From: Candidatus Poribacteria bacterium
GTDB lineage: Bacteria; Poribacteria; WGA-4E; WGA-3G
DNA: 64,000 nucleotides
Assembly: GCA_003635195.1 (NCBI GenBank)
Contig: PYIY01000011.1
Span: 1 to 64,000 of the forward strand
Direction of reading: 5' to 3'
How positions within the stretch are numbered: position 1 is the stretch's first letter; every line of letters begins with the position of its first letter. Shown piece after piece: positions 1 through 64,000 of the stretch. The translations under genes were made by a program, and so were the position numbers. Under the pieces are notes generated by a model that was given only the letters and a program-made list of their open reading frames with translations, did not search any database and had not been told where the DNA came from.

Positions 1-507
1 CCAGAAGATATTGAAAAACGACGCTTTGAGAACCTACACACCCAGGCAAACGCACATCTTGATACGCACATAGAGGTTGAAACATCACACGGGTTTACCA
101 CAACACGCACACTCACAGTCAGCACACTCTTGACAGATTACATCAAATGGCCAGGACTCGCTCAGGTTTATCAATATAAATCTCTGCGGGAGAATACAAA
201 AACAGCCGAGATCACCTATCAGACGCAATATGGCATCACAAGCCTCGCACCAGAAGTCGCATCCGCAAAAGACTTACTCAAACTCCGACGTGAACATTGG
301 ACCATAGAGAACAAGGTGCATTGGGTGCGAGACAACGTTCTCGGTGAGGACGCTTCACAGGCAAGAACGGGGAATCTCCCACACGTCATGGCAGCATTAC
401 GAAACACTGCCCTGTCGGTCTTACGCTTTGATGGACAGAAAAAGATCGCTGAAACACTGCGATTTTTCGCTTCAGAACCTAAACTCGCAGTTAACCTCAT
501 CCAGTGA
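1..507 (+). CDS. ISAs1-family transposase, C-terminal part (cut by window start)
   Basis: The reading frame is open from the first base, so the gene starts before the window; the TTG at 130 is internal. The visible 168 residues contain the hallmark end of ISAs1-type DDE transposases: H-W-x-I-E-N, then H-W-V-R-D-N-V-L-G-E-D, then R-T-G-N-L-P-H-V-M-A-A-L-R-N. The glutamate of the I-E-N stretch belongs to the catalytic triad in this family. A TIR-like sequence follows the stop within 30 bases, so the right end of the element seems complete. Whether the transposase is intact upstream cannot be seen. Confidence 0.85.
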   Translation, partial: PEDIEKRRFENLHTQANAHLDTHIEVETSHGFTTTRTLTVSTLLTDYIKWPGLAQVYQYKSLRENTKTAEITYQTQYGITSLAPEVASAKDLLKLRREHWTIENKVHWVRDNVLGEDASQARTGNLPHVMAALRNTALSVLRFDGQKKIAETLRFFASEPKLAVNLIQ

Positions 508-512
508 GAAAT

Positions 513-532
513 CTTAAAACTAAATAACCCTG
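513..532 (+). repeat. Probable right terminal inverted repeat of the ISAs1-type element
   Basis: CTTAAAACTAAATAACCCTG directly follows the transposase stop. Read inward it begins CAGGGTTATTTAGTTTT, a plausible IS end. Close copies occur at 16390-16406, 20285-20301 and 20394-20414, where no transposase is present, which supports a mobile-element terminus. The exact outer base is inferred. Confidence 0.55.
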
Positions 533-551
533 TTCTTCCCAGCTTCCACCC

Positions 552-581
552 TTGCACTCTTACTTCAAACTATGCTATAAT
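552..581 (+). promoter_or_regulatory. Sigma-70-type promoter for the thioredoxin-like lipoprotein
   Basis: A -35 box TTGCAC (552-557) is followed by an 18-base spacer and a perfect -10 box TATAAT (576-581), about 50 bases before the start codon at 633. Seen in the sequence; not tested. Confidence 0.6.
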
Positions 582-632
582 ACCAATTACAGCGAAACTG
601 AATGTTTCCGCCAAATATTAAGGAGCCACTTC

Positions 633-1112
633 ATGAAAACATTGTTTAGAACGTGTGTTTTACTGATTATTGGTTTAGTCGCAATCTACATTGCCGGCTG
701 CGGTGAGGACGTTGAACAGGAGATGGACCCCGTAGCGTTTGACACGGAACCCACTCGCGAAGAGCCTTCTGAACGGGTTGCGGCCGATGGAAAACCCATC
801 ACAGCCACCGATGCGACCTTTGAAGCCGTTGTGTTGGAATCAGAAATGCCGGTCGTGCTTGAATTTTGGGCAGTTTGGTGAGGGGCATGCCGGTTCATGA
901 AACCGACCGTTGATGCAGTCGCATCAGAACATCGTGAAAATTTTATCGTGGCAAGATTGGATATTGATGATAACCCCAAGACCCTAAGAAAGTACGGAGT
1001 CCGTAGCATCCCGACTTACATTGTCTTCAGTGATGGCGAAGTCGTAGGGGAATTTGTCGGAGCAATGCCCGAAGCCGCTTTTGTCCAGCAAATCCTTGAT
1101 GCCTTGAAATAG
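633..1112 (+). CDS. Lipoprotein thioredoxin-like protein with in-frame TGA at the active site (candidate selenoprotein, U-x-x-C)
   Basis: The ATG at 633 follows AAGGAG with good spacing. Residues 1-23 form a lipoprotein signal peptide ending Y-I-A-G-C (Cys23 lipidated). The thioredoxin domain starts near residue 65. At codon 83 (879-881) a TGA stands exactly where thioredoxins have the first active-site Cys: F-W-A-V-W-[TGA]-G-A-C-R-F-M-K-P. The frame then stays open through the cis-proline motif S-I-P-T-Y and G-E-F-V-G to 1112, giving 159 residues if TGA is read as selenocysteine. There is no frameshift, and downstream conservation argues against ordinary decay. If TGA is a stop, the product ends just before the redox centre and is useless as a thioredoxin. 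Role if active: periplasm-facing or membrane-anchored thiol/disulfide exchange. Alternatives: a recent nonsense mutation of TGC/TGT, or a sequencing error. No selA/B/C/D genes are in the window. Confidence 0.75.
882..916 (+). promoter_or_regulatory. Possible bacterial SECIS hairpin after the TGA
   Basis: Directly after the TGA, CGGTT (891-895) pairs with AACCG (901-905) around the loop CATGA, 14 bases from the TGA. An outer GCAT (885-888) can pair with ATGC (913-916) across an internal loop. Size and distance roughly suit bacterial SECIS elements, but the loop G is not in the usual first positions. Inference only. Confidence 0.4.
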
Positions 1113-1178
1113 CAAGATAGACAGTGGAGTTATAACACGTCCTACACTGGCGAAATTGTTACAAGGAGATTCCTTCAC

Positions 1179-1784
1179 ATGGCGTATAGCAATTTTACCT
1201 TAGACACAGCACTGGAAGCGTTTGATTTAGAAGAGGTTGATGCTGCCGGTATCTTCGCTGCCAGTGAACCGGTGAAGCCGAGTGCGCTGCTCACTTCCGT
1301 GTTAGCGCGGAACATACCCTTAGCCCTTGCTGTGGGCACAGAAAAAGTCAAATCAGAGTTAATTGTCGCTAATGTCCTCGTTGAACTCCGTGAACAATTG
1401 GAGCACCGCGTCAGTTTTTTTTCAGGGATTGAGTTCAACGTTGATGCCGATGCCGGCCTTACCGGTGTGTGTGATTTTATGATAAGCCTCTCGCCACGCC
1501 AATTTTCTTTAAAGGCACCTATCATCATCCTTGTTGAGGCGAAAAAGGATGACTTCCTGGTTGGACTCGGACAGTGCGTTGCGGAAATGGTCGCTGCACA
1601 ACGTTTTAACGCGGAGGAAGGGAATGACATCGCTTGCATTTATGGGACCATCACATCCGGGATAGATTGGGTCTTTCTCAAATTGGTGGGAAAGAAACTC
1701 TGCATTGACATGGCTGCTTATCAAATCTCACAGTGTGACAAAATTCTCGGTATCCTCACAAGTATGGTTGAACAAAAGGCGTGA
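1179..1784 (+). CDS. Hypothetical PD-(D/E)XK nuclease-like protein
   Basis: A 201-residue soluble protein with no signal peptide. The ATG follows AAGGAG. Residues about 95-125 show a restriction-nuclease-like core: G-V-C-D-F-M then I-I-I-L-V-E-A-K-K-D-D, fitting the D...E-x-K arrangement of PD-(D/E)XK folds. Upstream, T-E-K-V-K-S-E-L-I-V may be the helix with the accessory acidic residue. Proteins of this shape are common, often single genes, in bacteria rich in mobile DNA; their cellular role is mostly unknown. It sits between the thioredoxin gene and rtcB on the same strand and could be cotranscribed. No partner methylase or toxin gene is nearby. The fold call is moderate and no function is claimed. 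Confidence 0.6.
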   Translation: MAYSNFTLDTALEAFDLEEVDAAGIFAASEPVKPSALLTSVLARNIPLALAVGTEKVKSELIVANVLVELREQLEHRVSFFSGIEFNVDADAGLTGVCDFMISLSPRQFSLKAPIIILVEAKKDDFLVGLGQCVAEMVAAQRFNAEEGNDIACIYGTITSGIDWVFLKLVGKKLCIDMAAYQISQCDKILGILTSMVEQKA

Positions 1785-1811
1785 GAACAATAAAGAAACG
1801 CATCGGAAATT

Positions 1812-3275
1812 ATGATCATGGCACAACAAAACATAACACTCCAAAAAATTGATGAATACCGCTGGCGTATCCCGAAAAGTTACATGAAAGGTATGCGCGT
1901 AGATGGCATCGTCTATGCCAACGAGAAACTCCTTGAGCATGCAAAAAGCGACGAGGCGTTGCAGCAAGTCGCAAATGTTGCACATCTGCCCGGCATCGTC
2001 AAACACTCGCTCGCAATGCCCGACTTACACTGGGGATACGGTTTCGTCATTGGTGGTGTCGCTGCGACCGATCCGAAGGCAGATGGTGTGGTCTCTCCCG
2101 GCGGCATCGGGTACGACATCAATTGCGGGGTCCGTCTCATCCGAACAAACCTTGATGTTTCGCAGCTTGAAGGGAAACGGAAAGCACTCATCGGCAAATT
2201 GTTTGAGAACGTTCCCTGCGGTGTCGGCTCCAGCGGCACGATTCGGCTTACTGTCCAAGAAGAGCGGCGGATGTTGGAAAAAGGGGCACTGTGGGCAATT
2301 GAGCGGGAATACGGACACCCGCACGACCTTACCTTCACCGAAGCGACCGGGTTCCTCCAACACGCCAACGCCGACGCTGCGAGTCAACGCGCCTTGGAAC
2401 GCGGCAAAAACCAGCTCGGCACCCTCGGCTCCGGTAACCATTTCCTTGAAGTCCAAGCAGTTGATCGTATCTTTTACCGAGAAGCCGCCGATGCGATGGG
2501 ATTAAGCGAAGGCAACATCTGTGTCATGATTCATACCGGGTCACGCGGCTTCGGCTACCAAATCTGCGATGAACACGTCAAGAGTTGGGTCAAAGTCGCC
2601 GAAAGATACGGCATCAAGCTCCCTGACCGACAACTCGCCTCCGCACCGATTAACTCACCAGAGGGACAGGCCTACATCACCGCGATGGCGTGTAGTGCAA
2701 ACTACGCATGGAACAATCGGCAGTGTATTATGCACCTCGTCCGCCGGACCTTCATGCAATTTTTTGACACGACAGAAGATGAGCTCGGTTTGGAACTCGT
2801 CTACGATGTCGCACACAACATCGGAAAGTTTGAAAAACACACCGTTGATGGCGAGGAACGCGAACTCTTTATCCACCGCAAAGGCGCGACGCGCGCATTT
2901 CCCGCAGGACATCCGGAGATTCCCGAAAAGTACCAATCAGTCGGGCAGCCTGTGCTAATTCCCGGCGATATGGGGACCGCTTCTTACGTGCTTGTCGGCG
3001 ACCCGGGTGCGATGGCGGAGACGTGGGGCACCACCTGCCACGGTGCCGGTAGAGTCCTCTCACGGCGGAAAGCGATCGCCTTAACCAAAGGACGTTCTAT
3101 CCAAAAGGATTTGGAAGCACAAGGCATCTACGTCCGCGCCGAAGGCAGACGTACCCTCCAAGAAGAGGTACCTGAGGCTTACAAGGATGTTGATGAGGTT
3201 GTCCGTGTCGTTGACAAAGCAGGACTTTCGCGGCGGGTCGCACGCCTCCGACCCATCGGAGTCGTAAAAGGTTAA
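1812..3275 (+). CDS. rtcB: RtcB tRNA-splicing/RNA-repair ligase
   Basis: 487 residues, the usual RtcB length. RtcB joins 2',3'-cyclic phosphate (or 3'-phosphate) RNA ends to 5'-OH ends using Mn2+ and GTP. Signature segments are all present: H-L-P-G-I-V (58-63), M-P-D-L-H-W-G-Y-G (69-77), S-P-G-G-I-G-Y-D-I-N-C-G-V-R with metal ligands D102 and C105, G-S-G-N-H-F, H-T-G-S-R-G-F-G, and C-H-G-A-G-R whose His410 corresponds to the guanylylated histidine. Two starts are possible (ATG 1812 or ATG 1818); the first is used. The gene stands alone without rtcA, archease or an RtcR regulator next to it. A strong sigma-54 promoter match lies 140 bases downstream rather than upstream, although rtcB genes in other bacteria are often sigma-54 controlled. 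Confidence 0.95.
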   Translation: MIMAQQNITLQKIDEYRWRIPKSYMKGMRVDGIVYANEKLLEHAKSDEALQQVANVAHLPGIVKHSLAMPDLHWGYGFVIGGVAATDPKADGVVSPGGIGYDINCGVRLIRTNLDVSQLEGKRKALIGKLFENVPCGVGSSGTIRLTVQEERRMLEKGALWAIEREYGHPHDLTFTEATGFLQHANADAASQRALERGKNQLGTLGSGNHFLEVQAVDRIFYREAADAMGLSEGNICVMIHTGSRGFGYQICDEHVKSWVKVAERYGIKLPDRQLASAPINSPEGQAYITAMACSANYAWNNRQCIMHLVRRTFMQFFDTTEDELGLELVYDVAHNIGKFEKHTVDGEERELFIHRKGATRAFPAGHPEIPEKYQSVGQPVLIPGDMGTASYVLVGDPGAMAETWGTTCHGAGRVLSRRKAIALTKGRSIQKDLEAQGIYVRAEGRRTLQEEVPEAYKDVDEVVRVVDKAGLSRRVARLRPIGVVKG

Positions 3276-3335
3276 TGTTTTTCCGAATTGTTAATATTTT
3301 GTAACCTTGTTTAGCCTCCTGCCGTTACTAAAAGT

Positions 3336-3409
3336 AGTGTCTATTTTTTAATCATAGCATGACCAAAAAACGGGCAATGTTGGCGCGCGTGTTGCCTAAA
3401 ATAGACACT
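3336..3409 (+). repeat. Inverted repeat with nested hairpin, just upstream of the sigma-54 promoter
   Basis: AGTGTCTATTTT (3336-3347) and its exact complement AAAATAGACACT (3398-3409) bracket a second pair, GGCAA (3373-3377) with TTGCC (3392-3396). It could be a tiny mobile element or, given its place 7 bases before the -24/-12 promoter, a site for an activator. The function is not known. Confidence 0.6.
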
Positions 3410-3415
3410 TTCCGA

Positions 3416-3432
3416 TTGGCACGGAAATTGCA
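3416..3432 (+). promoter_or_regulatory. Sigma-54 (-24/-12) promoter
   Basis: TTGGCACG-GAAA-TTGCA matches the sigma-54 consensus (T-T-G-G-C-A-C-G, four bases, T-T-G-C-A/T) at every conserved position, with the GG and GC elements 12 bases apart. It is intergenic and points rightward; the predicted start of transcription is near 3443. Other TTGGCACG copies in the window (for example 42175, 46667, 47947) are inside genes and lack the TTGC half. Confidence 0.7.
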
Positions 3433-3442
3433 TATATTTTGA

Positions 3443-3572
3443 TAAGCCTCCTTGGGTAAGCCGGAAGCATAGTTCCTGAAGGGCGTAATTTGCAAGCTGA
3501 TATTGCATGCGTTAGGTTAGCATCCCTGAAACCTTGCAACCTTTTAGGAAGTGGCTTCCGGCTCCTTTTTTT
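3443..3572 (+). ncRNA. Possible sigma-54-driven structured small RNA with terminator-like end
   Basis: Downstream of the -24/-12 promoter lies a region able to fold into one long stem. AGCCGGAAGC (3459-3468) pairs with GCTTCCGGCT (3554-3563). Inside it, TTCCT and AAGG pair with CCTT and AGGAA. Further in, TTGCAAG pairs with CTTGCAA. Seven T residues (3566-3572) follow the outer arm, as in an intrinsic terminator. No convincing open frame lies in it. The RNA would be about 130 nt. Sigma-54-controlled Y-RNA genes next to rtcB are known in some enterobacteria, which makes an RNA-repair link worth testing, but no Y-RNA signature was identified and no Rsr/Ro gene is present. It could instead be a long terminator or a mobile palindrome. 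Confidence 0.4.
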
Positions 3573-3682
3573 CTCTTTCCAACAAAATTTCCCTTGCCTC
3601 TCTCCCTTAACCCCTATATAATGCAAAGGAGTAGGCACGCGCCGTGGGTTCTCCGTCCACAAATGGCAACCATACTACGGGA

Positions 3683-3736
3683 CTAAATTGACCCCTATGG
3701 TGTGGTTAGGAAACCAGACCATAGGTCTCAATTTAG
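3683..3736 (+). repeat. 54-bp inverted repeat
   Basis: CTAAATTGACCCCTATGGT (3683-3701) and ACCATAGGTCTCAATTTAG (3718-3736) are complementary at 17 of 19 positions, with a small inner GGTT/AACC pair. No T-run follows. It lies among other palindromic elements in a gene-free stretch and is probably a miniature mobile element. Confidence 0.6.
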
Positions 3737-3742
3737 GGGATC

Positions 3743-3848
3743 CCAGGCCCGGTAGGTTCGATTTTGCGGTGTACCATAAGTATCAATTTTAGAAAAATAA
3801 CCGCCTCGGCCCCAGGCCCGGTAGGTTCGGTTTCCCAACCGAACCGGA
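3743..3848 (+). repeat. Two units of the dispersed CCCGGTAGGTTCGG repeat
   Basis: Units begin at 3743 and 3811. The second is a full palindromic form: GGTTCGGTTT, then CCCAACCGAACCGG. Related units occur at about 5774, 10203, 10262 and 20332. They lie only in intergenic DNA. The upstream in-frame extension of the following gene through this area is therefore not real coding sequence. Confidence 0.7.
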
Positions 3849-3894
3849 TACTACGCGGAAACCTTGAAGACTTCACAACCTTCTTTCGTCCCGT

Positions 3895-4100
3895 AGGGTT
3901 TATTTCCTTGGTGTCTTTGCTTGGGGTGTTTTTGCTTACAAGAAATACCCTATCAAAAACGGTATTTCTGCGGATTGATAGGGGTGTTTTTGCTTGGGTG
4001 TTTTTGCTTGGGTGTTTCTGCGTATTCTGCGTATTGCTTGGTGTCTTTGCTTGGGTATTTCTGCGTATTTCTGCGTATTTCTTCGGATTTCTTCGGCATG
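3895..4100 (+). repeat. G/T-rich heptad repeat block (GTTTTTG / CTTGGGT / GTTTCTG units)
   Basis: Roughly 200 bases made of near-tandem units such as GGGTGTTTTTGCTT and TTTCTGCGTA. Related single copies occur at 10273, 48594 (inside a gene) and 58056. Translated it would give an odd F/V/L/C-rich string, which is why the following gene's start is placed after it. Confidence 0.7.
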
Positions 4101-4147
4101 TTTATAGCAGCTGTATCAAACAAGGAGCCAAGCCCTATAAGGGCGGC

Positions 4148-5563
4148 ATGTTTATGTGTTATACGGTAATCGGGATACTGGTATCAATTATGTTTACAAT
4201 ACAAGCAACTGCCGACCGATTTGAGAATTTCGGTGTTGATCCAAACTGGGAAGGCAGAGGGAACCGGACTGCCGAAGAACATGCCCGAACCGTTGTGCAA
4301 GACTTCGGCTACAGTCGCACAAACTATGTCGGTGGTAAGACCCTCGGTGAGATCGGTGGACGCATCTCGCGTTCACTGACACCCGCGACTTACGCCACCG
4401 TTATCCCCACAAAAACGCTCAATGACCACTTCACAGCATCTGGCAAATTCGCTGTTACCGAAGCAGACGGCAGTAGCGGGATGCTGATTGGCTGGTTCAA
4501 TACCGATTCGAGAGGTTGGAGAACCCCCAATTCGCTGGCGTTCCGATTGGACGGCAACGGCGGAAAATACTGGGTCTTCTTTGAATACGGGACGCAAAAT
4601 TATCTGACCGGAAGCGGCGCAACTTTTGAAGGCGAACGCTATCAGACAACGAAAACGCCACCAGAGCAGGCGGACGGCACAGTGCATACATGGTCGCTGA
4701 CCTACGACCCGAATGGTGCTGCAGGCGATGGTGAGATAACCTTTGTGATGGATGGCAATACTTATACGGTACCACTGGCACCCGGACACAAAACTGATGG
4801 TGCGACTTTCAATCGCTTCGGGATGGTGAACATGCAGATTGCTGGGAAGGGGATGAACGTCTACCTTGATGACCTGAGCATTGATGGAGAATCGAACGAT
4901 TTTACCGATGATCCGGGTTGGGAGGAAAACGGCAACCGCATCACATTTGATGACCGCGAAATCCGACCCTACCATAACTTCGGATGGAGTCAAACGAACC
5001 ACGCCGGTGGAACGCTTGGCGAAATTGGCGGGCTGATTTGGCGCGCCGATGAGAGAAAACCTGAGCAGGCAGGATATTATGCCGATCGAATCGGTCATCT
5101 GACGATGGATCACGCACTTGAGGCATCAGGAAAAGTCGCAATGCTTCGGGCGAGTGCTGACAGTGCCGTGCTTATCGGGTGGTTCAACGCTGAAACCTAT
5201 ATCGGTGCCCCACCGAGCAACTTTATCGGCATCATGGTCGAGGGACCCAGTCGTATCGGCCATTACTTCCGTCCCGTCTACGCCAACGCCGAAGGTCAGT
5301 CCGAGATCATGCAGACGGGACCCGTGATTAAACCTTCTCGTACATCGCATCAGTGGCGACTCTCTTACGCACCAGATGCCAATAATGGAGACGGACAGGT
5401 GACTGTCACGTTCAATAACGAAACAATCTCACTGAATCTCAAAGCCGGTGTTCGCTCGGGTGGCGCGGTTTTTGATCGGTTCGGCATCCTTTCCTTTCAG
5501 CGCGGCGGACATTTCGTCGATATCTATTTTGATGATGTGTCCTATACCGTCCAATCGAAGTGA
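4148..5563 (+). CDS. Secreted protein with two tandem lectin-like domains, function unknown
   Basis: 471 residues from the ATG at 4148, chosen because it gives a normal signal peptide (residues 1-22, ending Q-A-T-A) and avoids the repeat-derived 128-codon extension upstream. The mature protein is an internal duplication. Each half opens with D-P-x-W-E-x-x-G-N-R, then F-G-[YW]-S-x-T-N-[YH]-x-G-G-x-x-L-G-E-I-G-G, then a core with L-I-G-W-F-N, W-[SR]-L-[TS]-Y-x-P-[ND], and ends with F-[ND]-R-F-G-[MI] and [VI]-Y-[LF]-D-D. This looks like a beta-sandwich of the concanavalin type, probably binding or trimming polysaccharide at the cell surface; no catalytic residues are evident. Unlike the neighbours from 6.2 kb on, it lacks the T-x-W-G-x-L-K tail. 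The sigma-54 promoter at 3416 could reach it, but a terminator-like hairpin intervenes. Confidence 0.7.
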   Translation: MFMCYTVIGILVSIMFTIQATADRFENFGVDPNWEGRGNRTAEEHARTVVQDFGYSRTNYVGGKTLGEIGGRISRSLTPATYATVIPTKTLNDHFTASGKFAVTEADGSSGMLIGWFNTDSRGWRTPNSLAFRLDGNGGKYWVFFEYGTQNYLTGSGATFEGERYQTTKTPPEQADGTVHTWSLTYDPNGAAGDGEITFVMDGNTYTVPLAPGHKTDGATFNRFGMVNMQIAGKGMNVYLDDLSIDGESNDFTDDPGWEENGNRITFDDREIRPYHNFGWSQTNHAGGTLGEIGGLIWRADERKPEQAGYYADRIGHLTMDHALEASGKVAMLRASADSAVLIGWFNAETYIGAPPSNFIGIMVEGPSRIGHYFRPVYANAEGQSEIMQTGPVIKPSRTSHQWRLSYAPDANNGDGQVTVTFNNETISLNLKAGVRSGGAVFDRFGILSFQRGGHFVDIYFDDVSYTVQSK

Positions 5564-6205
5564 TACTTTGTGATTTTTTCTAAAATTAACCGAGGATATT
5601 CATAAATCGTCAGGGCATTGGCATCGGTTCAGAAGAGTTGCGCGGTGGCATATACTTTGTACCATAATCTGTTAGATTGTGGTCTTTCGGGACACGGGTG
5701 ATTCTATCGCGTCTAACGGTTTCCCACAAACTAAATGAAGTTGAATTATTTAAATCGGTAATCCTGATTTTCCCCAGGCCCGATGGGGGCGGTTTGCAAC
5801 CGACATTTAATTATCAAACTCCCAGAATTTTTACTAAATTTATTTCCTTTTCCCTAAAACTACTGTATAATAGTGGTCAGAATGGTCTTTATAATTTGAT
5901 AATTGAAATAATAACAAAAATCGACTATTTATAACCCAAGTCGCTGGTTGTCCGTCTAAGCGGACCCAACATCTCACTTTTATCAAACGCGTGTTGAAAA
6001 AAGATGTGTTATACTCTTGAATTATAGGACTATCCGCTTTTTTTTCAAATTATGCACCCTTTGCTCTTAAAAATAGTCTCTTTAATAGTTGGATAATAAT
6101 GCCATGCCGATACGCGCGACATAATATAATAACCGGTTTGAATCATTTAATAAAATCCGCGACATTCGCGGTCAAGTCTAAAAATTGCCAATCGGAGAAA
6201 CCGAT
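5564..6205. other. Gene-free stretch with degenerate repeats
   Basis: About 640 bases without a credible gene. Bases about 5728-5830 contain a degenerate copy of the palindromic repeat seen at 10203-10392 (shared ATTTAAATCGGTAAT-like and CCCAGGCCCG segments). The 85-codon frame at 5677-5934 runs straight through this repeat and has no ribosome site, so it is not called. The end of the stretch holds the recurrent upstream motif at 6038. Confidence 0.6.
6038..6085 (+). promoter_or_regulatory. Recurrent upstream motif, copy 1 of 3 (poly-T, TATGCACC, TTAA)
   Basis: A T-run with CA, then TATGCACCCTTT, then an AT-rich stretch to TTTAATAGTT. The same layout recurs at 23664 and 26879. It lies about 120 bases before the first gene of the TolB-like/sigma-propeller pair. 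A promoter or operator of this regulon is the simplest reading. Confidence 0.5.
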
Positions 6206-7216
6206 ATGAAATTGAAGTTGATTTTTTCTATTATCCTCTTAGTGCTGATGTGTGGAACGATGCGTCCGCTTTTTGCGAAAGCCCCGGAAACTGCCAAAAT
6301 CGTATTTACATCAAGGCGTGATGGCAATTTTGAGATTTATAGCATGAACCCGGATGGATCTGATCAGAAAAACTTAACCCAGCACCGTGCCAGGGATTCC
6401 GCGCCTGTCTGGTCGCCGACGGGTGAACAGATTCTTTTCGTCTCGGATCGAGGCGGGATAGAGGATCTCTACCTCATGGATACAGATGGAACGAATGTGC
6501 GTCAGGTCTTCAAAAAATTAATAGGCAGAGAGTTTCCCACGTGGTCGCCTGATGGAAAAGCGGTCGCTTATCAACGATTTCACACATTCTCTATCTACAC
6601 CGCCTCAATTGATGGAAAAGATGAGACAAAAGTTGCGGATGGCTTATGGCCCGCGTGGTCTCCTAACGGTTCTGAGATCGCCTTTATGGCAGCCAAGTTC
6701 GTTTGGGTTGAAAACGGAAATCTCCAAGCACCGAATGTCAGCGTCCAGATTATCAATTTACAAACGCATGTAGAAGAGAAGCTGCTTCCGGGGAAGATTG
6801 GGATGTTTGATCCAACTTGGGCACCCGATGGTACGCAAATAGCCTTTTCGTGGCGTAGTGTTCTTTTTGAAGGTAAAGCGGGAGAGCGTGTTAGGGGTAT
6901 CTATGTTGTGAACCGAGATGGGAGGGGACTCAGAAAGATTATTGATGCCGAAGATGCCGTCGCGTCAGTGTTTAACCCTACCTGGTCCCCGGACGGGAAT
7001 GAACTTATTTACAACAAGGGGATTGGTGGTGTCAGAGACCTCTTCAAAATCGCTTTGGACGATCGTGTTCCAGAACGACTCACACGCCGACAGGGTGATA
7101 ATTTCAACGCGGATTGGTTCGATCCGGCGTATGCCTTGCCGGTATCGCCACAACCGGCGTTGCTAACAACGACATGGGGCGAACTGAAAACGGAGAATCC
7201 GAATGGTAGAAAATGA
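6206..7216 (+). CDS. Secreted TolB-like PD40 beta-propeller with T-x-W-G-x-L-K tail
   Basis: 336 residues. The ATG at 6206 follows CGGAGAA; an upstream TTG at 6185 would only add seven residues before the signal peptide. Signal peptide residues 1-24. The mature part is a six-bladed propeller built of PD40 units: S-R-R-D-G-N-F-E-I-Y-x-M-N-P-D-G then V-W-S-P-T-G-E-Q-I-L-F-V-S-D-R, repeated. The C-terminus is W-F-D-P-A-Y-A-L-P-V-S-P-Q-P, then L-T-T-T-W-G-E-L-K. Closest relatives in the window are the proteins at 20440 and 21431. The gene end overlaps the start of the sigma-propeller gene by 14 bases, so the two are translationally coupled. Likely periplasmic or surface; no enzymatic role visible. 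Confidence 0.8.
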   Translation: MKLKLIFSIILLVLMCGTMRPLFAKAPETAKIVFTSRRDGNFEIYSMNPDGSDQKNLTQHRARDSAPVWSPTGEQILFVSDRGGIEDLYLMDTDGTNVRQVFKKLIGREFPTWSPDGKAVAYQRFHTFSIYTASIDGKDETKVADGLWPAWSPNGSEIAFMAAKFVWVENGNLQAPNVSVQIINLQTHVEEKLLPGKIGMFDPTWAPDGTQIAFSWRSVLFEGKAGERVRGIYVVNRDGRGLRKIIDAEDAVASVFNPTWSPDGNELIYNKGIGGVRDLFKIALDDRVPERLTRRQGDNFNADWFDPAYALPVSPQPALLTTTWGELKTENPNGRK

Positions 7217-10136
7217 TGTTCAATTAATCTACAGAACGTTATCCGGTGATGAGACGGCGTTCACTGCTTTAGTCCGAAAATACCAAAAGGGTGTCCACGC
7301 ACTCGCATGGCGGAAAGTTGGCGATTTTCATATCGCTGAAGAGATTACACAAGATACCTTCCTCCAAGTCCACAAAAAACTCACGACACTTCAAAACCCC
7401 AACCAGTTTGCAGGGTGGTTATATGTAATCACGAATCGGATGTGCATTCGGTGGTTCAAAAATAAAAAACCGACAATGCTATCGCTGGAAAAAATATCCC
7501 GCACAGAAGTAGACAAATCTTCTTATAAACATTATATATTGGAGCAACGAGAGACAGAAGCAGCGGAACATCGCTACGAAATGGTTAAGGAACTACTGAA
7601 AAAACTACCCGAAAGTGAACGGACCGTCGTAACACTCCACTATCTCGGCGAGATGACGGCGAAGGAGATTGGCAATTTCTTAGGCGTATCCGCGAACACG
7701 ATTAAGAGTCGGCTCCAACGGGCAAGAAAACGTTTACGGTCACAGAACGAAGAATCCTTAGTCCGTGAGGTGCTTGGGAGTTTCCAATTATCTACGAACC
7801 TAACAGAGAACATCACGCGGCACGTTGCCGATCTGAAACTGACCCCACCGCAGGTCGGGAAACCGTTGCTACCGTGGGCGGCTTTTGGCACGGCTGTGCT
7901 TTTGATAGTTTTGATGCTCGGTACGCATAATCAGTATCTCGCGCACTTCCAGCAGCCATATAGTTTTGAAGCAGAATCTGAACCGACGGTTGAAATCGTT
8001 GACGCACCTATCACGCTTCATCTGCTTTCCAAACCGGCTGTCCGAAATCAGATTGGGCGTGCTGCTACCGCCACTAAAAACATCGGAACCGACTTACGGA
8101 CTTCTGAGACCGCTGTCGCAACGACGGCAACGGCGGAGTTACCCACTACATTTTCGACTGCGCCGTGGACACAGATGAATGGACCCGCAGGTGGACTTGT
8201 GTTCGACATCTTTGAGACATCTAAAAGAACACTCTACGTTAATTCGTCAATTGGGGTCTACAGATTAACAGCAGATGCGACTGTGTGGACACTCGTAAAT
8301 GGTGATACCTCAATTGAGCAACTCCGTATGCCTATGGCAGAGCATGCAGGCACCCTCTATATCGTCTCTGCCAATGAACTATTGGCTTCAACCGATGATG
8401 GCGAGACGTGGAACGCATTAGGTGCACGACCCGAAGGACACCCTGCTGAACTCATTGTAATAGATGCAGCAGAGGGACGCAGCGCACACAAGCCGGTTAC
8501 AATGTATCTTGCCTTTTGGGATAACGGCATCTTCCGATCTACCGATGCTGGAAAACGCTGGATACCCGTGAACAACGGGGTGACGGGTAAAAAGATTTAC
8601 GAACTCGTTGCGATTGAAGGGACGGTCTTCACCGGCACAGACAGAGGTCTCTACCGTCTTAACGCCGATGTTTGGGAACAGTTGCCGGTGGATACAACCA
8701 GAGCCGTACACGGATTGGCGGTTTTTGAAGATACGCTCTATGTCGGAACAGGTCCCAAAATTGACGAGCGAATGCCAGCTGATTCACGGAGAGGCAGAAT
8801 TTTCAAATCAAGCGATCTCGGAACGTCGTGGACTGAGATAACGCCTAAAGACGAAGACTATCCCCTTACAGCAGTTGGGACCCCGATGGCTGTTAGGCAC
8901 GAAACGATCTTAGTCCGCGGTTTCTGGCTATTTCGTTCAAAAGATAACGGGATGACTTGGACAAATCTCGGATTTGACCAAGATTTCTTTACGTATTTAG
9001 TATTCGATGAAAATACCTATTATAAGACCGGAAACTACGGTGTCTATCGCACAACCGACGCGGGTGAATCGTGGCATCATTTTATGGAGGGGATCGTCGG
9101 CACCGGAGCACGAGATCTGGTGGTATTCAATAATAGCCTCTATGTACATGCTGACGGCAATATGGTTCAATCTGCTGATGACGGCGAATCTTGGATGCCT
9201 GTTCCAGTTGATTACGCCGAACGAGCATCTGAACCATCAAAAAGAGAACCACCTAACAGCGACTTTGATCCTGATTCAAAGTTTGTGAGTGTTGACAACG
9301 TTTTTTATAGTATTGCGTATAGGCGAGACAACCTCCGTATTTTCCAGTTATCTGATGATAATACGTTTATCCCTGTTCAAGGCGTACCTGATTTTGGTGA
9401 GACAAATCTGTCTCCTGCAGTGCTAAAGGAGATTGCGGTAGCACAGGGGATGTCCTTTTCTGGTGATCCTGAAAAGGACCGTAAATTGATGATTGATTTG
9501 TCCTTTCATGAAAGCTATGGAAGAGTGGGCGCGTTTGCGGTCAGCGGCGGGACGTTCTATGTAGAATACAAGCGGAAACTCTTCAAATGGGAACCAGGCG
9601 ACCCCGAATGGAAAAATACCGGTTTAATAGATACCGGGAAACGTCCTAATGACGGTTCAAAAAATGGATTCAAATTGGCGGTCTCAGCGGAAACCGTCTA
9701 CGTCGGGAAGCGAGACGGTAGCCTCTTTCAGTCGCTTGATGGCGGGGACAATTGGCGCGACATTACACCGAGTCTGCCCCTGCGTTTTACCCAGTTCAAG
9801 GAGATCGTTTTTGTCAATTCAACGGCTTACGTCGCAACGGACAGCGGTATTCTAACTTCACAAACCGGCGCACACTGGCGTGTCCTGACCGATACCGCAG
9901 GTGAGCGTATCGTTATAGACAGGTTTGCCGTTGGTGGCACCAGTGTTTATGGTGCTGGCGATGCCGGTGTCTATCGTCTGGATGACCGTAGACAATCAGA
10001 ACAGATTTATCCAAGCGTGCCAGATAAAGTCTTATCTCTCGCCGTTAAGAACGACAAACTTTATATTGTCACCAAACATCACGGGATGTTTCAAATCCCA
10101 CTTGCGGAAGTGGGAGACAACTTATCTCGTAAATAG
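7203..10136 (+). CDS. ECF sigma factor fused through one membrane helix to an extracytoplasmic BNR-type beta-propeller
   Basis: 977 residues. Residues about 8-85 are sigma region 2 (F-x-x-L-V-R-K-Y-Q, A-E-E-I-T-Q-D-T-F-L-Q, F-A-G-W-L-Y-V-I). Residues about 125-178 are region 4 (L-P-E-S-E-R-T-V-V-T-L-H-Y, then a helix-turn-helix A-N-T-I-K-S-R-L-Q-R-A-R-K-R-L). After a linker comes one hydrophobic helix (about 224-241), then some 730 residues of sortilin/YCF48-like repeats (S-x-D-x-G-x-x-W). The sigma part should face the cytoplasm and the propeller the outside, so one chain could sense and transcribe. Sigma factors with C-terminal extensions are known in planctomycete-like bacteria. No separate anti-sigma gene adjoins. 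How the sigma part is released (proteolysis?) is unknown. The start overlaps the preceding gene by 14 bases. A close paralogue lies at 23764. Confidence 0.85.
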   Translation: MVENDVQLIYRTLSGDETAFTALVRKYQKGVHALAWRKVGDFHIAEEITQDTFLQVHKKLTTLQNPNQFAGWLYVITNRMCIRWFKNKKPTMLSLEKISRTEVDKSSYKHYILEQRETEAAEHRYEMVKELLKKLPESERTVVTLHYLGEMTAKEIGNFLGVSANTIKSRLQRARKRLRSQNEESLVREVLGSFQLSTNLTENITRHVADLKLTPPQVGKPLLPWAAFGTAVLLIVLMLGTHNQYLAHFQQPYSFEAESEPTVEIVDAPITLHLLSKPAVRNQIGRAATATKNIGTDLRTSETAVATTATAELPTTFSTAPWTQMNGPAGGLVFDIFETSKRTLYVNSSIGVYRLTADATVWTLVNGDTSIEQLRMPMAEHAGTLYIVSANELLASTDDGETWNALGARPEGHPAELIVIDAAEGRSAHKPVTMYLAFWDNGIFRSTDAGKRWIPVNNGVTGKKIYELVAIEGTVFTGTDRGLYRLNADVWEQLPVDTTRAVHGLAVFEDTLYVGTGPKIDERMPADSRRGRIFKSSDLGTSWTEITPKDEDYPLTAVGTPMAVRHETILVRGFWLFRSKDNGMTWTNLGFDQDFFTYLVFDENTYYKTGNYGVYRTTDAGESWHHFMEGIVGTGARDLVVFNNSLYVHADGNMVQSADDGESWMPVPVDYAERASEPSKREPPNSDFDPDSKFVSVDNVFYSIAYRRDNLRIFQLSDDNTFIPVQGVPDFGETNLSPAVLKEIAVAQGMSFSGDPEKDRKLMIDLSFHESYGRVGAFAVSGGTFYVEYKRKLFKWEPGDPEWKNTGLIDTGKRPNDGSKNGFKLAVSAETVYVGKRDGSLFQSLDGGDNWRDITPSLPLRFTQFKEIVFVNSTAYVATDSGILTSQTGAHWRVLTDTAGERIVIDRFAVGGTSVYGAGDAGVYRLDDRRQSEQIYPSVPDKVLSLAVKNDKLYIVTKHHGMFQIPLAEVGDNLSRK

Positions 10137-10202
10137 GGAAAACAAAATGCGTAGTAAAGATCTTTGTATGAAGATCAAATTTTTAAACCGGTCGATGTAG
10201 GA

Positions 10203-10392
10203 GCCCGGTAGGTTCGGTTTCATGAAGATTAAATAAATATTTCGGTAATTCTACGCTTTCTCCAGGCCCGGTAGGGTTTTTGATAGGGTGTTTCTTCACG
10301 GTTTCCCAGAAGAAATCCGCAGAAATACCGAACCGGGCTTCACCAAGAAATTACCGATTTAAAAAATTAAACTTCATCAAACCGAACTGGGC
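10203..10392 (+). repeat. 190-bp imperfect palindrome (miniature-element-like)
   Basis: The outer arms, about 48 bases each (10203-10252 and 10345-10392), are complementary with few mismatches: GTTCGGTTT...TTCGGTAATT against AATTACCGA...AAACCGAAC. The interior holds another CCCGGTAGG unit (10266) paired with CCGAACCGGGC (about 10329), plus one GGGTTTTTGATAGGG heptad unit (10274). This is the fullest copy of the dispersed repeat family also seen at 3.8, 5.8 and 20.3 kb. No open frame. Confidence 0.7.
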
Positions 10393-10431
10393 ATAACCAA
10401 AAACAGTAGATGCTTTTAATAGGAAAACGAA

Positions 10432-11754
10432 ATGAAACGCTTTCTGATAGTATTTTTGCTATGCGTCACAACAAGCATTCATGCTAAAGAAATATGTGAG
10501 ATTGATAGAGAAAGTGTCGTAGCACGTGTCATCAATCGGTCATATCCTTCGGTTGTTGCATCAACAGAACATGTCATTTTCAACAAGCCACCCCCTGATA
10601 GTGAATGGGACTGGTCATACCATAAAGAAATGCTATCACACGTAGATTTATATTGGCAACTCAACTTCAGGGGGCTTGGATTTCAAATGTTTACACCTAA
10701 AGGCCCCAAAATAGTGACTGGAGAAGTAGAACATATCTTGTATGAAAAAAGCCAAATACAGGTTCTAAATCCAGACTTCCTACTTCTTGCATCTCTGTAC
10801 TATTATGGGGCTCACCCATCAGACCACTATCCCGAGGATTGGCAGTATTGGCTCAGCGATGAAGATGGAAATAGAATTCAAGACACACCCTGGTAAGAAC
10901 TACTCATAGACTACACCCTTCCGGGTGCTGAAGATCATTTCGTCCAAATGGCGGTTGCGGTAGCAGAGTGTGGTATCTTTGACGGTATTTTTATGGATCT
11001 GTGGAGTGAAAGAGCAGAAGCTGCACCGGGGCCGGACGGAATAGCACATCTGTATCACGGCAATCGTGTGGAGGCACTCGTTTCACTGGTCAAACGTATC
11101 CGTGAAGCCGTCGGCGACGATTTTCTCATTATTGTCAATACGCGCACCGAGAAAATTCCACGTTCCGCACCGTATGTCAATGGTGCGTTCATAGAAACGT
11201 GGGATGCCGCGTATCCTCGCGAAAGGATACTTGAAATTGAGAAGGCGTTGTCATGGTATGAAGCAAACCTCAGATACCCGCAAGTCAACTGTTTAGATAT
11301 TGCGAAAAGTCCAAGCGAACCTTGGGACTCCCCAGCCAACCGGCAATTGGTACGAGCCTTCACAACGCTTGGTCTGACGCATTCTAATGGCTATATTTTA
11401 ATTAACGGGAAACCACAGGATTATGGTGGTCATTTCTGGTATCCGTTCTTTGATGCGCCTCTCGGTCGCCCGATCGGAGCGAAAGGTGAAACCTATAAGA
11501 ATAGGGATGGGCTGTTTATCCGCGAGTTCACCAATGGCTGGGCGGTGTATAACCGGTCCGGCAAAGTACAGGTGATCGAACTTCCGCAGGAGGTTTCCAG
11601 CTGGTCGAGCGGTGTAAAAGATAAACGCCGGCATACGTTGGCAGATTTGGATGGCGAAATCTATTTGAAGGCGGAAGCCCCTCCTGCGGCGGATGTAAAC
11701 GGTGATGGTGTTGTCAATATACAGGATTTGGTGATTGTGGCGAATGCGTTTTAG
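10432..11754 (+). pseudogene. Secreted glycoside-hydrolase-like protein with truncated dockerin, broken by one TAA
   Basis: One reading frame runs from ATG 10432 to 11754 (441 codons) except for a single TAA at 10894-10896 (codon 155). The piece before it has a signal peptide (residues 1-18) and resembles the start of a TIM-barrel carbohydrate enzyme. After the stop the frame stays open immediately (E-L-L-I-D-Y-T-L-P-G) and continues with G-I-F-D-G-I-F-M-D-L-W and a barrel-like body similar to hypothetical alpha-amylase-like glycosidases. The end is a single dockerin-type calcium loop, D-V-N-G-D-G-V-V-N-I-Q-D-L-V, stopping at A-N-A-F where such modules usually go on to a second loop. TAA cannot be explained by selenocysteine or pyrrolysine. 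Most likely a recent nonsense mutation. Its neighbours all carry the T-x-W-G-x-L-K tail; this one does not. Confidence 0.7.
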
Positions 11755-11798
11755 ATGTGATTTATCCTATGGATGTTCGTGTAGAACGGAGGGGACAA

Positions 11799-12545
11799 AT
11801 GTTAATGAAATTTCTAATCATTGTAACAGTCCTGTTTTTATCTCCTTTATCTGTTTGGGCAGGCACATTTTTGGAAACCTTTGATGGCAAAGATTTAGAT
11901 GGATGGCAGCAAATTTGGGCGGTTAAGGGACCCGCTGTCTGGGAGATTGTTGATGGTGAACTGCACGCAGAAAGTCGTGAGGCGTATACGCATTTACTGA
12001 CAACTGGGGATACCACGTGGGAAGACTACACTATGGAACTTGATGTCAAACCACTGAAAAAACACGGTATTGGTGGTATTTCGATCGCTGTACGAGTTGA
12101 CGGAACTTGGTTAGTTTACTGCAGTATTTATGATCCCGTGGTTATAAGGGGTGATGATCCTCCGGTTCAAGAAAGACGAATAGGTTGTCACGCTGCCGGT
12201 TTGCACCTCCTACCACGTGCCATCCTTTTCACTGAACTGCGCCCACTTTTACGATTAAACAGATGGTCCCATCTGAAATTAAGTGTTGAAGGCGATATCT
12301 TTACCTTCTGGATTAATGGTGAGCAGATTATGGCACCTACGAAACTTCTAATTTTCAAGCAGATTGATGTCTTTGCGGATTTTCCCGATTTTCAGACTGG
12401 CGGTGTCGGTTTCGGTCTCTGGAACTATACGGCAATCTTTGATAACATCACTGTCACAGGGGAGAGCGTTCCAAACAGCGGTGATTTCGCCGTAACGCCC
12501 CAAGAAAAATTGGCGACAACTTGGGGACACTTGAAAAGATTTTAG
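11799..12545 (+). CDS. Secreted lectin-like (DUF1080/3-keto-disaccharide-hydrolase-like) protein with tail, paralogue 1
   Basis: 248 residues from ATG 11799, preceded by CGGAGGGG; the longer frame from 11757 would place 14 residues before the signal peptide. Signal peptide to about residue 21 (V-W-A). The mature protein begins G-T-F-L-E-T-F-D-G-K-D-L-D-G-W, typical of beta-jellyroll domains related to DUF1080, with D-Y-T-M-E-L-D-V, L-K-L-S-V-E-G-D-I-F-T-F-W-I-N-G and F-D-N-I-T-V-T-G. The end is F-A-V-T-P-Q-E-K-L-A-T-T-W-G-H-L-K. First of three tandem copies; a fourth, more distant one is at 18522. Probably binds carbohydrate outside the cytoplasm; catalytic residues of true 3-keto-glycoside hydrolases could not be confirmed. 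Confidence 0.75.
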   Translation: MLMKFLIIVTVLFLSPLSVWAGTFLETFDGKDLDGWQQIWAVKGPAVWEIVDGELHAESREAYTHLLTTGDTTWEDYTMELDVKPLKKHGIGGISIAVRVDGTWLVYCSIYDPVVIRGDDPPVQERRIGCHAAGLHLLPRAILFTELRPLLRLNRWSHLKLSVEGDIFTFWINGEQIMAPTKLLIFKQIDVFADFPDFQTGGVGFGLWNYTAIFDNITVTGESVPNSGDFAVTPQEKLATTWGHLKRF

Positions 12546-12579
12546 CGTCAATAGTGATAGCATTGAAAGGAGAATTATT

Positions 12580-13326
12580 GTGAAATCTGTGATGATTGTA
12601 GTGACCCTTTTCCTCCTGCCTCTTTCTGTTTGGGCAGGCACATTCCTGGATACCTTTGAGGATGGCAATTTGGACGGATGGCGGGAAGTTGTTCCGTGGG
12701 ATAGGGAACCGGGTTCTTGGGAGATTGTTGATGGCGGACTTCACGGGTCAATTCATGATGGGTATCCGCGTCTATTCACAACCGGGGATGATACCTGGAA
12801 GGATTACACAGTCGAATTTGATGTCAGACCCCTTAAAAAACATGGTCGTCCAACTATCGCGATAGCGGCGCGGGTTCAGGAGAAATGGTGGGTGAGGTGC
12901 AGTATTATAGATGCAGTCGTCGTGTTGCCTGGTGGTGGCAACGCGCCTCAAAGAGGATGGGTGCTTTGTTCCGCTGGCAATATGAACGGTGGAAAATCTA
13001 AGGGACTTTTCTTTGAACCGCATCCACTTATAAAATTAAACAGATGGGCACATTTCAAGTTAAGTGCTGAAGGCAATATCTTCACCTTCTGGATTAACGG
13101 CGAGCAGGTTATGGAGCCTACGGAACTTCGTATTTTCAGGAACCGTGAAGGCTTTGAGGACTTCCCGGACTTTCAGACCGGGGGTATCGGTATCGGTCTC
13201 TCGAATTATACGGCGCGCTTTGATAACGTCACTGTCACGGGGGATAGCATTCCCGACAGCGGCGCGTTCGCCGTAACGCCTCAAGGAAAACTTGCGACGA
13301 CGTGGGGACACTTGAAAAGATTTTAG
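12580..13326 (+). CDS. Secreted lectin-like protein with tail, paralogue 2
   Basis: 248 residues. Starts with GTG at 12580 after AAAGGAGAA. Signal peptide to W-A-G (about 20). Same fold as the preceding gene, opening T-F-L-D-T-F-E-D-G-N-L-D-G-W-R-E-V-V-P-W. Very similar to the next gene, so copies 2 and 3 are the youngest duplication; the short gaps before them (A-T-A-G-C-A-T-T-G-A-A-A-G-G type) are also nearly identical. Tail: F-A-V-T-P-Q-G-K-L-A-T-T-W-G-H-L-K-R-F. Two extra Cys residues in the mid-region could form a disulfide outside the cytoplasm. Confidence 0.75.
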   Translation: MKSVMIVVTLFLLPLSVWAGTFLDTFEDGNLDGWREVVPWDREPGSWEIVDGGLHGSIHDGYPRLFTTGDDTWKDYTVEFDVRPLKKHGRPTIAIAARVQEKWWVRCSIIDAVVVLPGGGNAPQRGWVLCSAGNMNGGKSKGLFFEPHPLIKLNRWAHFKLSAEGNIFTFWINGEQVMEPTELRIFRNREGFEDFPDFQTGGIGIGLSNYTARFDNVTVTGDSIPDSGAFAVTPQGKLATTWGHLKRF

Positions 13327-13360
13327 CGTCAGCAGCGATAGCATTGAAAGGAGGATTATT

Positions 13361-14110
13361 GTGAAATTTGGGTCTATTATAGCACTCCTTTTTCTGCTGC
13401 CCTTTTCTGTGTGGGCAGGCACATTTCTGGATACCTTTGAGGATGGCAATTTGAACGGGTGGCGGGAAGTTGTTCCGTGGGACAGGGAACCGGGTTCTTG
13501 GGAGGTTGTTGATGGTGGACTTCACGGGGTAGGTGATGATATATCTCTGCGTCTATTCACAACTGGGAATGATACATGGAAGGATTACACGGTCGAATTC
13601 GATGTCAGACTCCTTAAAAGAAGACCCGGCTCCCCACGTATCTCAATTGCGGCGCGGGTTCAAGAGAAATGGATAGTGCAGTGCGTTATGATGGAGCCAG
13701 TAATCGTGTTGCCTGAGGGTGGCAATGTACCAGAAAAAGGATGGGTGCATTGTTACGCTGGCAGTTTGAACGATGGAAAAGTTAAGGGACTTCTCTTAGA
13801 GCCGCATCCACCTTTAAAATTATTCAGATGGGTGCATCTAAAGTTAAGTGCTGAAGGCAATATCTTTACCTTCTGGATTAATGGTGAGCAGATTATGGAA
13901 CCTACGGAACTGCGTATTTTCAGAAACCGTGAAGGCTTTGCGGACTTCCCTGAGTTTCAGACCGGGGGTATCGGTATCGGTCTCGCGAATTGTACGGCAC
14001 GCTTTGATAACGTCACTGTCACCGGCGATAGCATTCCCGACAGCGGTGATTTCGCCGTAACGCCCCAAGCAAAACTGGCGACAACGTGGGGACAGTTGAA
14101 GAAATTTTAG
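13361..14110 (+). CDS. Secreted lectin-like protein with tail, paralogue 3
   Basis: 249 residues, GTG start at 13361 after AAAGGAGGA. Signal peptide to about residue 20. Nearly the same sequence as paralogue 2 except in the loop around residues 55-125, where charge and length differ, suggesting the ligand face has diverged while the scaffold stayed. The end repeats the tail, T-P-Q-A-K-L-A-T-T-W-G-Q-L-K-K-F. It closes the tandem array; a possible new promoter follows at 14183. Confidence 0.75.
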   Translation: MKFGSIIALLFLLPFSVWAGTFLDTFEDGNLNGWREVVPWDREPGSWEVVDGGLHGVGDDISLRLFTTGNDTWKDYTVEFDVRLLKRRPGSPRISIAARVQEKWIVQCVMMEPVIVLPEGGNVPEKGWVHCYAGSLNDGKVKGLLLEPHPPLKLFRWVHLKLSAEGNIFTFWINGEQIMEPTELRIFRNREGFADFPEFQTGGIGIGLANCTARFDNVTVTGDSIPDSGDFAVTPQAKLATTWGQLKKF

Positions 14111-14182
14111 ACACACGGCGAAGCAGCAACCATATCTATCTTCTTAGTTTCGTTCAACCCAACCTACAATGCTTTTTTTAAA

Positions 14183-14211
14183 TTGACATGTGTCAAGTAC
14201 CCAACTATTTC
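14183..14211 (+). promoter_or_regulatory. Possible promoter with palindromic operator over the -35 box
   Basis: TTGACATGTGTCAA (14183-14196) is a perfect 14-base palindrome that includes a consensus -35 box TTGACA. A 17-base spacer leads to a weak -10, TATTTC (14206-14211), 29 bases before the next gene. A repressor site over a promoter is a reasonable guess. Confidence 0.4.
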
Positions 14212-14239
14212 CATACTGAATTGCTTGGAGGATATAAAA

Positions 14240-15223
14240 ATGAAAATAAAACATACCTATACAGTCTTTGGGATAACATTCCTGTTGAGTCTATTTCTTT
14301 TCAGCATAAATGCTTCGGCGGATACGTATATCTCCTTTAGTTCCAACCGAGCAGGGAACTATGACATCTATGTCAAGGATATATTTGGAAACAATCTACG
14401 CAACTTGACGGATCACCCCGCTTATGACGGGGACGTAACATGGTCACCCGACGGACGTTCTTTCGCTTTTATGTCGAACCGCGATGGACACCGCGAGATC
14501 TACATTATGGATGTCGATGGGATAGCAACTCGACGATTGACAAATCATCCAGAGGAGGCTGCCCAACCGGACTGGTCGCCTGATGGAAACTGGATCGTGT
14601 TCACATCGGACAGAGAGAGCAGAGAAAACTATGATATCTACAAAATAAATGTCAACGGTAGAAACCTGCAACGGCTCACGAAACATAAAGCATACGATTC
14701 GGCACCGGCGTGGTCGCCAGATGGGAAACAGATTGCCTTCTCTTCCTATCGCGATGCAAGTATGGGTATCTATGTGATGAATGCCGACGGAAAACATCTC
14801 GAGCGCGTTCAACAGGTAGAGGCAGGCGGAGTATCTCCGAGTTGGTCGCCAGATGGGAAACAGCTTGCTTATTCTTCAAGTTTTGCGGGCATTGGTATCT
14901 ACGTTATGGATATGCGTGGGAAAGATGTGCGCCGCGTGACACCTATGGGCGTTTGGAGTCGGCATCCGGTGTGGTCTCCCGATGGTGATTGGATTGCCTA
15001 CGATATGGAACCTGAAAATCAGTGGGGCAACCCGAAGAAGTTGGATCGAAACATTTATATCGTCGGTGCTGACGGCGGTAGACCTCGCCAAATCACAGCA
15101 CATGCGGGAAAAGATAGTGATCCTGCGTGGGTGCCGGAGGCGTTTTTCTCAGTATCCCCGAGTACGGAAAAACAGACAACGTTATGGGGTAAACTCAAGC
15201 AATCGGAAAATACCACCAAGTAG
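14240..15223 (+). CDS. Secreted TolB-like PD40 beta-propeller with tail
   Basis: 327 residues from ATG 14240 (TTGGAGGAT ahead); the frame opens earlier at 14183 but those 19 residues overlap the promoter. Signal peptide ends about residue 27 (N-A-S-A). Six PD40 blades follow, e.g. S-S-N-R-A-G-N-Y-D-I-Y-V-K-D, W-S-P-D-G-R-S-F-A-F-M-S-N-R-D-G, down to W-S-P-D-G-D-W-I-A-Y. The tail is F-S-V-S-P-S-T-E-K-Q-T-T-L-W-G-K-L-K, followed by a short polar end. TolB-type propellers usually mediate protein contacts; here no Pal/Tol genes are nearby. First of four propellers in a row at 14.2-18.4 kb. Confidence 0.8.
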   Translation: MKIKHTYTVFGITFLLSLFLFSINASADTYISFSSNRAGNYDIYVKDIFGNNLRNLTDHPAYDGDVTWSPDGRSFAFMSNRDGHREIYIMDVDGIATRRLTNHPEEAAQPDWSPDGNWIVFTSDRESRENYDIYKINVNGRNLQRLTKHKAYDSAPAWSPDGKQIAFSSYRDASMGIYVMNADGKHLERVQQVEAGGVSPSWSPDGKQLAYSSSFAGIGIYVMDMRGKDVRRVTPMGVWSRHPVWSPDGDWIAYDMEPENQWGNPKKLDRNIYIVGADGGRPRQITAHAGKDSDPAWVPEAFFSVSPSTEKQTTLWGKLKQSENTTK

Positions 15224-15252
15224 CTGCGACATTACAAGAGGAATATGCTAAT

Positions 15253-16248
15253 ATGAAACGCACGCGAATTTATATGGTATTACGGACAGCGTTGTTACTA
15301 AGTATCAGCCTGTTTGTCCACAGTGGGTGGGCGGAAACTGAGTGGGATGTGATCTCCTTTGTTTCTAAAAAAGATAAAGACAGTCCTATTATTCTTATGA
15401 ATACCGATGGCGCGACCCTCGAAAGGTTGGCAACAGATCCGGGGATGCCAGCCGAATTCACTTGGTCTCCCAATGGACGTTCGATTGCCTATGACTCCTG
15501 GCACGGTGGAAACCTTGATATTTATGTGATGGATGTCGGAACAAATGAACACCGTCAGTTGACTTTTGACGGTAACAAGGATCGGTTCCCGGCATGGTCT
15601 CCGAACGGAAAATGGATCGCCTTCGTCTCGGAGCGTACTGGGAGCGCGAATATCTATAGAATGGATGCGAATGGAGAAAATGTGAAGCAACTCACCAAGC
15701 AGGAAGGTTGCCGCCGTCCCGCTTGGTCTCCGGACAGTCAGTGGATCGCCTTTAGTTCAGAACACGCTCTTTTTGTAATGGATGTTCGGGGTAGACAGTT
15801 GAGAGAACTCGCATGGGCTACGCGCTTCACTAATTGTTCATGGTCGCCCGATGGTAAGCAGATCGCTTTTAGGTCAAATGCTGCGAATGGAAGTAGCGAA
15901 ATCTTCAGCATTGACATCAGTGGAAAGAACCGCCGCCAACTCACGCGATCGAACCGAGGAGAAGACATCTCCGACCCGATGTGGTCGCCGAGTGGAAAAT
16001 GGATCGCCTATATCCTGGGTCGGATCCCAGCAGGTGGGGCACCGGTAGATCAAATTAGAACTAACGGGGTTATCAGTTTTATTGATACGATAGATGGTGC
16101 GGATAGCAAACCGATTGAGGCAACAAGAGGATTGCCAAAACAGTCTCTTCAGTGGGTGCCGAAACAGTTTCTCTCTATATCCCCAGGTGCGGAGAAACAG
16201 ACAACGCTTTGGGGTAGACTCAAGAAAGCAAAAAACACTGTCAAGTAA
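15253..16248 (+). CDS. Secreted TolB-like PD40 beta-propeller with tail
   Basis: 331 residues. Signal peptide about 1-27 (H-S-G-W-A). The propeller starts W-D-V-I-S-F-V-S-K-K-D and runs through six blades of the W-S-P-[DN]-[GS] type. Very close to the gene at 17448 (shared T-D-P-G-x-P, Y-D-S-W-x-G-G-N, C-S-W-S-P-D-G-K-Q-I-A). The pair flanks a more diverged copy at 16465. Tail: L-S-I-S-P-G-A-E-K-Q-T-T-L-W-G-R-L-K. A Cys pair at the fourth and fifth blades (E-G-C-R-R-P and T-N-C-S-W) is conserved in the twin, so a structural disulfide is possible. Confidence 0.8.
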   Translation: MKRTRIYMVLRTALLLSISLFVHSGWAETEWDVISFVSKKDKDSPIILMNTDGATLERLATDPGMPAEFTWSPNGRSIAYDSWHGGNLDIYVMDVGTNEHRQLTFDGNKDRFPAWSPNGKWIAFVSERTGSANIYRMDANGENVKQLTKQEGCRRPAWSPDSQWIAFSSEHALFVMDVRGRQLRELAWATRFTNCSWSPDGKQIAFRSNAANGSSEIFSIDISGKNRRQLTRSNRGEDISDPMWSPSGKWIAYILGRIPAGGAPVDQIRTNGVISFIDTIDGADSKPIEATRGLPKQSLQWVPKQFLSISPGAEKQTTLWGRLKKAKNTVK

Positions 16249-16315
16249 CGACTGTATTCTAACCAGAGCGATTCAGTTTTAAAAATTTACTTCATCTATG
16301 GATATACTTTCCTCT

Positions 16316-16336
16316 GTAGGAGCGAGCTGTGCTCGC
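16316..16336 (+). repeat. REP-like palindrome
   Basis: GTAGGAGCGAGC then TGT then GCTCGC (16316-16336), followed by GATC. It resembles the short REP palindromes found in many genomes and shares the opening GTAGG with the palindromes at 26799, 28109, 28164 and 60929. Confidence 0.55.
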
Positions 16337-16389
16337 GATCTTGTGGAAAAAACCTTACCATCTGTAAACGAAAACAAAAATCAAAACCG

Positions 16390-16406
16390 AAAACTAAATA
16401 GCCCTG
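16390..16406 (+). repeat. Solo ISAs1-type terminal repeat
   Basis: AAAACTAAATAGCCCTG is nearly identical to the sequence right after the transposase at the window start (516-532). No transposase is present here, so this is a remnant or one end of a small non-autonomous element. Confidence 0.45.
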
Positions 16407-16464
16407 CCAGCGGAGTGCTATGTGTATAAAAAGGTAGCAACTTGGGTTATTATAGGAGAAATTT

Positions 16465-17424
16465 ATGAATGTAAAGCGCACACGAACTTATGTGATATTA
16501 GGAATGGCGTTATTGCTAAGTATTAGTCTATTCGCCAATAGTGGCTGGGCGGATGAGCGTGATGTCCTCTCTTTTGTTTCTGTAGAAGACAGAACACGTC
16601 CTATTATTCTGATGGATACCCAAGGGAAGATCCTCCAAGAGCTCGTTATCCCGGGCTTGACACAACTGTCTCTCAGTTGGGCCCCTGATGGACGTTCATT
16701 TACCTATCATGCCATTCACAATCAGGTCCCTAATCTTGACTTTGACATTTATGTGATGGATATGGAAACACAGACAAGCCGTCGGTTGACTCTTGATGAG
16801 GGTCTGGATATATGGCCCGCTTGGTCTCCGAATGGGAAATGGATTTCGTTCGCCTCAAACCGCGCTGGAACGTACGACCTTTATAGAGTGGATGTAGATG
16901 GTGGAAATTTGATAAAATTAACAGACGGACACAACTACGATAAAACCGCCTGGTCTCCAGACAGTCAATCGATCGCCTTTACTTCAAGGGCCTCCCTTTT
17001 TGTGATGACTGCTGAAGGGCGAAAATTGAGGCAGCTCGCGGGAAATGCACACGGCGTTGACTGCACATGGTCACCGGACGGCAAAAAGATTGCTTTCTCC
17101 GCAAATAACGGAATTTTCAGCATTGATGTCAATGGAAGGAACTTGCGCCAACTCACACAACTCAATCAAAGCGCATGGTTTCTTGCGTGGTCGCCGAGTG
17201 GGGAATGGATCGCCTATCGCTTGACAGACATATTAGGTGATTTGGTCATCGGGGTTGTAAACACAGTAGATAGTAAGCGCGGAGGAGTGCTTGAAGCAAC
17301 GAGAGGGTTGAAGCCTAATTATCTTGATTGGGTGCCGGAGGGGTTCCTCTCGGTATTCCCGAGTGTGGAGAAGCAGATAACATTCTGGGGGGCACTCAAG
17401 CAGAACGAGCATACTTCTCAGTAG
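16465..17424 (+). CDS. Secreted TolB-like PD40 beta-propeller with tail
   Basis: 319 residues, ATG at 16465 after TAGGAGAAAT. Signal peptide about 1-28 (N-S-G-W-A). Propeller blades include W-A-P-D-G-R-S-F-T-Y, W-S-P-N-G-K-W-I-S-F-A-S-N-R-A-G-T-Y-D-L-Y and W-S-P-S-G-E-W-I-A-Y. It is shorter and more diverged than its two flanking copies. Tail: L-S-V-F-P-S-V-E-K-Q-I-T-F-W-G-A-L-K; the W-G-x-L-K core is kept although Thr before it has become Ile/Phe, which helps define the essential positions. Confidence 0.8.
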   Translation: MNVKRTRTYVILGMALLLSISLFANSGWADERDVLSFVSVEDRTRPIILMDTQGKILQELVIPGLTQLSLSWAPDGRSFTYHAIHNQVPNLDFDIYVMDMETQTSRRLTLDEGLDIWPAWSPNGKWISFASNRAGTYDLYRVDVDGGNLIKLTDGHNYDKTAWSPDSQSIAFTSRASLFVMTAEGRKLRQLAGNAHGVDCTWSPDGKKIAFSANNGIFSIDVNGRNLRQLTQLNQSAWFLAWSPSGEWIAYRLTDILGDLVIGVVNTVDSKRGGVLEATRGLKPNYLDWVPEGFLSVFPSVEKQITFWGALKQNEHTSQ

Positions 17425-17447
17425 CTGCCGCGTTATAGGAGAAATTT

Positions 17448-18449
17448 ATGAATATGAAACGCATGCGATTTTATGTAGTATTAGGGGTGGCGTTGTTGCT
17501 AAGTGGTAGCCCGTTCGTCAACAGTGGCTGGTCGGAAACTGAACGGGACATCCTCTCTTTTGTTTCCAAAAAAGGTGAAGACAGTCCTATCATTCTCATG
17601 AATACCGGTGGCGCGATCCTCGAAAGGTTGACAACCGATCCGGGGAAGCCATCCAACTTCACTTGGTCTCCCAATGGACGTTCGATTACTTATGACTCCT
17701 GGCAAGGTGGAAACTTTGATATTTATGTGATGGATGTAGAAGCAAATACACACCGTCAGTTGACTTTTGATGGTATCAGGGATCAGTTGCCTGTGTGGTC
17801 TCCGAATGGGAAATGGATTGCATTCATCTCGGACCGTGCTGGGGGCAAGACTATCTACAGAATGGATGTCAATGGAGAGAATGTGAAGCAACTCATAAAC
17901 AAGAAAGATTGCCGTAAACCGGCTTGGTCTCCGGATAGCCAATGGATTGCCTTTAGTTCAGAACACTCTCTTTGGGTAATGGATGCTGAGGGTAGACGGT
18001 TGAGGGAACTCACATGGACTACGCGCTCCTCCGAATGTTCATGGTCACCCGATGGCAAACAGATCGCTTATATGTCAAATGCCCCTAATGGGGGCAGCGA
18101 AGTTTTCAGCATTGACGTAAATGGAAAGAACCGCCGCCAACTCACGCGGACGGACGGACCGACAATCATTCGGGACCCTGTGTGGTCGCCGAGTGGGAAA
18201 TGGATCGCCTATATTGTAGGTCAGATCCCATTCGGAGGTGCGTGGGCAGATCAAATTATGACTAACGGAGTCGTCAGTCTTGTTAATACAGTGAACGGTG
18301 CGGGTGGGAAGCCGATTGAGGCAACAAAAGGATTGCCAAAACAATCTCTCCAGTGGAGACCAAAACGGTTGCTCTCTGTATCACCGAGTGCAGAAAAGCA
18401 GACAACGCTGTGGGGTAAGCTCAAGCAACCGGAAAGTACAACCAAGTAG
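17448..18449 (+). CDS. Secreted TolB-like PD40 beta-propeller with tail
   Basis: 333 residues, ATG 17448 after TAGGAGAAAT, the same leader as the previous gene. Signal peptide about 1-29. Close copy of the gene at 15253. The conserved Cys positions (K-D-C-R-K-P and S-E-C-S-W) are present again. Tail: L-S-V-S-P-S-A-E-K-Q-T-T-L-W-G-K-L-K-Q-P. As in its relatives, the tail follows a W-x-P segment that closes the last blade, so the tail probably hangs free of the propeller. Confidence 0.8.
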   Translation: MNMKRMRFYVVLGVALLLSGSPFVNSGWSETERDILSFVSKKGEDSPIILMNTGGAILERLTTDPGKPSNFTWSPNGRSITYDSWQGGNFDIYVMDVEANTHRQLTFDGIRDQLPVWSPNGKWIAFISDRAGGKTIYRMDVNGENVKQLINKKDCRKPAWSPDSQWIAFSSEHSLWVMDAEGRRLRELTWTTRSSECSWSPDGKQIAYMSNAPNGGSEVFSIDVNGKNRRQLTRTDGPTIIRDPVWSPSGKWIAYIVGQIPFGGAWADQIMTNGVVSLVNTVNGAGGKPIEATKGLPKQSLQWRPKRLLSVSPSAEKQTTLWGKLKQPESTTK

Positions 18450-18521
18450 TCACTGTATATCGGAAAAATTTATTGCGACTTCCACATATCTCTTATATTT
18501 TAACCTATTAAGGAACGCATA

Positions 18522-19349
18522 ATGAAATTTGCTATTTTGATTGTTGGCAGCAGTCTCTTTTTACTGACATTGCCTGTTTCCGCAGGGACGTTTCTGGAGA
18601 CGTTTGATAAATTCGACTTGAAGGATTGGGAGGAAGTTACTGAGCGGAATTTGCCAACAGGTGAATGGCGGGTCGTTAACGGAGTGCTCCACGCGGAAAG
18701 TAAAGATGATGCAATCCGAATGCTGGTGATAAAAGATGCAGCGTGGCACGATTATGAGGTGGAATTAGACGTAATGCCGCTTGACAGACAGGGACGTGGA
18801 CACATTGTGCTTGCTGCACGAGTCAATCAGACGTATGCGATTGTTTTTGCGATTGGCAATATCTTCTGGAACGCACCTTCACCCATAGTTTCAGGTTTCA
18901 TTTTTAAATTGAACACCGGAAGAAGAGTGGGGATTCCATTGGTGCTTATGAAAATACAAGATTTGTTCAACGGGCGCCCGCAAGGTGAAATTGTGGATGA
19001 GATTTTGCGGGTCGGTGTGGTTACAGATATATGTACAACAATTTTGCCGCATCCGTTTCTTGAAAGGGGGAAATGGACCCAGTTAAAGCTGCGTATCGTC
19101 GATAAAAGTTTTATGTTCTCGGTTAATGAAAAGTTGGTTTTGTATCTCACCTGCCTTTTTGACAGTTTCGCTTTCTTGGAGGAAGACCTTAATGTTGACA
19201 GTGTCGGCTTCGGTCTCGCAGGCTATACCGCTCGGTTTGACAACCTCAAAATTACCGGCGAAGAGGTACCGAACCGTGGCGGTTTGTCGGTCCAACCCCA
19301 AGGCAAATTGGCAGTGACATGGGGTCAACTGAAGAAATATGGTAAATAA
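18522..19349 (+). CDS. Secreted lectin-like (DUF1080-like) protein with tail, distant paralogue 4
   Basis: 275 residues; ATG at 18522 after AAGGAACGC. Signal peptide to about residue 22 (P-V-S-A-G). It opens T-F-L-E-T-F-D-K-F-D-L-K-D-W-E-E-V, as in the triplet at 11.8-14.1 kb, but has a longer middle region (roughly residues 110-180) with a hydrophobic insertion. Core strands W-T-Q-L-K-L-R-I-V-D-K-S-F-M-F-S-V-N and F-D-N-L-K-I-T-G-E are kept. Tail: L-S-V-Q-P-Q-G-K-L-A-V-T-W-G-Q-L-K-K. Carbohydrate binding is inferred from fold only. Confidence 0.7.
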   Translation: MKFAILIVGSSLFLLTLPVSAGTFLETFDKFDLKDWEEVTERNLPTGEWRVVNGVLHAESKDDAIRMLVIKDAAWHDYEVELDVMPLDRQGRGHIVLAARVNQTYAIVFAIGNIFWNAPSPIVSGFIFKLNTGRRVGIPLVLMKIQDLFNGRPQGEIVDEILRVGVVTDICTTILPHPFLERGKWTQLKLRIVDKSFMFSVNEKLVLYLTCLFDSFAFLEEDLNVDSVGFGLAGYTARFDNLKITGEEVPNRGGLSVQPQGKLAVTWGQLKKYGK

Positions 19350-19369
19350 TCGTAGAAGGAGAGTTTCTG

Positions 19370-20278
19370 ATGTTTGGTAACTTTAAGTGCCTACTGAGTA
19401 TGGTGTTATTGTTCAGTTTAGTCATGCCTGTATTTTCTTTTGAGCCTTCCGGTGGTGTTTTGTCGTTGGATGGTGAGGATGACTATGCAATACTCCCTTT
19501 TGCGGAACATGGGCATATTTTCCCTGAAGGCACCCATGCGTTTACTGTTGAAGTATGGTTCTACCCGAAAGCTGAACCGAAGGGAAAAGATAAAGACCTT
19601 ATTCTGACTCAGCAAGTTTCCGTCGGATTAAAGGCAAGAGATCAGTGTATACTCGGAAAGAATCAACTTTGCAGTTATCGGCATGCATATCTTTCAGGAG
19701 ATAGAGCGCACGGACTTGCAGGCGCTGATAGAGCAATCGAGAAGGATCAATGGAACTATATAGCAATCATTTTCAAGAACAGCACGCTTTGTCATGCGTC
19801 CAACAACCGGATTAGTCAAGGCTGGAGACTTCCTTTTGCGGACAGGGTGTCTTTGCATATCAATAGACCTGAAGGCGTTCAAGATTTCGTCGTAGGCGGA
19901 TATGGTGAGGATAAGTTTGTGGCCCCTAACGGTGCGTTGTTATTCCAAGTGAGTAGTTTTCAAGGCGAAATTGATGCGATCAGGTTTTCAAATATCGCTC
20001 GATATGACTGCGCCCAACAGGGCCACAATCCGTTTGATCCACCGCCTCGTTTTTTCAATGATGAACACACGTTAGCACTCTGGGATTTCAATGACAAGGA
20101 AGGTGCAACTCGCTTTGAAGATACGTCTGGGAATGGGAAGACATTAATCGGCATGAATGGTGCTGCTGTGATAGGTGGGACCGGTGTTGATCTTAATCGT
20201 AATCCTGAAGATGGACTTGAAATTCGTCCCGACACCTCTTTAACGACGACATGGGGCCAAGTCAAGTCAGAACAGTAG
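19370..20278 (+). CDS. Secreted LamG-domain protein with tail
   Basis: 302 residues, ATG 19370 after GAAGGAGAG. Signal peptide about 1-24. A LamG/concanavalin-like jellyroll follows: L-S-L-D-G-E-D-D-Y-A, F-T-V-E-V-W-F-Y-P, K-D-Q-W-N-Y-I-A-I-I-F-K, G-E-I-D-A-I-R-F-S-N-I-A-R-Y and L-A-L-W-D-F-N-D. These are standard landmarks of bacterial LamG sugar-binding or adhesion modules. Four Cys residues in the middle (C-I-L-G-K-N-Q-L-C, T-L-C-H, Y-D-C-A) are unusual for the class. Tail: L-E-I-R-P-D-T-S-L-T-T-T-W-G-Q-V-K. A third fold with the same tail shows that the tail moves independently of the domain in front of it. Confidence 0.8.
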   Translation: MFGNFKCLLSMVLLFSLVMPVFSFEPSGGVLSLDGEDDYAILPFAEHGHIFPEGTHAFTVEVWFYPKAEPKGKDKDLILTQQVSVGLKARDQCILGKNQLCSYRHAYLSGDRAHGLAGADRAIEKDQWNYIAIIFKNSTLCHASNNRISQGWRLPFADRVSLHINRPEGVQDFVVGGYGEDKFVAPNGALLFQVSSFQGEIDAIRFSNIARYDCAQQGHNPFDPPPRFFNDEHTLALWDFNDKEGATRFEDTSGNGKTLIGMNGAAVIGGTGVDLNRNPEDGLEIRPDTSLTTTWGQVKSEQ

Positions 20279-20284
20279 GGAAGA

Positions 20285-20414
20285 TAGGGCTATTTAGTTT
20301 TCCATTTTTTAACCAAATTTTCAGGACCCAAGCCCGGTAGGTTCGGTTTCCTAACCGAACCGGATTTGCGAAAAGCAGCGCGAAATCCAAGAATTTCTTA
20401 AAACTAAAGCGTCC
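20285..20414 (+). repeat. Putative MITE with ISAs1-like ends, carrying a CCCGGTAGGTTCGG unit
   Basis: Left end TAGGGCTATTTAGTTTT (20285-20301) and right end AAAACTAAAGCGTCCTG (20398-20414) are inverted relatives of the IS end at 513-532. Between them lies a palindromic unit (20332-20362: CCCGGTAGGTTCGGTTTCC then TAACCGAACCGG). About 130 bases, no open frame: likely a non-autonomous element mobilised by the ISAs1-type transposase. Confidence 0.55.
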
Positions 20415-20439
20415 TGGTAGGGAAAATAAGAAAATAGTA

Positions 20440-21408
20440 ATGCGGTTCACACTATTCTTTTTCATTTTCAGTCTAATGGTGTTATCCGGAAATATTTGTC
20501 CTGCCTTTAGCAAGGCACCGGACACAGCGAAAATAGCGTTTAGTTCCTTCCGTGATGGCAACGCGGAAGTCTATCTTATGAATCCAGATGGGAGTGAACA
20601 GGTGAACTTGACGCGCCACCAAGCAGACGATGTTTCCCCTATCTGGTCACCCACAGGCGAACAAATCCTATTCGTCTCAGATCGAATTCGGGTTCCTGAT
20701 TTATATCTGATGGAACCGGATGGCTCCAAGGTCAGACGGGTTTTCAGGAAGGTAGCACAGAGAGAACACCCGACATGGTCTCCTAATGGCAAAAGGATTG
20801 CTTATGAACGCGTTGAATTTGATGAGAGTTGGATCTATATTGCTAACATAGATGGGACAAATGAAGAACGAATAATCCTTGGCCGGGATCCTGCGTGGTC
20901 GCCCGATGGCACCGAAATAGCGTTTTTTACCGGACGGGCTGGGCACACCCGAATTTGGCTTTTCAATCTTCGCACGCGGCGGCAAAAATCACTGCTTCCT
21001 GACGATGCGATTCAGTGGATGTGGTATCCTGCATGGTCGCCTTCCGGGGATAAAATCGCTTTTGCTTGGCTAAATCACTTCCCATTTATAGGTTTTGTTG
21101 AGCGTCAGACGATCTATATTGTCAATCGTGATGGTACAGGTATTGAGCAGGTTGTTGATGAAGCCGGGCCGAGAGCAAACGAGCCAGCGTGGTCCCCAAG
21201 TGGGGACATGCTGCTTTATTCCCAGCGTCTCGAAAACAACCGTTCCCAGATTTTCAAAATCGCTTCGCTTGGCGGGGATCCGGTACAACTGACACAAATC
21301 GATTGGAATTATGGAGGCGACTGGTTCGATCCAGCGTATGCGTTACCTGTCTCACCACAACCACAGTTGCTAACAACGGTATGGGGAGAAGTGAAGAAGG
21401 AGAACTGA
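20440..21408 (+). CDS. Secreted TolB-like PD40 beta-propeller with tail
   Basis: 322 residues. The ATG at 20440 is followed by a signal peptide (about 1-24, P-A-F-S). It belongs to the same subgroup as 6206 and 21431: K-A-P-[DE]-T-A-K-I-x-F at the mature start, F-R-D-G-N-A-E-V-Y-L-M-N-P-D-G, W-S-P-T-G-E-Q-I-L-F-V-S-D-R, W-F-D-P-A-Y-A-L-P-V-S-P-Q-P at the end. Tail: L-L-T-T-V-W-G-E-V-K. The start lies only 26 bases after the putative MITE, so the element may have replaced the original promoter or supplied one. No ribosome site of usual strength is visible (GGGAAAATAAG). Confidence 0.8.
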   Translation: MRFTLFFFIFSLMVLSGNICPAFSKAPDTAKIAFSSFRDGNAEVYLMNPDGSEQVNLTRHQADDVSPIWSPTGEQILFVSDRIRVPDLYLMEPDGSKVRRVFRKVAQREHPTWSPNGKRIAYERVEFDESWIYIANIDGTNEERIILGRDPAWSPDGTEIAFFTGRAGHTRIWLFNLRTRRQKSLLPDDAIQWMWYPAWSPSGDKIAFAWLNHFPFIGFVERQTIYIVNRDGTGIEQVVDEAGPRANEPAWSPSGDMLLYSQRLENNRSQIFKIASLGGDPVQLTQIDWNYGGDWFDPAYALPVSPQPQLLTTVWGEVKKEN

Positions 21409-21430
21409 AGTAATTCTTTCGGAGGCATCT

Positions 21431-22438
21431 ATGAGACAATATAAGTGTTTATCTGTCTTATGTATACTCAGTGTGGTCCTATTATACACAAGCGTTTGCG
21501 ATGTCTGGGCAAAAGCACCTGAGACCGCCAAAATTGTGTTTACCTCCATACGAAATGGCAATCGCGAAGTCTATATTATGGGTGCTAATGGACATAACAA
21601 AACTAACCTTACCGAACACTCAGCAGACGATATTCAACCTACTTGGTCACCGACAGGTGAACGCATCCTTTTTGTGTCAAACCGAGAAGGCAAACACGAC
21701 CTATATCTAATGAAACCAGATGGAAGTGATATCAAGCGTGTATTTGAGGAAAAGTCACACCGTGTCGCCCCTGTCTGGTCTCCGGATGGGAAACGGATTG
21801 CCTACGTACACAACGGACTTCAACGGACGCTAAATATTGCTACAAAAGATGGGAAAAATGTTGAGGTGTTGACAACTGTAGACGATCTTCTCTATGTCAA
21901 TCTTGCTTGGTCTCCGGATGGCACACAGATTGCCTATGATAATATCGTTCGGACGAGTAGAACACATGTTGTTAATTTACGGACGCGAACGGTGGAGCCG
22001 CTACTTCCAGAACTTCACTTTGTAATACTCAACGTCGAGTGGTCTCCGGATGGGAAACAACTTGCGTTCGCTGGCATGGCGTGCGTTGAGAACCAAGCCT
22101 GTCGTTTGAAAGGCTTTGATGATCTAACAGTGTATGTTGTTAATACGGATGGTACAGGTTTGAAACAGGTGGTCGTTAAAGAGGATTTCGGTGCTGATTA
22201 TCCAGTGTGGTCTCCACAAGGGAATGCCTTACTTTATCAACGAAAAGTTAAAGTTATTCTCGGAAATTTCGAGGAGACACAACTCTTCAGACACATATTC
22301 GGTCGTGATAAGCCGAAACAACTGACTGGCATCAGTCGAAATTTTTATGCGGATTGGTTTGATCCAGCGTATGTGTTGCCCGTCTCACTCCAACCGCAGC
22401 TGCTAACAATGCAGTGGGGCGAAATCAAAAGGAAATAG
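21431..22438 (+). CDS. Secreted TolB-like PD40 beta-propeller with tail
   Basis: 335 residues, ATG 21431 after CGGAGGC. Signal peptide about 1-26 (D-V-W-A). Propeller blades of the K-A-P-E-T-A-K subgroup: S-I-R-N-G-N-R-E-V-Y-I-M-G, W-S-P-T-G-E-R-I-L-F-V-S-N-R-E-G-K-H-D-L-Y, W-S-P-D-G-K-R-I-A-Y-V. Tail: V-S-L-Q-P-Q-L-L-T-M-Q-W-G-E-I-K-R-K, with only the W-G-x-[hydrophobic]-K core and the P-Q pair strictly kept. It is 23 bases after the preceding gene, so the two are probably cotranscribed. Confidence 0.8.
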   Translation: MRQYKCLSVLCILSVVLLYTSVCDVWAKAPETAKIVFTSIRNGNREVYIMGANGHNKTNLTEHSADDIQPTWSPTGERILFVSNREGKHDLYLMKPDGSDIKRVFEEKSHRVAPVWSPDGKRIAYVHNGLQRTLNIATKDGKNVEVLTTVDDLLYVNLAWSPDGTQIAYDNIVRTSRTHVVNLRTRTVEPLLPELHFVILNVEWSPDGKQLAFAGMACVENQACRLKGFDDLTVYVVNTDGTGLKQVVVKEDFGADYPVWSPQGNALLYQRKVKVILGNFEETQLFRHIFGRDKPKQLTGISRNFYADWFDPAYVLPVSLQPQLLTMQWGEIKRK

Positions 22439-22491
22439 ACTTTCACACTTTACTTTTTTTAAGAAAATAGGTCAAGGAGGAATTCGTCAAG

Positions 22492-23508
22492 ATGAAACAC
22501 GTATTGCGTTATGTAGTATTATGGAGTATGTTGATTCTATTGGTTGGGAATGTCCAAGCGGTTGGAACTGGAACACTCTCTTTTTCCGCCAACCCCCGGA
22601 GCCCTGACCTCTACCTCATAGACAGCACGGGTAAGAACCTCCGAAAACTTACAACCGATCACATAAATAAGCGTTCACCGACTTGGTCGCCGGATGGACG
22701 TTTTTTTGCCTATCAATCCAACGACGATGGGGATCCTGATATCTATGTGATGGATGTCAGAAACAAAACATCCCGCCAATTGACCAACCACCCTGAGCGG
22801 GATCTGTCGCCTGCGTGGTCGCCGAATGGGAAATGGATTGCGTTTGAATCTGACCGAACCGGGGATCTACATATCTACAGAATTGATGTAGATGGCTCAA
22901 ATCTGATGCGATTGACAAAACGTGGGGATAACCAAAGTCCAGCGTGGTCGCCAGATAGTCAGTGGCTCGCGTATAATTCCTATCAAGAAGGAAATCGTGA
23001 TGCAGGGATTCGTGGAAGGCAATTTCTCTCTGTAATGACTGCCGATGGCAAAAGGACGAGGCAACTGACAGAAGACCTAAATATGTCCGGTTGTACGTGG
23101 GCTCCAGATGGAAAACAGATCGCTTTTGCTGCGGGGAATATCGGAAAAGACGGCATGAATATCAGCGTCATTGATGTCAATGGGCATAACCGCCGTGCCT
23201 TAACCGAAGTGGGACCAAACGCATGGGCGAGAAGTCCGTCGTGGTCGCCGGATGGCAAGTGGATCGCCTATTTTTTCAAGAGTTTGCCGGTATTGGATGT
23301 GGATCTTGGTCACGGAATCCGAGCCATTGACTTTTGGAGTGGTGATAGTGTTATTTGTATCATAAGCCCTGAAGGTAATAACGACGCGCAACAGCTTAAG
23401 GCAACAAGGAGATTATCGTCCAATCCTGTGTGGGTGCCCGACGGTTTCTTCCCGGTTTCACCACAACTCCAATTATTACCCACGCAGTGGGGACACCTAA
23501 AAAAGTAG
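22492..23508 (+). CDS. Secreted TolB-like PD40 beta-propeller with tail
   Basis: 338 residues, ATG 22492 after AAGGAGGAATTC. Signal peptide about 1-24 (N-V-Q-A). Blades: R-S-P-D-L-Y-L-I-D-S-T-G, W-S-P-D-G-R-F-F-A-Y-Q-S-N-D-D-G-D-P-D-I-Y, W-S-P-N-G-K-W-I-A-F-E-S-D-R. It has features of both propeller subgroups. The tail is F-P-V-S-P-Q-L-Q-L-L-P-T-Q-W-G-H-L-K-K. It is the last tail-bearing gene of the run; the second sigma-propeller gene starts 255 bases downstream with its own upstream motif. Confidence 0.8.
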   Translation: MKHVLRYVVLWSMLILLVGNVQAVGTGTLSFSANPRSPDLYLIDSTGKNLRKLTTDHINKRSPTWSPDGRFFAYQSNDDGDPDIYVMDVRNKTSRQLTNHPERDLSPAWSPNGKWIAFESDRTGDLHIYRIDVDGSNLMRLTKRGDNQSPAWSPDSQWLAYNSYQEGNRDAGIRGRQFLSVMTADGKRTRQLTEDLNMSGCTWAPDGKQIAFAAGNIGKDGMNISVIDVNGHNRRALTEVGPNAWARSPSWSPDGKWIAYFFKSLPVLDVDLGHGIRAIDFWSGDSVICIISPEGNNDAQQLKATRRLSSNPVWVPDGFFPVSPQLQLLPTQWGHLKK

Positions 23509-23556
23509 TCGTTTTACGCCTACATAGGGGTTCCGCAAGCACCGGTACACAATACA

Positions 23557-23587
23557 TAGGACTCATGGAAAAATCACGTGAGTCCTA
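23557..23587 (+). repeat. Inverted repeat TAGGACTCA / TGAGTCCTA
   Basis: A 9-bp perfect stem (23557-23565 with 23579-23587) and 13-base loop about 50 bases after the preceding gene. It may end that transcript, but there is no T-run directly after; a mobile-element remnant is equally possible, since the MITE at 26972 also begins TAGGACT. Confidence 0.45.
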
Positions 23588-23663
23588 CGTTTAAAAACAC
23601 TTCCGAAATATCCTATCCCGTCCGACTTATCTTAGCAGCATCTTTCCAAATCCTCCGGTATCG

Positions 23664-23712
23664 ATTTTTTTTTCAGTTATGCACCCTTTCGCCCTCAAAA
23701 TTGTATCATTAA
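23664..23712 (+). promoter_or_regulatory. Recurrent upstream motif, copy 2 of 3
   Basis: T-run plus CAG, then TTATGCACCCTTTCGCCCTC, then AAAATTGTATCATTAA. It matches copies at 6038 and 26879 over almost 50 bases, while surrounding bases differ. It ends 52 bases before the second sigma-propeller gene, a normal promoter distance. Confidence 0.55.
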
Positions 23713-23763
23713 CAATTTGAATATAAACATAATCACGTCTATGCGTAGTCATGGGGAATTCTT

Positions 23764-26700
23764 ATGATGGAAAACGATATCCAACTGATTCACAGAATTT
23801 TATCGGGTGATGAAGCGGCATTCAGTGCTTTGGTCCGAAAGTACCAAAAGAGCGTTCACGCGCTTGCGTGGCGAAAAGTTGGCGATTTTCACATCGCTGA
23901 AGAGATTGCCCAAGATGCTTTTCTTCAAGCATACAAGAACCTTGCGACGCTGAGGAATCCCAGCCAGTTTGCTGGATGGCTTTATGTTATTGCAAATAAC
24001 CTTTGCAAGCGGTGGCATCAAAGCAGCAAACCTGCGATGCAATCCCTGGAGGCCACATCTGTAGCAGAGGTAGGAAGATCTTCTTATAAACGTTACGTAT
24101 TGGAGCAACGGGAGGCGGAAGCTGTGGAACATCGCTACGAAATCGTCAAAGAACTTCTGGAAAAACTGCCGGAGAGTGAACGCACAGTGGTGACACTCCA
24201 CTATCTCGGTGAAATGACAGTGAAAGAGATTGGCAACTTCTTGGGGGTCTCCGTGAACACAATTAAGAGTCGGATTCGCCGAGCACGAAAGCGTTTACAA
24301 GCGGAAGAGCACCTGATTAGCGAAACGCTCGGAAGCGTCCAATTGTCTACCGATTTCATTGAGCGTATTATGCGGCAAGTTGCTGATATTAAACCGACAC
24401 CGCCTCAGGTTGGGAAACCGCTGCTACCGTGGGCAGCTTTTGGCACAGCTGCCGTCTTCATATTGCTAATGCTCGGTGTCGGGTCTCAATACCTCGCTCG
24501 TTTCCAGAAACCTTACAACTTGAACGCCCAATCGGAAACCACTGTTGAAATTATTGATGTGCCCATTGTCCTTGATACACAGGCAGAACCAGATATGCGG
24601 AACCAAGCCGGACTTTTCGATACCCCGGGTAGGGACAGCGGAGCCGGTGTACAAATTTCAAAGCCGGTTGTGCCGGTTCCGACCGTGCAGGTAGAGAAGG
24701 AAGTACCCCCGACGCTGAACCAACAGTGGAAACACGCAAATGCACCGGGTTTCGGACCAGTGTTCGGCTTATTCGCCAGCTCAGAAAACAATATCTACGC
24801 CGCTTCACACCTCGGTATCTATAGATTGACACCCGATGCCCCTGCGTGGACGTTCATTAGTCCGGCAGCCGCTGTTAACCTTCCAACCGCTTCTGGGGGC
24901 TACGGCATGATACCCATGGCTGAGAAAGACGACACGCTCTACCTTGTCTCTGGTGATGAAGTGTTTAGTTCAAGCAATAGCGGAGAGACATGGACATCGC
25001 TTGGGACACGCCCAAAGGGCGCCGCTAGGGGATTAGCAATAACCGATGAAGCCTTCTACCTCGCACTTGGGGATAACGGAATCTTCCGGTCTGAAGATAG
25101 AGGGAAGCAGTGGACTCTATTGAATGATGAAGCTACAGCGGTAAAAATCTTTGCCTTGGCTACGCTTGAAAACACAGTGTTTGTCGGGACAAATCAGGGC
25201 CTCTACCGCATCAAGCCGAGACACGGTTTAGAAAAATTGCCACTGAATACCACGAATGCTATCCATTCTTTGGCAGTTTCCGAAAATAACCTTTATGTCG
25301 GGACAGGCCCGGATCTGTTTCAATCCAAGAATGCTGAAGATAGAGCCACGTTCGAGCGGCAACTTACCGAAAAACTTAAGGATGACAACAATTCAGGTTT
25401 ATGGGAACTCTTCCAGTCAACAGATTTAGGAAATTCGTGGACGGATATAACACCTAAAGCCGAATCGCCTCTGATAAGGATGTCACCCGGTGTTAAAGTC
25501 CTCACTGCTGGGAAAACGCTTTTAGTCATCGGATACGTCGGTTTCCATCTCCGATCCATGGATGGTGGAAAAACATGGTCAGGTGCCGATCAGAAGCCGA
25601 GCTCGGTTGCAATTATGAATTCAATATTTTTGAGTATGTTCCCCGCTGTCGGCGTGGACGAAAACACTGTATTCACGGCGGGAATGTTCGGACTTAATCG
25701 CTCAACCGATGCTGGCGAATCGTGGCAGCCTTTTATGACAGGAATGATAGCGACCAGAATATCTAACCTTATCGCGTTCAAAAATGCTCTCTACGGGAAT
25801 ACCGGTACGAATATCGCCAAGTCCACAGACGGCGGAATGTCGTGGCAAACCTTACACTTCGATCCTAATGAATTGACATCAATATGGAAAAGACGATTGC
25901 TGAACGCTCGGGGGTTACTGCTCCTTCCAAGACTAACGGTTTCTGATGGTGTGCTTTACGGCATCACATCAATCTCAGATGTCAAAGATACCGCCTGCAT
26001 TTTCCATCTCTCTGCAAGTGGCAATGATCTGGTGCTTGTTCAAGGTACCCCGACTTTTAGTGAAAATCTCTCTATAGAAATGCCAAGAACTGAAGGGCAG
26101 GAGGTGCCTGAAGAAAATATAGTCGATAACGCCGCGAACGATCCTGAAAAAACGGAGGCGTTGACAGAATCAACTCGCCAGAACACATCGTTTCCTCGTG
26201 CGTTTGCAGTCAGCGGCGATGCCTTCTATACGGAGTATCAGGGGCGGCTCCTGCGGTGGAGACGCGGCGAATCTGAATGGTTCGTCGCTGGACTGGTAGA
26301 CATCGACGCACCTGCCAAAAATGATCGCACCGATCCCTTCATTCTCGCTGTTTCAGGTGAAACCGTCTACGTCGGCAAACGCGACGGTTATCTGTTCCGG
26401 TCATTTGACGAGGGAAACACGTGGGAAGACGTGACATTAATGCTGCCATTTGAATTTGAGCATTTCAACGAGATAGTTTTTGCCGGTTCAACGGTCTATG
26501 TCGCTACAGACGCAGGTGTTTTAACATCAGCGAACGGTGATAACTGGCGCGCAATAACGGATAAAGCCGGGACCCGCACTATTATAGATCGCATCGCTGT
26601 CGTTGACACGACGATTTATGGGGCTGGTGATGCGGGGGTCTATCAATTGGATAACCGAGGCAAATGGGAACAAATCTTGCCAGAAGTGCCATACAGTGTC

Positions 26701-26790
26701 ATCTCCGTTGTCATCAATGCTGACAAACTTTATATTGCTACCAAACGGAGCGGGATGTTTATGGCGTCGCTTAAAAAAGAAAACGATTGA
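23764..26790 (+). CDS. Second ECF sigma factor / membrane helix / beta-propeller fusion
   Basis: 1008 residues, paralogue of the gene at 7203. Two adjacent ATGs (23764, 23767) are possible; the paralogue aligns with the second. Sigma region 2 about 8-85, region 4 about 125-178 (V-N-T-I-K-S-R-I-R-R-A-R-K-R-L), membrane helix about 222-239, then a BNR/sortilin-type propeller of about 760 residues with repeated G-E-[ST]-W and S-x-D-x-G motifs. The sigma part and the segment before the helix (T-P-P-Q-V-G-K-P-L-L-P-W-A-A-F-G-T-A) are almost unchanged between the two copies, while the outer propellers differ far more. That pattern suggests the same promoters are served but different outside signals are sensed. 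The propeller part has an acidic insertion near residues 780-805. No tail motif at its end (A-S-L-K-K-E-N-D). Confidence 0.85.
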   Translation: MMENDIQLIHRILSGDEAAFSALVRKYQKSVHALAWRKVGDFHIAEEIAQDAFLQAYKNLATLRNPSQFAGWLYVIANNLCKRWHQSSKPAMQSLEATSVAEVGRSSYKRYVLEQREAEAVEHRYEIVKELLEKLPESERTVVTLHYLGEMTVKEIGNFLGVSVNTIKSRIRRARKRLQAEEHLISETLGSVQLSTDFIERIMRQVADIKPTPPQVGKPLLPWAAFGTAAVFILLMLGVGSQYLARFQKPYNLNAQSETTVEIIDVPIVLDTQAEPDMRNQAGLFDTPGRDSGAGVQISKPVVPVPTVQVEKEVPPTLNQQWKHANAPGFGPVFGLFASSENNIYAASHLGIYRLTPDAPAWTFISPAAAVNLPTASGGYGMIPMAEKDDTLYLVSGDEVFSSSNSGETWTSLGTRPKGAARGLAITDEAFYLALGDNGIFRSEDRGKQWTLLNDEATAVKIFALATLENTVFVGTNQGLYRIKPRHGLEKLPLNTTNAIHSLAVSENNLYVGTGPDLFQSKNAEDRATFERQLTEKLKDDNNSGLWELFQSTDLGNSWTDITPKAESPLIRMSPGVKVLTAGKTLLVIGYVGFHLRSMDGGKTWSGADQKPSSVAIMNSIFLSMFPAVGVDENTVFTAGMFGLNRSTDAGESWQPFMTGMIATRISNLIAFKNALYGNTGTNIAKSTDGGMSWQTLHFDPNELTSIWKRRLLNARGLLLLPRLTVSDGVLYGITSISDVKDTACIFHLSASGNDLVLVQGTPTFSENLSIEMPRTEGQEVPEENIVDNAANDPEKTEALTESTRQNTSFPRAFAVSGDAFYTEYQGRLLRWRRGESEWFVAGLVDIDAPAKNDRTDPFILAVSGETVYVGKRDGYLFRSFDEGNTWEDVTLMLPFEFEHFNEIVFAGSTVYVATDAGVLTSANGDNWRAITDKAGTRTIIDRIAVVDTTIYGAGDAGVYQLDNRGKWEQILPEVPYSVISVVINADKLYIATKRSGMFMASLKKEND

Positions 26791-26798
26791 TGTTGACA

Positions 26799-26825
26799 GT
26801 AGGGGTTGGGTTACCCAACCCCTAC
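26799..26825 (+). repeat. 27-bp GTAGGGG palindrome, copy 1
   Basis: GTAGGGGTTGGGT and ACCCAACCCCTAC around a central T form a perfect hairpin just after the sigma-propeller stop. Identical to the copy at 28164 and close to 28109. It may act as a terminator-like structure although no T-run follows. Confidence 0.7.
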
Positions 26826-26878
26826 TAAAAAGCTTTTCATTCCTTATTTCATCGCCATCCTAATTCCGTTTTTCCAAC

Positions 26879-26925
26879 TTTTTTTTCAGTATGCACCTTT
26901 TCGCCTCTTAAATTGTATCATTAAA
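26879..26925 (+). promoter_or_regulatory. Recurrent upstream motif, copy 3 of 3
   Basis: T-run plus CAG, TATGCACCTTTTCGCCTCTT, then AAATTGTATCATTAA. Copy 2 has the same TTGTATCATTAA end. The next gene starts 234 bases on, but a 91-bp insertion element lies between, so the original distance was about 140 bases. It puts the lipoprotein operon at 27.2 kb under the same presumed control as the sigma-propeller genes. Confidence 0.55.
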
Positions 26926-26971
26926 CAGTGATTAACCAAAGGTTGGTCAATTTGAGGAGAAAAGTAATTGG

Positions 26972-27062
26972 TAGGACTTACGCATTTCGCCTTAAAGTCC
27001 CCCTGATAAGGGGGATTTAGGGGGTTTAATGAACTGGAATTCCAACTTTTGCGTAAGTCCTG
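26972..27062 (+). repeat. 91-bp MITE with AGGACTTACGCA terminal inverted repeats
   Basis: AGGACTTACGCA (26973-26984) and TGCGTAAGTCCT (27050-27061) are exact inverted ends. The interior holds a CCCCC/GGGGG hairpin around TGATAA and a GATTTAGGGGG run. No open frame. The form resembles miniature elements common in cyanobacteria and other genomes. It split the regulatory motif from the gene at 27159. Confidence 0.65.
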
Positions 27063-27158
27063 ATTGGATAGTGGTCTTACGACAACATGAGAGGCAAAAG
27101 GTCCATTTTATAGTAAAATCGGATACTGCCTCATCTATTCCGTTTAAGGAGAAAAAAC

Positions 27159-28094
27159 ATGGTATACTTTCGATCGCAATATCAGTGTCTGTTCAATCTA
27201 TTGACGGTTGGTGTCCTTCTCGGGGTGGCAGTCGTTTGCGGCTGTTCAGAATCCGAAAACCGCAACGCGTTAGCCCCGGCAGAAACAGTGGCGCAACCAA
27301 TCTCTGAAGAAATGGTGGCAGAAGTGCTGGCGGCTGTAGAAAAAAATATGTTCGCCGCAGAAATGGAATCCGCACCGCAATTTGAGGCAGTGCCAATGGC
27401 ACCGATGCTAAGGCTCCCTACAATTGCAGAGGTGATGGCACAGTTGCGTGCGGAATTTCCCGGCAACGTTTTAGATGACGACTTCACAAGGATTCGAGAA
27501 ATCATCGCGTCAGAAACTTATATAGACTACTTACAAAGGACCTATCCGCAGGAAAATCAGTTTCAGAATTTCGATGAGTTTTGGGCGTTAGCGTCCGTGG
27601 AGGAAGCGCGATACATGGAACTTTTGAACAAATATTTTAAGCCACCCCTGCCTCCTCCGACTACAGAGGATGTTGATGTGCTTCATTATATGGCTTTGTT
27701 TGAGCGCAATCTAAACGTCCGCCTATATCACGGGCCAGTCCAAGTAAATGAAGTTATGCTGGAAATGATGATGACTGAACCTGTGCACAGTTGGTTAGAG
27801 CAACGCTTTGCTGGTATTGGTGCCGATGCCGCAAATATTCTTCTTCTAATAAAACTTTTGGTCTATCACAGCATTCTGGTCGATGAACTGCAAGAGGAGG
27901 ATCGGGAAAAGATCCATGCCCTTTTTGTTGAACATGGCACGCAAAAAGGCTTCTTATGGGTCGCGCTCCAAGAGCCAGTGAGCCTCGGATACGTCCTCAA
28001 AGATTTTACAGACGTTCAGGTGTTCCGGAAATGGGTTGATGGAGAATTCAGTGAAGTCGCCTGGTGGAAGCAAAATGAGGACAATGAAAAATAG
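27159..28094 (+). CDS. Lipoprotein of unknown function, paralogue A
   Basis: 311 residues, ATG 27159 after TAAGGAGAA. Lipoprotein signal: hydrophobic residues 11-26, then V-C-G-C with Cys29 as the lipidation site. The mature part is mostly helical and acidic: V-L-D-D-D-F-T-R-I-R-E-I-I-A-S-E-T-Y-I-D-Y-L, E-F-W-A-L-A-S, and a conserved end Y-V-L-K-D-F-T-D-V-Q-V-F-R-K-W-V-D-G-E-F. The same end is found in the next gene. No known family recognised. The presumed regulator motif at 26879 and the neighbours suggest an envelope function linked to the sigma-propeller regulon; this is inference. Confidence 0.7.
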   Translation: MVYFRSQYQCLFNLLTVGVLLGVAVVCGCSESENRNALAPAETVAQPISEEMVAEVLAAVEKNMFAAEMESAPQFEAVPMAPMLRLPTIAEVMAQLRAEFPGNVLDDDFTRIREIIASETYIDYLQRTYPQENQFQNFDEFWALASVEEARYMELLNKYFKPPLPPPTTEDVDVLHYMALFERNLNVRLYHGPVQVNEVMLEMMMTEPVHSWLEQRFAGIGADAANILLLIKLLVYHSILVDELQEEDREKIHALFVEHGTQKGFLWVALQEPVSLGYVLKDFTDVQVFRKWVDGEFSEVAWWKQNEDNEK

Positions 28095-28108
28095 GGACAC
28101 GTCCGCCA

Positions 28109-28135
28109 GTAGGGACTGGGTAACCCAGCCCCTAC
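28109..28135 (+). repeat. 27-bp GTAGGGG palindrome, copy 2
   Basis: GTAGGGACTGGGT then AACCCAGCCCCTAC. Differs from copies 1 and 3 by paired changes (T-T to C-T on one arm, A-A to A-G on the other) that keep most of the stem, which points to selection for the hairpin or to a related family member. Confidence 0.65.
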
Positions 28136-28163
28136 GATATTGCAGGCAGCGTGTTACGGGTAG

Positions 28164-28190
28164 GTAGGGGTTGGGTTACCCAACCCCTAC
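28164..28190 (+). repeat. 27-bp GTAGGGG palindrome, copy 3
   Basis: GTAGGGGTTGGGT, T, ACCCAACCCCTAC: identical to copy 1 at 26799. Copies 2 and 3 stand 28 bases apart in the same orientation between two lipoprotein genes, like paired REP units. Confidence 0.7.
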
Positions 28191-28223
28191 CATACATCCC
28201 AACCTTCGGAGGATATAACGAAC

Positions 28224-29021
28224 ATGCGATGCTTTGAATGTCAACACTTTTTCAACCGACTGTCAGCCTGTCTCTTTTTGGGAATCTCACTATTTTTCGC
28301 GTGTCAATCGAGCCCCGACCCGGACGTTGTAAAGCCCGAAAAAGGAGACATTGAGACAGAGAGTCGTATTGAGCCGATCGCACGACCGCCAACGCCCGAG
28401 GAGACGTTTGAACAACTCAAGCAGGAAAACCTTGGTGACATTTTAGATAACGACTTCAAAACGCTCCGGCGGCTCGTCGCGTCCAAAACTTATTTAGACT
28501 TTCTCAGACGTAACCATCCGTTAGAAGCTCAATATCAGACTTATGATGCGTTCTGGGAAATCGCATCGGCTCATCCATCGCGATACATGCCATTTTTGGA
28601 GCAGACGCTTGAGAAACCTGACGAAGAAGATGCCGCGAATGCACATCTTTTCGCTGTACACTACAGGCATGTCCTGACGCGTGGATACCATGGCGAAGAT
28701 CCTGATACTTTTCAAGACGAATGGGTGAAGTTGATAAAAGGCCCTGGGGTAGATATAGGGCTTAAGCATTTTGTAGACGACGAGCGGAATGCTTTAAAAG
28801 GGTTTGAAATCGCTTTCCTTGCCGTGGAAATCGACCTTTACGTCCGAAAAATTGAGCAGGCGGATGCTGCGCACGCTGCGGAACTCTTTGATAAATATGG
28901 CGAGCATGAGACACTCATTTGGATCGCACTCAAGGACCCCGTATTAATCGGATATATTCTCAAAGATTTTACGGACGTTCAAGTGTTCCAAAGATGGATG
29001 GCTGGCGAATTTCATCAATAG
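28224..29021 (+). CDS. Lipoprotein of unknown function, paralogue B
   Basis: 265 residues, ATG 28224 (CGGAGGATATAA ahead). Lipoprotein signal with L-F-F-A-C, Cys27. Related to the preceding gene: I-L-D-N-D-F-K-T-L-R-R-L-V-A-S-K-T-Y-L-D-F-L, F-W-E-I-A-S-A, and the end L-K-D-F-T-D-V-Q-V-F-Q-R-W-M-A-G-E-F. It lacks the Ala/Met-rich segment of paralogue A. Both may form helical bundles at the inner face of a membrane. Function unknown. Confidence 0.7.
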   Translation: MRCFECQHFFNRLSACLFLGISLFFACQSSPDPDVVKPEKGDIETESRIEPIARPPTPEETFEQLKQENLGDILDNDFKTLRRLVASKTYLDFLRRNHPLEAQYQTYDAFWEIASAHPSRYMPFLEQTLEKPDEEDAANAHLFAVHYRHVLTRGYHGEDPDTFQDEWVKLIKGPGVDIGLKHFVDDERNALKGFEIAFLAVEIDLYVRKIEQADAAHAAELFDKYGEHETLIWIALKDPVLIGYILKDFTDVQVFQRWMAGEFHQ

Positions 29022-29073
29022 AGATCAATTTAGCGTGTACGATAACAAAACTTTTATCTTTGGAGGAATCAAA

Positions 29074-31062
29074 GTGAAACGTATTCTCATTTTCGCAAGC
29101 ATCGCCATGGCGATGCTATACCAACTTGGCTGTTCTCTTGATGAAGAGCAAACACAATCTGAAAATCCCATAACCGACGATTCAACAACCGTTCTTAACG
29201 CCCCACGCTTTGTCGGAAATGTTGTACTGGAAAATATGTATGAGGATGAAGCTGGGAAACTGGTCAGCAAAACACCCCTGGAAATCATTACCGTGCTTGA
29301 AGGCACTGGTAAAGTCAGTCTTCAGGCTCAATTTCGGGCAGTTAAAGACGGGCCTTTTGGATCACCCGTCTACGAATGTGAACTGATTGATGAATCAGCA
29401 GAGGTTGCCCGGGGAATGTCCGGCAGTCCTGTAGGCCCCCCGGGCCGCGTCATGGGTGCACTCGCCTTCGGATACGGGTATAGTAAACCGCCGTATCGGT
29501 TCTTGGTCACACCTATTGATTATATGGAGACAGCCATAAACCATCCAACGTTTGGTGAGTTTTTGAATGGAGAGGCGGCACCCGCTGCCCCTGCAATAGC
29601 GATAAATGCTCTGTACACGCCTGTTAAAACACCTGTGATAATGACAGGGATTCAGCCCCACAGAATTCAAGAACTTTCTTCGCATCTCTCTAACTCAAAA
29701 TTCGATTTTATTGAATTGCTTGGTGATATCGGTGGCGCGCCTGCAGCCCCGCCTGCAGGGGCTACAACAAAACTCTTTGCGGGGGATATGATTGGTGCTG
29801 CCGTAGCCACAGGAGATGTTACGAGCCTCATCGGTTATGGGACAGTGACACAGGTTTATGACGATAAATTTGTAGCCTTCGGTCACCCATTCTTTGCAGA
29901 TGGGAAGTCTGCATTACCGGTATATAGGGCTGTAACCCATGGAATCAGGTCCAACTTGGTGGCATCAACTAAATCTGTCTCAGCGTATGGAAATCCGATC
30001 GGGACAATAACTAAAGACCTACATCCTGCAATTGTCGGCGAACTCGGTCCGGGGGCCCCAATGATTCCTGTGAAGGTCTCCTATCATCCGGTCAACAACA
30101 CACCTATAGAAAAACATCACGTTGTGGCTTATGGACAGGAATGGGCGATTTCGTATGTCACGGCGGTCACAATAGACGCAATTCGGATGGAGCGGAATGC
30201 TGCAACGGTTGAAGGAACTGTGACGCTTCACTTTCAAGAAACCGAAACTGTGTATACAGAAAAATTTCGGACCGCCTCTTCAAACCCATTTCTCGATGTG
30301 TTCATAAAGACGGGCTCAATTATTGATGCGTTCACCGATACACTTACAAACAGCGCGGGCAAAGCAACATTGAAAGCGGTGTCGATTGCTATCGTGGACA
30401 AACCGCAAATTGCCACAGCCGAAATTGACGAAATTATTGTGCCTGCTGAAGTGATGCCCGGAGAAAGCCTCACGGTTTCAGTTGTGCTACTTCCGCATTG
30501 GAGTACCGCCGGTGCTGAACGGATAATTCAAAGGGAAGTTATACTTGACATCCCTGACGATTTTCCGATGGGTCAAGCAAACCTCACGGTTTCCGCCGCC
30601 GATGAATCGGCTGACGATACTGAATTTACACAACTCTTCGGCGATATTTTCGATGAACTCTTAGGCGAGGAAGAAGATGATGATGAAAGACCGTTGCCAA
30701 GAAACCTCGACGAACTCATCCATCAAAAAGAAGAAGATCAGATGGATGCGGGATTAATTACAATAATCCTTACACCATCGGCTTTTGGCGGTGGATTCCC
30801 ATTACCGGAAGATTTACCGCTGCCAGAGGGCTTCCCACTTCCAGAGAATGGCGAAGAAGGTGAAGAAGATGACGGAGCAATGCCAGAAGGTTTTCTATTG
30901 CCGGAAGACTTTCCACTTCCAGACGCTTCTGCGGAACAACCCATAGAAACTGAACTCATTATTGAAGGCTTTATCGTAACAGGGTCTAAAGAGACACAGA
31001 TTACGATTAAAGTAGGAGACATGGGAGCGGGTGTGCTGCCAATAATAGAAGGCGCGCAATAA
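29074..31062 (+). CDS. Lipoprotein with SpoIVB (S55)-like peptidase domain
   Basis: 662 residues from GTG 29074, chosen because TTGGAGGAA precedes it and a lipoprotein signal follows at once (L-Y-Q-L-G-C); the ATG at 29035 adds 13 residues before the signal. Residues about 95-320 resemble bacterial SpoIVB/S55-type serine peptidases: G-M-S-G-S-P-V with the candidate nucleophile Ser, L-A-F-G-Y-G, T-P-I-D-Y-M-E, and later A-F-G-H-P-F with a candidate His, then G-T-I-T-K-D-L-H-P-A-I-V-G-E-L. The C-terminal third has a very acidic stretch (about 535-550) and Pro-Leu-Pro-Glu repeats (about 580-630). Likely anchored in the envelope, cleaving or sensing exported proteins. A protease beside the sigma-propeller regulon could release the sigma domain, but this is speculation. 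Confidence 0.65.
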   Translation: MKRILIFASIAMAMLYQLGCSLDEEQTQSENPITDDSTTVLNAPRFVGNVVLENMYEDEAGKLVSKTPLEIITVLEGTGKVSLQAQFRAVKDGPFGSPVYECELIDESAEVARGMSGSPVGPPGRVMGALAFGYGYSKPPYRFLVTPIDYMETAINHPTFGEFLNGEAAPAAPAIAINALYTPVKTPVIMTGIQPHRIQELSSHLSNSKFDFIELLGDIGGAPAAPPAGATTKLFAGDMIGAAVATGDVTSLIGYGTVTQVYDDKFVAFGHPFFADGKSALPVYRAVTHGIRSNLVASTKSVSAYGNPIGTITKDLHPAIVGELGPGAPMIPVKVSYHPVNNTPIEKHHVVAYGQEWAISYVTAVTIDAIRMERNAATVEGTVTLHFQETETVYTEKFRTASSNPFLDVFIKTGSIIDAFTDTLTNSAGKATLKAVSIAIVDKPQIATAEIDEIIVPAEVMPGESLTVSVVLLPHWSTAGAERIIQREVILDIPDDFPMGQANLTVSAADESADDTEFTQLFGDIFDELLGEEEDDDERPLPRNLDELIHQKEEDQMDAGLITIILTPSAFGGGFPLPEDLPLPEGFPLPENGEEGEEDDGAMPEGFLLPEDFPLPDASAEQPIETELIIEGFIVTGSKETQITIKVGDMGAGVLPIIEGAQ

Positions 31063-31081
31063 TAATCTCAGAACGCTATTG

Positions 31082-31109
31082 TATGGACAGGTATCCGTGC
31101 CTGTTCATA
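31082..31109. terminator. Hairpin between convergent genes
   Basis: TATGGACAGG (31082-31091) pairs with CCTGTTCATA (31100-31109), 8-base loop, one G-T pair. It lies between a plus-strand and a minus-strand stop codon, where a two-way terminator is expected. There is no clear T-run on either side. Confidence 0.4.
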
Positions 31110-31188
31110 CAGCCTTATCGTAAAACATCTTTTGTACTTGTATGCTTCGGCACGATGTTTCGCCTGTGTAGAGGCTCGCGCTATAGTG

Positions 31189-32616
31189 TTATGGGAACAA
31201 TTTTCGCAACGTCTGAATCAGTGTACTTTCCGAAAACCATTTGCCCGCCACGCGCCACACACTGCTCGAAAACGTCGGATAGACGTGAATCATCCCGCTC
31301 AACTTTCGCAATGGAATCCCCTGTTGCATCGCCAGCACATACTCGTGGACAACCTCACCCGCATTGGCACCGACAAGGTGAACCCCCAATATCTTTCCAG
31401 TCCATCGGCTTGTGATAACCTTGCTGAACCCATGGGTTTCACCTTCCGCAACGGCTCTGTCAACGTCCGATTGGTCGAGTGTGAACACGTCAACATCCCC
31501 ATATCTCTCACGTGCTTCTGCCTCAGTGAGACCACAACGTGCCACCTCTGGGTCACAGAAGGTTGTCCACGGCACAACAGCATAGTTGATTGTGTTGGAA
31601 AGCGGGAAAAAGATATTTCGGAGGAGCAACTGCGCTTGGAAGGCAGCGACGTGCGTGAACAGGTAATGTCCGATCACATCACCCGCAGCGTAGATGTTTT
31701 TGACGCTTGTCTGAAGTCTGTTGTTAACTTCAATTCCGCGGCTGCCTATCTGCACGCCGATTTTATCGAGTGCTAACCCTTCCACATTCGGCGCACGTCC
31801 TGCTGCGATTAGGATATTGTCAAAGGTCTGTTCTACTGTTCCATTTTCACTATCATTGAACTTTACGTCTATACCTTCTTGGTTTTGTGTAACTCGTTCG
31901 ATACTTGTATTGAGTCGGATCGTAACGCCTTCCTCTCGCAGGTAGCGCAGCATCTGTTCGGAGACATCGGCATCTTCTTTTGTGAGGATACGTTTGCTGC
32001 GTTGTGCAATCGTCACATCTGCACCGAGACGATGAAACGCCTGACCAAGTTCAACACCGATCGGACCCGCACCGACGACAAGCAGCCGTTCTGGAAACAC
32101 CTCTAAGTCCCAAACAGTTTCGCTGTCAAGATAATCGCAGGCTTCTAACCCGGGTATAGGCGGTGCAATCGGACGAGAACCGGTACTAATCACAAACTTC
32201 TTGCTTTTGAGTGTCCGCGTCTCGCCACTTTCGGTATCCGCCACGACGAAGATATCGGACGATTCAAAATGCCCGTCCCCAAAGATAACATCAACGCCCA
32301 TGTCGCGGAACCGCTCTGGGTTGTCGTGTTCTTCTTCTATGGCGTGTTGTGTCCCCCGCACATACTTCATTACACGCCGCCAGTCAGGCGTGGCATCGGA
32401 GATAGCAATGCCGTATTTCGCCGCATTCCGGATGGAATTCGCCACCTTCGCCGCTTTCAGGAGGGCTTTGGAAGGGACGCATCCCGTCCAGAGACAGTCG
32501 CCGCCGATGCGATGTTTCTCCACAAGCGCGGTCTTTTTGCCTAATTTTGCTCCTGCCACGGCAAGCACGAGTCCCGCGCTGCCGCCGCCGATGATCGTCA
32601 AATCGTACGTATCCAC
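31189..32616 (-). CDS. FAD-dependent pyridine nucleotide-disulfide oxidoreductase (mercuric reductase / dihydrolipoamide dehydrogenase-like)
   Basis: 475 residues. N-terminal FAD site I-I-G-G-G-S-A-G-L (8-16); redox-active pair G-G-D-C-L-W-T-G-C-V-P-S-K (Cys41, Cys46); NAD(P) site V-V-G-A-G-P-I-G-V-E-L-G; second FAD motif I-Y-A-A-G-D-V; C-terminal dimer segment with H-V-Y-P-T. The spacing fits mercuric-reductase-like members lacking the heavy-metal N-domain, and the C-terminal Cys pair that MerA uses for Hg(II) is absent, so mercury reduction is unlikely. No lipoamide-dependent dehydrogenase genes are near. Its start is 4 bases after the stop of the amidohydrolase gene, so the two form an operon. 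Confidence 0.85.
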   Translation of the reverse strand: MDTYDLTIIGGGSAGLVLAVAGAKLGKKTALVEKHRIGGDCLWTGCVPSKALLKAAKVANSIRNAAKYGIAISDATPDWRRVMKYVRGTQHAIEEEHDNPERFRDMGVDVIFGDGHFESSDIFVVADTESGETRTLKSKKFVISTGSRPIAPPIPGLEACDYLDSETVWDLEVFPERLLVVGAGPIGVELGQAFHRLGADVTIAQRSKRILTKEDADVSEQMLRYLREEGVTIRLNTSIERVTQNQEGIDVKFNDSENGTVEQTFDNILIAAGRAPNVEGLALDKIGVQIGSRGIEVNNRLQTSVKNIYAAGDVIGHYLFTHVAAFQAQLLLRNIFFPLSNTINYAVVPWTTFCDPEVARCGLTEAEARERYGDVDVFTLDQSDVDRAVAEGETHGFSKVITSRWTGKILGVHLVGANAGEVVHEYVLAMQQGIPLRKLSGMIHVYPTFSSSVWRVAGKWFSESTLIQTLRKLFP

Positions 32617-32620
32617 GATT

Positions 32621-34177
32621 TCATTTACCCCATGTTGACCGACGCAGTACCCTGCCGGGCAGCTGCCCCGTCACGTTTCCATCTTCGACAACTGAAACGC
32701 CGTTGACGAACACCCAGTTTACACCGACGGGCGATTGCACCGGATCAAACCATGTAGATTTATCTGCAACGGTCTCTGGATCGAAAACGACGATGTCCGC
32801 AGCGAGTCCTTGGCTGATTTTGCCGCGGTCAAAAATTCGGAAACGTTCCGCGGGGAAACCACTCATCTTGTAAATCGCTTCTTTCATTGAGACGAGTTGA
32901 CGTTCACGCACAAACTTACCGAGATACTGCACGAAACACCCGTAACTCCGAGGGTGTGGATGTGGAATGTTATAAACACCATCGCTCGCGATCATCATAC
33001 GGGGATGGCTTGCTGTCTGATTCAAGATACGTTCATTTTCTTCAGGCGGTGTCGCCCACGGCATCACAAAGGTCTCAATCGCGGCCTCTTCACAGATAAA
33101 GTCAAAGGCGAATTCTTCTTTAGATTTACCCTCACTTTTAGCGGCTTCAGCAAGCGTCATGCCGATAAACCGACCCGAACGGTTGTACCCCACAATCTGG
33201 CTGCCGTCGCGTAATTCACCGCGTAGGTGTGCGATCGATTTTTCTCGGACTTCGGGGTCCTCAAGGTGTGCTAACATATCGTCAGGTGCACCGGTCTGAT
33301 ACTCCATCGGGAGCATCATTGCGAGGTGCGTCATGCCGGCGGGATAGAGATAGGATTCAAAGGTCAAATCGATCTGTTCTTTCTCAACACGTTCAAGTAT
33401 CTCAGCGACTTCATCGTCCACACGTTCATGCGAGATATGCACAGGAATCCCAGCGCGTCGCGCAATCTCAATCGTCTCTTCCCAGGCCTGTTTTCTCCCG
33501 AGAATGCGGTATCGGATATGCGCGGCATAAATTGCGTCGTAGGCTTGAGCGATACTTGAAAGGTACACAAGTTCATGCAAATCGGCATTTGCGGAGGGTT
33601 GATAATCCAACCCCAAGCAGAGACTGCAAGCACCTTCCGCTAACCACCTATGGGTTATACGCGACATCGCTAAAAGTTCATCACTCGTTGCGGGACGCGT
33701 ATCCCAACCCATCACACCGAGGCGGACAGCGCAGTGCGGGACCTGTGGATATAGATTCGCAGGGATTCGTCCGTGGAACATATCGAGATACGCTTCAGCG
33801 GTCTGCCAGTTGAGCGGCAGTTCGGCATCGCCATAAGCGAATTGCGTGTAGTGCCACAGTTCTTTCGCCTGCTCTGGTGGTAAAGGTGCCCAACCGAAAC
33901 CGTCCGGCGCAGCCAAATGGGTTGTCACACCTTGACTGACAGCCGCGAATTGGTCGCGCCCGCCAAGCAGGGCGATCTCTGAATGTACATGCACATCGAC
34001 GAAACCGGGGCAAACGACCTGTCCATTCGCAGAAATCCGACGCGGTGTTTCTGCTTTTTCGAGGTCGCCGATAGCAGCGATGCAGTCGTCCTGAATGCCG
34101 ATGTCTCCAACAAAGGGTTCGCGTTCGCCTGTTCCATCAACGATATTTCCGCCTGAAATAATTGTGTCAAATCTCAT
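32621..34177 (-). CDS. D-aminoacylase / N-acyl-D-amino-acid deacylase-type amidohydrolase
   Basis: 518 residues. ATG preceded by AAGGAGCAC on the minus strand. N-terminal small beta domain (I-I-S-G-G-N-I-V-D-G-T-G) then the barrel: G-F-V-D-V-H-V-H-S-E (metal His pair, with Glu where many have Asp), C-S-L-C-L-G-L-D-Y-Q-P (Cys region of D-aminoacylases), A-A-H-I-R-Y-R, V-H-I-S-H-E-R, and A-S-D-G-V-Y-N with the catalytic Asp, followed by P-H-P-R-S-Y-G-C-F. The end S-Q-G-L-A-A-D-I-V-V-F-D-P is typical of the superfamily. It should hydrolyse an N-acyl-D-amino acid or a related cyclic/acyl amide in the cytoplasm. Its last residues S-T-W-G-K look like the tail motif but belong to this family's normal end. 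Confidence 0.85.
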   Translation of the reverse strand: MRFDTIISGGNIVDGTGEREPFVGDIGIQDDCIAAIGDLEKAETPRRISANGQVVCPGFVDVHVHSEIALLGGRDQFAAVSQGVTTHLAAPDGFGWAPLPPEQAKELWHYTQFAYGDAELPLNWQTAEAYLDMFHGRIPANLYPQVPHCAVRLGVMGWDTRPATSDELLAMSRITHRWLAEGACSLCLGLDYQPSANADLHELVYLSSIAQAYDAIYAAHIRYRILGRKQAWEETIEIARRAGIPVHISHERVDDEVAEILERVEKEQIDLTFESYLYPAGMTHLAMMLPMEYQTGAPDDMLAHLEDPEVREKSIAHLRGELRDGSQIVGYNRSGRFIGMTLAEAAKSEGKSKEEFAFDFICEEAAIETFVMPWATPPEENERILNQTASHPRMMIASDGVYNIPHPHPRSYGCFVQYLGKFVRERQLVSMKEAIYKMSGFPAERFRIFDRGKISQGLAADIVVFDPETVADKSTWFDPVQSPVGVNWVFVNGVSVVEDGNVTGQLPGRVLRRSTWGK

Positions 34178-34284
34178 AAAGTGCTCCTTGATTGTTGATT
34201 GAGTCTACCATCAAAAACAGTGGATGTCAACAGGAAATTTGGACAAACGTACCCTCCAAATCGCAAATGCTTATCCCGATTTCC

Positions 34285-34344
34285 TTTTTCAACAAGAACT
34301 CGAATTCAGTTAATATTACAAAGGCGCGAGTTCTTGTTGAAAAA
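34285..34344. repeat. 18-bp perfect inverted repeat in a divergent intergenic region
   Basis: TTTTTCAACAAGAACTCG (34285-34302) and its exact complement CGAGTTCTTGTTGAAAAA (34327-34344) with a 24-base AT-rich spacer. It lies between divergently transcribed genes, so it is unlikely to be a simple terminator of either; a regulator site or a tiny insertion are options. Confidence 0.6.
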
Positions 34345-34417
34345 AAAATCGCCACCTGATACAATAACAGAAATAGGCATCGGTTGCCAGCCTTAACCCA
34401 CAATAGGAGGAAAACGC

Positions 34418-34912
34418 ATGCATCAAGCCCACACTTTCATCAGGACATCGTCCGCAGGTCTATATTCTGCATTCGGAGTAGTCCTACTGTCGTTGACAAT
34501 TGCGTTGAGCGGTTGTAGTGAGGATCCTTCTGGCGGGAGCGGCTTCGCGGATTTAGCACGCGGTGAGCCTACTATAGTCGATTCAGTTTTAGCGATTAGT
34601 GTCTTTGATGACAGACCGGACGGTATCACGAATAGGTTCTCTGCTGAGTTCAACGATCAAGTGTATTTATGGATCTTGTGGGCGAATATTACAGAAGAAC
34701 ATACGGTTGAAGTCAGGTGGTACTCCCCAGATGACGGTATTGACGATCCACCGTCCTGGGAAGAGAAACAGACCTTTACATCAACAACAGGCGATAAAAT
34801 TACGTGGTTTTATATTGATCTACCAGACCCAGACATTACAGGCGAGTGGTTCGTTGAAGTCTACCTTGATGGTGACCTCTTTGAGCGGAGTCATATCTTC
34901 TGGGTAGAATAA
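34418..34912 (+). CDS. Small lipoprotein of unknown function
   Basis: 164 residues, ATG 34418 with AGGAGGAAAA ahead. Hydrophobic residues about 16-30, then A-L-S-G-C with Cys33 as lipidation site, followed by a Ser/Gly linker. The mature part looks like a single beta-sandwich domain: V-Y-L-W-I-L-W-A-N-I-T-E-E-H-T-V-E-V-R-W-Y-S-P-D, then T-W-F-Y-I-D-L-P-D-P-D-I-T-G-E-W-F-V-E-V-Y-L-D-G. This pattern (a strand with paired Trp, then G-x-W-x-V-E-V-Y-x-D-G) recurs in uncharacterised exported proteins with an immunoglobulin-like fold. No known function. It is 30 bases from the next gene and may be cotranscribed. Confidence 0.7.
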   Translation: MHQAHTFIRTSSAGLYSAFGVVLLSLTIALSGCSEDPSGGSGFADLARGEPTIVDSVLAISVFDDRPDGITNRFSAEFNDQVYLWILWANITEEHTVEVRWYSPDDGIDDPPSWEEKQTFTSTTGDKITWFYIDLPDPDITGEWFVEVYLDGDLFERSHIFWVE

Positions 34913-34942
34913 CCACCTGCCGCACCCAGATGGAGGGCAGTC

Positions 34943-36028
34943 ATGGATAGGCTGAGAATCGCACATATCGGCACAGGCAGACGTGGTGCCGGTACCTACC
35001 TCCCCCTTATCTCAAAATTGACGGACGACCTTGAGTTAGTCGCTGTTTGCGATCCACGCGAAGAAAGCACTACGGAACAGGGTGAAAAATACAACGTCCC
35101 CGCTTACACAGACACCGAGCAGATGTTGGACACAGTGAAGCCTGATATCTGCGCAATTGTGATTACACCCAGCAACAATCATATTCCGGGTTTACTCTGT
35201 TCCGAACGCGGTATCAGTTATTGTACGGAGACACCGATTGATACCGACCTCGGATGGGCGGACAAGATGATCGCCTCCGCACAGGAGAACGGGGTGAAAC
35301 TGGAGGTCAACGAAAACTATTATCGTGTACCTACAGAGCGAATAAAACGGGAGATGATTCTCGCGGGTGTTTTTGGCAAAGTCAACGCCGCTTACAACGA
35401 CTTCCGAGGACACGGCTATCACGGCATCGGTCTCATCCGTAGTTACGTCGGTTTCGACAACGAACCGGTACAAGTTTACGGTTTCCGAAAGGGATATGAC
35501 GTTCAGGATCACGTCTGGCGGAAAGGGCAACCCAGGCGCGATACTGAGGATTGGCAACATGCAGTGATTGAGTTCGCGGACGGTGCCGTCGGCATCTTCA
35601 ATTTCAGTGGTCTCTCCTACGGTTCACCGCTACGCGGCTTTAACGGTTCTAAATTCTACGCAGAACGCGGGATGTGTTTCCGAGACAACGCTGTCATTTT
35701 AAATGACACTGCCGATGAACAGCGCGCGATTACTGTTGAACGCAGAACCAATACCGTTGACGGCTACGAAACCTTAGCCGCACTTGTCGCTGACACTGAT
35801 CCTGAAGTGGTATGGGAAAACCCGTTGCAGAATTATCCGCTCAGCGATGGCGAAATTACGGTCGCTTCGGAGCTAATGAGCCTCGTCAACGCCGTTCGCA
35901 ACGATACAGAACCGGAATACGGCGCGTATAACGGTCGCAAGGACCGAGAAATTGATGTCGCAATGGCACGTTCCTGGTCAAACAACGGCGCGCCTGTTAC
36001 TTTCCCATTTGATTATGAGAAACGTTGA
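34943..36028 (+). CDS. Gfo/Idh/MocA-family oxidoreductase lacking the usual catalytic Lys
   Basis: 361 residues. N-terminal Rossmann domain: R-I-A-H-I-G-T-G-R-R-G-A-G-T-Y (NAD(P) binding), V-A-V-C-D-P-R, then C-T-E-T-P-I-D at the place of the family's E-K-P motif, so the active-site lysine is replaced by Thr. The C-terminal alpha/beta domain has D-T-E-D-W-Q-H-A-V-I-E-F-A-D-G-A-V-G-I-F-N-F and closes with R-S-W-S-N-N-G-A-P-V. The family oxidises or reduces sugar and inositol derivatives with NAD(P). Loss of the lysine makes ordinary dehydrogenase activity doubtful; it may be a binding or regulatory form, or use another residue. Compare the intact member at 62551. Confidence 0.85.
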   Translation: MDRLRIAHIGTGRRGAGTYLPLISKLTDDLELVAVCDPREESTTEQGEKYNVPAYTDTEQMLDTVKPDICAIVITPSNNHIPGLLCSERGISYCTETPIDTDLGWADKMIASAQENGVKLEVNENYYRVPTERIKREMILAGVFGKVNAAYNDFRGHGYHGIGLIRSYVGFDNEPVQVYGFRKGYDVQDHVWRKGQPRRDTEDWQHAVIEFADGAVGIFNFSGLSYGSPLRGFNGSKFYAERGMCFRDNAVILNDTADEQRAITVERRTNTVDGYETLAALVADTDPEVVWENPLQNYPLSDGEITVASELMSLVNAVRNDTEPEYGAYNGRKDREIDVAMARSWSNNGAPVTFPFDYEKR

Positions 36029-36125
36029 ACACTCAAAAGATCGACGACGAAAAACCAGCGAAGGATATCTACGCCTTTGTAAGACCTGCTTTGCTGATGG
36101 CTAATGGCTGTCAACTGATTTTTCC

Positions 36126-36154
36126 TTGTCGTTTGTGCTGAGATTCTGTATACT
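36126..36154 (+). promoter_or_regulatory. Sigma-70-type promoter for the secreted-protein/heme operon
   Basis: TTGTCG (36126-36131), 17-base spacer, TATACT (36149-36154), 36 bases before the start at 36191. It may drive the whole run of same-strand genes from here to hemB and beyond. Confidence 0.5.
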
Positions 36155-36190
36155 TAATTGGGAAAGTACAAAACGCAACAGGAGCAGCGC

Positions 36191-37138
36191 ATGGTGAAAA
36201 AAATCCAATCCGTTTTCGTTTTTCTATTCGTATTCAGTTGTAGTACGACCTTGATGGCAAATGAAACGGCGAAAACATATTTTCCGGGGACGTTTGGCAG
36301 CTATTGGGTATATGAAGACCAAGATGGGAATGAATTGACACGCACCATTGATGAAGGCGAAGAGATTGCGGGTGAAACGTATAACATTTTCATTTACGAA
36401 CCTGACATAGAAGACTGGGCAAATTACGCTTATCACTTTCTGCCTTCACTGTATAGTGTTAATGATGAAGGTATTACCTGTCTGATCGGTGATGAAATAG
36501 AAAAAACGACCAAGGCATGCCTTATTAAACAGATGGAAGTTTTGACCAAGATGACAAAAAAAATGGTAGAGGACAACCCGCCACCCGAGGCACCTAATCT
36601 CTCCTTTGATATCAATTATGAAGTCAACGTCGAGGCGCAGGACGATTTCGCTCTGTTTCCAATTGCCGCAACACCCAACGAAAAATGGGATACAACGCAG
36701 ATAAAAGCTAAGGTCTCGATGCAGTATGAAATCCGAGGGGTCCCCGATGAGTTTCTCGGAGCAGATGAGATTCCCAAAATTATATTTGAATTTAACATCA
36801 CTGAAACCGGTAATCTCCTCGGTACAGAAACCGTTGAGACACAGGTGGGCACCTTTGAAGACTGTTTGAAGATCGAATACCGCACAGCAACAACAATGGA
36901 AGTGTTACCGCCGGAACAGCACGTAACAAGTAATCCACCTGGTGAGTCTCTGACGACCTTGTGGCTTGCGCCTAACGTCGGTATTGTCAAGTTTCACCAA
37001 AAGACAGAGGATATATTTCTCAAAACTATACCTACTTCTGAGTTTCCTGAGTTCCATTCTTCAACCGCTGTCAAGACCTTTGAATTAACGAAATATGAAA
37101 TCAAAACGACTGAGTCGGAAAGTAACACAAGCGATTAA
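36191..37138 (+). CDS. Secreted TapB-like protein of unknown function, tandem copy 1
   Basis: 315 residues from ATG 36191 (AGGAGCAGC ahead); an upstream TTG at 36158 is unlikely. Signal peptide about 1-26. The mature protein starts [22 protein letters not shown] and later has T-E-T-V-E-T-Q-V-G-T-F-E-D-C-L and [13 protein letters not shown]. This order (opening F-P-x-x-x-G-S-Y-W-x-Y, middle T-V-x-T-x-x-G-T-F, closing W-x-A-P-x-V-G-x-V-K) is that of a broad group of exported beta-rich proteins often placed with TapB or LolA-like folds. Three such genes lie in a row before hemB. Function unknown. Confidence 0.65.
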   Translation: MVKKIQSVFVFLFVFSCSTTLMANETAKTYFPGTFGSYWVYEDQDGNELTRTIDEGEEIAGETYNIFIYEPDIEDWANYAYHFLPSLYSVNDEGITCLIGDEIEKTTKACLIKQMEVLTKMTKKMVEDNPPPEAPNLSFDINYEVNVEAQDDFALFPIAATPNEKWDTTQIKAKVSMQYEIRGVPDEFLGADEIPKIIFEFNITETGNLLGTETVETQVGTFEDCLKIEYRTATTMEVLPPEQHVTSNPPGESLTTLWLAPNVGIVKFHQKTEDIFLKTIPTSEFPEFHSSTAVKTFELTKYEIKTTESESNTSD

Positions 37139-37204
37139 TGCTGTCTTATGGGCAGTTGCTTGCAGAAATTTGCGAGTTTGTCGAAACAATAAAAGGAACC
37201 TTTT

Positions 37205-38101
37205 ATGTTGAAAAAAATGCGGTCCGTTTTTGTTCTCTTATTCATCTTCGGTTTCAGCGCGACATTGATGGGAAATGAATGGGCGAATTACTATTTTCCT
37301 GATGCACTCGACAGTTACTGGACCTATGAAGACCAAGACGGTGAGGAATTAACGCGCTACGCCATAGAACCGGAAGAGATTGATGGCGAAACCTATCGCG
37401 CCTTCAGCTATGAACCTGTCTTGGAAGACTGGACGAAGTATCAGTATTATTTTCATCCCTATTTCTACCAAGTCAGTGACGACTGGGTCGCGTTCTTTGT
37501 CGGTGATGATATCGAAAATGCAACACGCGCAGTCACAGAGCAGCAGTGGAACGAGGCTATGGCAGTGATGAAACAACAGTTGAATAATCAACTACCAGGG
37601 GTGAATCTTGACCTGAATGTGACGTACGAACTTGATATACAAGCACAAGACTATTTCTATCTACTGCCGACCCCTGCAACGTTCAATGAAGAGTGGGAGG
37701 CTTCGCGCGTTGATGTGGAAATGGATTTGCAGATCGAGATCAAAAGCGACGTGGGCGGCTTTCCACCAACAAGTCAGGCAATCACAATGTTCCTGACCCT
37801 TATTGAAACTGGAAATGTCACTGGCACTGAGACCGTCGAAACATCTGCCGGTACGTTTGAAGATTGTCTAATAATCGAGTATAGGATGGATGCTGAAATA
37901 GAAACTCAACCCGATCTACCAGAAGCGAAGACCCTGTTTGCAGATGCATATAAAGGGACATTGACAACGCTCTGGCTTGCTCCGAATGTCGGTATTGTTA
38001 AAATGCTGCAAGAATCCGAAAATAGCGACACCGTCAAAACGCTTGAATTAATAAACTATGAAATCAAATCCACTGAATCAGAAAGCGGTGAAGGCAATTA
38101 A
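37205..38101 (+). CDS. Secreted TapB-like protein, tandem copy 2
   Basis: 298 residues, ATG 37205 after AAAGGAACC. Signal peptide about 1-22. Mature start [27 protein letters not shown], later [21 protein letters not shown] and [13 protein letters not shown]. More similar to copy 3 than to copy 1 in the first third (Y-A-I-E-P-E-[ED][11 protein letters not shown]). The conserved Cys in E-D-C-L is single, so it is not a disulfide within this domain. Confidence 0.65.
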   Translation: MLKKMRSVFVLLFIFGFSATLMGNEWANYYFPDALDSYWTYEDQDGEELTRYAIEPEEIDGETYRAFSYEPVLEDWTKYQYYFHPYFYQVSDDWVAFFVGDDIENATRAVTEQQWNEAMAVMKQQLNNQLPGVNLDLNVTYELDIQAQDYFYLLPTPATFNEEWEASRVDVEMDLQIEIKSDVGGFPPTSQAITMFLTLIETGNVTGTETVETSAGTFEDCLIIEYRMDAEIETQPDLPEAKTLFADAYKGTLTTLWLAPNVGIVKMLQESENSDTVKTLELINYEIKSTESESGEGN

Positions 38102-38165
38102 CCGTTTCTGAAGTAACGCTTTCGGGAACTTGAAGGTTTGCCGAGAGCCGCAAAAGGAATCTCTT

Positions 38166-39092
38166 ATGTTGAAAAAGATGCAGCCTATTTTTCTGCTTTT
38201 ACTCATTTTCGGTTTAAGCACGATGTCAGTCGGGAATGAATGGGCAAACTACTATTTTCCAGATACCGTCGGCAGCTACTGGACCTATGAAGACCAAGAC
38301 GGGAACGAATTAACACGCTACGCCATAGAGCCTGAAGATATTGATGGTGAAACCTATCGCGCCTTTAGTTACGATCCCGCCTTGGAGGATTGGGCGGACT
38401 TTGAACATTACATCCACCCTTATTTTTATCAGGTCGGGGATGACTGGGTCGCGTACTTTGTCGGTGCTGAAATCGAAAACGGACTTAAAGCACACACAGC
38501 GCAAGAGATGGAAGAAGCGCTTCCTATACTCCGTGAACAGATGCTCGGCGGGGCACCTGAAGGCGCAGCGGTTTCCCTTGATTTGAGCTACGATGTTGAG
38601 GTGGAATCGGCGGACTATTTCTATCTGCTACCGACACCTATTACATACAATGAAGAATGGACAGCTCTCGAACTAAATGTCGCGCTGACCATCACTATGG
38701 ATATCCAAGGAGCACCTGTGGATCTACCGGGCGGTGCGCCGACTATCAAAACCCATAGCACCATTATTGAGACTGGCGTCGTCACTGGCACAGAAACCGT
38801 CGAAACACCTGCTGGCACGTTTGAGGATTGCTTGATAATTGAATACCAGACGGATGAAACAACCCAAGTGACCATATCTATGCCTGGGGCCCCACAACAA
38901 GACCCTGAAGAACGGGAAGCGACCACTATAACAACGCTCTGGTTGGCACCTAACGTCGGGATCGTCAAATTCAGTCATGAGCATCCAGAGGCTGATGAAG
39001 CAAAGGAGCAGCTCGGATTGGAACCCGACGGAGAGATCACCCTTGAACTCACGAACTACGAAATCAAAGGCTCGCCTTCGGAGGATGAATGA
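38166..39092 (+). CDS. Secreted TapB-like protein, tandem copy 3, coupled to hemB
   Basis: 308 residues from ATG 38166 (AAAGGAATC ahead); the frame opens at 38130 but that adds 12 polar residues before the signal peptide. Same domain plan as copies 1 and 2, ending L-T-N-Y-E-I-K-G. Its stop overlaps the hemB start by the ATGA arrangement (39089-39092), so hemB translation is coupled to it. That links an exported protein of unknown role directly to heme synthesis; whether it is functional or only an accident of operon growth is not known. Confidence 0.65.
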
Positions 39093-40075
39093 GCACCTTC
39101 CCGATCTATCGACCGCGACGACTGCGCGCGAATGAAAACCTGCGGCGACTCGTTCGCGAAACAGCACTTTCCGTTGATGATCTCATTTATCCGATGTTCG
39201 TTGTTCATGGACATAATACCGCAACTGAAATTTCTTCGATGCCCGGCTGCTATCAATACTCGGTTGACAGACTTGTCACCGCCGCAAAGGAACTCATTGC
39301 ACTCGGAATTCCTGGAACAATTCTGTTCGGCATCCCAGCGGCGAAAGACCCACTCGGCACTGAGGCTTATGCCGATGACGGTATCATTCAACTCGCGGTC
39401 CAAGCACTCAAAGATGCTGTGCCTGATCTCCTTGTGATGACAGATGTCTGTCTCTGTGAATATACCGACCATGGGCATTGTGGTGTCATTGAAGATAGCG
39501 AAGTAAAAAACGACCCGACGCTGGAACTCCTCGTTAAGGAGAGTCTCTCACATGCTCGCGCCGGTGCTGATGTTATTGCGCCTTCAGATATGATGGACGG
39601 TCGCGTCGGCGCAATTCGAGACGCATTGGACGAAAACGGGTATGAAAATATACCCATTATGGCATACGCTGCGAAATATGCCTCGGCATTTTACGGTCCC
39701 TTTCGCGAAGCCGCGGAATCCGCACCGCAATTTGGGGACCGCCGCTCCTATCAGATGGACCCAGCGAATACAGAGGAAGCACTACGGGAAGTCGCATTGG
39801 ATATTCAGGAAGGGGCAGACATCCTCATGGTGAAACCCGCACTCTCTTATCTTGATGTTATCCATCGGGTCAAGACAGAATTTCAGGTGCCTGTTGCCGC
39901 CTATAACGTTAGCGGAGAATATGCTATGGTTAAAGCAGCGGCGCAGAACGGTTGGATCGACGAGGAGCGGGTCGCATTGGAACTTTTAACAAGCATCAAG
40001 CGCGCGGGCGCGGATATGATTTTAACCTATTTCGCAAAATCAGTAGCCAGTGGCCAGTGGTCAGTAACCAGTTAA
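39089..40075 (+). CDS. hemB: Porphobilinogen synthase (delta-aminolevulinic acid dehydratase)
   Basis: 328 residues. HemB condenses two 5-aminolevulinates to porphobilinogen in the cytoplasm. Landmarks: R-P-R-R-L-R (start), metal-binding region [15 protein letters not shown] (Zn-type cysteines), [24 protein letters not shown] (first active-site Lys), D-I-L-M-V-K-P-A (Schiff-base Lys) and [14 protein letters not shown] 39089 has GGAGG four bases ahead. The normal end L-T-Y-F-A-K is followed by S-G-Q-W-S-V-T-S, which is translated from the intergenic heptamer repeat; the repeat also supplies the stop codon. First gene of the tetrapyrrole operon. Confidence 0.95.
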
Positions 40076-40137
40076 GAGACGTTAGATTAACCTAATATTT
40101 TCTTTAACTGGTAACTGGTAACTGGTAACTGGTAACT
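40040..40137 (+). repeat. Heptamer repeats in hairpin arrangement, hemB-hemL gap
   Basis: Left arm AGTAGCCAGTGGCCAGT-GGTCAGTAACCAGTTAAG and right arm TTTAACTGGTAACTGG-TAACTGGTAACTGGTAACT (AACTGGT units) are complementary. The left arm overlaps the hemB 3' end. Confidence 0.75.
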
Positions 40138-40154
40138 TCCCTGGAGGAAATGCT

Positions 40155-41441
40155 TTGGAGAGCAGTAAATCTTTGGCTGCATGGCAAAAGGCACAACAGT
40201 TTATCCCCGGCGGGGTCAACAGTCCCGTCCGAAATTTCAGCAAGGTCGGCGGGCATCCACGCTTCATCGCACGTGGCGAAGGTTCAAAAATATACGATGT
40301 TGATGGAAACGCATATATTGACTATGTCGCCTCTTGGGGGCCTTTAGTTTTAGGGCATGCGCATCCGAGCGTTGTGGAGGCTATCAGTACAGCAGCGTTG
40401 AACGGCACGAGTTTCGGGGCACCAACACTATTGGAAACAGAACTCGCCGAAACCATTGTCAATGCTGTGCCTTCGATTGAAAAGGTGCGGCTCGTCAATT
40501 CCGGTACCGAAGCCACAATGAGCGCAATTCGTGTCGCACGCGGGTATACCGGTCGCGATAAAATCCTTAAAATCGACGGATGCTACCACGGTCATGTGGA
40601 CTACCTGTTGGCAAAAGCCGGTTCTGGGGTCGCAACGTTTGGGCTTTCTGATAGTGGCGGCGTGCCAGAGGATTTCGCACGGAATACACTCACTGTCCCC
40701 TTTAACAATCCCGATGCTGTCCGCGAAGCGATAGAAGCCAACCCAGACGAAATCGCCTGTCTCATTCTCGAACCGATTATGGGGAACATGGGTATCATCC
40801 CGCCGCATGACGGGTACCTCAATCAACTCCGTGAAATCACCGAAGCACACGGTATCGTACTCATCTTTGACGAAGTTATCACCGGCTTTCGAGTGGCGTA
40901 CGGCGGTGCCCAAACTTACTACAACGTCACACCCGACATGACCTGTTTAGGGAAAATTATCGGTGGCGGTTTACCTGTTGGGGCGTACGGTGGAAAACGG
41001 GAGATTATGCAGTGTGTCGCCCCAGAAGGCGAGGTCTATCAGGCAGGAACGTTGTCCGGTAACCCTTTAGCCGTTACAGCGGGGATCACAACACTTAAAA
41101 GGCTTGCGGAACCGGGGGTTTATGAACAACTCGAAACCAGAGCTGCAGCCCTCGCTGATGGTCTCGCTGAAGCAACCGAAAAACACGGCGTTGATGCTTG
41201 GCATAGCCGCGTCGGTTCGATGCTGATGCTCTACTTCACACCGGAGACCGTTACGGATGCCGATGGCGCACGTACAGCGGATACTGAACGCTTTGAACGC
41301 TACTTCTGGGGGCTCGTAGAGCGCGGGGTCTATGTCGCGCCCTCACAGTTCGAGGCGGGGTTCGTCTCTTTGGTCCATTCTGAAGACGATATCAACAAAA
41401 CCGTTCAAGCCGCAACACAGGTACTGGCGAATCTTGTTTAG
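40155..41441 (+). CDS. hemL: Glutamate-1-semialdehyde 2,1-aminomutase
   Basis: 428 residues, starting at TTG 40155 with GGAGG seven bases ahead (an ATG at 40150 is out of frame). PLP-dependent class III aminotransferase fold: [64 protein letters not shown], and [18 protein letters not shown] with the Schiff-base Lys. The next segment [10 protein letters not shown] is a strong HemL signature. It converts GSA to 5-aminolevulinate, so with HemA (44.9 kb) this is the C5 route. Confidence 0.95.
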
Positions 41442-41497
41442 GAGTTTTCATGCTTCGCAGTGAGAACAGTTTTCAGTAAAGAAGTGGTTTCCGGTGT

Positions 41498-41542
41498 CCA
41501 GTTGCCAGAAAGGACACATCTGGTAACTGGTAACTGGTAACT
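41498..41542 (+). repeat. Heptamer repeats in hairpin arrangement, gap after hemL
   Basis: CCAGTTGCCAG (41498-41508) pairs with CTGGTAACTGG (41520-41530 or 41527-41537), with an inner GTGTCC/GGACAC pair. The same AACTGGT unit as in the other hem gaps. Confidence 0.65.
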
Positions 41543-41557
41543 AAAAACTATTACATT

Positions 41558-42541
41558 ATGTCCAACTTTGATCAAATTGTTAGATTAATTACCGATGACC
41601 TGAGTGCCGTTGAGGTGAAACTCACGGAACACACCGCCAGCGAGTATAGTTTCGTTGATATGGCAGTCCAACATGTTGTAGAAGGCGGTGGCAAACGGCT
41701 TCGTCCTATTCTCGTTGTGCTTTCTGCCAAAGTCTGCGGATATGAAGGCAGCGACGCACACACGCTTGCGGCTGTCGTTGAACTCATCCATGTCGCATCG
41801 CTTGTTCATGACGATGTGCTTGATGAAGCCGCCATCCGCCGTGGACGTGAGACGTTACAGACAAAATGGGGCAATAAAGTCGCTGTCCTCGTCGGCGATT
41901 ATCTCCATGCACGGGTCCTCTCTATGCTCGTCTCCCGACGTGCCGATGATCCAGCAATGGCAATTCTCGCTGATACCACACAGGCGATGTGTGAAGGTGA
42001 AGTCATACATGCCTACAAAAGTGGTGATTTTGACATCTCCGAAGCCGAATACCTCAAAATCATCAGTTTCAAAACCGGTAAATTGATCGCTGCGTCCTGT
42101 ACCCTCGGCGCACACCTCGGAAACCCAACGGATACACAGCAGGTTGAAGCACTCACAACCTACGGGCAGCAAATTGGCACGGCTTTCCAAATTGTCGATG
42201 ATGTGCTTGATTTCACAGAGGATGCTGATAAATTAGGAAAAAACACATTCGGTGATCTTCGTGAAGGAAAACTTACTTTTCCAATCATTTATGCTCGAAC
42301 TGTTTGTGATGATGATGAAAAGCAGATGCTGGAAAAGGTGCTAAATCCTAACACGGACGAAGCCGAAGCGATTACTTTTGTTGAGGCTCTGTTCCAACGG
42401 TATGGTGTTGAGACCCATTGTCTAAAGGTCGCCCAGGACTATGCTGACCGTGCGAAAGCAGCGTTGACAGCCTTACCTGAGACGCCAGCCCGCGTCGCAC
42501 TGGAACAACTCGCAGACTATGTCGTTTCACGCGAGTCATGA
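41558..42541 (+). CDS. Trans-polyprenyl diphosphate synthase (quinone side chain)
   Basis: 327 residues. Both Asp-rich motifs are visible: L-V-H-D-D-V-L-D-E-A with R-R-G following (first, chain-length determining) and I-V-D-D-V-L-D-F-T-E-D (second). G-G-G-K-R-L-R-P near residue 45 binds diphosphate; F-K-T-G-K-L lies between. Elongates allylic diphosphates with isopentenyl diphosphate, most likely to the octa-, nona- or heptaprenyl tail of a quinone. Its presence inside the heme operon links quinone and cytochrome supply for respiration. Chain length cannot be told exactly from the sequence. Confidence 0.9.
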   Translation: MSNFDQIVRLITDDLSAVEVKLTEHTASEYSFVDMAVQHVVEGGGKRLRPILVVLSAKVCGYEGSDAHTLAAVVELIHVASLVHDDVLDEAAIRRGRETLQTKWGNKVAVLVGDYLHARVLSMLVSRRADDPAMAILADTTQAMCEGEVIHAYKSGDFDISEAEYLKIISFKTGKLIAASCTLGAHLGNPTDTQQVEALTTYGQQIGTAFQIVDDVLDFTEDADKLGKNTFGDLREGKLTFPIIYARTVCDDDEKQMLEKVLNPNTDEAEAITFVEALFQRYGVETHCLKVAQDYADRAKAALTALPETPARVALEQLADYVVSRES

Positions 42542-42550
42542 GGAATGGCT

Positions 42551-42624
42551 ATCAGTTGTCGGCTACCGGCTGTCGGTTAAAGAGATTTTTGATGAATCAG
42601 ACCACCTCTTAACTGACAACTGAT
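42551..42624 (+). repeat. Inverted repeat of the heptamer family
   Basis: ATCAGTTGTC (42551-42560) pairs with GACAACTGAT (42615-42624), and GGTTAAAGAG with CTCTTAACT further in. The unit differs from the AACTGGT type (AACTGAC / AACTGAT), a diverged family member. Confidence 0.65.
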
Positions 42625-42636
42625 AACTATTATAGA

Positions 42637-43824
42637 ATGTTTTACCCAGCGTACATAAACCTTCAAGACCGGAAATGCCTCGTTGTCGGGGGCGGAACAG
42701 TTGCTGAGCGGAAAGTCGTCGCGATGCTCATCAGCGGTGGCGATGTCACTGTGATTAGTCCGGACGCAACGGAATTGCTGACCTACCTTGCCCAGATCGG
42801 CACGATTCGCTGGCACAAACGACAACTCAGAGCAGGTGACACGCACGGCTATTTCCTTGTCTGCGCCGCTACCGACTTTACGGATATTAACTCGGCTGTT
42901 TTTGAGGAAGCATACGGGAAGCACAAAATTCGTTTAGTTAACGTCGTTGACGTTATCCCACAATGCACCTTCGCCGCCGCCTCTGTTGTAACGGATGGCG
43001 AACTGATGCTCAGCATCTCAACAAGTGGTAAAAGTCCTGCAACGAGCCGCCGTATCCGTGAATATTTTGAGGATGTTCTACATGCGTCTTCATTATACAC
43101 ACTCGGATATGAAGATGGAGAACCGGTACCGATTGAGAACCAAGGACTACCTTATCCTGTCTATCTGCTATTGGAAAATCGTACGTGTGTTGTCTTCTGT
43201 GAGCAGAAAACACCGGAGGTTGAACGCCGCATCTCCCTGCTAAACCGATGTGGTGCGTCTGTTGTCTATCCGACACCCGACGAAGTAAAATCGCATTATT
43301 TTGATGATGCGTTCCTTGTGATTGCTGACAACTCCACCGTTGTAAATACATCTTGTGGGAGTGATGCTGCATTCATTCGTGAATATCTTGATGAACCGAG
43401 TGCTGGCACCTACTTCACCCCGGATCTTGTGATAGATGGAAATCTAATAATTAGCGTATCAACTCGAGACGGTAAAGATATTGACAAAGCGAAACGGCTT
43501 CATAAGAAACTCGCCAACCAGTTTGAAAACAACGGCTATGGTGCATTTATCGAATTCCTTGGCGCGCGTCGTTCTGAGATTCTCAAGGCTTTGCCAACGC
43601 CTAAAAAACGTGCCGACTTCTTTGAAGTGCTTATCAATACCGTAGAAGATTCGATATCGGGGTTACAAACCCCTCCCACAACATGCTGTCTCGGTCTCAC
43701 AAATCCTGAATGTTCTGCGGAATGCCTTTTCAACTGGGTTCGGCACGACAATGTGGAACGCGCCGATACCGTTACAACAAACCTGTTGGAGTCGCATAGC
43801 GGGGACAGAATGTGCAACCAATAG
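42637..43824 (+). CDS. Duplicated siroheme-synthase N-terminal-like (precorrin-2 dehydrogenase / SirC) protein
   Basis: 395 residues, about twice the usual length. Residues 1-165 are a normal SirC/MET8-like domain: M-F-Y-P-A-Y-I-N-L-Q-D-R-K-C-L-V-V-G-G-G-T-V-A-E-R-K (NAD site), V-C-A-A-T-D, N-V-V-D-V-I-P-Q-C-T-F-A, L-S-I-S-T-S-G-K-S-P-A. From about residue 168 the pattern begins again, Y-P-V-Y-L-L-L-E-N-R-T-C-V-V-F-C-E-Q-K-T-P-E-V-E-R-R-I, but the glycine-rich NAD loop is gone; L-I-I-S-V-S-T-R-D-G-K matches the later part of copy 1. The second half may be a structural or regulatory copy. The enzyme oxidises precorrin-2 to sirohydrochlorin, consistent with the cobA function at 47.4 kb. The C-terminal 50 residues have five Cys and are unexplained. 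Confidence 0.75.
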   Translation: MFYPAYINLQDRKCLVVGGGTVAERKVVAMLISGGDVTVISPDATELLTYLAQIGTIRWHKRQLRAGDTHGYFLVCAATDFTDINSAVFEEAYGKHKIRLVNVVDVIPQCTFAAASVVTDGELMLSISTSGKSPATSRRIREYFEDVLHASSLYTLGYEDGEPVPIENQGLPYPVYLLLENRTCVVFCEQKTPEVERRISLLNRCGASVVYPTPDEVKSHYFDDAFLVIADNSTVVNTSCGSDAAFIREYLDEPSAGTYFTPDLVIDGNLIISVSTRDGKDIDKAKRLHKKLANQFENNGYGAFIEFLGARRSEILKALPTPKKRADFFEVLINTVEDSISGLQTPPTTCCLGLTNPECSAECLFNWVRHDNVERADTVTTNLLESHSGDRMCNQ

Positions 43825-43952
43825 ACGCACCGCTGGTGAGATTAGCAAACCGCCCCAGCAATGTCCAGAACGGTTTAATCTAATCGGAAACCGGTTTTGG
43901 TTCTCACTGCGAAGCAGGACAAAACCGAGCAGAAACCTCCATATTTAAAAAT

Positions 43953-44795
43953 ATGATAAATTTTTTGTTTCTTGTTACCCTTCTAATATACTTAGCAGCA
44001 AGCATTTTTCAGACGCTCTCGTTGGCTATCAGTAACCGGAGCGAAGCGGCTATCATCCGTCCAACGATTGAGCGAATCGCTTTTTGGGGAACCAGTATCG
44101 GTTTCGCTTTTCTGAGCCTTTTTATTCCCTTATGGTGGCTAACGCAAGGGCATTTTCCGATGACGCACTGGACCGACTCCACCGCTTTCTTTGCCTGGGC
44201 GATCACACTGATCTACCTCATCATCGTGCGTCTGACGCATCTCCGCACACTCGGTAGTTTTGTGATGCCTGTTGCGTTTATTGCCATACTTATCTCATAT
44301 AGTTTCGCGACACACACGGCTGCGCTCCCGGAACCGTTGCAAAACTATTGGCTCTTGGCACACACCACCCTCATTTTTATTGGTTACGCCGCTTTCATCG
44401 CTGCATTTGGGTTTGGATTGATGTATTTGATAGCCGAGCGGAAAATCCGCAAAAAAACGGATACACTGCTCGACAATCTGCTACCTTCCCTCGGTATCTC
44501 CGATGAACTCGGCTATCGCTGTACAATCCTCGGTGTGATTCTACTGACAATGGGTGTCATTGTCGGGAGTCTCTGGACCCAGTATATCCGAGATGTCCCG
44601 TGGAAATGGCTCGATGCAAAGGTAATCTCCACCTTGATGACGTGGCTCATCTATGTCCTCCAAATTGGTCTCCGTCAATTTTGGGGTTGGCACGGACGTA
44701 GGGCAGCCTATGCCGCAATCATCGGTTTTGTCGCTGTACTCTGTACCTACGTCGGTGTTGATCTCTTTTTAGACAGCATGCATACATATCGGTAG
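43953..44795 (+). CDS. CcsA/HemX-type cytochrome c assembly membrane protein
   Basis: 280 residues with about eight membrane helices. The family features are W-L-L-A-H-T-T-L-I-F-I-G-Y-A-A-F (conserved His on helix), G-V-I-V-G-S-L-W-T-Q, then W-K-W-L-D-A-K-V-I-S-T-L-M-T-W-L-I-Y where CcsA/CcmF proteins have the W-x-W-D-x-K segment, and the closing T-Y-V-G-V-D-L. Such proteins handle heme at the membrane for cytochrome c assembly (CcsA) or influence HemA level (HemX). Its place directly before hemA, as in Bacillus hemAX-type loci but in the opposite order, favours the HemX reading; both are possible. Confidence 0.75.
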   Translation: MINFLFLVTLLIYLAASIFQTLSLAISNRSEAAIIRPTIERIAFWGTSIGFAFLSLFIPLWWLTQGHFPMTHWTDSTAFFAWAITLIYLIIVRLTHLRTLGSFVMPVAFIAILISYSFATHTAALPEPLQNYWLLAHTTLIFIGYAAFIAAFGFGLMYLIAERKIRKKTDTLLDNLLPSLGISDELGYRCTILGVILLTMGVIVGSLWTQYIRDVPWKWLDAKVISTLMTWLIYVLQIGLRQFWGWHGRRAAYAAIIGFVAVLCTYVGVDLFLDSMHTYR

Positions 44796-44837
44796 TTTTC
44801 TTGGGTAGCGGCAATCTCTGAATCACGATTTCCGAAT

Positions 44838-44866
44838 TTGACACAACTGCTGATATGTGATATAAT
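44838..44866 (+). promoter_or_regulatory. Perfect consensus sigma-70 promoter before hemA
   Basis: TTGACA (44838-44843), 17-base spacer, TATAAT (44861-44866). An internal promoter that would let hemA, hemC and cobA-hemD be made independently of the genes before them. Confidence 0.8.
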
Positions 44867-44918
44867 TTACGGAGTATATAAATAACGTTTCACCTTTTTA
44901 GATCTTTTGGCTAAAGGA

Positions 44919-46223
44919 ATGAACCAAATCATCTCTATCGGAACCAGCCATCATGTCGCCCCGATTGAGTTCAGGGAAAAACTGGCGTTTTCCGAAGCAC
45001 AGCTTACTGAATCGCTCCAGCATCTTCGTGAATCTTATCAGATTCACGAGGCGGTAATTCTCTCTACCTGTAACCGGGTAGAAGTCTATGCTGTTGCGAA
45101 TGCAGTGCGAACTGCTGACGCTGCCGCCAAAATGCTGATTGAGTTCCTCTCCCACTACCACTATATTGGTGTGGAGCCGCTGAAAAAATGGACGTATCTC
45201 CATCATAACTTGGAGACAATCCAACACCTCTTTAGAGTGACAGCGAGTCTTGATTCTATGGTGGTTGGTGAATCCCAAATATTGGGGCAAGTCAAAGCTG
45301 CTTTCGGTGCCTCGCGGGAAGCAGGGGGTGCCGGGACGGTTCTCAATCGCCTTTTCACCAAGGCCTTCAGCGTTGGTAAACGGATCCGTTCCGAGACGAC
45401 TATTGCCACCGGTGCCGTTTCTATTAGTTATGCCGCCGTTGAGCTTGCCAAAAAGATCTTCAATACACTTGAAGGCAAAACTGTTGCGATTATCGGTGCA
45501 GGTGAAATGAGTGAACTGACGGCGAAGCATCTCGTTTCAAATGGTGTTTCTAACGTAATTGTCGCAAATCGCACCTATGAACGTGCCGTCAAAGTCGCCG
45601 AGAAGTTTAACGGCACACCTGTCGCTTATGATAGCGATCTCGGTTTCCTCATTGATGCCGACATCGTCATTACTTCTACCAATGCTCCCGATTATCTCAT
45701 CAAACGGCAGCCCCTCGTTAACATCATGCGGAAACGCAGACATCGGTATATGTTCCTCATTGACATCGCTGTACCACGCGATATAGAACCGGACGTGAGT
45801 AAGATTGATCACGCCTTCCTTTACAATATTGACGACCTTGAAGCCGTTGTTGCCTCCAACCTCAAAGATCGACAACAAGAAGCGACCCGTGCCGAACAGA
45901 TTGTTGTCGAAGAGGCGAAGCGGTTCTATGACCAATTGCAAATCTTTCAGGTCAACCCTACTATTAAGGCACTCCATCAGCAGTTTCGGGAGATCGCTGA
46001 TACTGAATTGCAAGCCTGTTTCTATAAAGCAACGCTTTCGGATCAGCAGGAGGCAGCCGTAGCCTCTATGACCCAGGCGATCGTCAAAAAACTGCTCCAC
46101 CACCCCATGCAAAATCTTCGCTGTGCAGTCAACGATGGCAATGCCGACCACGGACAATACGTCCAAGCCTTACAAGAATTATTTGCTTTGGATGTGAATG
46201 ATAAGGAGACCAGTAACCAGTAA
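44919..46223 (+). CDS. hemA: Glutamyl-tRNA reductase
   Basis: 434 residues when started at ATG 44919, which aligns with other GluTRs (M-N-Q-I-I-S-I-G-T-S-H-H-V-A-P-I-E-F-R-E-K); a TTG at 44907 would add four residues, and the ribosome site (AAAGGA) is oddly close to the ATG. Active-site Cys51 in L-S-T-C-N-R-V-E-V-Y-A; substrate-binding V-T-A-S-L-D-S-M-V-V-G-E-S-Q-I-L-G-Q-V-K; NADPH site I-I-G-A-G-E-M-S; L-I-D-I-A-V-P-R-D-I-E-P. First committed step: reduces glutamyl-tRNA to GSA. Preceded by an ideal promoter, as expected for a rate-limiting enzyme. Confidence 0.93.
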   Translation: MNQIISIGTSHHVAPIEFREKLAFSEAQLTESLQHLRESYQIHEAVILSTCNRVEVYAVANAVRTADAAAKMLIEFLSHYHYIGVEPLKKWTYLHHNLETIQHLFRVTASLDSMVVGESQILGQVKAAFGASREAGGAGTVLNRLFTKAFSVGKRIRSETTIATGAVSISYAAVELAKKIFNTLEGKTVAIIGAGEMSELTAKHLVSNGVSNVIVANRTYERAVKVAEKFNGTPVAYDSDLGFLIDADIVITSTNAPDYLIKRQPLVNIMRKRRHRYMFLIDIAVPRDIEPDVSKIDHAFLYNIDDLEAVVASNLKDRQQEATRAEQIVVEEAKRFYDQLQIFQVNPTIKALHQQFREIADTELQACFYKATLSDQQEAAVASMTQAIVKKLLHHPMQNLRCAVNDGNADHGQYVQALQELFALDVNDKETSNQ

Positions 46224-46291
46224 CCAGTGGCCAGTTAAGAAGTGTTGGGTAGCATCTCTTTAACTGGAAACTGTTCACTGGAAACTGTTAA
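46210..46291 (+). repeat. Heptamer repeats in hairpin arrangement, hemA-hemC gap
   Basis: Left arm CCAGTAACCAGTAACCAG-TGGCCAGTTAAG; right arm TCTTTAACTGGAAACTG-TTCACTGGAAACTGTTAACT. The left arm begins within the last codons of hemA. Confidence 0.7.
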
Positions 46292-46296
46292 CTTCT

Positions 46297-47226
46297 ATGA
46301 TGCCCAACTCGCTCGTAATCGGCACTCGTGGTAGCCAACTCGCACTTTGGCAGGCACAATTCGTCAAAGATCAGTTGGAACGCCTTTATCCGGATCTTGA
46401 AGTCAACCTCAAAATCATCAAAACTACCGGGGACACAATTCCAGACCGTTCATTGGTTGGACTCGGCAAAGGGGTTTTTACTAAAGAGATAGAAAACGCC
46501 CTCTTAGCAGGCGAGATTGATCTTGCTGTGCATAGTTTGAAGGATCTCGCAACGGAACTACCCGAAGGGCTTTGCATTACCGCTATTCCGACACGGGAAG
46601 ACCCGCGCGATGTACTGATCACAGCCTCTGGGCTTCCCTTAGAAGATTTACTGAATGGCGCAACAATTGGCACGACAAGTCCGCGTCGAAAAGCGCAACT
46701 CCTCCATATCCGTCAGGATTTACAAGTCGTTGATATCCGAGGCAATATAGATACGCGGTTGCGCAAACTTCACGAAACCGGGCTTGATGGAATTATTCTC
46801 GCTGCAGCTGGCATCAATCGGCTCCGCAAGCCGGAAGTTATTACACAATTTTTTGAGGTAGAACGGATGGTACCAGCCGTTGGGCAAGGCGCGCTCGCAA
46901 TTGAAGCACGCGAGGGCGATACCCCTGTTGAAAGCCTACTTGAACCCCTGAACGATCAGGAAACGGTGGCAGAAGTTACCGCTGAAAGGACCGTGTTGGC
47001 AAGCCTCGGTGGGGGGTGCCAAGTGCCGATTGGCGCGTACGCCAAACATGTTGATGGTGAACTTTCCCTTATCGGTGTGGTTTGTCATCCAGAAGGTGCC
47101 CTACGTATTGTCAAAAGCGCGAAAGGCGAGCCAAACGCGCCCCAACATTTAGGCGAAATTGTTGCCGAGAGACTCCGGGAGGGTGGCGCAACTGGATTTT
47201 TGACAACACAAGGGGATTTGAGATGA
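46297..47226 (+). CDS. hemC: Hydroxymethylbilane synthase (porphobilinogen deaminase)
   Basis: 309 residues (ATG 46297 or 46300). Signatures: G-T-R-G-S-Q-L-A-L-W-Q, K-T-T-G-D, A-V-H-S-L-K-D-L-A-T-E-L-P, R-E-D-P-R-D-V-L-I, G-T-T-S-P-R-R-K-A-Q-L, D-I-R-G-N-I-D-T-R-L-R-K, and L-G-G-G-C-Q-V-P-I-G-A with the Cys that carries the dipyrromethane cofactor. Joins four porphobilinogens into the linear tetrapyrrole used by HemD in the next gene. Confidence 0.95.
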   Translation: MMPNSLVIGTRGSQLALWQAQFVKDQLERLYPDLEVNLKIIKTTGDTIPDRSLVGLGKGVFTKEIENALLAGEIDLAVHSLKDLATELPEGLCITAIPTREDPRDVLITASGLPLEDLLNGATIGTTSPRRKAQLLHIRQDLQVVDIRGNIDTRLRKLHETGLDGIILAAAGINRLRKPEVITQFFEVERMVPAVGQGALAIEAREGDTPVESLLEPLNDQETVAEVTAERTVLASLGGGCQVPIGAYAKHVDGELSLIGVVCHPEGALRIVKSAKGEPNAPQHLGEIVAERLREGGATGFLTTQGDLR

Positions 47227-47232
47227 GGAGGA

Positions 47233-47352
47233 GTAACCAGTGGCCAGTAACCAGTGGCCAGTTAAAAGATGCTTTGTAATGCTAACAAGAAACTGTATAG
47301 TGACACAAGAACCCTCTTTAACTGGTAACTAGTAACTGGTAACTGGTAACTG
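47233..47352 (+). repeat. Heptamer repeats in hairpin arrangement, hemC-cobA/hemD gap
   Basis: Left arm AACCAGTGGCCAGTAACCAG-TGGCCAGTTAAAAG; right arm CTTTAACTGGTAACTAG-TAACTGGTAACTGGTAACTG. Longest of the set, with a 60-base AT-rich loop. Confidence 0.7.
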
Positions 47353-47354
47353 TT

Positions 47355-48875
47355 ATGGGTATCGTCTATATTATAGGTGCCGGTCCTGGTGATAGAAAAC
47401 TAATCACACTTAAAGGGGTCGAATGCCTTCAGCGCGCCGATGTCGTCATCTATGACTTGTTGTTGAACGACGCATTATTGGAACACTGTCCGCCACATAC
47501 CGAAAAAATCCAAGCACCCGATCCAAGGGTTCGCGCGACACGCCAGACCGAACTGAACCAATTACTTGTTGAGCACGCGAAAGCTGGTAAAGTCGTCGTT
47601 CGCCTCAAGGGTGGAGATCCCTATATCTTTGGACGTGGCGGCGAAGAGGCGATGGCACTCACCGAAGCAGGAATTCCGTTTGAAATCGTTCCGGGTATCA
47701 CTTCTGCGATTGCTGCATCCGCTTATGCAGGCATCCCCGTCACGCACCGAAATTACGCATCATCAGTCGCGTTTGTAACCGGACATTCCGCTGCACTGGG
47801 TCCAGATTCAAATATCAACTGGGAACAACTCGCTACTGCAGTAGACACACTTGTCATCTATATGGGGGTTGCGCATCTCCGCCAGATTGTAGAACGATTG
47901 GTAACACACGGTAGGCATCCAGCAACACCTGTCAGTTTAGTGCGTGTTGGCACGACACCGCAACAGCGAGTCGTCCAAGGCACCCTTGAGGATATTGTAT
48001 CAAAGGTGGCGGCAGCCCAACTTGAAAGCCCCGCTGTTATTGTTGTCGGGGAGGTGAATAGGCTACGCCAGCATCTCCGATGGTTTGATACCAAATCGCT
48101 CTTTGGGAAACGGATTCTTGTCACACGCGCCCGCGCACAAGCAAGTGAATTCGCTGACCTCTTGGAAGCGAATGGTGCAGAGGTGATCCAATTTCCCACT
48201 ATAAAGATTCAGCCTATTGAGAACGTAGACGTGCCCCCTCTCGACACATACGATTGGGTTATCTTTACGAGTATCAATGCTGTTGAGATTTTCTATGAAC
48301 GCTTGCGGGAAAATGGGAAGGATGTCCGGACGTTCGGTGGAACCAAAATCTGTGCAGTGGGTCCGAAAACGGTTGAGGCACTTAACGCCATCGGTATTCA
48401 ACCTGACTTCGTTCCAACGCATTCCCGGGGTGGTGCTATCGCTGCTGAAATAGAAGACATCGGTGGAAAGAAAATCCTTCTACCACGCGCAAAAATCGCT
48501 ACAACGGATCTCCCGAACGGTTTGCGCGAAAGAGGCGCGCACGTTGAGGATGTACCCGTCTATGATACTGTCAAAGTCGCAAGCGATAGCGATAAAGGGG
48601 TTTTTGATAGGGGGTTTCTTCGCGATGAAATTGAGACGGATCTCTTAAACGGCAGGATTGATCTCGTCACGTTTACCAGTTCTTCCACAGTCACCAATTT
48701 CTTGGAGATGTTCCCCGCACACGCGCCAGCAGTATTGCTTGCTGATGTCAAGGTTGCAGTCATCGGTCCCACCACGCAAAAGACGGCGATGGAATATGGT
48801 ATACAAGTTGACGTGATCGCAAAGGCAGCTTCAGTAGAGAGCCTTGTAGAAGCGATTCTCGCGTTCACTTTGTAG
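47355..48875 (+). CDS. cobA-hemD: Uroporphyrinogen-III C-methyltransferase / uroporphyrinogen-III synthase fusion
   Basis: 506 residues. N-terminal half (1-245) is SUMT: V-Y-I-I-G-A-G-P-G-D-R-K-L-I-T-L-K-G, D-V-V-I-Y-D, V-V-R-L-K-G-G-D-P-Y-I-F-G-R-G-G-E-E, V-P-G-I-T-S-A, P-V-T-H-R; it methylates uroporphyrinogen III twice to precorrin-2. C-terminal half (253-506) is HemD: L-V-T-R-A-R-A-Q-A, W-V-I-F-T-S-I-N-A-V, R-L-R-E, V-Y-D-T-V-K, F-T-S-S-S-T-V. Such cobA-hemD fusions are common in several phyla. Residues about 414-424 (D-K-G-V-F-D-R-G-F-L-R) are encoded by a copy of the dispersed G/T-rich repeat inserted in frame, in the loop between the V-Y-D-T-V and L-N-G-R-I-D-L segments. Confidence 0.93.
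   Translation: MGIVYIIGAGPGDRKLITLKGVECLQRADVVIYDLLLNDALLEHCPPHTEKIQAPDPRVRATRQTELNQLLVEHAKAGKVVVRLKGGDPYIFGRGGEEAMALTEAGIPFEIVPGITSAIAASAYAGIPVTHRNYASSVAFVTGHSAALGPDSNINWEQLATAVDTLVIYMGVAHLRQIVERLVTHGRHPATPVSLVRVGTTPQQRVVQGTLEDIVSKVAAAQLESPAVIVVGEVNRLRQHLRWFDTKSLFGKRILVTRARAQASEFADLLEANGAEVIQFPTIKIQPIENVDVPPLDTYDWVIFTSINAVEIFYERLRENGKDVRTFGGTKICAVGPKTVEALNAIGIQPDFVPTHSRGGAIAAEIEDIGGKKILLPRAKIATTDLPNGLRERGAHVEDVPVYDTVKVASDSDKGVFDRGFLRDEIETDLLNGRIDLVTFTSSSTVTNFLEMFPAHAPAVLLADVKVAVIGPTTQKTAMEYGIQVDVIAKAASVESLVEAILAFTL
48594..48624 (+). repeat. Dispersed G/T-rich repeat inside the cobA-hemD reading frame
   Basis: AAAGGGGTTTTTGATAGG then GGGTTTCTTCGCG. Near-identical to intergenic copies at 10273 (GGGTTTTTGATAGGGTG then TTTCTTC) and 58056 (AAAGGGTTTTTGCTTGGG then TGTTTCTTC). 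Confidence 0.7.
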
Positions 48876-48910
48876 GAGGGGTGTTTCCTTAAGTAACCCC
48901 GGTACCTCAT

Positions 48911-50410
48911 CTATCCGAAAATTGGGAAAACATAAGGCACAATCACTTTTTGATAGACAGTAATCGTCCCAAAAATCGAATAGTATCCTGCACACAACAC
49001 CAATCCGATCTGTTTCCACAGAGGCGGCTGTATCTCTTTCGGTAAGAACTTCCGGTTAACGTAGAGCGTATGTAACGCCGTAATCACCAATAGATACCCA
49101 CCGATTGTTGCCGATACCAGAATCATGAAAAACGGCTTGGCGAGATACATCGCGATAACACCCCACACGATATAGACACCGAGAATCGGATAATAGATCC
49201 ATTTGGCATTGTTTTCACCGAGGTTTCGGGCACGCTTCAATCCTGTCCATATAATATCAGTATAAGTTCGAGGCACACCGTCCACACCACCGAGTTGGGT
49301 CGAGAACAGTACCCAGAAACCACACACCAGTGTGAGATACCACAACACTCTACCACCTTTTTCGGCGAGTCCGTCTGCTTGGAAACCTGCTGCCGACCAC
49401 TGATCCATTTCCTGTCCAGCAGGCACAAATGCTATCGTGAGCATCGCTGGTAGTGCAATCCCGATAAAACACCCGATGAGCCAGATACCGTACTGCTCAA
49501 ATCGGACGTATTTCCACCACTCTTTGAACCGTTTGAGATTTTCGGGTGAGATGCGAAACACCTTGCCCCAGTGTGAGAGGGTCACGTTTTGTCCGCCGAT
49601 CATTGATGGAATCGCGCCAACGAGGCTACTCATACCCCACCCTTTATCGCGAACGTAATTCGTGATGGTAACATTGCCTAAGCCGCCGCTGCCTGCATAA
49701 GCAGCGAAAGCACCAAGCAACAACCAATTGACCTGTCCATCCGGGCCTGGCGTAGGAAGCGAACCGAAGCTAAAGAAGCCTTTGATCGTTGTCCACCACA
49801 CGCTTGGTGGTACCATAAACAGGTCGATCACAACAAGGTAGCTGATAATCCAGATAACCATGAATAGCTGGACCTTTTCAAGGGCGTTGTAAATTTTTCC
49901 ACCGAACAGCACAATCCCCAGACACGCGAAAAAGATAAGATATGCGAATAGACGCACCGTTCCACTATCAGCATCTTGTGGCATATAACCGATCCACGCC
50001 GCAGCGAGTGCCGTCGCAGCAGTCATCGCCCAACCGGGCCAAATCCCAAAAAAGTTAACCCCCGAGTAGAAAGATGCCCAAAACGGCGCGCCCGGTTTAC
50101 AACGCATGTAGCCACTCAACATCGGTTCGCCGGTATAAAGTGTATAGCGGATCGCTTCCGTGTTCAGGATCACTTGAAGCAAAATGGCGATTGTGGCAAT
50201 CCAGAGTAGACTCCCTCCGTATTGCGCAGTAATCGCCGGTCCCAACAACCATTCACCACTCCCGATGGAACCACCTAACGCAATAATGCCGGGACCTAAG
50301 ATGCTCCGAAACGCTTTCCCAAATTGATATTTCGGTGGTTCGGGGAGTTCCGCAACATCCCAATCGGGAAGCGCACCACCTGCGACACGTTCATTATTAG
50401 TATCTGCCAT
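48911..50410 (-). CDS. Nramp-like transporter without the metal-binding D-P-G-N motif
   Basis: 499 residues, about eleven membrane helices. The opening G-P-G-I-I-A-L-G-G-S-I-G-S-G-E-W-L-L-G-P is the Nramp/MntH start, but the metal-liganding D-P-G-N of helix 1 is G-G-S-I-G-S here, and the helix 6 M-P-H motif could not be found. The LeuT-type fold seems kept. The transported substrate is therefore probably not Mn2+ or Fe2+; annotation as a divalent-metal carrier would be misleading. It is followed on the same strand, 26 bases upstream, by the Ldh-family gene, forming a two-gene operon. Confidence 0.75.
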   Translation of the reverse strand: MADTNNERVAGGALPDWDVAELPEPPKYQFGKAFRSILGPGIIALGGSIGSGEWLLGPAITAQYGGSLLWIATIAILLQVILNTEAIRYTLYTGEPMLSGYMRCKPGAPFWASFYSGVNFFGIWPGWAMTAATALAAAWIGYMPQDADSGTVRLFAYLIFFACLGIVLFGGKIYNALEKVQLFMVIWIISYLVVIDLFMVPPSVWWTTIKGFFSFGSLPTPGPDGQVNWLLLGAFAAYAGSGGLGNVTITNYVRDKGWGMSSLVGAIPSMIGGQNVTLSHWGKVFRISPENLKRFKEWWKYVRFEQYGIWLIGCFIGIALPAMLTIAFVPAGQEMDQWSAAGFQADGLAEKGGRVLWYLTLVCGFWVLFSTQLGGVDGVPRTYTDIIWTGLKRARNLGENNAKWIYYPILGVYIVWGVIAMYLAKPFFMILVSATIGGYLLVITALHTLYVNRKFLPKEIQPPLWKQIGLVLCAGYYSIFGTITVYQKVIVPYVFPIFG

Positions 50411-50436
50411 ATCTACCTCTTATTTTTTAACTTTTC

Positions 50437-51465
50437 CTACCATTCCCAACAGATTGGGACATCTAATTTCTCAGCGATGCCGGCGAGACCTCGTAAGTGA
50501 TCCACATGGATCGGAATGCCGTTTTCAAGGTAATTGTCGTAGTGATTCCACTCGATTTCACCGGGAAGGTATGCCTGTTCCACGCCTTCTGCCGTTTTTG
50601 AGGCGTGTATCTTACCAATTCCCTGCTGAATCTCTTCAACGTAACCATCATAATCGGTGAAACTCGCAATGTTCAGCGCGAAAAAGAAGTGCTCAGAGGG
50701 ATCCCCCGATTTATTACACGCCATCAAGCCACCACTCAGCGGACCGGCGAGAATACCCATGATGAGTGCCAAGCCGTAGCCACGGGGTCCTGCTGCGGGT
50801 GCTAAGAACCGTCCCTTGTCCGGGTCGTTGGTCGGTTGTCCGGTATCGTCAACAAGCCAGCCTTCTGGAATCGGTTTACCATACATCCGAAGTGTGCCGA
50901 TCTTCCCCCAGGCAGAAACACCGCACGCCATATCCAAAACGATCGGATGCCCGTCGCCAGTGGGCAGCGCGTAACTCATTGCGTTATTAGCAACTACCGC
51001 TTCGGCACCACCGGGTGCTACAATAGAGGCACCACCTGTATTCGTTGTCGAAAACCCGATCATCTGATGCGATGCTGCCATAATTGCGTAGCACGCTGCC
51101 GCACCGAAATGCCCGGCATTGCGTACCCCTGCCGCGGCGATACCGGTCGTCTCTGCTTTTGCCATTGCCGTCTCCATAGCAAATGTGCTTGCCAGATGTC
51201 CCATGCCGTTATCGCCGTCAATGACAACGAAACTCGGACCTTCTGTCGCAATGTGGAGGTTGGGTTTTGGATTCATCTTACCGTCAAGGATGAGGTTGAG
51301 GTAACCGGGCAAAGCGCGTGTGCCGTGTGAATGCACGCCCCGCAAATCGGTCTGCACTTGAAGTCTCGCGATCGTTTCCGCATCTTCTGAGCGCAGTCCG
51401 GCTTTTTCACAGAGCGTCCGAGCGAAGTCGTGTAACTTCGCTGAATCTACTCCAATTTCCTGCAT
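50437..51465 (-). CDS. Ldh-family (malate/L-lactate/ureidoglycolate-type) NAD(P) dehydrogenase
   Basis: 342 residues from the ATG at 51465 (GGAGAAAATGTT ahead on the minus strand); a longer frame to 51546 adds 27 unlikely residues. Family landmarks: R-G-V-H-S-H-G-T-R (catalytic His region), G-D-N-G-M-G-H, G-I-A-A-A-G-V-R-N-A-G-H-F-G-A-A-A-C-Y-A, S-T-T-N-T-G, P-T-G-D-G-H-P-I-V-L-D-M-A, G-P-R-G-Y-G-L-A-L-I-M-G-I-L-A-G-P-L-S-G. The fold differs from classical lactate dehydrogenase. Substrates in the family include 2-oxo acids and related hydroxy acids; which one is used here cannot be told. The adjacent transporter gene may import the substrate. Confidence 0.85.
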   Translation of the reverse strand: MQEIGVDSAKLHDFARTLCEKAGLRSEDAETIARLQVQTDLRGVHSHGTRALPGYLNLILDGKMNPKPNLHIATEGPSFVVIDGDNGMGHLASTFAMETAMAKAETTGIAAAGVRNAGHFGAAACYAIMAASHQMIGFSTTNTGGASIVAPGGAEAVVANNAMSYALPTGDGHPIVLDMACGVSAWGKIGTLRMYGKPIPEGWLVDDTGQPTNDPDKGRFLAPAAGPRGYGLALIMGILAGPLSGGLMACNKSGDPSEHFFFALNIASFTDYDGYVEEIQQGIGKIHASKTAEGVEQAYLPGEIEWNHYDNYLENGIPIHVDHLRGLAGIAEKLDVPICWEW

Positions 51466-51626
51466 AACATTTTCTCCAATCGTGAATTCACTGCGTATTG
51501 TAGCAAAGGCAGGCTTCCATATCAAGTACAATCCAGATTTTTTCAATTGATCTCAATGTTTCTTTGGACAAACCTACTCGATTAACGTTAAAATTTACGC
51601 AGAAAAAGAAGATGGAGGGAATACAC

Positions 51627-52154
51627 ATGCGTCAACGCAACATAAAAATACGCTTCCTGCCTTTTATGCTTATGTTCACCTATCTGATCTTTTCTTCGTG
51701 CGCGGATAATCCATTGCAACCCGTCAGTAGTGAAGAAGAACAACGCATAAAAGCGGAACTGGATGACCGTTCATTCCGACAGTTTGACCCTTCTAAAGAT
51801 GCCGACAAACGAAAAGCCGTTATCATTGATTTCTTTAACGGCGTTAGTCTTTGGGCACAGTATGCCGAAGGTATGTATGCGCTTAGCGAATGGGAGATAT
51901 TATCAGACGACTATCGTATTGAAAAGGCGGGTTCGGAATACAGGATTTATTTCGAGGCACCACGTTCTGCACAAATACTCCCCACAGAGTGTGACAATTG
52001 CATCGAAACCACGGGGATTTCAATCTCGATCCAAAATCTTTTCGATAGTGAGAAGATAAGGTTCAAGTTGAATATCAACAACGACAACTTTCCGCGCCCG
52101 TTCCCCATATTTGAATCGTGGACAAAATTTAATGAGGATGAGTATTTTGATTGA
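51627..52154 (+). CDS. Lipoprotein of unknown function
   Basis: 175 residues from ATG 51627 (GGAGGGAATACAC ahead), not the earlier ATG at 51564, which would put 21 charged residues before the signal. Lipoprotein signal with I-F-S-S-C. The mature protein opens with a helix of alternating charge (S-S-E-E-E-Q-R-I-K-A-E-L-D-D-R-S-F-R-Q-F), then a compact domain with A-D-K-R-K-A-V-I-I-D-F-F-N-G and W-E-I-L-S-D-D-Y-R-I-E, and a Cys pair C-D-N-C. No family recognised. Confidence 0.65.
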   Translation: MRQRNIKIRFLPFMLMFTYLIFSSCADNPLQPVSSEEEQRIKAELDDRSFRQFDPSKDADKRKAVIIDFFNGVSLWAQYAEGMYALSEWEILSDDYRIEKAGSEYRIYFEAPRSAQILPTECDNCIETTGISISIQNLFDSEKIRFKLNINNDNFPRPFPIFESWTKFNEDEYFD

Positions 52155-52313
52155 ACTGCTCGATCATCGCGGAGGTAAACCTTCAATTTACCAAGTGCTG
52201 CACACTATAGTTGGGTAGGGGATATAGTTGGCTATCAACTTGCTTGAGAACGAGAAAATGCTTGATTCCAAGTGCCATTTCAGGCTAAAATAAGCGATGG
52301 AGGATAAACATTC

Positions 52314-53621
52314 ATGTTTCAAAAAGGCTTATCATCCATCGTTTTTTTATGCGTTGTTTTCATGAACACTGCGTGGAATGCTGCGGCACAAACACCCCAA
52401 GAACTCTATACCCGCGGCATGCAAGCGGTACGTCAAGGAAAACACCAACAGGCGATTCAGGATCTTCAGCGTGCCGTTACAGTGCAACCGGATTACGCCA
52501 AAGCACACGCTGCCTTAGGCACAATCTACCTCCAACTCAGTGACTTTCCCGCAGCTGAGAAGGCCCTCACACTTGCTCTAAATATCAACCCAGACCTGCT
52601 ACAGGCTGAGGCGAACCTCGCTGTCCTCTACACCAAAACGAAACGTCTTGACGACGCTATCCGCGTCTACCAGAACCTTATTCGGAGACAACCTGAATCG
52701 CTTCAAGTTCGACTCGGCATCGCATCCGCATATCAACAAGCCGAGCGGTTTCCGGAGGCGATAGAAGCCTACCTCGAAAGCCTAAAACGTTCTCCAAACC
52801 TCGCCGCCGCGATGACGAACCTCGCCTCCTGTTATGAAGCGATTGAAGACAATGCCCAGGCAATCCACTATTATAAGGCCGCTTTAGCCGTTGAACCGAA
52901 TCTCCCGATGGCGAACGGCAACTTGGGTGCTATCTACCAAGAGCAAGGCGAATTGGATAAGGCACTTCCACTTTTAGAAACGGCTATCCGCCAAAATCCA
53001 CACTTTACTGCTGCCCGCTATCGACTCGGTTTGGTCCTCACAAAAAAACGGGAGTTTCAACGCGCCGCTGCAGAATACCAACGCGTTATTGCACAGCAAC
53101 GCGACCATGTCGGTGCATACTATAATCTCGCGCAGGCACTCTTCCGACTCAAGAAGCGGGAAGAGGGCAAACGCGCCATGGACGCTTACCACCGTCTCAA
53201 TGAAATCGCACAAGAGATTGATACCCGTGAGCGCGCAACCCTCATGGAACCGAGTAACCCCATGCAGCAGTACCGACTCGGACTTGTTTACGCGAAATAT
53301 GGGAAAATTACTGAGGCGATTTCGGCGTTTCAGGCGACCTTGAAACTTGATGGCGATGCCCACTACGCACTAAATGCATTAGCCCGACTCTATATCCTGC
53401 AAAAAACGCAGTTACAGGATGCTGTCTCTTATGCCAAAAAGGCGTTCCGTTTATCACCGGCACCACAGTATCTACAGACCCTCGCTTTAGTGCATTTCCA
53501 GATGGGGGCGCGTGAAAGCGCGTTAAAAGCAATCCATACCGCCATCGAAATGGAACCCGAAAACGAGGCTTTTCAACAGACATTAGCAGAAATTCAAGGA
53601 TTAGATGAAAAAGCGAAATAA
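52314..53621 (+). CDS. Secreted TPR-repeat protein
   Basis: 435 residues; ATG 52314 after GGAGGATAA. Signal peptide about 1-25 (N-A-A-A). About ten tetratricopeptide repeats follow, e.g. E-L-Y-T-R-G-M-Q-A-V-R-Q-G-K-H-Q-Q-A-I-Q-D-L, A-H-A-A-L-G-T-I-Y-L-Q-L-S-D-F-P-A-A-E-K-A-L and A-N-G-N-L-G-A-I-Y-Q-E-Q-G-E-L-D-K-A-L-P-L-L. TPR superhelices bind other proteins. The gene end overlaps the FG-GAP gene by 17 bases; TPR and ASPIC/FG-GAP proteins are often neighbours, and the two may act together outside the cytoplasm. Confidence 0.9.
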   Translation: MFQKGLSSIVFLCVVFMNTAWNAAAQTPQELYTRGMQAVRQGKHQQAIQDLQRAVTVQPDYAKAHAALGTIYLQLSDFPAAEKALTLALNINPDLLQAEANLAVLYTKTKRLDDAIRVYQNLIRRQPESLQVRLGIASAYQQAERFPEAIEAYLESLKRSPNLAAAMTNLASCYEAIEDNAQAIHYYKAALAVEPNLPMANGNLGAIYQEQGELDKALPLLETAIRQNPHFTAARYRLGLVLTKKREFQRAAAEYQRVIAQQRDHVGAYYNLAQALFRLKKREEGKRAMDAYHRLNEIAQEIDTRERATLMEPSNPMQQYRLGLVYAKYGKITEAISAFQATLKLDGDAHYALNALARLYILQKTQLQDAVSYAKKAFRLSPAPQYLQTLALVHFQMGARESALKAIHTAIEMEPENEAFQQTLAEIQGLDEKAK

Positions 53622-55287
53622 TTTCGTAAATATCTTCATGCTTCTATCAATCATAGTCGTTTGGTGTGCTGCCACCGCGCTACCTGCAAACGCGGACACA
53701 GGTATCCAATTCGTTGATGTGACGCAGGAAGCCGGTATCCACTGGAAACATACGGATGGTCGGAGTGGGCAGAAATATTTTATGGAGACGCTCGGTTCCG
53801 GTGCCGCTTTTTTTGACTACGACGCTGATGGTGATCCCGATTTGTACTTCGTTAACGGCGCACCGCTCCCGGGCTACGTCGCGCAAGAGCCCCTAACCAA
53901 TTGTCTCTATCGCAATGACGGTGATGGCACTTTTACCGATGTCACTGAAAATGCTGGTGTTGGAGATACCGGTTACGGACACGGATGTGCCGTGGGGGAC
54001 TACAATAACGACGGTCAATTAGACCTTTACATCACAAACTACGGTGCCAATCGACTCTATCGCAATAACGGCGACGGCACTTTCACAGATGTCGCCGAAG
54101 CCGCTGGCGTGACGGAGCCTCGTTGGAGTTCCAGTTGTGCTTTTGCTGACTATGACGGAGATGGCAACCTTGATCTCTACGTCGTCAACTACATTGTCTT
54201 TGACATTGACGAAAACCCGTGGTGCGGACTTAAAGAGAAAGGCATCCGCGCTTACTGCGAACCTGATAACTTTCCTGCCCAATCGGATACGCTATTTCGC
54301 AACAACGGGGATGGAACATTTACCGATGTCACGAAATCGGCAGGCATTTACAATACAACCGGCAAAGGGTTAGGCATTGTCTGGGGCGACTATAATAACG
54401 ATGGGGCACCCGATATCTACGTCGCTAACGACTCTACAGAAAACTTCTTTTATCATAACAGTGGCGATGGCACCTTTGAGGAAGTCGGTTTCATGATTGG
54501 TGTAGCACTCAGCGAGAACGGTGCCGCTGAAAACGGTATGGGCACCGCTTTTGGCGATTGGAACAACGACGGGTGGCTCGACCTCACCGTTACCAACTAT
54601 GCACAACAGACGAACACCCTCTACCATAACGATGCTGACGGTTTTTTTACAGACGCAACGGCTACGACAAAGACTGCGCAGCTGACCTATCCTTACCTCG
54701 GTTGGGCAACCGCCTTTATTGATTACGACAACGATGGCTACCAAGACCTTTTTGTCGCTAACGGACATCTCCACGAGAATCTCGCCGAACTCGGACAGCA
54801 AGGTACGTATGGACAACGCAATCTGCTTTTCCGAAACAACTATAACGGCACCTTTACCGAGGTCTCGGAAACTCTCGGTCCTGGCATGAAATTGGAGGAC
54901 GTAAGCCGCGGGGCTACCTTTGCTGACTACGATTCGGATGGCGACATTGATATTGTGGTAACGAATTCAAACGCTGCACCGCGACTCCTGCGCAACGATG
55001 GCGGGAACCGAAAAAACTATTTGCAGATCCGATTAATCGCAACAAAGGGTACGACAGATGCGATTGGGGCGCGCGTTAAGATAAAAACAGGAGAACTCAC
55101 ACAGACGCGTGAGGTGAGGAGTGGCGACGGCTATCTTTCACAACGTGATCTCACGCTCCATTTCGGTATTGCGGATTATAAGCAGATAGATAGCATTGAG
55201 ATTCAGTGGCGGAGTGGTGTAAGGCAACTGATCAAATCCGTACCTGCAAATCAGGTGCTTTCTCTTGAGGAAGGTGGAGATGAATAA
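53605..55287 (+). CDS. Secreted FG-GAP/VCBS-repeat protein with ASPIC/UnbV domain
   Basis: 560 residues. Signal peptide about 1-30 (P-A-N-A). Start lies inside the TPR gene's last codons. N-terminal [17 protein letters not shown] then six to seven FG-GAP blades with D-Y-D-x-D-G-D-P-D-L-Y and D-Y-N-N-D-G-x-x-D-L/I-Y calcium loops. The C-terminus (about 470-545) is ASPIC/Unb[38 protein letters not shown]. Members resemble CRTAC1 and are thought to bind ligands outside the cell; no enzyme activity is established. Confidence 0.9.
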
Positions 55288-55672
55288 CGTGGAGAACGCA
55301 GTTGAACGCCATTATTGGCGGGCGGTCATTTTCCTTGTAATACTAATTTTAGCGGGGGCAGGCTTCTGGGGGATACGGCGATTCGCACCGGCGGTGTTCC
55401 TTGGAAAACCGGATATGATCGCTGTGCCGAACGATAAACCTGCACAAAATCGAGCACAGCTGACACTCAACAAACCGGCACTTCTGAACATCAATACCGC
55501 TTCAACCGAGGAACTCCAAACCCTTCCCAACATCGGCGAGGCAACAGCGCAAAGGATTGTGGATTACCGAACCCAGCACGGCAACTTTACCAGCGTAGAC
55601 GCGCTCCAGGACGTCAAAGGCATCGGCGCAAAGACGTTAGAAAAACTAAGACCTTTCGTTGATGCCAAGTAG
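55280..55672 (+). CDS. ComEA-like helix-hairpin-helix protein
   Basis: 130 residues from ATG 55280 (AAGGTGGAG ahead; overlaps the FG-GAP gene by 8 bases). One N-terminal membrane helix (about 12-32), a short linker, then two helix-hairpin-helix motifs: [27 protein letters not shown] and [15 protein letters not shown]. Such proteins bind double-stranded DNA at the membrane in transformation (ComEA). No ComEC or pilus gene is in the window, so an uptake role is possible but not shown. Confidence 0.85.
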
Positions 55673-56236
55673 TTAGATATCTATCCTGTTGGTTTCTGTG
55701 AAAATGTGTTTAACGGGTACATCCCAGACTTGTGGGAATGTATCTTCTACGACTTGTATCTGATACGCCAGTCCAATCGGGATAGCGTGTGCACACTCTG
55801 CAAGGAATCGGTCATAGAAACCTTTACCGTATCCGAGGCGATACCCTTTACGGTCGAAGGCGATCCCGGGAACGATGATGAGTTGAAGCTCGGTTATGGG
55901 CATGAATGGACAGGTCAAATTCGGTTCCAACATACCGTAACGATGCCGGACCAACGCTGTTTTGCTTTCCTGAATTCGCCGCGGTATGAGTCGGTGCTGG
56001 TCGGTATCTACAACAGGGGCGCAGATTTGCTTTCCTGTGTGGAGTAACCTTTCAAGGAGTCCGTCGGTTTCAACTTCGCTTCTCATACTGAAATAAAGCA
56101 TTATCGTATCGAAACCTTCGTTTTTTATCCAACTTGCGACGGCATCGGCAATCTGTTGACTGGACACGGCACGGAGCTCAGGCGCGAGTTCATCGCGCTG
56201 GCGAAGCACTTCAGCGCGGACGCGTTCACGTTCCAT
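55673..56236 (-). CDS. 5-formyltetrahydrofolate cyclo-ligase
   Basis: 187 residues. ATP-dependent enzyme turning 5-formyl-THF into 5,10-methenyl-THF. Motifs: helical start with R-A-E-V-L-R-Q-R-D-E-L, M-L-Y-F-S-M-R-S-E-V-E-T (substrate pocket), L-I-I-V-P-G-I-A-F-D-R-K-G-Y-R-L-G-Y-G-K-G-F-Y-D-R-F (ATP/Mg site), I-G-L-A-Y-Q-I-Q-V-V. The last base abuts the stop of the convergent ComEA-like gene with no gap, so any terminator must lie inside the genes. Confidence 0.92.
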   Translation of the reverse strand: MERERVRAEVLRQRDELAPELRAVSSQQIADAVASWIKNEGFDTIMLYFSMRSEVETDGLLERLLHTGKQICAPVVDTDQHRLIPRRIQESKTALVRHRYGMLEPNLTCPFMPITELQLIIVPGIAFDRKGYRLGYGKGFYDRFLAECAHAIPIGLAYQIQVVEDTFPQVWDVPVKHIFTETNRIDI

Positions 56237-56293
56237 TGTTTTGTTCTCTTGTAGATGCGCGTGTGGGAAGGGTTTGTAACCCGGATCCCTTTT

Positions 56294-56581
56294 CTACTTA
56301 TGATACCGAACTTTTCCAGCGATTTCGACGGTATCAACAATCGCCATGATCACGGCATCGATCGGTTTGTTTGATGTAACTTCGGTCTGCCGGGCGGAAC
56401 TCCCTGTCGCAATGAGAACAATCTCGCCGATACCCGCGCCAACCGCATCCACAGCGACTGTGTATTTCCGATCGACTTCGCCATTCAGATCCACATCTTG
56501 GACAACCATCAGCTTGCTTCCGATGAGTTTCTCATCTTTCTGCGTCGCCACGACTGTCCCGGTAACTTTTCCAAGGATCAT
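56294..56581 (-). CDS. EutN/CcmL-type bacterial microcompartment vertex protein
   Basis: 95 residues. Start I-L-G-K-V-T-G-T-V-V-A-T-Q-K-D-E-K-L-I-G-S-K-L-M-V-V-Q, then V-A-V-D-A-V-G-A-G-I-G-E-I-V-L-I-A-T-G-S-S-A-R: the full length and signature of the pentameric (BMC-P) shell protein that caps microcompartment corners. No shell hexamer, signature aldehyde dehydrogenase or other BMC gene is in the window. It may be a satellite copy serving a distant locus, or a relic. It sits 57 bases before the folate enzyme gene on the same strand and could be cotranscribed with it. Confidence 0.9.
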   Translation of the reverse strand: MILGKVTGTVVATQKDEKLIGSKLMVVQDVDLNGEVDRKYTVAVDAVGAGIGEIVLIATGSSARQTEVTSNKPIDAVIMAIVDTVEIAGKVRYHK

Positions 56582-56692
56582 CTCATTAAACCCTTTCTTG
56601 TTGAGGTGAGGCCTCTGTCCATACTATCTTTCCTACATTCGCAGTTTAAAAATAGTTCACTTTGCACTATTTCTGTCCGTCATAGGTACCCA

Positions 56693-56706
56693 CTACCTGA
56701 AGGTAG
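56693..56706 (-). repeat. Transposon right-end hairpin / probable omega-RNA end
   Basis: On the minus strand CTACC-TTCA-GGTAG follows the tnpB gene by about 65 bases. A C-x-A-C-C-T-T-C-A-G-G-T-x-G hairpin is the usual form of the IS200/IS605-group right end, where the guide-scaffold RNA of TnpB terminates. The exact transposon end is probably near 56680-56690. Confidence 0.6.
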
Positions 56707-56770
56707 GAGCTTGTGCTTCCTCGCGACTGCGGTTTTCTCAGAGAGTCCACCGTCTTAGTGTCGCTCCACT

Positions 56771-57883
56771 TTAGGCAGCCAAGCCTGCCCGTTTGATATT
56801 GATAGCCGCGTTGATGTCTCTATCGTGGTGGGAACCACATTCAGGACATGCCCACTGTCTATCTGAAAGAGAAAGGTTTTCGTTTTTGTACCCACAATCA
56901 CTGCAAGGTTTGGTTGTCGCAGTCCACTGACTGATTTTCTGAAACTTTTTGCCGTGCTTTGCACACTTTTGCTCCAGTATCTGAAGGAACTGGGAGAAGG
57001 CATGGTCAGAAACTTTACGTCCCCAAAGCCGTTTCATACCGTCAAGGTTCAGTGTCTCAAAAATGAGTATATCAAACTCGGAGCAGAATTTGTCAGCAAG
57101 TTTCCACTGCCAATCTGCTCTTTGTCGCGCAACTTTTCTGTGTTGTCTTGCCAAAGCACGGCACGCACGGTACCAGTTATTAGAACCTTTGACTTTACGA
57201 CTCAGTGCTTTGCTCAGGGATCGCAACGTGTTGAGTGATTGCTTGAAAAACTGCGGTGATTCTATTTTCTTGCCTTCGTCACTTGTGAGGAATGTTTTAT
57301 TTCCGTAATCAAACCCTGCGCTCTTACCCGTCTTGAGTTTCGGTTCGGAATCCTTAACATTCTCGCACGAAAAGCATATCCAATAGTCGCCGCACTTATC
57401 ACGTTTGATGGTAATCGTCTTGATATTTCCTTTGATTTCGCGGTGTTTGTGGAAAGAGAACCATGTCCCTATACAGTTGATTTTGATACGATTTCCTTCA
57501 AGTGTATAACCTGCTTGTGTGAAGGTCATGGAACTATATTTCTGACGCGGTTTGATCTTCGGTCTACCCACTTTACGTGTTGTTTTACCGGCTTTACGGT
57601 CTTCTATATTCTCAAAAAATGCGTCCTGTGATTTACCGTAACGTAACACAACGTCTTGAACAACTTGACTCGGCAAATCCGCCCAATGCGGTTTGGTTGT
57701 TTTTTTAAGTTTTCTGAGGTGTGCCTTCAAACGATACATAGATATGTTTTTACCGAATATACGATAATATCTACGGGCAAGCAGCAGGATATGGACATGG
57801 ATTTGCCACAGATCGTCAATCATATTGCCGATTTTGATTGTATTAGATTGATTTTGAAGTTTGAACTTGTATGATTTTCTCAT
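56771..57883 (-). CDS. tnpB: TnpB (RNA-guided nuclease of IS200/IS605 or IS607 group)
   Basis: 370 residues. N-terminal helical domain, then the RuvC core: G-F-D-Y-G-N-K-T-F (Asp192), I-F-E-T-L-N-L-D-G-M (Glu276), H-H-D-R-D-I-N-A-A-I-N-I (Asp354/356). The zinc ribbon is C-S-D-C (327, 330) and C-P-E-C (346, 349). All catalytic and zinc residues are present, so the protein looks functional. TnpB cuts DNA next to a short target motif under guidance of an RNA made from the transposon's right end. No tnpA transposase or serine recombinase is adjacent, so the element cannot move by itself. Codon use and GC do not visibly differ from the surroundings. Confidence 0.93.
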   Translation of the reverse strand: MRKSYKFKLQNQSNTIKIGNMIDDLWQIHVHILLLARRYYRIFGKNISMYRLKAHLRKLKKTTKPHWADLPSQVVQDVVLRYGKSQDAFFENIEDRKAGKTTRKVGRPKIKPRQKYSSMTFTQAGYTLEGNRIKINCIGTWFSFHKHREIKGNIKTITIKRDKCGDYWICFSCENVKDSEPKLKTGKSAGFDYGNKTFLTSDEGKKIESPQFFKQSLNTLRSLSKALSRKVKGSNNWYRACRALARQHRKVARQRADWQWKLADKFCSEFDILIFETLNLDGMKRLWGRKVSDHAFSQFLQILEQKCAKHGKKFQKISQWTATTKPCSDCGYKNENLSLSDRQWACPECGSHHDRDINAAINIKRAGLAA

Positions 57884-57893
57884 GGTATATCAG

Positions 57894-57975
57894 GTATCAG
57901 GCTTTTAGCTCCTGTCAAGTGAGAGGCAGACACATTACCGAGAGGTAACGCTTGACGTGTCTGCCAACCTGATAC
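57894..57975 (-). other. Nested multi-stem palindrome upstream of tnpB
   Basis: GTATCAGG (57894-57901) pairs with CCTGATAC (57968-57975); GGCAGACAC (57925-57933) with GTGTCTGCC (57957-57965); TTACC (57935-57939) with GGTAA (57944-57948) around GAGA. GTCAAG (57914-57919) can alternatively pair with CTTGAC (57951-57956). It begins 11 bases before the tnpB start codon on the minus strand. It could be the left-end hairpin of the transposon, a leader RNA or a binding site. Confidence 0.6.
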
Positions 57976-58371
57976 TATAATTATACTACGTTTTTTCAAC
58001 AATGCCAAGTTTATTTTTCGACACAAACCTAACGCCCGTCTACATCCGCTACCTAAAGGGTTTTTGCTTGGGTGTTTCTTCTAGGGGGTTTGACGGGGGA
58101 ATGCTAAAATTATACACGAAACCCGCTGAAATTTCAACTGACAATCTATAAAGTGCATCCGAAAATGTGTATAACCAGAGTTTTTATACGGATGCTACTT
58201 CAACGAGAGGCTAAAGATGAATCCGTGTGATCGGGGTAATCCGCGACAATCCGTGATTTAGACGACATCGAGGCAGTTTGCAAAATAGTGTGCCGTAACA
58301 CAAGTTTGACAAGCAACTGATTCGTATGCTAAACTATTTCTAACGGATAGCCTGATAAAGCGGAGGGAAAC
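57976..58371. other. Gene-free stretch before thiO-like gene
   Basis: About 395 bases with no credible gene. It contains one G/T-rich heptad repeat (58056-58084, AAAGGGTTTTTGCTTGGG type), a tandem of AATCCGTG/AATCCGCG units near 58211-58258, and the promoter at 58306. Confidence 0.6.
58306..58335 (+). promoter_or_regulatory. Sigma-70-type promoter before thiO-like gene
   Basis: TTGACA (58306-58311), 18-base spacer, TAAACT (58330-58335), 36 bases before the TTG start at 58372. Confidence 0.55.
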
Positions 58372-59478
58372 TTGAACGGGAATCACGCAGATGTCATCAT
58401 TATTGGTGGAGGCATTATCGGGTGTGCCATCGCTTACAATCTTGCCAAGCGAGACGTAAAACCGCTGTTGATTGACAAAGCAACCGCTGTCGGTACAGAG
58501 GCCTCGTGGGCAGGCGCAGGGATTCTCACCTCACACGCCACAACGCATGAACCGTATCCGACGCTCTGCCGTGCGAGTCTTGCGCTCTATCCAGCGTTAG
58601 CGGAAGAACTTCGGGAAGAAACCCAAATAGATATTGAATTCATCCAGTCTGGCACGTTGTCGGTATTTTTCAACGCAGCTGAGGCTGCAGGGTTAATCGG
58701 ACTTGCAGACCGACGCGTAAAACGCGGCTTTTCAGCAGAGGTCTTGACAACCGAGCAGGCGTTACAGTTAGAGCCAACACTCTCAAAATCTATCGCTGGG
58801 GCGGTTCTGTTTCCTGAGGACGCACAAGTACGCAATCCAAAGATGGTGACTGCACTTGCAAAAGGTGCCGCGCAACTTGATGCGAAATTTCTATTAGGCA
58901 ATCCAGTCACTAACTTTATCCGAGAGGATGCGCGCGTTATCGGTGTCGTTGTGAATGGCGAAACCTTGTACGCTGACACCTTCGTGATGGCCGCGGGGTG
59001 CTGGACGGGGACACTGACTGCTCAGCTGGATATACCAATACAGATTGAACCCGCGAAGGGACAGATTGTCCTCATTGAAGCGATGCCACCCCCTTTTCAG
59101 CATATTGTTGATGGCCTGGGTATCTATATCGTGCCGAGGGCGGATGGCAAAATTCTACTCGGTGCAACTGTGGAATACGTCGGCTATGACAAAACCGCGA
59201 CCCTGGACGGAGCGAAGCAGATGATTGACGCGGGCATCGCCATCGCGCCTCAACTTGCACGCAGTGCTTTCGTACAAACGTGGGCAGGTTTACGTCCTTA
59301 TGCCAAAAACGGTCCCTTACTTGGCTATCTGCCGGGGTATGACAATGTTATCTTGGCATCTGGACATTTCAAAAATGGCATTCTCCTTGCACCGATCACA
59401 GGGCAGCTCATTGCTGAGCTGCTCACAACTGGGCAACCTTCACTGCCCCTGGAGCCGTTTCAACCCGTTGCGCCCTAA
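58372..59478 (+). CDS. thiO: Glycine oxidase ThiO-like FAD enzyme
   Basis: 368 residues, TTG start with GGAGGGAAAC ahead. D-amino-acid-oxidase/glycine-oxidase fold: V-I-I-I-G-G-G-I-I-G-C-A-I-A-Y (FAD), S-W-A-G-A-G-I-L-T-S-H (flavin ring site), A-G-C-W-T-G, P-A-K-G-Q-I-V-L, I-V-P-R-A-D-G-K-I-L-L-G-A-T-V-E, and Y-L-P-G-Y-D-N-V-I-L-A-S-G-H-F-K-N-G-I-L-L-A-P. ThiO oxidises glycine to the imine used in thiazole synthesis of thiamine. Other thi genes are not in the window, so other small amine substrates are possible. Confidence 0.85.
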   Translation: MNGNHADVIIIGGGIIGCAIAYNLAKRDVKPLLIDKATAVGTEASWAGAGILTSHATTHEPYPTLCRASLALYPALAEELREETQIDIEFIQSGTLSVFFNAAEAAGLIGLADRRVKRGFSAEVLTTEQALQLEPTLSKSIAGAVLFPEDAQVRNPKMVTALAKGAAQLDAKFLLGNPVTNFIREDARVIGVVVNGETLYADTFVMAAGCWTGTLTAQLDIPIQIEPAKGQIVLIEAMPPPFQHIVDGLGIYIVPRADGKILLGATVEYVGYDKTATLDGAKQMIDAGIAIAPQLARSAFVQTWAGLRPYAKNGPLLGYLPGYDNVILASGHFKNGILLAPITGQLIAELLTTGQPSLPLEPFQPVAP

Positions 59479-59954
59479 GAAAAATGTGCCACACGCCTCG
59501 AAAAATTGAGACTAAAGATGAAAATATATTTTTTTTTAATTTTAAATGAATTGTTTTAAAGTCTATGGGTTAAAGTATTGACAATCTTTTTTATTAATCA
59601 AAAAAGGGGTATCGAATATTACCCCTGTCTAATGACTAACCTACTTAGGAGGGTTATAATAATGTATCAAAGTGTTTTGTGTTTAACAACGGCACCGTCT
59701 CAAACTTGGGCGGTTGGCAAGAGTGTATGGAATAGCGGTAGTAGAGGTAAGGACAGGGATTGTGCTTTAGGAGAGCGCACCTCAAGAAAGGCACGGGCAT
59801 CTAAAACTGCCGACGTGCACCGTTGTTGGACTACGACTCGATTATGGAGAAGGCACAGGCCAAGGAGCGAACAAGCAGGCATCCTCCACTATGCCGGAAT
59901 GGAAGGAGGGTTACGCGCCTTCGCTTGAAACGCTCCTCGTTTGAGGAGACAAGC
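59479..59954. other. Gene-free or leader region before ECF sigma gene
   Basis: About 475 bases. A GGGGTA/TACCCC hairpin lies at about 59606-59625. A good ribosome site (AGGAGG, 59647-59652) precedes ATG 59662, opening a frame to 59928 (88 codons) rich in Arg, Ser and Trp with no known fold. It ends just before the sigma gene. It may be a leader peptide or chance. Confidence 0.4.
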
Positions 59955-60545
59955 ATGATACACACTGACGAGCAGTTGATGCTCTCTGTGAAGGATGGAA
60001 ACAGAGACGCATTCCGAATTTTAACCGAGCGACATTATACAAACACTTTAAACTTTATCTATCGATTTGTCAAAAATCGAACACTTGCGGAAGACCTCTG
60101 TCAGGAAACATTCTTACGGTTATGGCGCTGCGTCCCATCGTACCGACCCATTGCCAAATTTAGAACATTTCTTTATCATATCGCCAAGAATGTCTGTTTG
60201 AAACAGTTGGCGAAGGAGCAGAGGAACCCTCGGGTCGAATCATTGGATACGCATTATGGAGACGATGATGAATACTCGCCCCCAATTGCGGGTGCTATAG
60301 CGGATACACGTTATTCCCCGGAGGGACTAATCATTGCCAAAGAGACCTACGAGGCGATTCAGACTGCAATCGCTAAGTTATCAAAGGAGCATCAAGTGGT
60401 GTTCCGCTTGACAGAAGTTCAAGGATTGTCGTATCAGGAGGTCGCGACGCTCCTCGAATGTCCGATTGGTACCGTTGCCTCGCGAAAAAACGCCGCGATT
60501 CAACAACTCCGGAAATTTTTAGCACCCTATAGAGCGAACCTATAA
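59955..60545 (+). CDS. Stand-alone ECF sigma factor
   Basis: 196 residues from ATG 59955 (TGAGGAGACAAGC ahead); the frame opens 44 codons earlier but that part is unlike sigma factors. Region 2: G-N-R-D-A-F-R-I-L-T-E-R-H-Y, L-A-E-D-L-C-Q-E-T-F-L-R-L-W, F-R-T-F-L-Y-H-I-A-K-N. Region 4: L-S-K-E-H-Q-V-V-F-R-L-T-E-V-Q-G-L-S-Y-Q-E-V-A-T-L-L-E-C-P-I-G-T-V-A-S-R-K. No anti-sigma gene adjoins; the next gene is a 61-residue membrane protein behind a terminator. Unlike the two sigma-propeller proteins, it lacks any membrane part. Confidence 0.9.
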   Translation: MIHTDEQLMLSVKDGNRDAFRILTERHYTNTLNFIYRFVKNRTLAEDLCQETFLRLWRCVPSYRPIAKFRTFLYHIAKNVCLKQLAKEQRNPRVESLDTHYGDDDEYSPPIAGAIADTRYSPEGLIIAKETYEAIQTAIAKLSKEHQVVFRLTEVQGLSYQEVATLLECPIGTVASRKNAAIQQLRKFLAPYRANL

Positions 60546-60583
60546 TATTGAAGTCTTTAGACTTCGGATGTCCAAGCCGTTTT

Positions 60584-60618
60584 GCACTCTGGCGCGCCTC
60601 GCGTCAGAGTGCTTTTTT
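60584..60618 (+). terminator. Rho-independent terminator after the ECF sigma gene
   Basis: GCACTCTG (60584-60591) pairs with CAGAGTGC (60605-60612), inner GCG-rich loop, followed by six T (60613-60618). A smaller palindrome GAAGTCTTTAGACTTC lies just before (60550-60565). Confidence 0.85.
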
Positions 60619-60694
60619 CGTGGACTTTCATAGTGAAATCGGCTATGCTATCCTTTAAAACCTATCTATTATTCTCATAACAGGGGGTAGACAA

Positions 60695-60880
60695 ATGGGA
60701 GACTTGCAAGGTCTTGCTGTTTTGGTGATGCTGTTAGGTATATTTAGCACAATTTTTTGGATGGTTGTGAGTTGGCGCGCAATGAAGGCACACGAGAAAC
60801 TCGCTGATGCTGTTGAACGGATGATGCTACAACAATCGGCTATTCGGGAAATGCAATCTCGGTCGTCGCAGGATGAATAA
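60695..60880 (+). CDS. Small single-helix membrane protein
   Basis: 61 residues, ATG 60695 after CAGGGGGTAG. One N-terminal membrane helix (about 6-27: L-A-V-L-V-M-L-L-G-I-F-S-T-I-F-W) and a charged helical tail with possible coiled-coil spacing (A-H-E-K-L-A-D-A-V-E-R-M-M-L-Q-Q). It is the only gene on its own between a terminator and a palindrome. Function unknown; the shape resembles small regulators or structural subunits of membrane complexes. Confidence 0.6.
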   Translation: MGDLQGLAVLVMLLGIFSTIFWMVVSWRAMKAHEKLADAVERMMLQQSAIREMQSRSSQDE

Positions 60881-61207
60881 GGATACCATGACGAGCGGAT
60901 TTTATCTCATACAAACTAACGTGAATTGTAGGGCAAGGTCCCGGACCTTAGCCCTATAACCGTTTAAAATGGCGGCGTAGAGAGGGCACACACAACCCGT
61001 TTCTATAGAATTTTTGAGAAGTGAAGATTAAAAGAAACAAGCAGATGTTCTTTCTGATGAATGGACCCACAAGTATCTTGATTTGAGGGTTAGATGAAAC
61101 AATTTGATGGACAATTGAGATAAGTTGGTTTATGATGTGACGTGAAATAAAAAAGAAAATGACCCATTCTTCTTGGTAAATTTCGGACGACAGAAAGAGA
61201 TAGAACG
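60881..61207. other. Gene-free stretch with palindrome
   Basis: Holds the 28-bp palindrome 60929-60956 (TAGGGCAAGGTCCC then GGACCTTAGCCCTA), a member of the GTAGG-type set, and otherwise AT-rich DNA. The start codon of the next gene at 61208 has AGAAAGAGA ahead, a weak ribosome site. Confidence 0.55.
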
Positions 61208-61927
61208 ATGCAAAGCACACTTTCCAAAATCAAAGCACTCACCTTTGATGTCTTTGGCACAGTTGTAGACTGGTACGGTTCAATCGTTGCCGAAGGCGAA
61301 AAATTTGGGGATACCCACAACATTGATATTGATTGGGCACAGTTCGCTTTGAAATGGCGTGCTGGATACGGACCCGCGATGGACAAAGTGCGACGTGGCG
61401 AATTACCGTGGCAGAATATTGACGCACTGCATCGGCGCATCTTAGATGATCTTCTTGCCGAATTCAAAATCGTCGGTTTAAGCGAAGATGATAAAGATCA
61501 TCTGAATCGGGTCTGGCATCGCCTCAAACCGTGGCCCGATGCTATTAGTGGATTAGAACGGCTCCGCAGGCGATATATCGTTGCAACACTCTCTAACGGC
61601 AATGTCGCGCTGTTGACAAACATGGCAAAATTCGCAGGACTGCCGTGGGATTGTATCTTGTCTGCTGAGTTAACACAGCATTACAAACCCGACCCAGAGG
61701 TCTATCAAACCGCTGCCGACTTGCTCGCTCTATCTCCCAATGAAGTTATGATGGTCGCCGCGCATCCCGGTGATCTCCGAGCCGCACAAGCCGTCGGTTT
61801 TCAAACAGCGTTGGTCCCGCGCCCTTTGGAATACGGTCCTGACAATACCCGCGAAGTAACCGCACACCTGTCCGACATCGTCGCCAGCGATTTTAACGAA
61901 CTGGCGGATCTGTTGGGGATAACATAA
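61208..61927 (+). CDS. Haloacid dehalogenase type II-like HAD hydrolase
   Basis: 239 residues. HAD motif 1: L-T-F-D-V-F-G-T-V-V-D-W (nucleophile Asp14); motif 2: A-T-L-S-N-G-N; motif 3: H-Y-K-P-D-P-E-V-Y (Lys); motif 4: V-A-A-H-P-G-D-L-R-A-A. The F-G-T-V-V-D-W start and the S-N-G-N motif are those of L-2-haloacid dehalogenases, which remove halide from 2-haloalkanoic acids. The family also contains phosphatases, so the substrate is open. Confidence 0.88.
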   Translation: MQSTLSKIKALTFDVFGTVVDWYGSIVAEGEKFGDTHNIDIDWAQFALKWRAGYGPAMDKVRRGELPWQNIDALHRRILDDLLAEFKIVGLSEDDKDHLNRVWHRLKPWPDAISGLERLRRRYIVATLSNGNVALLTNMAKFAGLPWDCILSAELTQHYKPDPEVYQTAADLLALSPNEVMMVAAHPGDLRAAQAVGFQTALVPRPLEYGPDNTREVTAHLSDIVASDFNELADLLGIT

Positions 61928-61949
61928 AACATATTACGGAGGAACGAAA

Positions 61950-62516
61950 ATGGATTTACAAGAAGTTTCCGAAGTCGCGCCGGAAATACACCCGCCTGAA
62001 CACACGACAATGACAGTAGATGAATTTCTTGCCCGCGATATTGAAGGATATGAGTACGTTAAAGGAAAATTAGTACCAATGTCGTCTCCGTCATTAGGAC
62101 ATGCGAAGATTAGTACAAGAATTACTCACTATTTATTTACATACGTAAGTGAAAACCGGTTAGGAGATGTGTATGTGGAAGCAGGGTTTAAAGTCGGAGA
62201 ACGTGGGATGAAACCGGATGTCGCGTTTATTGCAACCGCACGCCTACCTGAAGATGAGAGTAAGGGATCGCCAATTCCACCTGATTTTGCTGTCGAAGTC
62301 ATCTCACCAACAGATGTTCACTGGCGCGTAACTGAAAAGGTACAAGCTTATCTTGAGGCAGGCACCCAGATGGTATGGGTCGTTGAATCTGTCATGAAAA
62401 CAGTAACAGTGTATCGTTCTGAAACAGACATTCAAGTGTTTACGATTACCGACACACTTACCGGTGAGGATGTCGTGCCGGGGTTTTCCTGTCAGGTTGC
62501 GCAACTTTTTGAATAG
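61950..62516 (+). CDS. Uma2-family (DUF820) PD-(D/E)XK nuclease-like protein
   Basis: 188 residues, ATG 61950 with CGGAGGAACG ahead. Uma2 landmarks: M-T-V-D-E-F-L-A-R, E-G-Y-E-Y-V-K-G-K-L-V-P-M, H-A-K-I-S-T-R-I, V-Y-V-E-A-G-F-K-V, K-P-D-V-A-F-I-A, P-P-D-F-A-V-E-V-I-S-P-T-D (D...E core), and K-V-Q-A-Y-L-E-A-G-T-Q-M-V-W-V-V. The usual Lys after the E-V is not in the E-x-K position but is common to the family pattern at K-V-Q-A-Y. Uma2 proteins occur in many copies in cyanobacteria and related genomes; their function is unclear. Confidence 0.9.
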   Translation: MDLQEVSEVAPEIHPPEHTTMTVDEFLARDIEGYEYVKGKLVPMSSPSLGHAKISTRITHYLFTYVSENRLGDVYVEAGFKVGERGMKPDVAFIATARLPEDESKGSPIPPDFAVEVISPTDVHWRVTEKVQAYLEAGTQMVWVVESVMKTVTVYRSETDIQVFTITDTLTGEDVVPGFSCQVAQLFE

Positions 62517-62550
62517 ATGCCTCGCCTAAATACGCATTGGAGAATACATT

Positions 62551-63570
62551 ATGGACAAAATCCGAGTTGCATTTATCGGTTGTGGTGGTATGTCGTCGCA
62601 ATTGCAACAGTGCATACCGATGGTGCCAGAGTTTGAATTTGTTGCAACCTGTGATCTCGTTGAAGAGAAAGCAAAGTCGAATGCCCGAAGATTCGGCGCG
62701 CTCCGTCACTACACCGATTACAACGAGATGTTCAAAAATGAAGATCTCTACGCTGTGGCTGTCGTGGGCAGACCGGAGGACAAACTGCATCGAGACATCG
62801 GTATTGAATGCCTCAAGCAAGGCTATCACATTTACACCGAAAAACCGCCTGCGACCACCGCTGAAGGTGCAAAAATGCTCGTTGATGCCTCAATTGAAAC
62901 TGGCAAAACGGGGATGGTCGGCACGATGTGGCGACATGCCCCCGCGAATCAGATTGCCAAACAGTTGATGGACGAAGAAGTGTTCGGTGCAGCCTGCCAG
63001 TATCACACTCGGTACCTCGCACCGGGGCCGCGCCTTCAAGAAGCAGGATCGCCTTTTGCGTGGCCCTTCATGCTCGATCAAGCGATTCATCCGACCGATT
63101 GCATGCGTTTCTTTATGGGACAGGTTAGCGAGGTTTTCGCGATGGGCACGGTTAATACAGCATCCAGTACGGTCTCAATCTCTGTCAATCTGCGTTACGC
63201 GAACGGAGGCATCGGCACGATGACCCTCGGCACCGGTCCGGTTTTGGAAGCGATGGTTTTTGTCAAGGGCACCGGCGATCAGGCGATTCAAGTGTTAGAG
63301 ACACGCAAATTACGCCGTTATCGTAATCCGACATGGCTCGGCTTTGGTGGTGGCTATGCTGATACACCGACTGAGGAGTGGGATCTCAATACTGCATATC
63401 ACGGTATCGGCAGACCCGGCTACCTCGAAGAGATGCAGCATTGGGCGCGGTCACTGCAAGCAGGAACACAGCCACACGCCAGTCTTGAAGATGCCTATCA
63501 GAACATGCGCGTCTTGGAGGCAATTAGCCGTAGCGTGGAGACAGGAGAAGTCGTTCAAATTCCAGCATAA
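62551..63570 (+). CDS. Gfo/Idh/MocA-family oxidoreductase
   Basis: 339 residues. NAD(P) site V-A-F-I-G-C-G-G-M-S-S-Q, V-A-T-C-D-L-V, then Y-T-E-K-P-P-A-T-T with the catalytic Lys of the E-K-P motif present. C-terminal domain: G-T-M-W-R-H-A-P-A-N-Q, D-Q-A-I-H-P-T-D-C-M-R-F-F-M-G (likely His of the active site), G-G-I-G-T-M-T-L-G. It looks fully functional, unlike the copy at 34943. Substrate unknown, likely a sugar or inositol derivative. Confidence 0.9.
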   Translation: MDKIRVAFIGCGGMSSQLQQCIPMVPEFEFVATCDLVEEKAKSNARRFGALRHYTDYNEMFKNEDLYAVAVVGRPEDKLHRDIGIECLKQGYHIYTEKPPATTAEGAKMLVDASIETGKTGMVGTMWRHAPANQIAKQLMDEEVFGAACQYHTRYLAPGPRLQEAGSPFAWPFMLDQAIHPTDCMRFFMGQVSEVFAMGTVNTASSTVSISVNLRYANGGIGTMTLGTGPVLEAMVFVKGTGDQAIQVLETRKLRRYRNPTWLGFGGGYADTPTEEWDLNTAYHGIGRPGYLEEMQHWARSLQAGTQPHASLEDAYQNMRVLEAISRSVETGEVVQIPA

Positions 63571-63643
63571 CCTTGACAGATAGAGACATTAGTATTTTCG
63601 GAACTTTGATCCTTAAGTAAGGTTTTGTATGTGGAGGTAGATC

Positions 63644-63850
63644 ATGAGACAGGTATTTGTATATCCGGGTGAAGATGGGTATTGGGTTGCTGAATGCCCC
63701 AGTTTGCCGGGTTGTATCAGCCAAGCTGAAACAAAGCAAGAAGCTGTCAGCAATATCAGAGAAGCAATTGACGGATATATTGTTGCTCTTAAAGAAGATG
63801 GACTGCCGGTACCTGAAGAACATTTTGAGGCGTTGTTGTTAGCTGTATGA
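63644..63850 (+). CDS. hicB: HicB-family antitoxin
   Basis: 68 residues, ATG 63644 after TGGAGGTAGATC. The short HicB form: V-Y-P-G-E-D-G-Y-W-V-A-E-C-P-S-L-P-G-C-I-S-Q-A-E-T-K-Q-E-A-V-S-N-I-R-E-A-I-D-G-Y-I. This partial RNase H-like fold covers and inhibits HicA. No separate DNA-binding domain is present, so self-regulation may need the HicA complex. Its TGA overlaps the ATG of hicA (ATGA), typical coupling. Confidence 0.9.
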   Translation: MRQVFVYPGEDGYWVAECPSLPGCISQAETKQEAVSNIREAIDGYIVALKEDGLPVPEEHFEALLLAV

Positions 63851-64000
63851 GTGGGTTACCGAGGATTTCAGGGCGAGAATGTGTGAAAACCCTTGCCAAA
63901 GTCGGATTTTACCTAAGACGGCAGCAGGGCAGTCATCTGATTTTGCGTCGTGATAAGCCGTTCGCACAAGTTGTTGTGCCTAATCACAAAGAATTGGATA
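63847..64000 (+). CDS. hicA: HicA-family mRNA interferase toxin (cut by window end)
   Basis: ATG 63847 overlapping the hicB stop. The visible 51 residues read L-P-R-I-S-G-R-E-C-V-K-T-L-A-K-V-G-F then R-R-Q-Q-G-S-H-L-I-L-R-R and V-V-V-P-N-H-K-E-L-D, the YcfA/HicA pattern, with the catalytic His in Q-G-S-H. HicA cuts mRNA and tmRNA. The 3' end is outside the window. Confidence 0.9.
   Translation, partial: MSGLPRISGRECVKTLAKVGFYLRRQQGSHLILRRDKPFAQVVVPNHKELD

Follow-up and report, generated by a model that had tools for sequence, protein, structure and literature searches.

A putative selenocysteine-containing thioredoxin lipoprotein in a genus of Candidatus Poribacteria

A 64,000-nucleotide stretch of contig PYIY01000011.1 from a Candidatus Poribacteria bacterium (hereafter the window) carries, close to its beginning, a TGA codon inside what otherwise reads as a thioredoxin gene. 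This raises the question of whether the codon terminates translation or specifies selenocysteine (Sec). The frame on the forward strand reads MKTLFRTCVLLIIGLVAIYIAGC... through this single TGA and ends at a TAG codon (1110–1112). In the initial annotation it was described as a lipoprotein thioredoxin with TGA in place of the first active-site Cys, followed by an intact domain including the cis-Pro motif; both the coordinates and this reading were confirmed. The readthrough product comprises 159 residues and consists of a putative signal peptide with a lipobox, followed by an acidic linker and the thioredoxin domain (residues 56–154). In a profile search this domain reached 91 bits against PF00085 (curated cut-off 23.5), and it matched solved thioredoxins at E=7e-30. 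Alignment to the solved thioredoxin 6zom placed the active site at W82-U83-G-A-C86 and assigned P127 as the cis-Pro, in agreement with an intact domain 3′ of the TGA.

We are highly confident that 633–1112 encodes a selenoprotein, namely a thioredoxin that is predicted to be exported and lipid-anchored, with Sec predicted in its U-G-A-C active site. An I-A-G-C or similar motif following a hydrophobic stretch was also recognised by eye in the orthologues, and a location outside the cytoplasm is expected for this putative lipoprotein. The features of the locus and the genes of the Sec machinery are compiled in Table 1.

Table 1 Features of the Sec thioredoxin locus (window coordinates) and genes of the Sec machinery on other contigs of the same genome
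Feature	Position	Strand	Evidence or remark
DDE transposase, C-terminal part, broken by contig end	1..507	+	PF01609 E=5.4e-6
Promoter-like element TTGCAC-N18-TATAAT of the Sec gene	552..581	+	matched by eye
Ribosome binding site AAGGAG	620..625	+	kept in most orthologues
Coding frame of the predicted Sec thioredoxin lipoprotein, U83	633..1112	+	PF00085 E=5.7e-26; 17 genes in 16 genomes
Lipobox I-A-G-C, residues 20–23; Cys23 (699–701) expected to be lipidated	690..701	+	hydrophobic stretch before; by eye
In-frame TGA (UGA), predicted Sec83, first residue of U-G-A-C	879..881	+	TGA in 16/16 distinct orthologous sequences
Hairpin of the initial annotation, CGGTT-CATGA-AACCG, probably not the functional element	891..905	+	-3.3 kcal/mol
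Candidate bacterial SECIS hairpin TGATGC-AGTC-GCATCA	911..926	+	loop begins 35 nt after UGA
cis-Pro P127 of the thioredoxin fold	1011..1013	+	alignment to 6zom
Conserved downstream gene, 201 aa, ordinary TGA stop (1782–1784)	1179..1784	+	after the Sec gene in several relatives
SelA	C208:43623-44981		TIGR00474 E=3e-180
SelB	C194		TIGR00475 E=6.2e-103; SelB winged-helix domains
tRNA-Sec, anticodon tca	C194:5450-5539		directly downstream of selB
SelD	C123		TIGR00476 E=2.5e-109

Judged by its gene content, the organism has a complete predicted Sec machinery. A search of the same genome, as proposed in the initial annotation, revealed SelA, SelB, SelD and tRNA-Sec, and SelD itself reads ...VKCAGUASKL..., with a TGA at the catalytic position. 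In a survey of 58 genomes of the family, tRNA-Sec was found in 51 and SelA in 50. Genomes that carry the Sec lipoprotein gene and were covered by both surveys had tRNA-Sec in 15 of 15 and SelA in 14 of 15 cases, the only one without SelA being G022, which is 81% complete. The draft genome G035 (L113) contains TGA thioredoxins; SelA and tRNA-Sec were not found in its assembly, which probably reflects an assembly gap.

In relatives, genes for a TPR/matrixin-like protein, a PKD-thioredoxin fusion with Cys, a WD40-type protein (a label given by eye), a PKD-like lipoprotein, the Sec thioredoxin, the 201-aa protein and RtcB follow each other in this order. Most relatives have the gene for the PKD-like lipoprotein upstream of the Sec gene, and in many of them the PKD-Cys-thioredoxin fusion is encoded nearby. 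The locus varies, several genomes having no Cys fusion nearby and some having several kb between the genes for the PKD-like lipoprotein and the Sec thioredoxin. The product of 1179–1784 gave no match to Pfam or NCBIfam profiles. In the genome studied here, contig C189 carries at its end the fusion, the WD40-type protein, the PKD-like lipoprotein and an N-terminal transposase part (L093:13922-14498), and the window opens with the C-terminal transposase part followed by the Sec gene. Because of the gene order in relatives and the complementary transposase parts at the contig ends, the simplest reading is that both contigs adjoin at an insertion sequence and would represent one locus, split where the assembly broke. 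The Sec gene retains the promoter-like element and the ribosome binding site also found in relatives; indeed, the TATAAT and the TTGCA box occur at the same place in most orthologues. Genome G033 (L095:10049-11036) carries the Sec lipoprotein gene in two tandem copies, both with TGA.

Thioredoxins use their first active-site residue as nucleophile and the second Cys for resolution, and Sec at the nucleophile position should be more acidic and faster than Cys. For the poribacterial protein we propose that SelB and Sec-tRNA-Sec bind the mRNA hairpin at 911–926 during translation and that the UGA is decoded as Sec83. The protein would then leave the cytoplasm, be processed and receive its lipid at Cys23. 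The Sec83 selenolate would attack disulfides or other oxidised thiols of envelope proteins, and the mixed selenosulfide would be resolved by Cys86. Judged by gene order in relatives, the probable partner is the PKD-like lipoprotein encoded immediately upstream, because in the neighbouring paralogue this PKD-like domain is fused to a thioredoxin with Cys. Adjacency and fused paralogue together may point to a shared task.

Peroxiredoxins and methionine sulfoxide reductases are also served by thioredoxins. The protein might mainly act as electron donor to such enzymes in the envelope and not as disulfide reductase of the PKD-like lipoprotein, a reading that departs from the explanation given above in the substrate only. 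It gains some weight from the finding that thiol oxidoreductases make up the majority of marine selenoproteins (PMC2398784). However, no peroxiredoxin or Msr gene was recognised among those neighbouring ORFs that were read, in two relatives, and it is the PKD-like lipoprotein that recurs as upstream neighbour. We consider the electron donor role possible but rather unlikely, and the PKD-like lipoprotein remains our preferred substrate.

Decoding of UGA as Sec by the proposed mechanism would involve a SECIS element in the mRNA, and the rules applied for bacterial SECIS elements were a G early in the loop, a position 16–37 nt after the UGA and a stability of ≤ -7.5 kcal/mol (PMC13188914). The initial annotation had pointed to a hairpin starting 10 bases after the TGA. 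This hairpin exists at 891–905, but it is weak and poorly conserved: its stem is 71% paired across relatives and complete in only 2 of 16, and it was rejected as SECIS. Instead, the data support 911–926 as the better SECIS candidate, which fits the rules for loop (AGTC), stem and spacing (35 nt). Like the bacterial SECIS consensus model (PMC13188914 Fig. 2A) it has a 4-nt loop in which the second nucleotide is G and the next U, a spacing within the range of 16–37 nt and a stem of 6–7 bp. It differs from the consensus in its stability, which in most members just reaches or narrowly misses the -7.5 kcal/mol cut-off (family mean -6.84, calculated as simple hairpin energy). For 910–927, which includes one more pair-flank, RNAfold gave -7.5 kcal/mol.

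Conservation of this hairpin is restricted to the Sec genes. In 16 of them 97.9% of the cells are paired and 14 of the 16 hairpins are complete, whereas in 10 Cys paralogues the corresponding columns are 63% paired and the hairpin is complete in none (0/10). Most pairs are invariant, and L044 alone is changed on both sides (T-A to G-C). Synonymous codon identity amounts to 0.90 for codons +10 to +15 versus 0.65 elsewhere; the six-codon window from +11 ranks first among 149 for codon identity, with one upstream window (-20) coming near (0.93). Synonymous shuffles of this single sequence attain the observed hairpin energy in 4–8% of the draws, and the case for the SECIS therefore rests on the family. 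Folded as a whole, 870–930 was no more stable than shuffles (z -0.54), and an Rfam scan for SECIS gave only one sub-threshold chance match. When the full 60 nt were folded by RNAfold, the outer structures varied and the 911–926 stem was seen in most sequences.

Sec incorporation could also be real and directed by another structure, either a larger fold comprising both hairpins or 891–905 itself. Larger structures around the UGA region do occur in folds of some sequences, and the energy of 911–926 is marginal. Nevertheless, we regard this as improbable in view of the 71% pairing of the 891–905 stem compared to 98% for 911–926 and of the peak of codon conservation, which falls over 911–926.

Orthologues of the Sec lipoprotein gene were found in 16 of 59 family genomes (17 genes), all from one genus, and each has exactly one internal stop, which is always TGA. 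Fifteen other genomes of the genus account for 16 further genes, all with TGA at the active-site codon. In a phylum-wide search the full-length protein was confined to this one genus. The in-frame TGA has conserved coding sequence on either side. The initial annotation had considered a TGA exactly at the redox Cys unlikely to arise by chance, and indeed all 16 distinct orthologous sequences have TGA at the same aligned codon. It had also proposed to look for Cys or TGA at this codon in homologues: a wider set of 102 related thioredoxin domains from family genomes has TGA in 79, TGC in 12 and TGT in 11, with TAA or TAG in none. The picture of a single decayed copy among relatives that all have Cys was not found; the relatives all have TGA and the downstream domain is intact.

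These data bear on two further explanations. The gene could be a decaying Cys thioredoxin in which a nonsense mutation or sequencing error happened to produce TGA. Standard annotation would see a stop here, and the flank holds part of a transposase and the end of the contig. As all orthologues, independent genomes that here take the place of raw reads, share the TGA at this codon, however, neither sequencing error nor decay explains it; with TGA kept in 16 genomes, TAA or TAG never observed and the domain intact downstream, this explanation is scarcely credible and was rejected. We give equally little credence to a reassignment of UGA (to Trp, Gly or Cys) in the lineage or its reading by a cysteine suppressor tRNA: Cys is replaced by TGA here and codes with reassigned UGA exist in other bacteria, but TGA is the ordinary stop of the neighbouring gene (1782–1784), a complete Sec pathway including tRNA-Sec is present, and in SelD the usual Sec site is a TGA codon.

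The PKD-thioredoxin fusion with the active site C-P-F-C (e.g. L087:6314-7498) is about 55% identical to the Sec lipoprotein over the domain. Both occur in the same genomes and often in the same locus, but the fusion has Cys instead of Sec, is joined to a PKD-like lipoprotein domain and is devoid of the 911–926 hairpin. In a tree of 87 domains, built from a short alignment (103 columns) and with several weak forks, the Cys PKD-fusions form the sister group of the Sec lipoproteins (97/92). Sec domains of the dockerin type constitute a separate group together with one Cys member from another genus. Their hairpin is placed elsewhere, 17 nt after the UGA (GGNG-CCAGTTGT-CNCC; complete in 30 of 31), and one of its stem pairs occurs as C-G, T-G, T-A or A-T. 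The tree requires three changes between the labels Sec and Cys. Because of these label changes and the hairpins at different positions, the data suggest that Sec was gained more than once, a single gain with two losses being another possible history.

The dockerin-type proteins (L083:572-1177 and L083:1197-2600) carry a dockerin type I domain at the N terminus and, at the C terminus, a thioredoxin whose first active-site codon is TGA; some also contain Ig-like domains. In all, 63 TGA domains of this type were counted. Such genes are widespread in the genus, occurring in about 30 genomes (L053, L059, L067-L084, L102-L129). No description of dockerin-selenoprotein fusions was found in the literature searched.

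UxxC thioredoxins (Trx, PF00085) are listed among the selenoproteins (PMC13188914, table), and the GOS 'Trx-like 1' selenoproteins have a thioredoxin domain with Sec as the first residue of UxxC (PMC2398784). The view of the initial annotation that U-x-x-C thioredoxin-like selenoproteins are known from bacteria is thus borne out by the literature. The poribacterial protein shares the position of Sec with both groups but differs in being a predicted lipoprotein with an acidic linker, encoded in a surface-protein locus. It reaches 97.1 bits against TIGR01068, just at the cut-off of 96.8, and falls short of the TrxA/TrxC equivalog models. SaoT likewise has a thioredoxin-like fold with Sec in UxxC (PMC13188914, table), but its profile (NF040730) was absent among the NCBIfam matches of the poribacterial protein. 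Scores were also far below the cut-offs for TsoB (26 bits, cut-off 805) and TIGR02187 (PDO_seleno_TRX; 24 bits, cut-off 185). In sponge symbionts, SelA and SelB co-occur in most symbiont bins (PMC5649159); no paper on Poribacteria and selenoproteins was found in the literature searched. UxxC thioredoxin selenoproteins as such are already known, and it is their presence in this lineage of Poribacteria that appears to be undescribed in that literature.

Our analysis indicates that Poribacteria use selenium for redox chemistry of the envelope. Since standard annotation ends the gene at the UGA, databases probably lack the protein or contain it in split form. Beyond the single gene, we lean towards the view that the genus has an expanded and largely undescribed extracytoplasmic selenoproteome with several Sec thioredoxin subfamilies, including the dockerin fusions, with SECIS elements at differing sites of the domain and hence more than one replacement of Cys by Sec, and with Sec/Cys twins in one surface-protein locus. 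Such twins, together with several SECIS positions per domain, provide a natural comparison set that bears on when and why Cys is exchanged for Sec in bacteria.

A coarse scan of the window for other ORFs interrupted by TGA yielded no convincing candidate under a filter so strict that it discards even the known gene. Two further genes of this kind were observed in the genome studied here. A dockerin-type thioredoxin gene (G000:C79:69996-70205, L136) has seemingly lost its frame near the Sec site and may be a pseudogene. Furthermore, a Thioredoxin_2/Thioredoxin_7 domain with the motif W-TGA-G-A-C (L141:1372-2121; G000:C83:56336-56593) represents another candidate Sec protein.

Follow-up and report, generated by a model that had tools for sequence, protein, structure and literature searches.

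A predicted stand-alone small-RNA gene of Poribacteria with a sigma-54 promoter and an enhancer common to a nitrate-assimilation operon

What does the DNA behind rtcB encode in the 64-kb stretch of a Poribacteria genome analysed here (the window)? The original prediction had placed a near-perfect sigma-54 promoter there, feeding a long hairpin RNA that ends in a T-run, and had suggested a link to RNA repair. Judged by its sequence, the stretch is a real, previously unnamed, stand-alone small-RNA (sRNA) gene of Poribacteria that are uncultured and live with sponges. That the sRNA is driven by sigma-54 and has an upstream activator site is strongly supported. Its control site is common to genes of nitrate use, and the sRNA is therefore probably a regulator of nitrogen stress and not a part of RNA repair. 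The features of the locus (window positions) are:

1812..3275, + strand: rtcB, the upstream neighbour (PF01139, E 7e-174), with no functional tie to the sRNA
3338..3354, + strand: enhancer (UAS) site 1, TGTCTATTTTTTAATCA, an exact match and conserved in relatives
3360..3376, - strand: enhancer (UAS) site 2, an inverted copy of site 1, TGCCCGTTTTTTGGTCA on the - strand (weight-matrix score 20.7)
3416..3431, + strand: sigma-54 promoter, -24 TTGGCAC and -12 TTGC; exact TTGGCANNNAANTTGC in 51 of 52 loci
3444..3570, + strand: small RNA (covariance-model match, fold z -3.69, covariation), start predicted at about 3441-3444
3444..3457, + strand: invariant 5' end AAGCCTCCTTGGGT with the anti-Shine-Dalgarno core CCTCCTT; putative seed, small GCCU/GGGU hairpin
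3459..3563, + strand: long basal stem AGCCGGAAGC ... GCTTCCGGCT around two inner hairpins, with covariation in the basal pairs
3509..3532, + strand: inner hairpin GTTAGGTTAG...CCCTGA, near-invariant across alignments
3554..3572, + strand: 3' arm and T-run, an intrinsic terminator by sequence and fold

The promoter proved to be as good as predicted: TTGGCACGGAAATTGCA at 3416-3432 is the sole exact match to TGGCACN5TTGCW in the window, and the single locus without the exact promoter among the 52 (L115) has TTGT in its -12 box. Genome-wide the exact pattern is found 50 times, versus 4 times for the reversed pattern. The genome has one match to rpoN, a gene that the prediction presupposed, and 21 matches to Sigma54_activat, about 17 of them strong. 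The exact site is also present in 20 of the 21 loci beyond the first 31, which were found with a promoter-free model. The long hairpin and its T-run were borne out as well. Folding of the predicted transcript (3443-3572) gives -48.9 kcal/mol (z -3.69), a value reached by 0 of 200 shuffles, and its final letters are seven T. The block 3416-3572 has one copy in its own genome and is thus not a dispersed repeat, which had been named as one of the findings that would refute the prediction. Downstream of the sRNA a strong 25-nt inverted repeat (window 3683-3736) lies within the repeat-rich part 3700-3840.

A stem that covaries among relatives, likewise expected, was recovered in two ways. In the alignment of 52 rows, each fitted to the covariance model, pairing holds in 89% of cells, and 19 of 31 pairs show two-sided change; the two-sided cells number 104, versus 32.4 in shuffled and 19-40 in slid controls. 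Both sides change in 12 of the 18 pairs of the basal stem (3459..3563). When 25 of the 52 rows, picked for spread, were aligned without the model (MAFFT/RNAalifold), the basal stem came out again together with the small 5' hairpin, and 6 of 15 pairs change on both sides. The genus taken alone covaries weakly, in 4 of 35 pairs and 8 cells (3.8 cells in shuffles).

The sRNA is confined to one family of the phylum in the genomes searched. A covariance model built from 31 rows found by blastn detected the sRNA in 52 of 84 genomes of the phylum Poribacteria, namely in 33 of 38 of its own genus, in 1 of 2 and 18 of 18 of two sister genera, and in 0 of 26 outside the family. Within a 60-genome set, blastn with 181 nt matched at full length in the own genome and, of the 35 further genomes of the genus, in 30; the other five included three with short promoter matches only, and the 24 genomes from outside the genus had no match. 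Among the genus genomes in which the sRNA is missing, the G007 assembly has no rtcB match, and the contigs of G008 and G033 end 90 bp and about 360 bp past rtcB, respectively; G002 and G010 have 1.5 kb of sequence behind rtcB and no sRNA in it. A scan for the promoter together with the 5' end, over 84,980 species genomes, returned 44 stretches, 43 from Poribacteria and one from an Akkermansiaceae contig, which was rejected as a family member for lack, by eye, of such a hairpin.

Around the promoter, the conserved part runs from about -80 to +159 and no further. The best-conserved part of the sRNA is its 5' end of 20 nt (98-99% in the genus, 95-99% in the sister genus), and CCTCCTT is identical in 31/31 genus rows, in 25/25 rows of the alignment picked for spread and in 52/52 rows of the full alignment. 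The length varies from 97 to 134 nt among loci, hence no reading frame is conserved; a small protein was rejected on this ground and on indels that are not multiples of three.

As predicted, rtcB lies just before the sRNA. It does so on the same strand in all 32 informative genus loci, and this arrangement is what speaks for a Y-RNA-like RNA of RNA repair, co-regulated with rtcB. In the sister genera, however, rtcB is found upstream in 6 of 14 informative loci and is missing from the other 8, all of which have enough upstream DNA; in the near-complete genomes G081 and G063 it lies about 3 Mb and about 1.8 Mb away. (The G081 rtcB is split over two overlapping frames, L299/L300, by a frameshift or a sequencing error.) Moreover, the sRNA has a promoter of its own behind rtcB, and the RtcR-like activator (PF06956) that had been expected was not found in the genome, the E. 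coli control being detected. Comparison with Y RNAs gave no support either: no Rfam family matched at the gathering threshold and none was plausible up to E 10 (including Y RNA, Qrr, GlmZ and 6S), and ARAGORN found 0 tRNA-like parts in the sRNA. We consider the link to RNA repair largely refuted and give it very little credence.

Elsewhere, the upstream gene resembles, by its sequence, SAICAR synthase or other genes. On the other side of the sRNA the genes belong to 14 unrelated groups, 20 of 49 being convergent and 29 of 49 on the same strand. With neighbours that change both upstream and downstream, the sRNA is a gene of its own. The same figures bear on the idea that the sRNA is a 5' leader, or an attenuator, for the gene that follows. 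The terminator at its end and a next gene on the same strand in 29 loci would suit such an element, which the unrelated groups and the convergent genes nevertheless render most improbable.

How is the gene controlled? Its enhancer consists of two inverted copies of TGYCTATTTTTTNNNCA. Counted over 51 of the 52 loci (L122, with 55 nt upstream, was left out), site 1 is present at ≤3 mismatches in 44 (0.3% of shuffled upstream regions) and site 2 at ≤4 mismatches in 49 (0.2% of shuffled upstream regions). Site 2 almost always lies 53-56 nt before the -24 box, and both sites mostly lie within 53-88 nt. The original prediction had seen in an inverted repeat (3336-3409) a possible place for an activator. 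This repeat exists, with arms of 12 nt (3336-3347/3398-3409), and an activator site in the region is supported, but the pair conserved in relatives is a slightly different one, 3338-3354/3360-3376. An extra sigma-54-like site in the enhancer region of the window, TGGCGCGCGTGTTGC, was discarded, being absent by eye from the upstream sequences of relatives.

Site 1 was searched at ≤2 mismatches in 13 genomes, and all of its 18 places in the own genome were read. Two of these lie ≤250 nt from a TGGCA-type sigma-54 site, one at the sRNA and the other at an operon; a third has a weaker TGGCG site nearby. The operon comprises, in this order, a receiver-ANTAR protein (PF03861 2e-17, PF00072), a nitrite/sulphite reductase (nirA), an MFS transporter and a molybdopterin oxidoreductase (Pfam was run with the G021 copies), a gene content that identifies it as a nitrate-assimilation operon. 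In the own genome its enhancer is doubled, as at the sRNA. In 4/4 other genus genomes examined, the gene of the ANTAR regulator is preceded by the same sites and promoter. G081, from a sister genus, has the same operon gene order, doubled sites and a sigma-54 promoter, its site being chosen for resemblance to the genus site from the 20 G081 matches, part of which were read. On a weight matrix made from 99 sRNA sites, the best operon site scores 21.7 and the second 13.3-13.7; the 99th percentile of random windows is 12.6, and the top score among 29 of the 49 other own-genome sigma-54 promoters is 10.3, all 29 being without an sRNA-type enhancer. The best operon site was found by similarity, so that it is the second copy, along with the promoter and the finding in another genus, that gives independent support.

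These comparisons also bear on whether the signal is nitrogen at all. The sRNA might be a sigma-54-dependent trans-acting regulator for some other stress (envelope, nutrient uptake or host contact), the nitrate operon having the same activator for another reason. Many sigma-54 promoters of the own genome do precede secreted or TonB-like genes, and one similar site lies at a LamG-type gene of G079. Those promoters, however, mostly carry another enhancer class, TGCCC-N-TTTTGTGCAG, and for the sRNA motif none of the 29 promoters examined comes near the score of the nitrate operon; we hold this reading to be rather unlikely, while giving it some weight.

We favour, with moderate confidence, an NtrC-type, sigma-54-dependent, trans-acting sRNA of nitrogen stress whose 5' end pairs with ribosome-binding sites. 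In the course of events that we infer, nitrogen limitation would activate an NtrC-type enhancer-binding protein, which would bind both sites at 3338-3376 and drive sigma-54 RNA polymerase at 3416-3431. The gene would thereby be expressed as an RNA of about 127 nt, made from about 3443 and closed by the long stem and the U-run. Its exposed invariant 5' end, AAGCCUCCUUGGGU, would base-pair with the Shine-Dalgarno regions of selected mRNAs and alter their translation, and the sRNA and the nitrate operon, under the same enhancer, would jointly adjust the cell to low nitrogen. What the computation shows is the gene with its promoter, enhancer, structure and conservation, and the presence of this enhancer at the nitrate operon as well. 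The NtrC layout (receiver, AAA+, Fis-type HTH) is present in 6 of 10 scanned activators. NtrC itself is suggested as the activator by the pathway, and the enhancer motif differs in detail from the NtrC consensus.

The classical core of anti-Shine-Dalgarno sequences reads CCUCCUU. In the own genome, complements to the sRNA 5' end over the full 12 nt are not enriched (43 vs 61 for the reversed pattern). The ribosome-binding site of own-genome nirA pairs with the 5' end over 11 contiguous bases (-21.0 kcal/mol), which puts it in the top 3 (0.65% as strong) of 461 start regions sampled from g1 loci with orthologues not merged. This pairing is strong in 3 of 6 genomes, namely the own genome, G001 (equal) and G006 (somewhat weaker), and not in G021, G017 and G081. 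Among the same 461 regions, the TonB-like gene with a sigma-54 promoter ranks within or close to the top 5% in many genomes. Since CCUCC pairs with most good ribosome-binding sites, this target evidence is weak, and nirA and the TonB-like gene are candidate targets, leads and not proof. rpmC (ribosomal protein L29) was rejected as a target: the own genome has a perfect 12-nt complement and G005 one with a wobble, but among the 50 genomes whose start region was compared, the complement is broken in most g1 rows and missing from every g18/g19 row. We think it improbable that the sRNA is a mimic of the 16S rRNA 3' end under nitrogen stress, its CCUCCUU broadly competing for Shine-Dalgarno sequences and lowering the translation of strong-RBS mRNAs as a class in place of pairing with single targets.

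Might the RNA act on a protein instead? Paired hexaloop hairpins with A1/G4 are the ANTAR antiterminator motif, and decoy RNAs that bind ANTAR proteins are of the EutX/Rli55 type. The leader of the nitrate operon has two A1/G4 hexaloop hairpins and then a terminator before nirA, as ANTAR control would predict (L345:6800-7254, - strand; equivalents in L346-L349). An ANTAR decoy reading of the sRNA itself was rejected, A1/G4 hexaloop hairpins being found in 4/52 versus 13% of shuffles. Rejected, too, was a leader motif GTWAGGTTA common to operon and sRNA, which 56/500 shuffles equalled in the own genome and 40 to 376/500 in the other four. The inner hairpin, GUUAGGUUAG...CCCUGA, is nearly as conserved as the 5' end and would suit an sRNA that mainly titrates a protein in place of antisense pairing. 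We regard this as unlikely, given that conservation peaks at the 5' end and that the hexaloops are, unlike those of the nitrate leader, not above chance.

For pairing with mRNAs, as in the favoured reading, a chaperone comes into consideration. A stand-alone Hfq was not found in 6 genomes, where Hfq domains occur only inside larger proteins; this tells against that reading. A protein of about 316-320 aa combines an N-terminal cold-shock domain with a C-terminal Hfq-like domain (L306:712-1668 in the own genome, L303:718-1668, L304:1489-2451; PF00313 1e-19 and PF21979 1e-6 in the L303 copy). The fusion is encoded in G000, G028 and G009 and is a possible RNA chaperone.

Which known sRNA does the gene resemble? 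NrsZ of Pseudomonas aeruginosa is a nitrogen-regulated sRNA made by NtrB/C and RpoN (PMC8395346). It is, as the Poribacteria sRNA would be, a stand-alone sRNA that depends on RpoN and a nitrogen-type enhancer. NrsZ, by contrast, is about 226 nt long, processed and next to ntrC (same source), whereas the Poribacteria sRNA has about 127 nt; no homology is seen (no Rfam match), and the phylum is a different one. As predicted for the Poribacteria sRNA, the Qrr sRNAs of Vibrio are trans-acting, driven by sigma-54 and an enhancer-binding protein, and at work in a symbiont (PMC10162802). They serve quorum sensing, do not match our sRNA in sequence and number five in V. harveyi (PMC2680268), versus one copy here. 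glmY is reported to have a sigma-54 promoter with upstream activating sequences; the GlmY/GlmZ pair acts with RapZ on glmS, and the Poribacteria sRNA has no Rfam match. The Y RNAs of rsr-yrlBA-rtcBA operons share the proximity to rtcB and have the sigma-54 activator RtcR (PMC7790460). They differ from our sRNA, which is without RtcR or a tRNA-like part, has its own promoter and is unlinked from rtcB in sister genera. The sRNA forms a new family of a known kind, in its presumed working closest to NrsZ. Among the publications listed by the literature searches, none dealt with a small RNA or a sigma-54 regulon in Poribacteria.

Nearly all that is known of this phylum comes from genome assemblies, and the family now adds a definite regulator, a partner predicted to belong to its regulon and a signal that can be tested. 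It has a bearing on how nitrogen is used in sponge symbioses and takes sigma-54 sRNAs beyond the proteobacterial examples (NrsZ, Qrr, GlmY/GlmZ).

Other sigma-54 promoters were noted on the side. In 16 of 19 loci (L064-L082) a TonB-like gene (MSAKRTSGAFMTSLVLH...) has in front of it a second sigma-54 promoter, very similar to that of the sRNA, and the sites TGCCC-N-TTTTTGTGCAG are doubled there. Many sigma-54 promoters of the own genome that have the TGCCC-N-TTTTGTGCAG enhancer (L024, L031, L032, L035, L039, L049, L050) precede secreted or repeat proteins, by eye LamG- and WD40/PD40-like, hinting at a sigma-54 regulon of surface proteins. In L042 and L043, sigma-54 sites lie before groES-like and Hsp20-like genes (named by eye), the latter several in a row.
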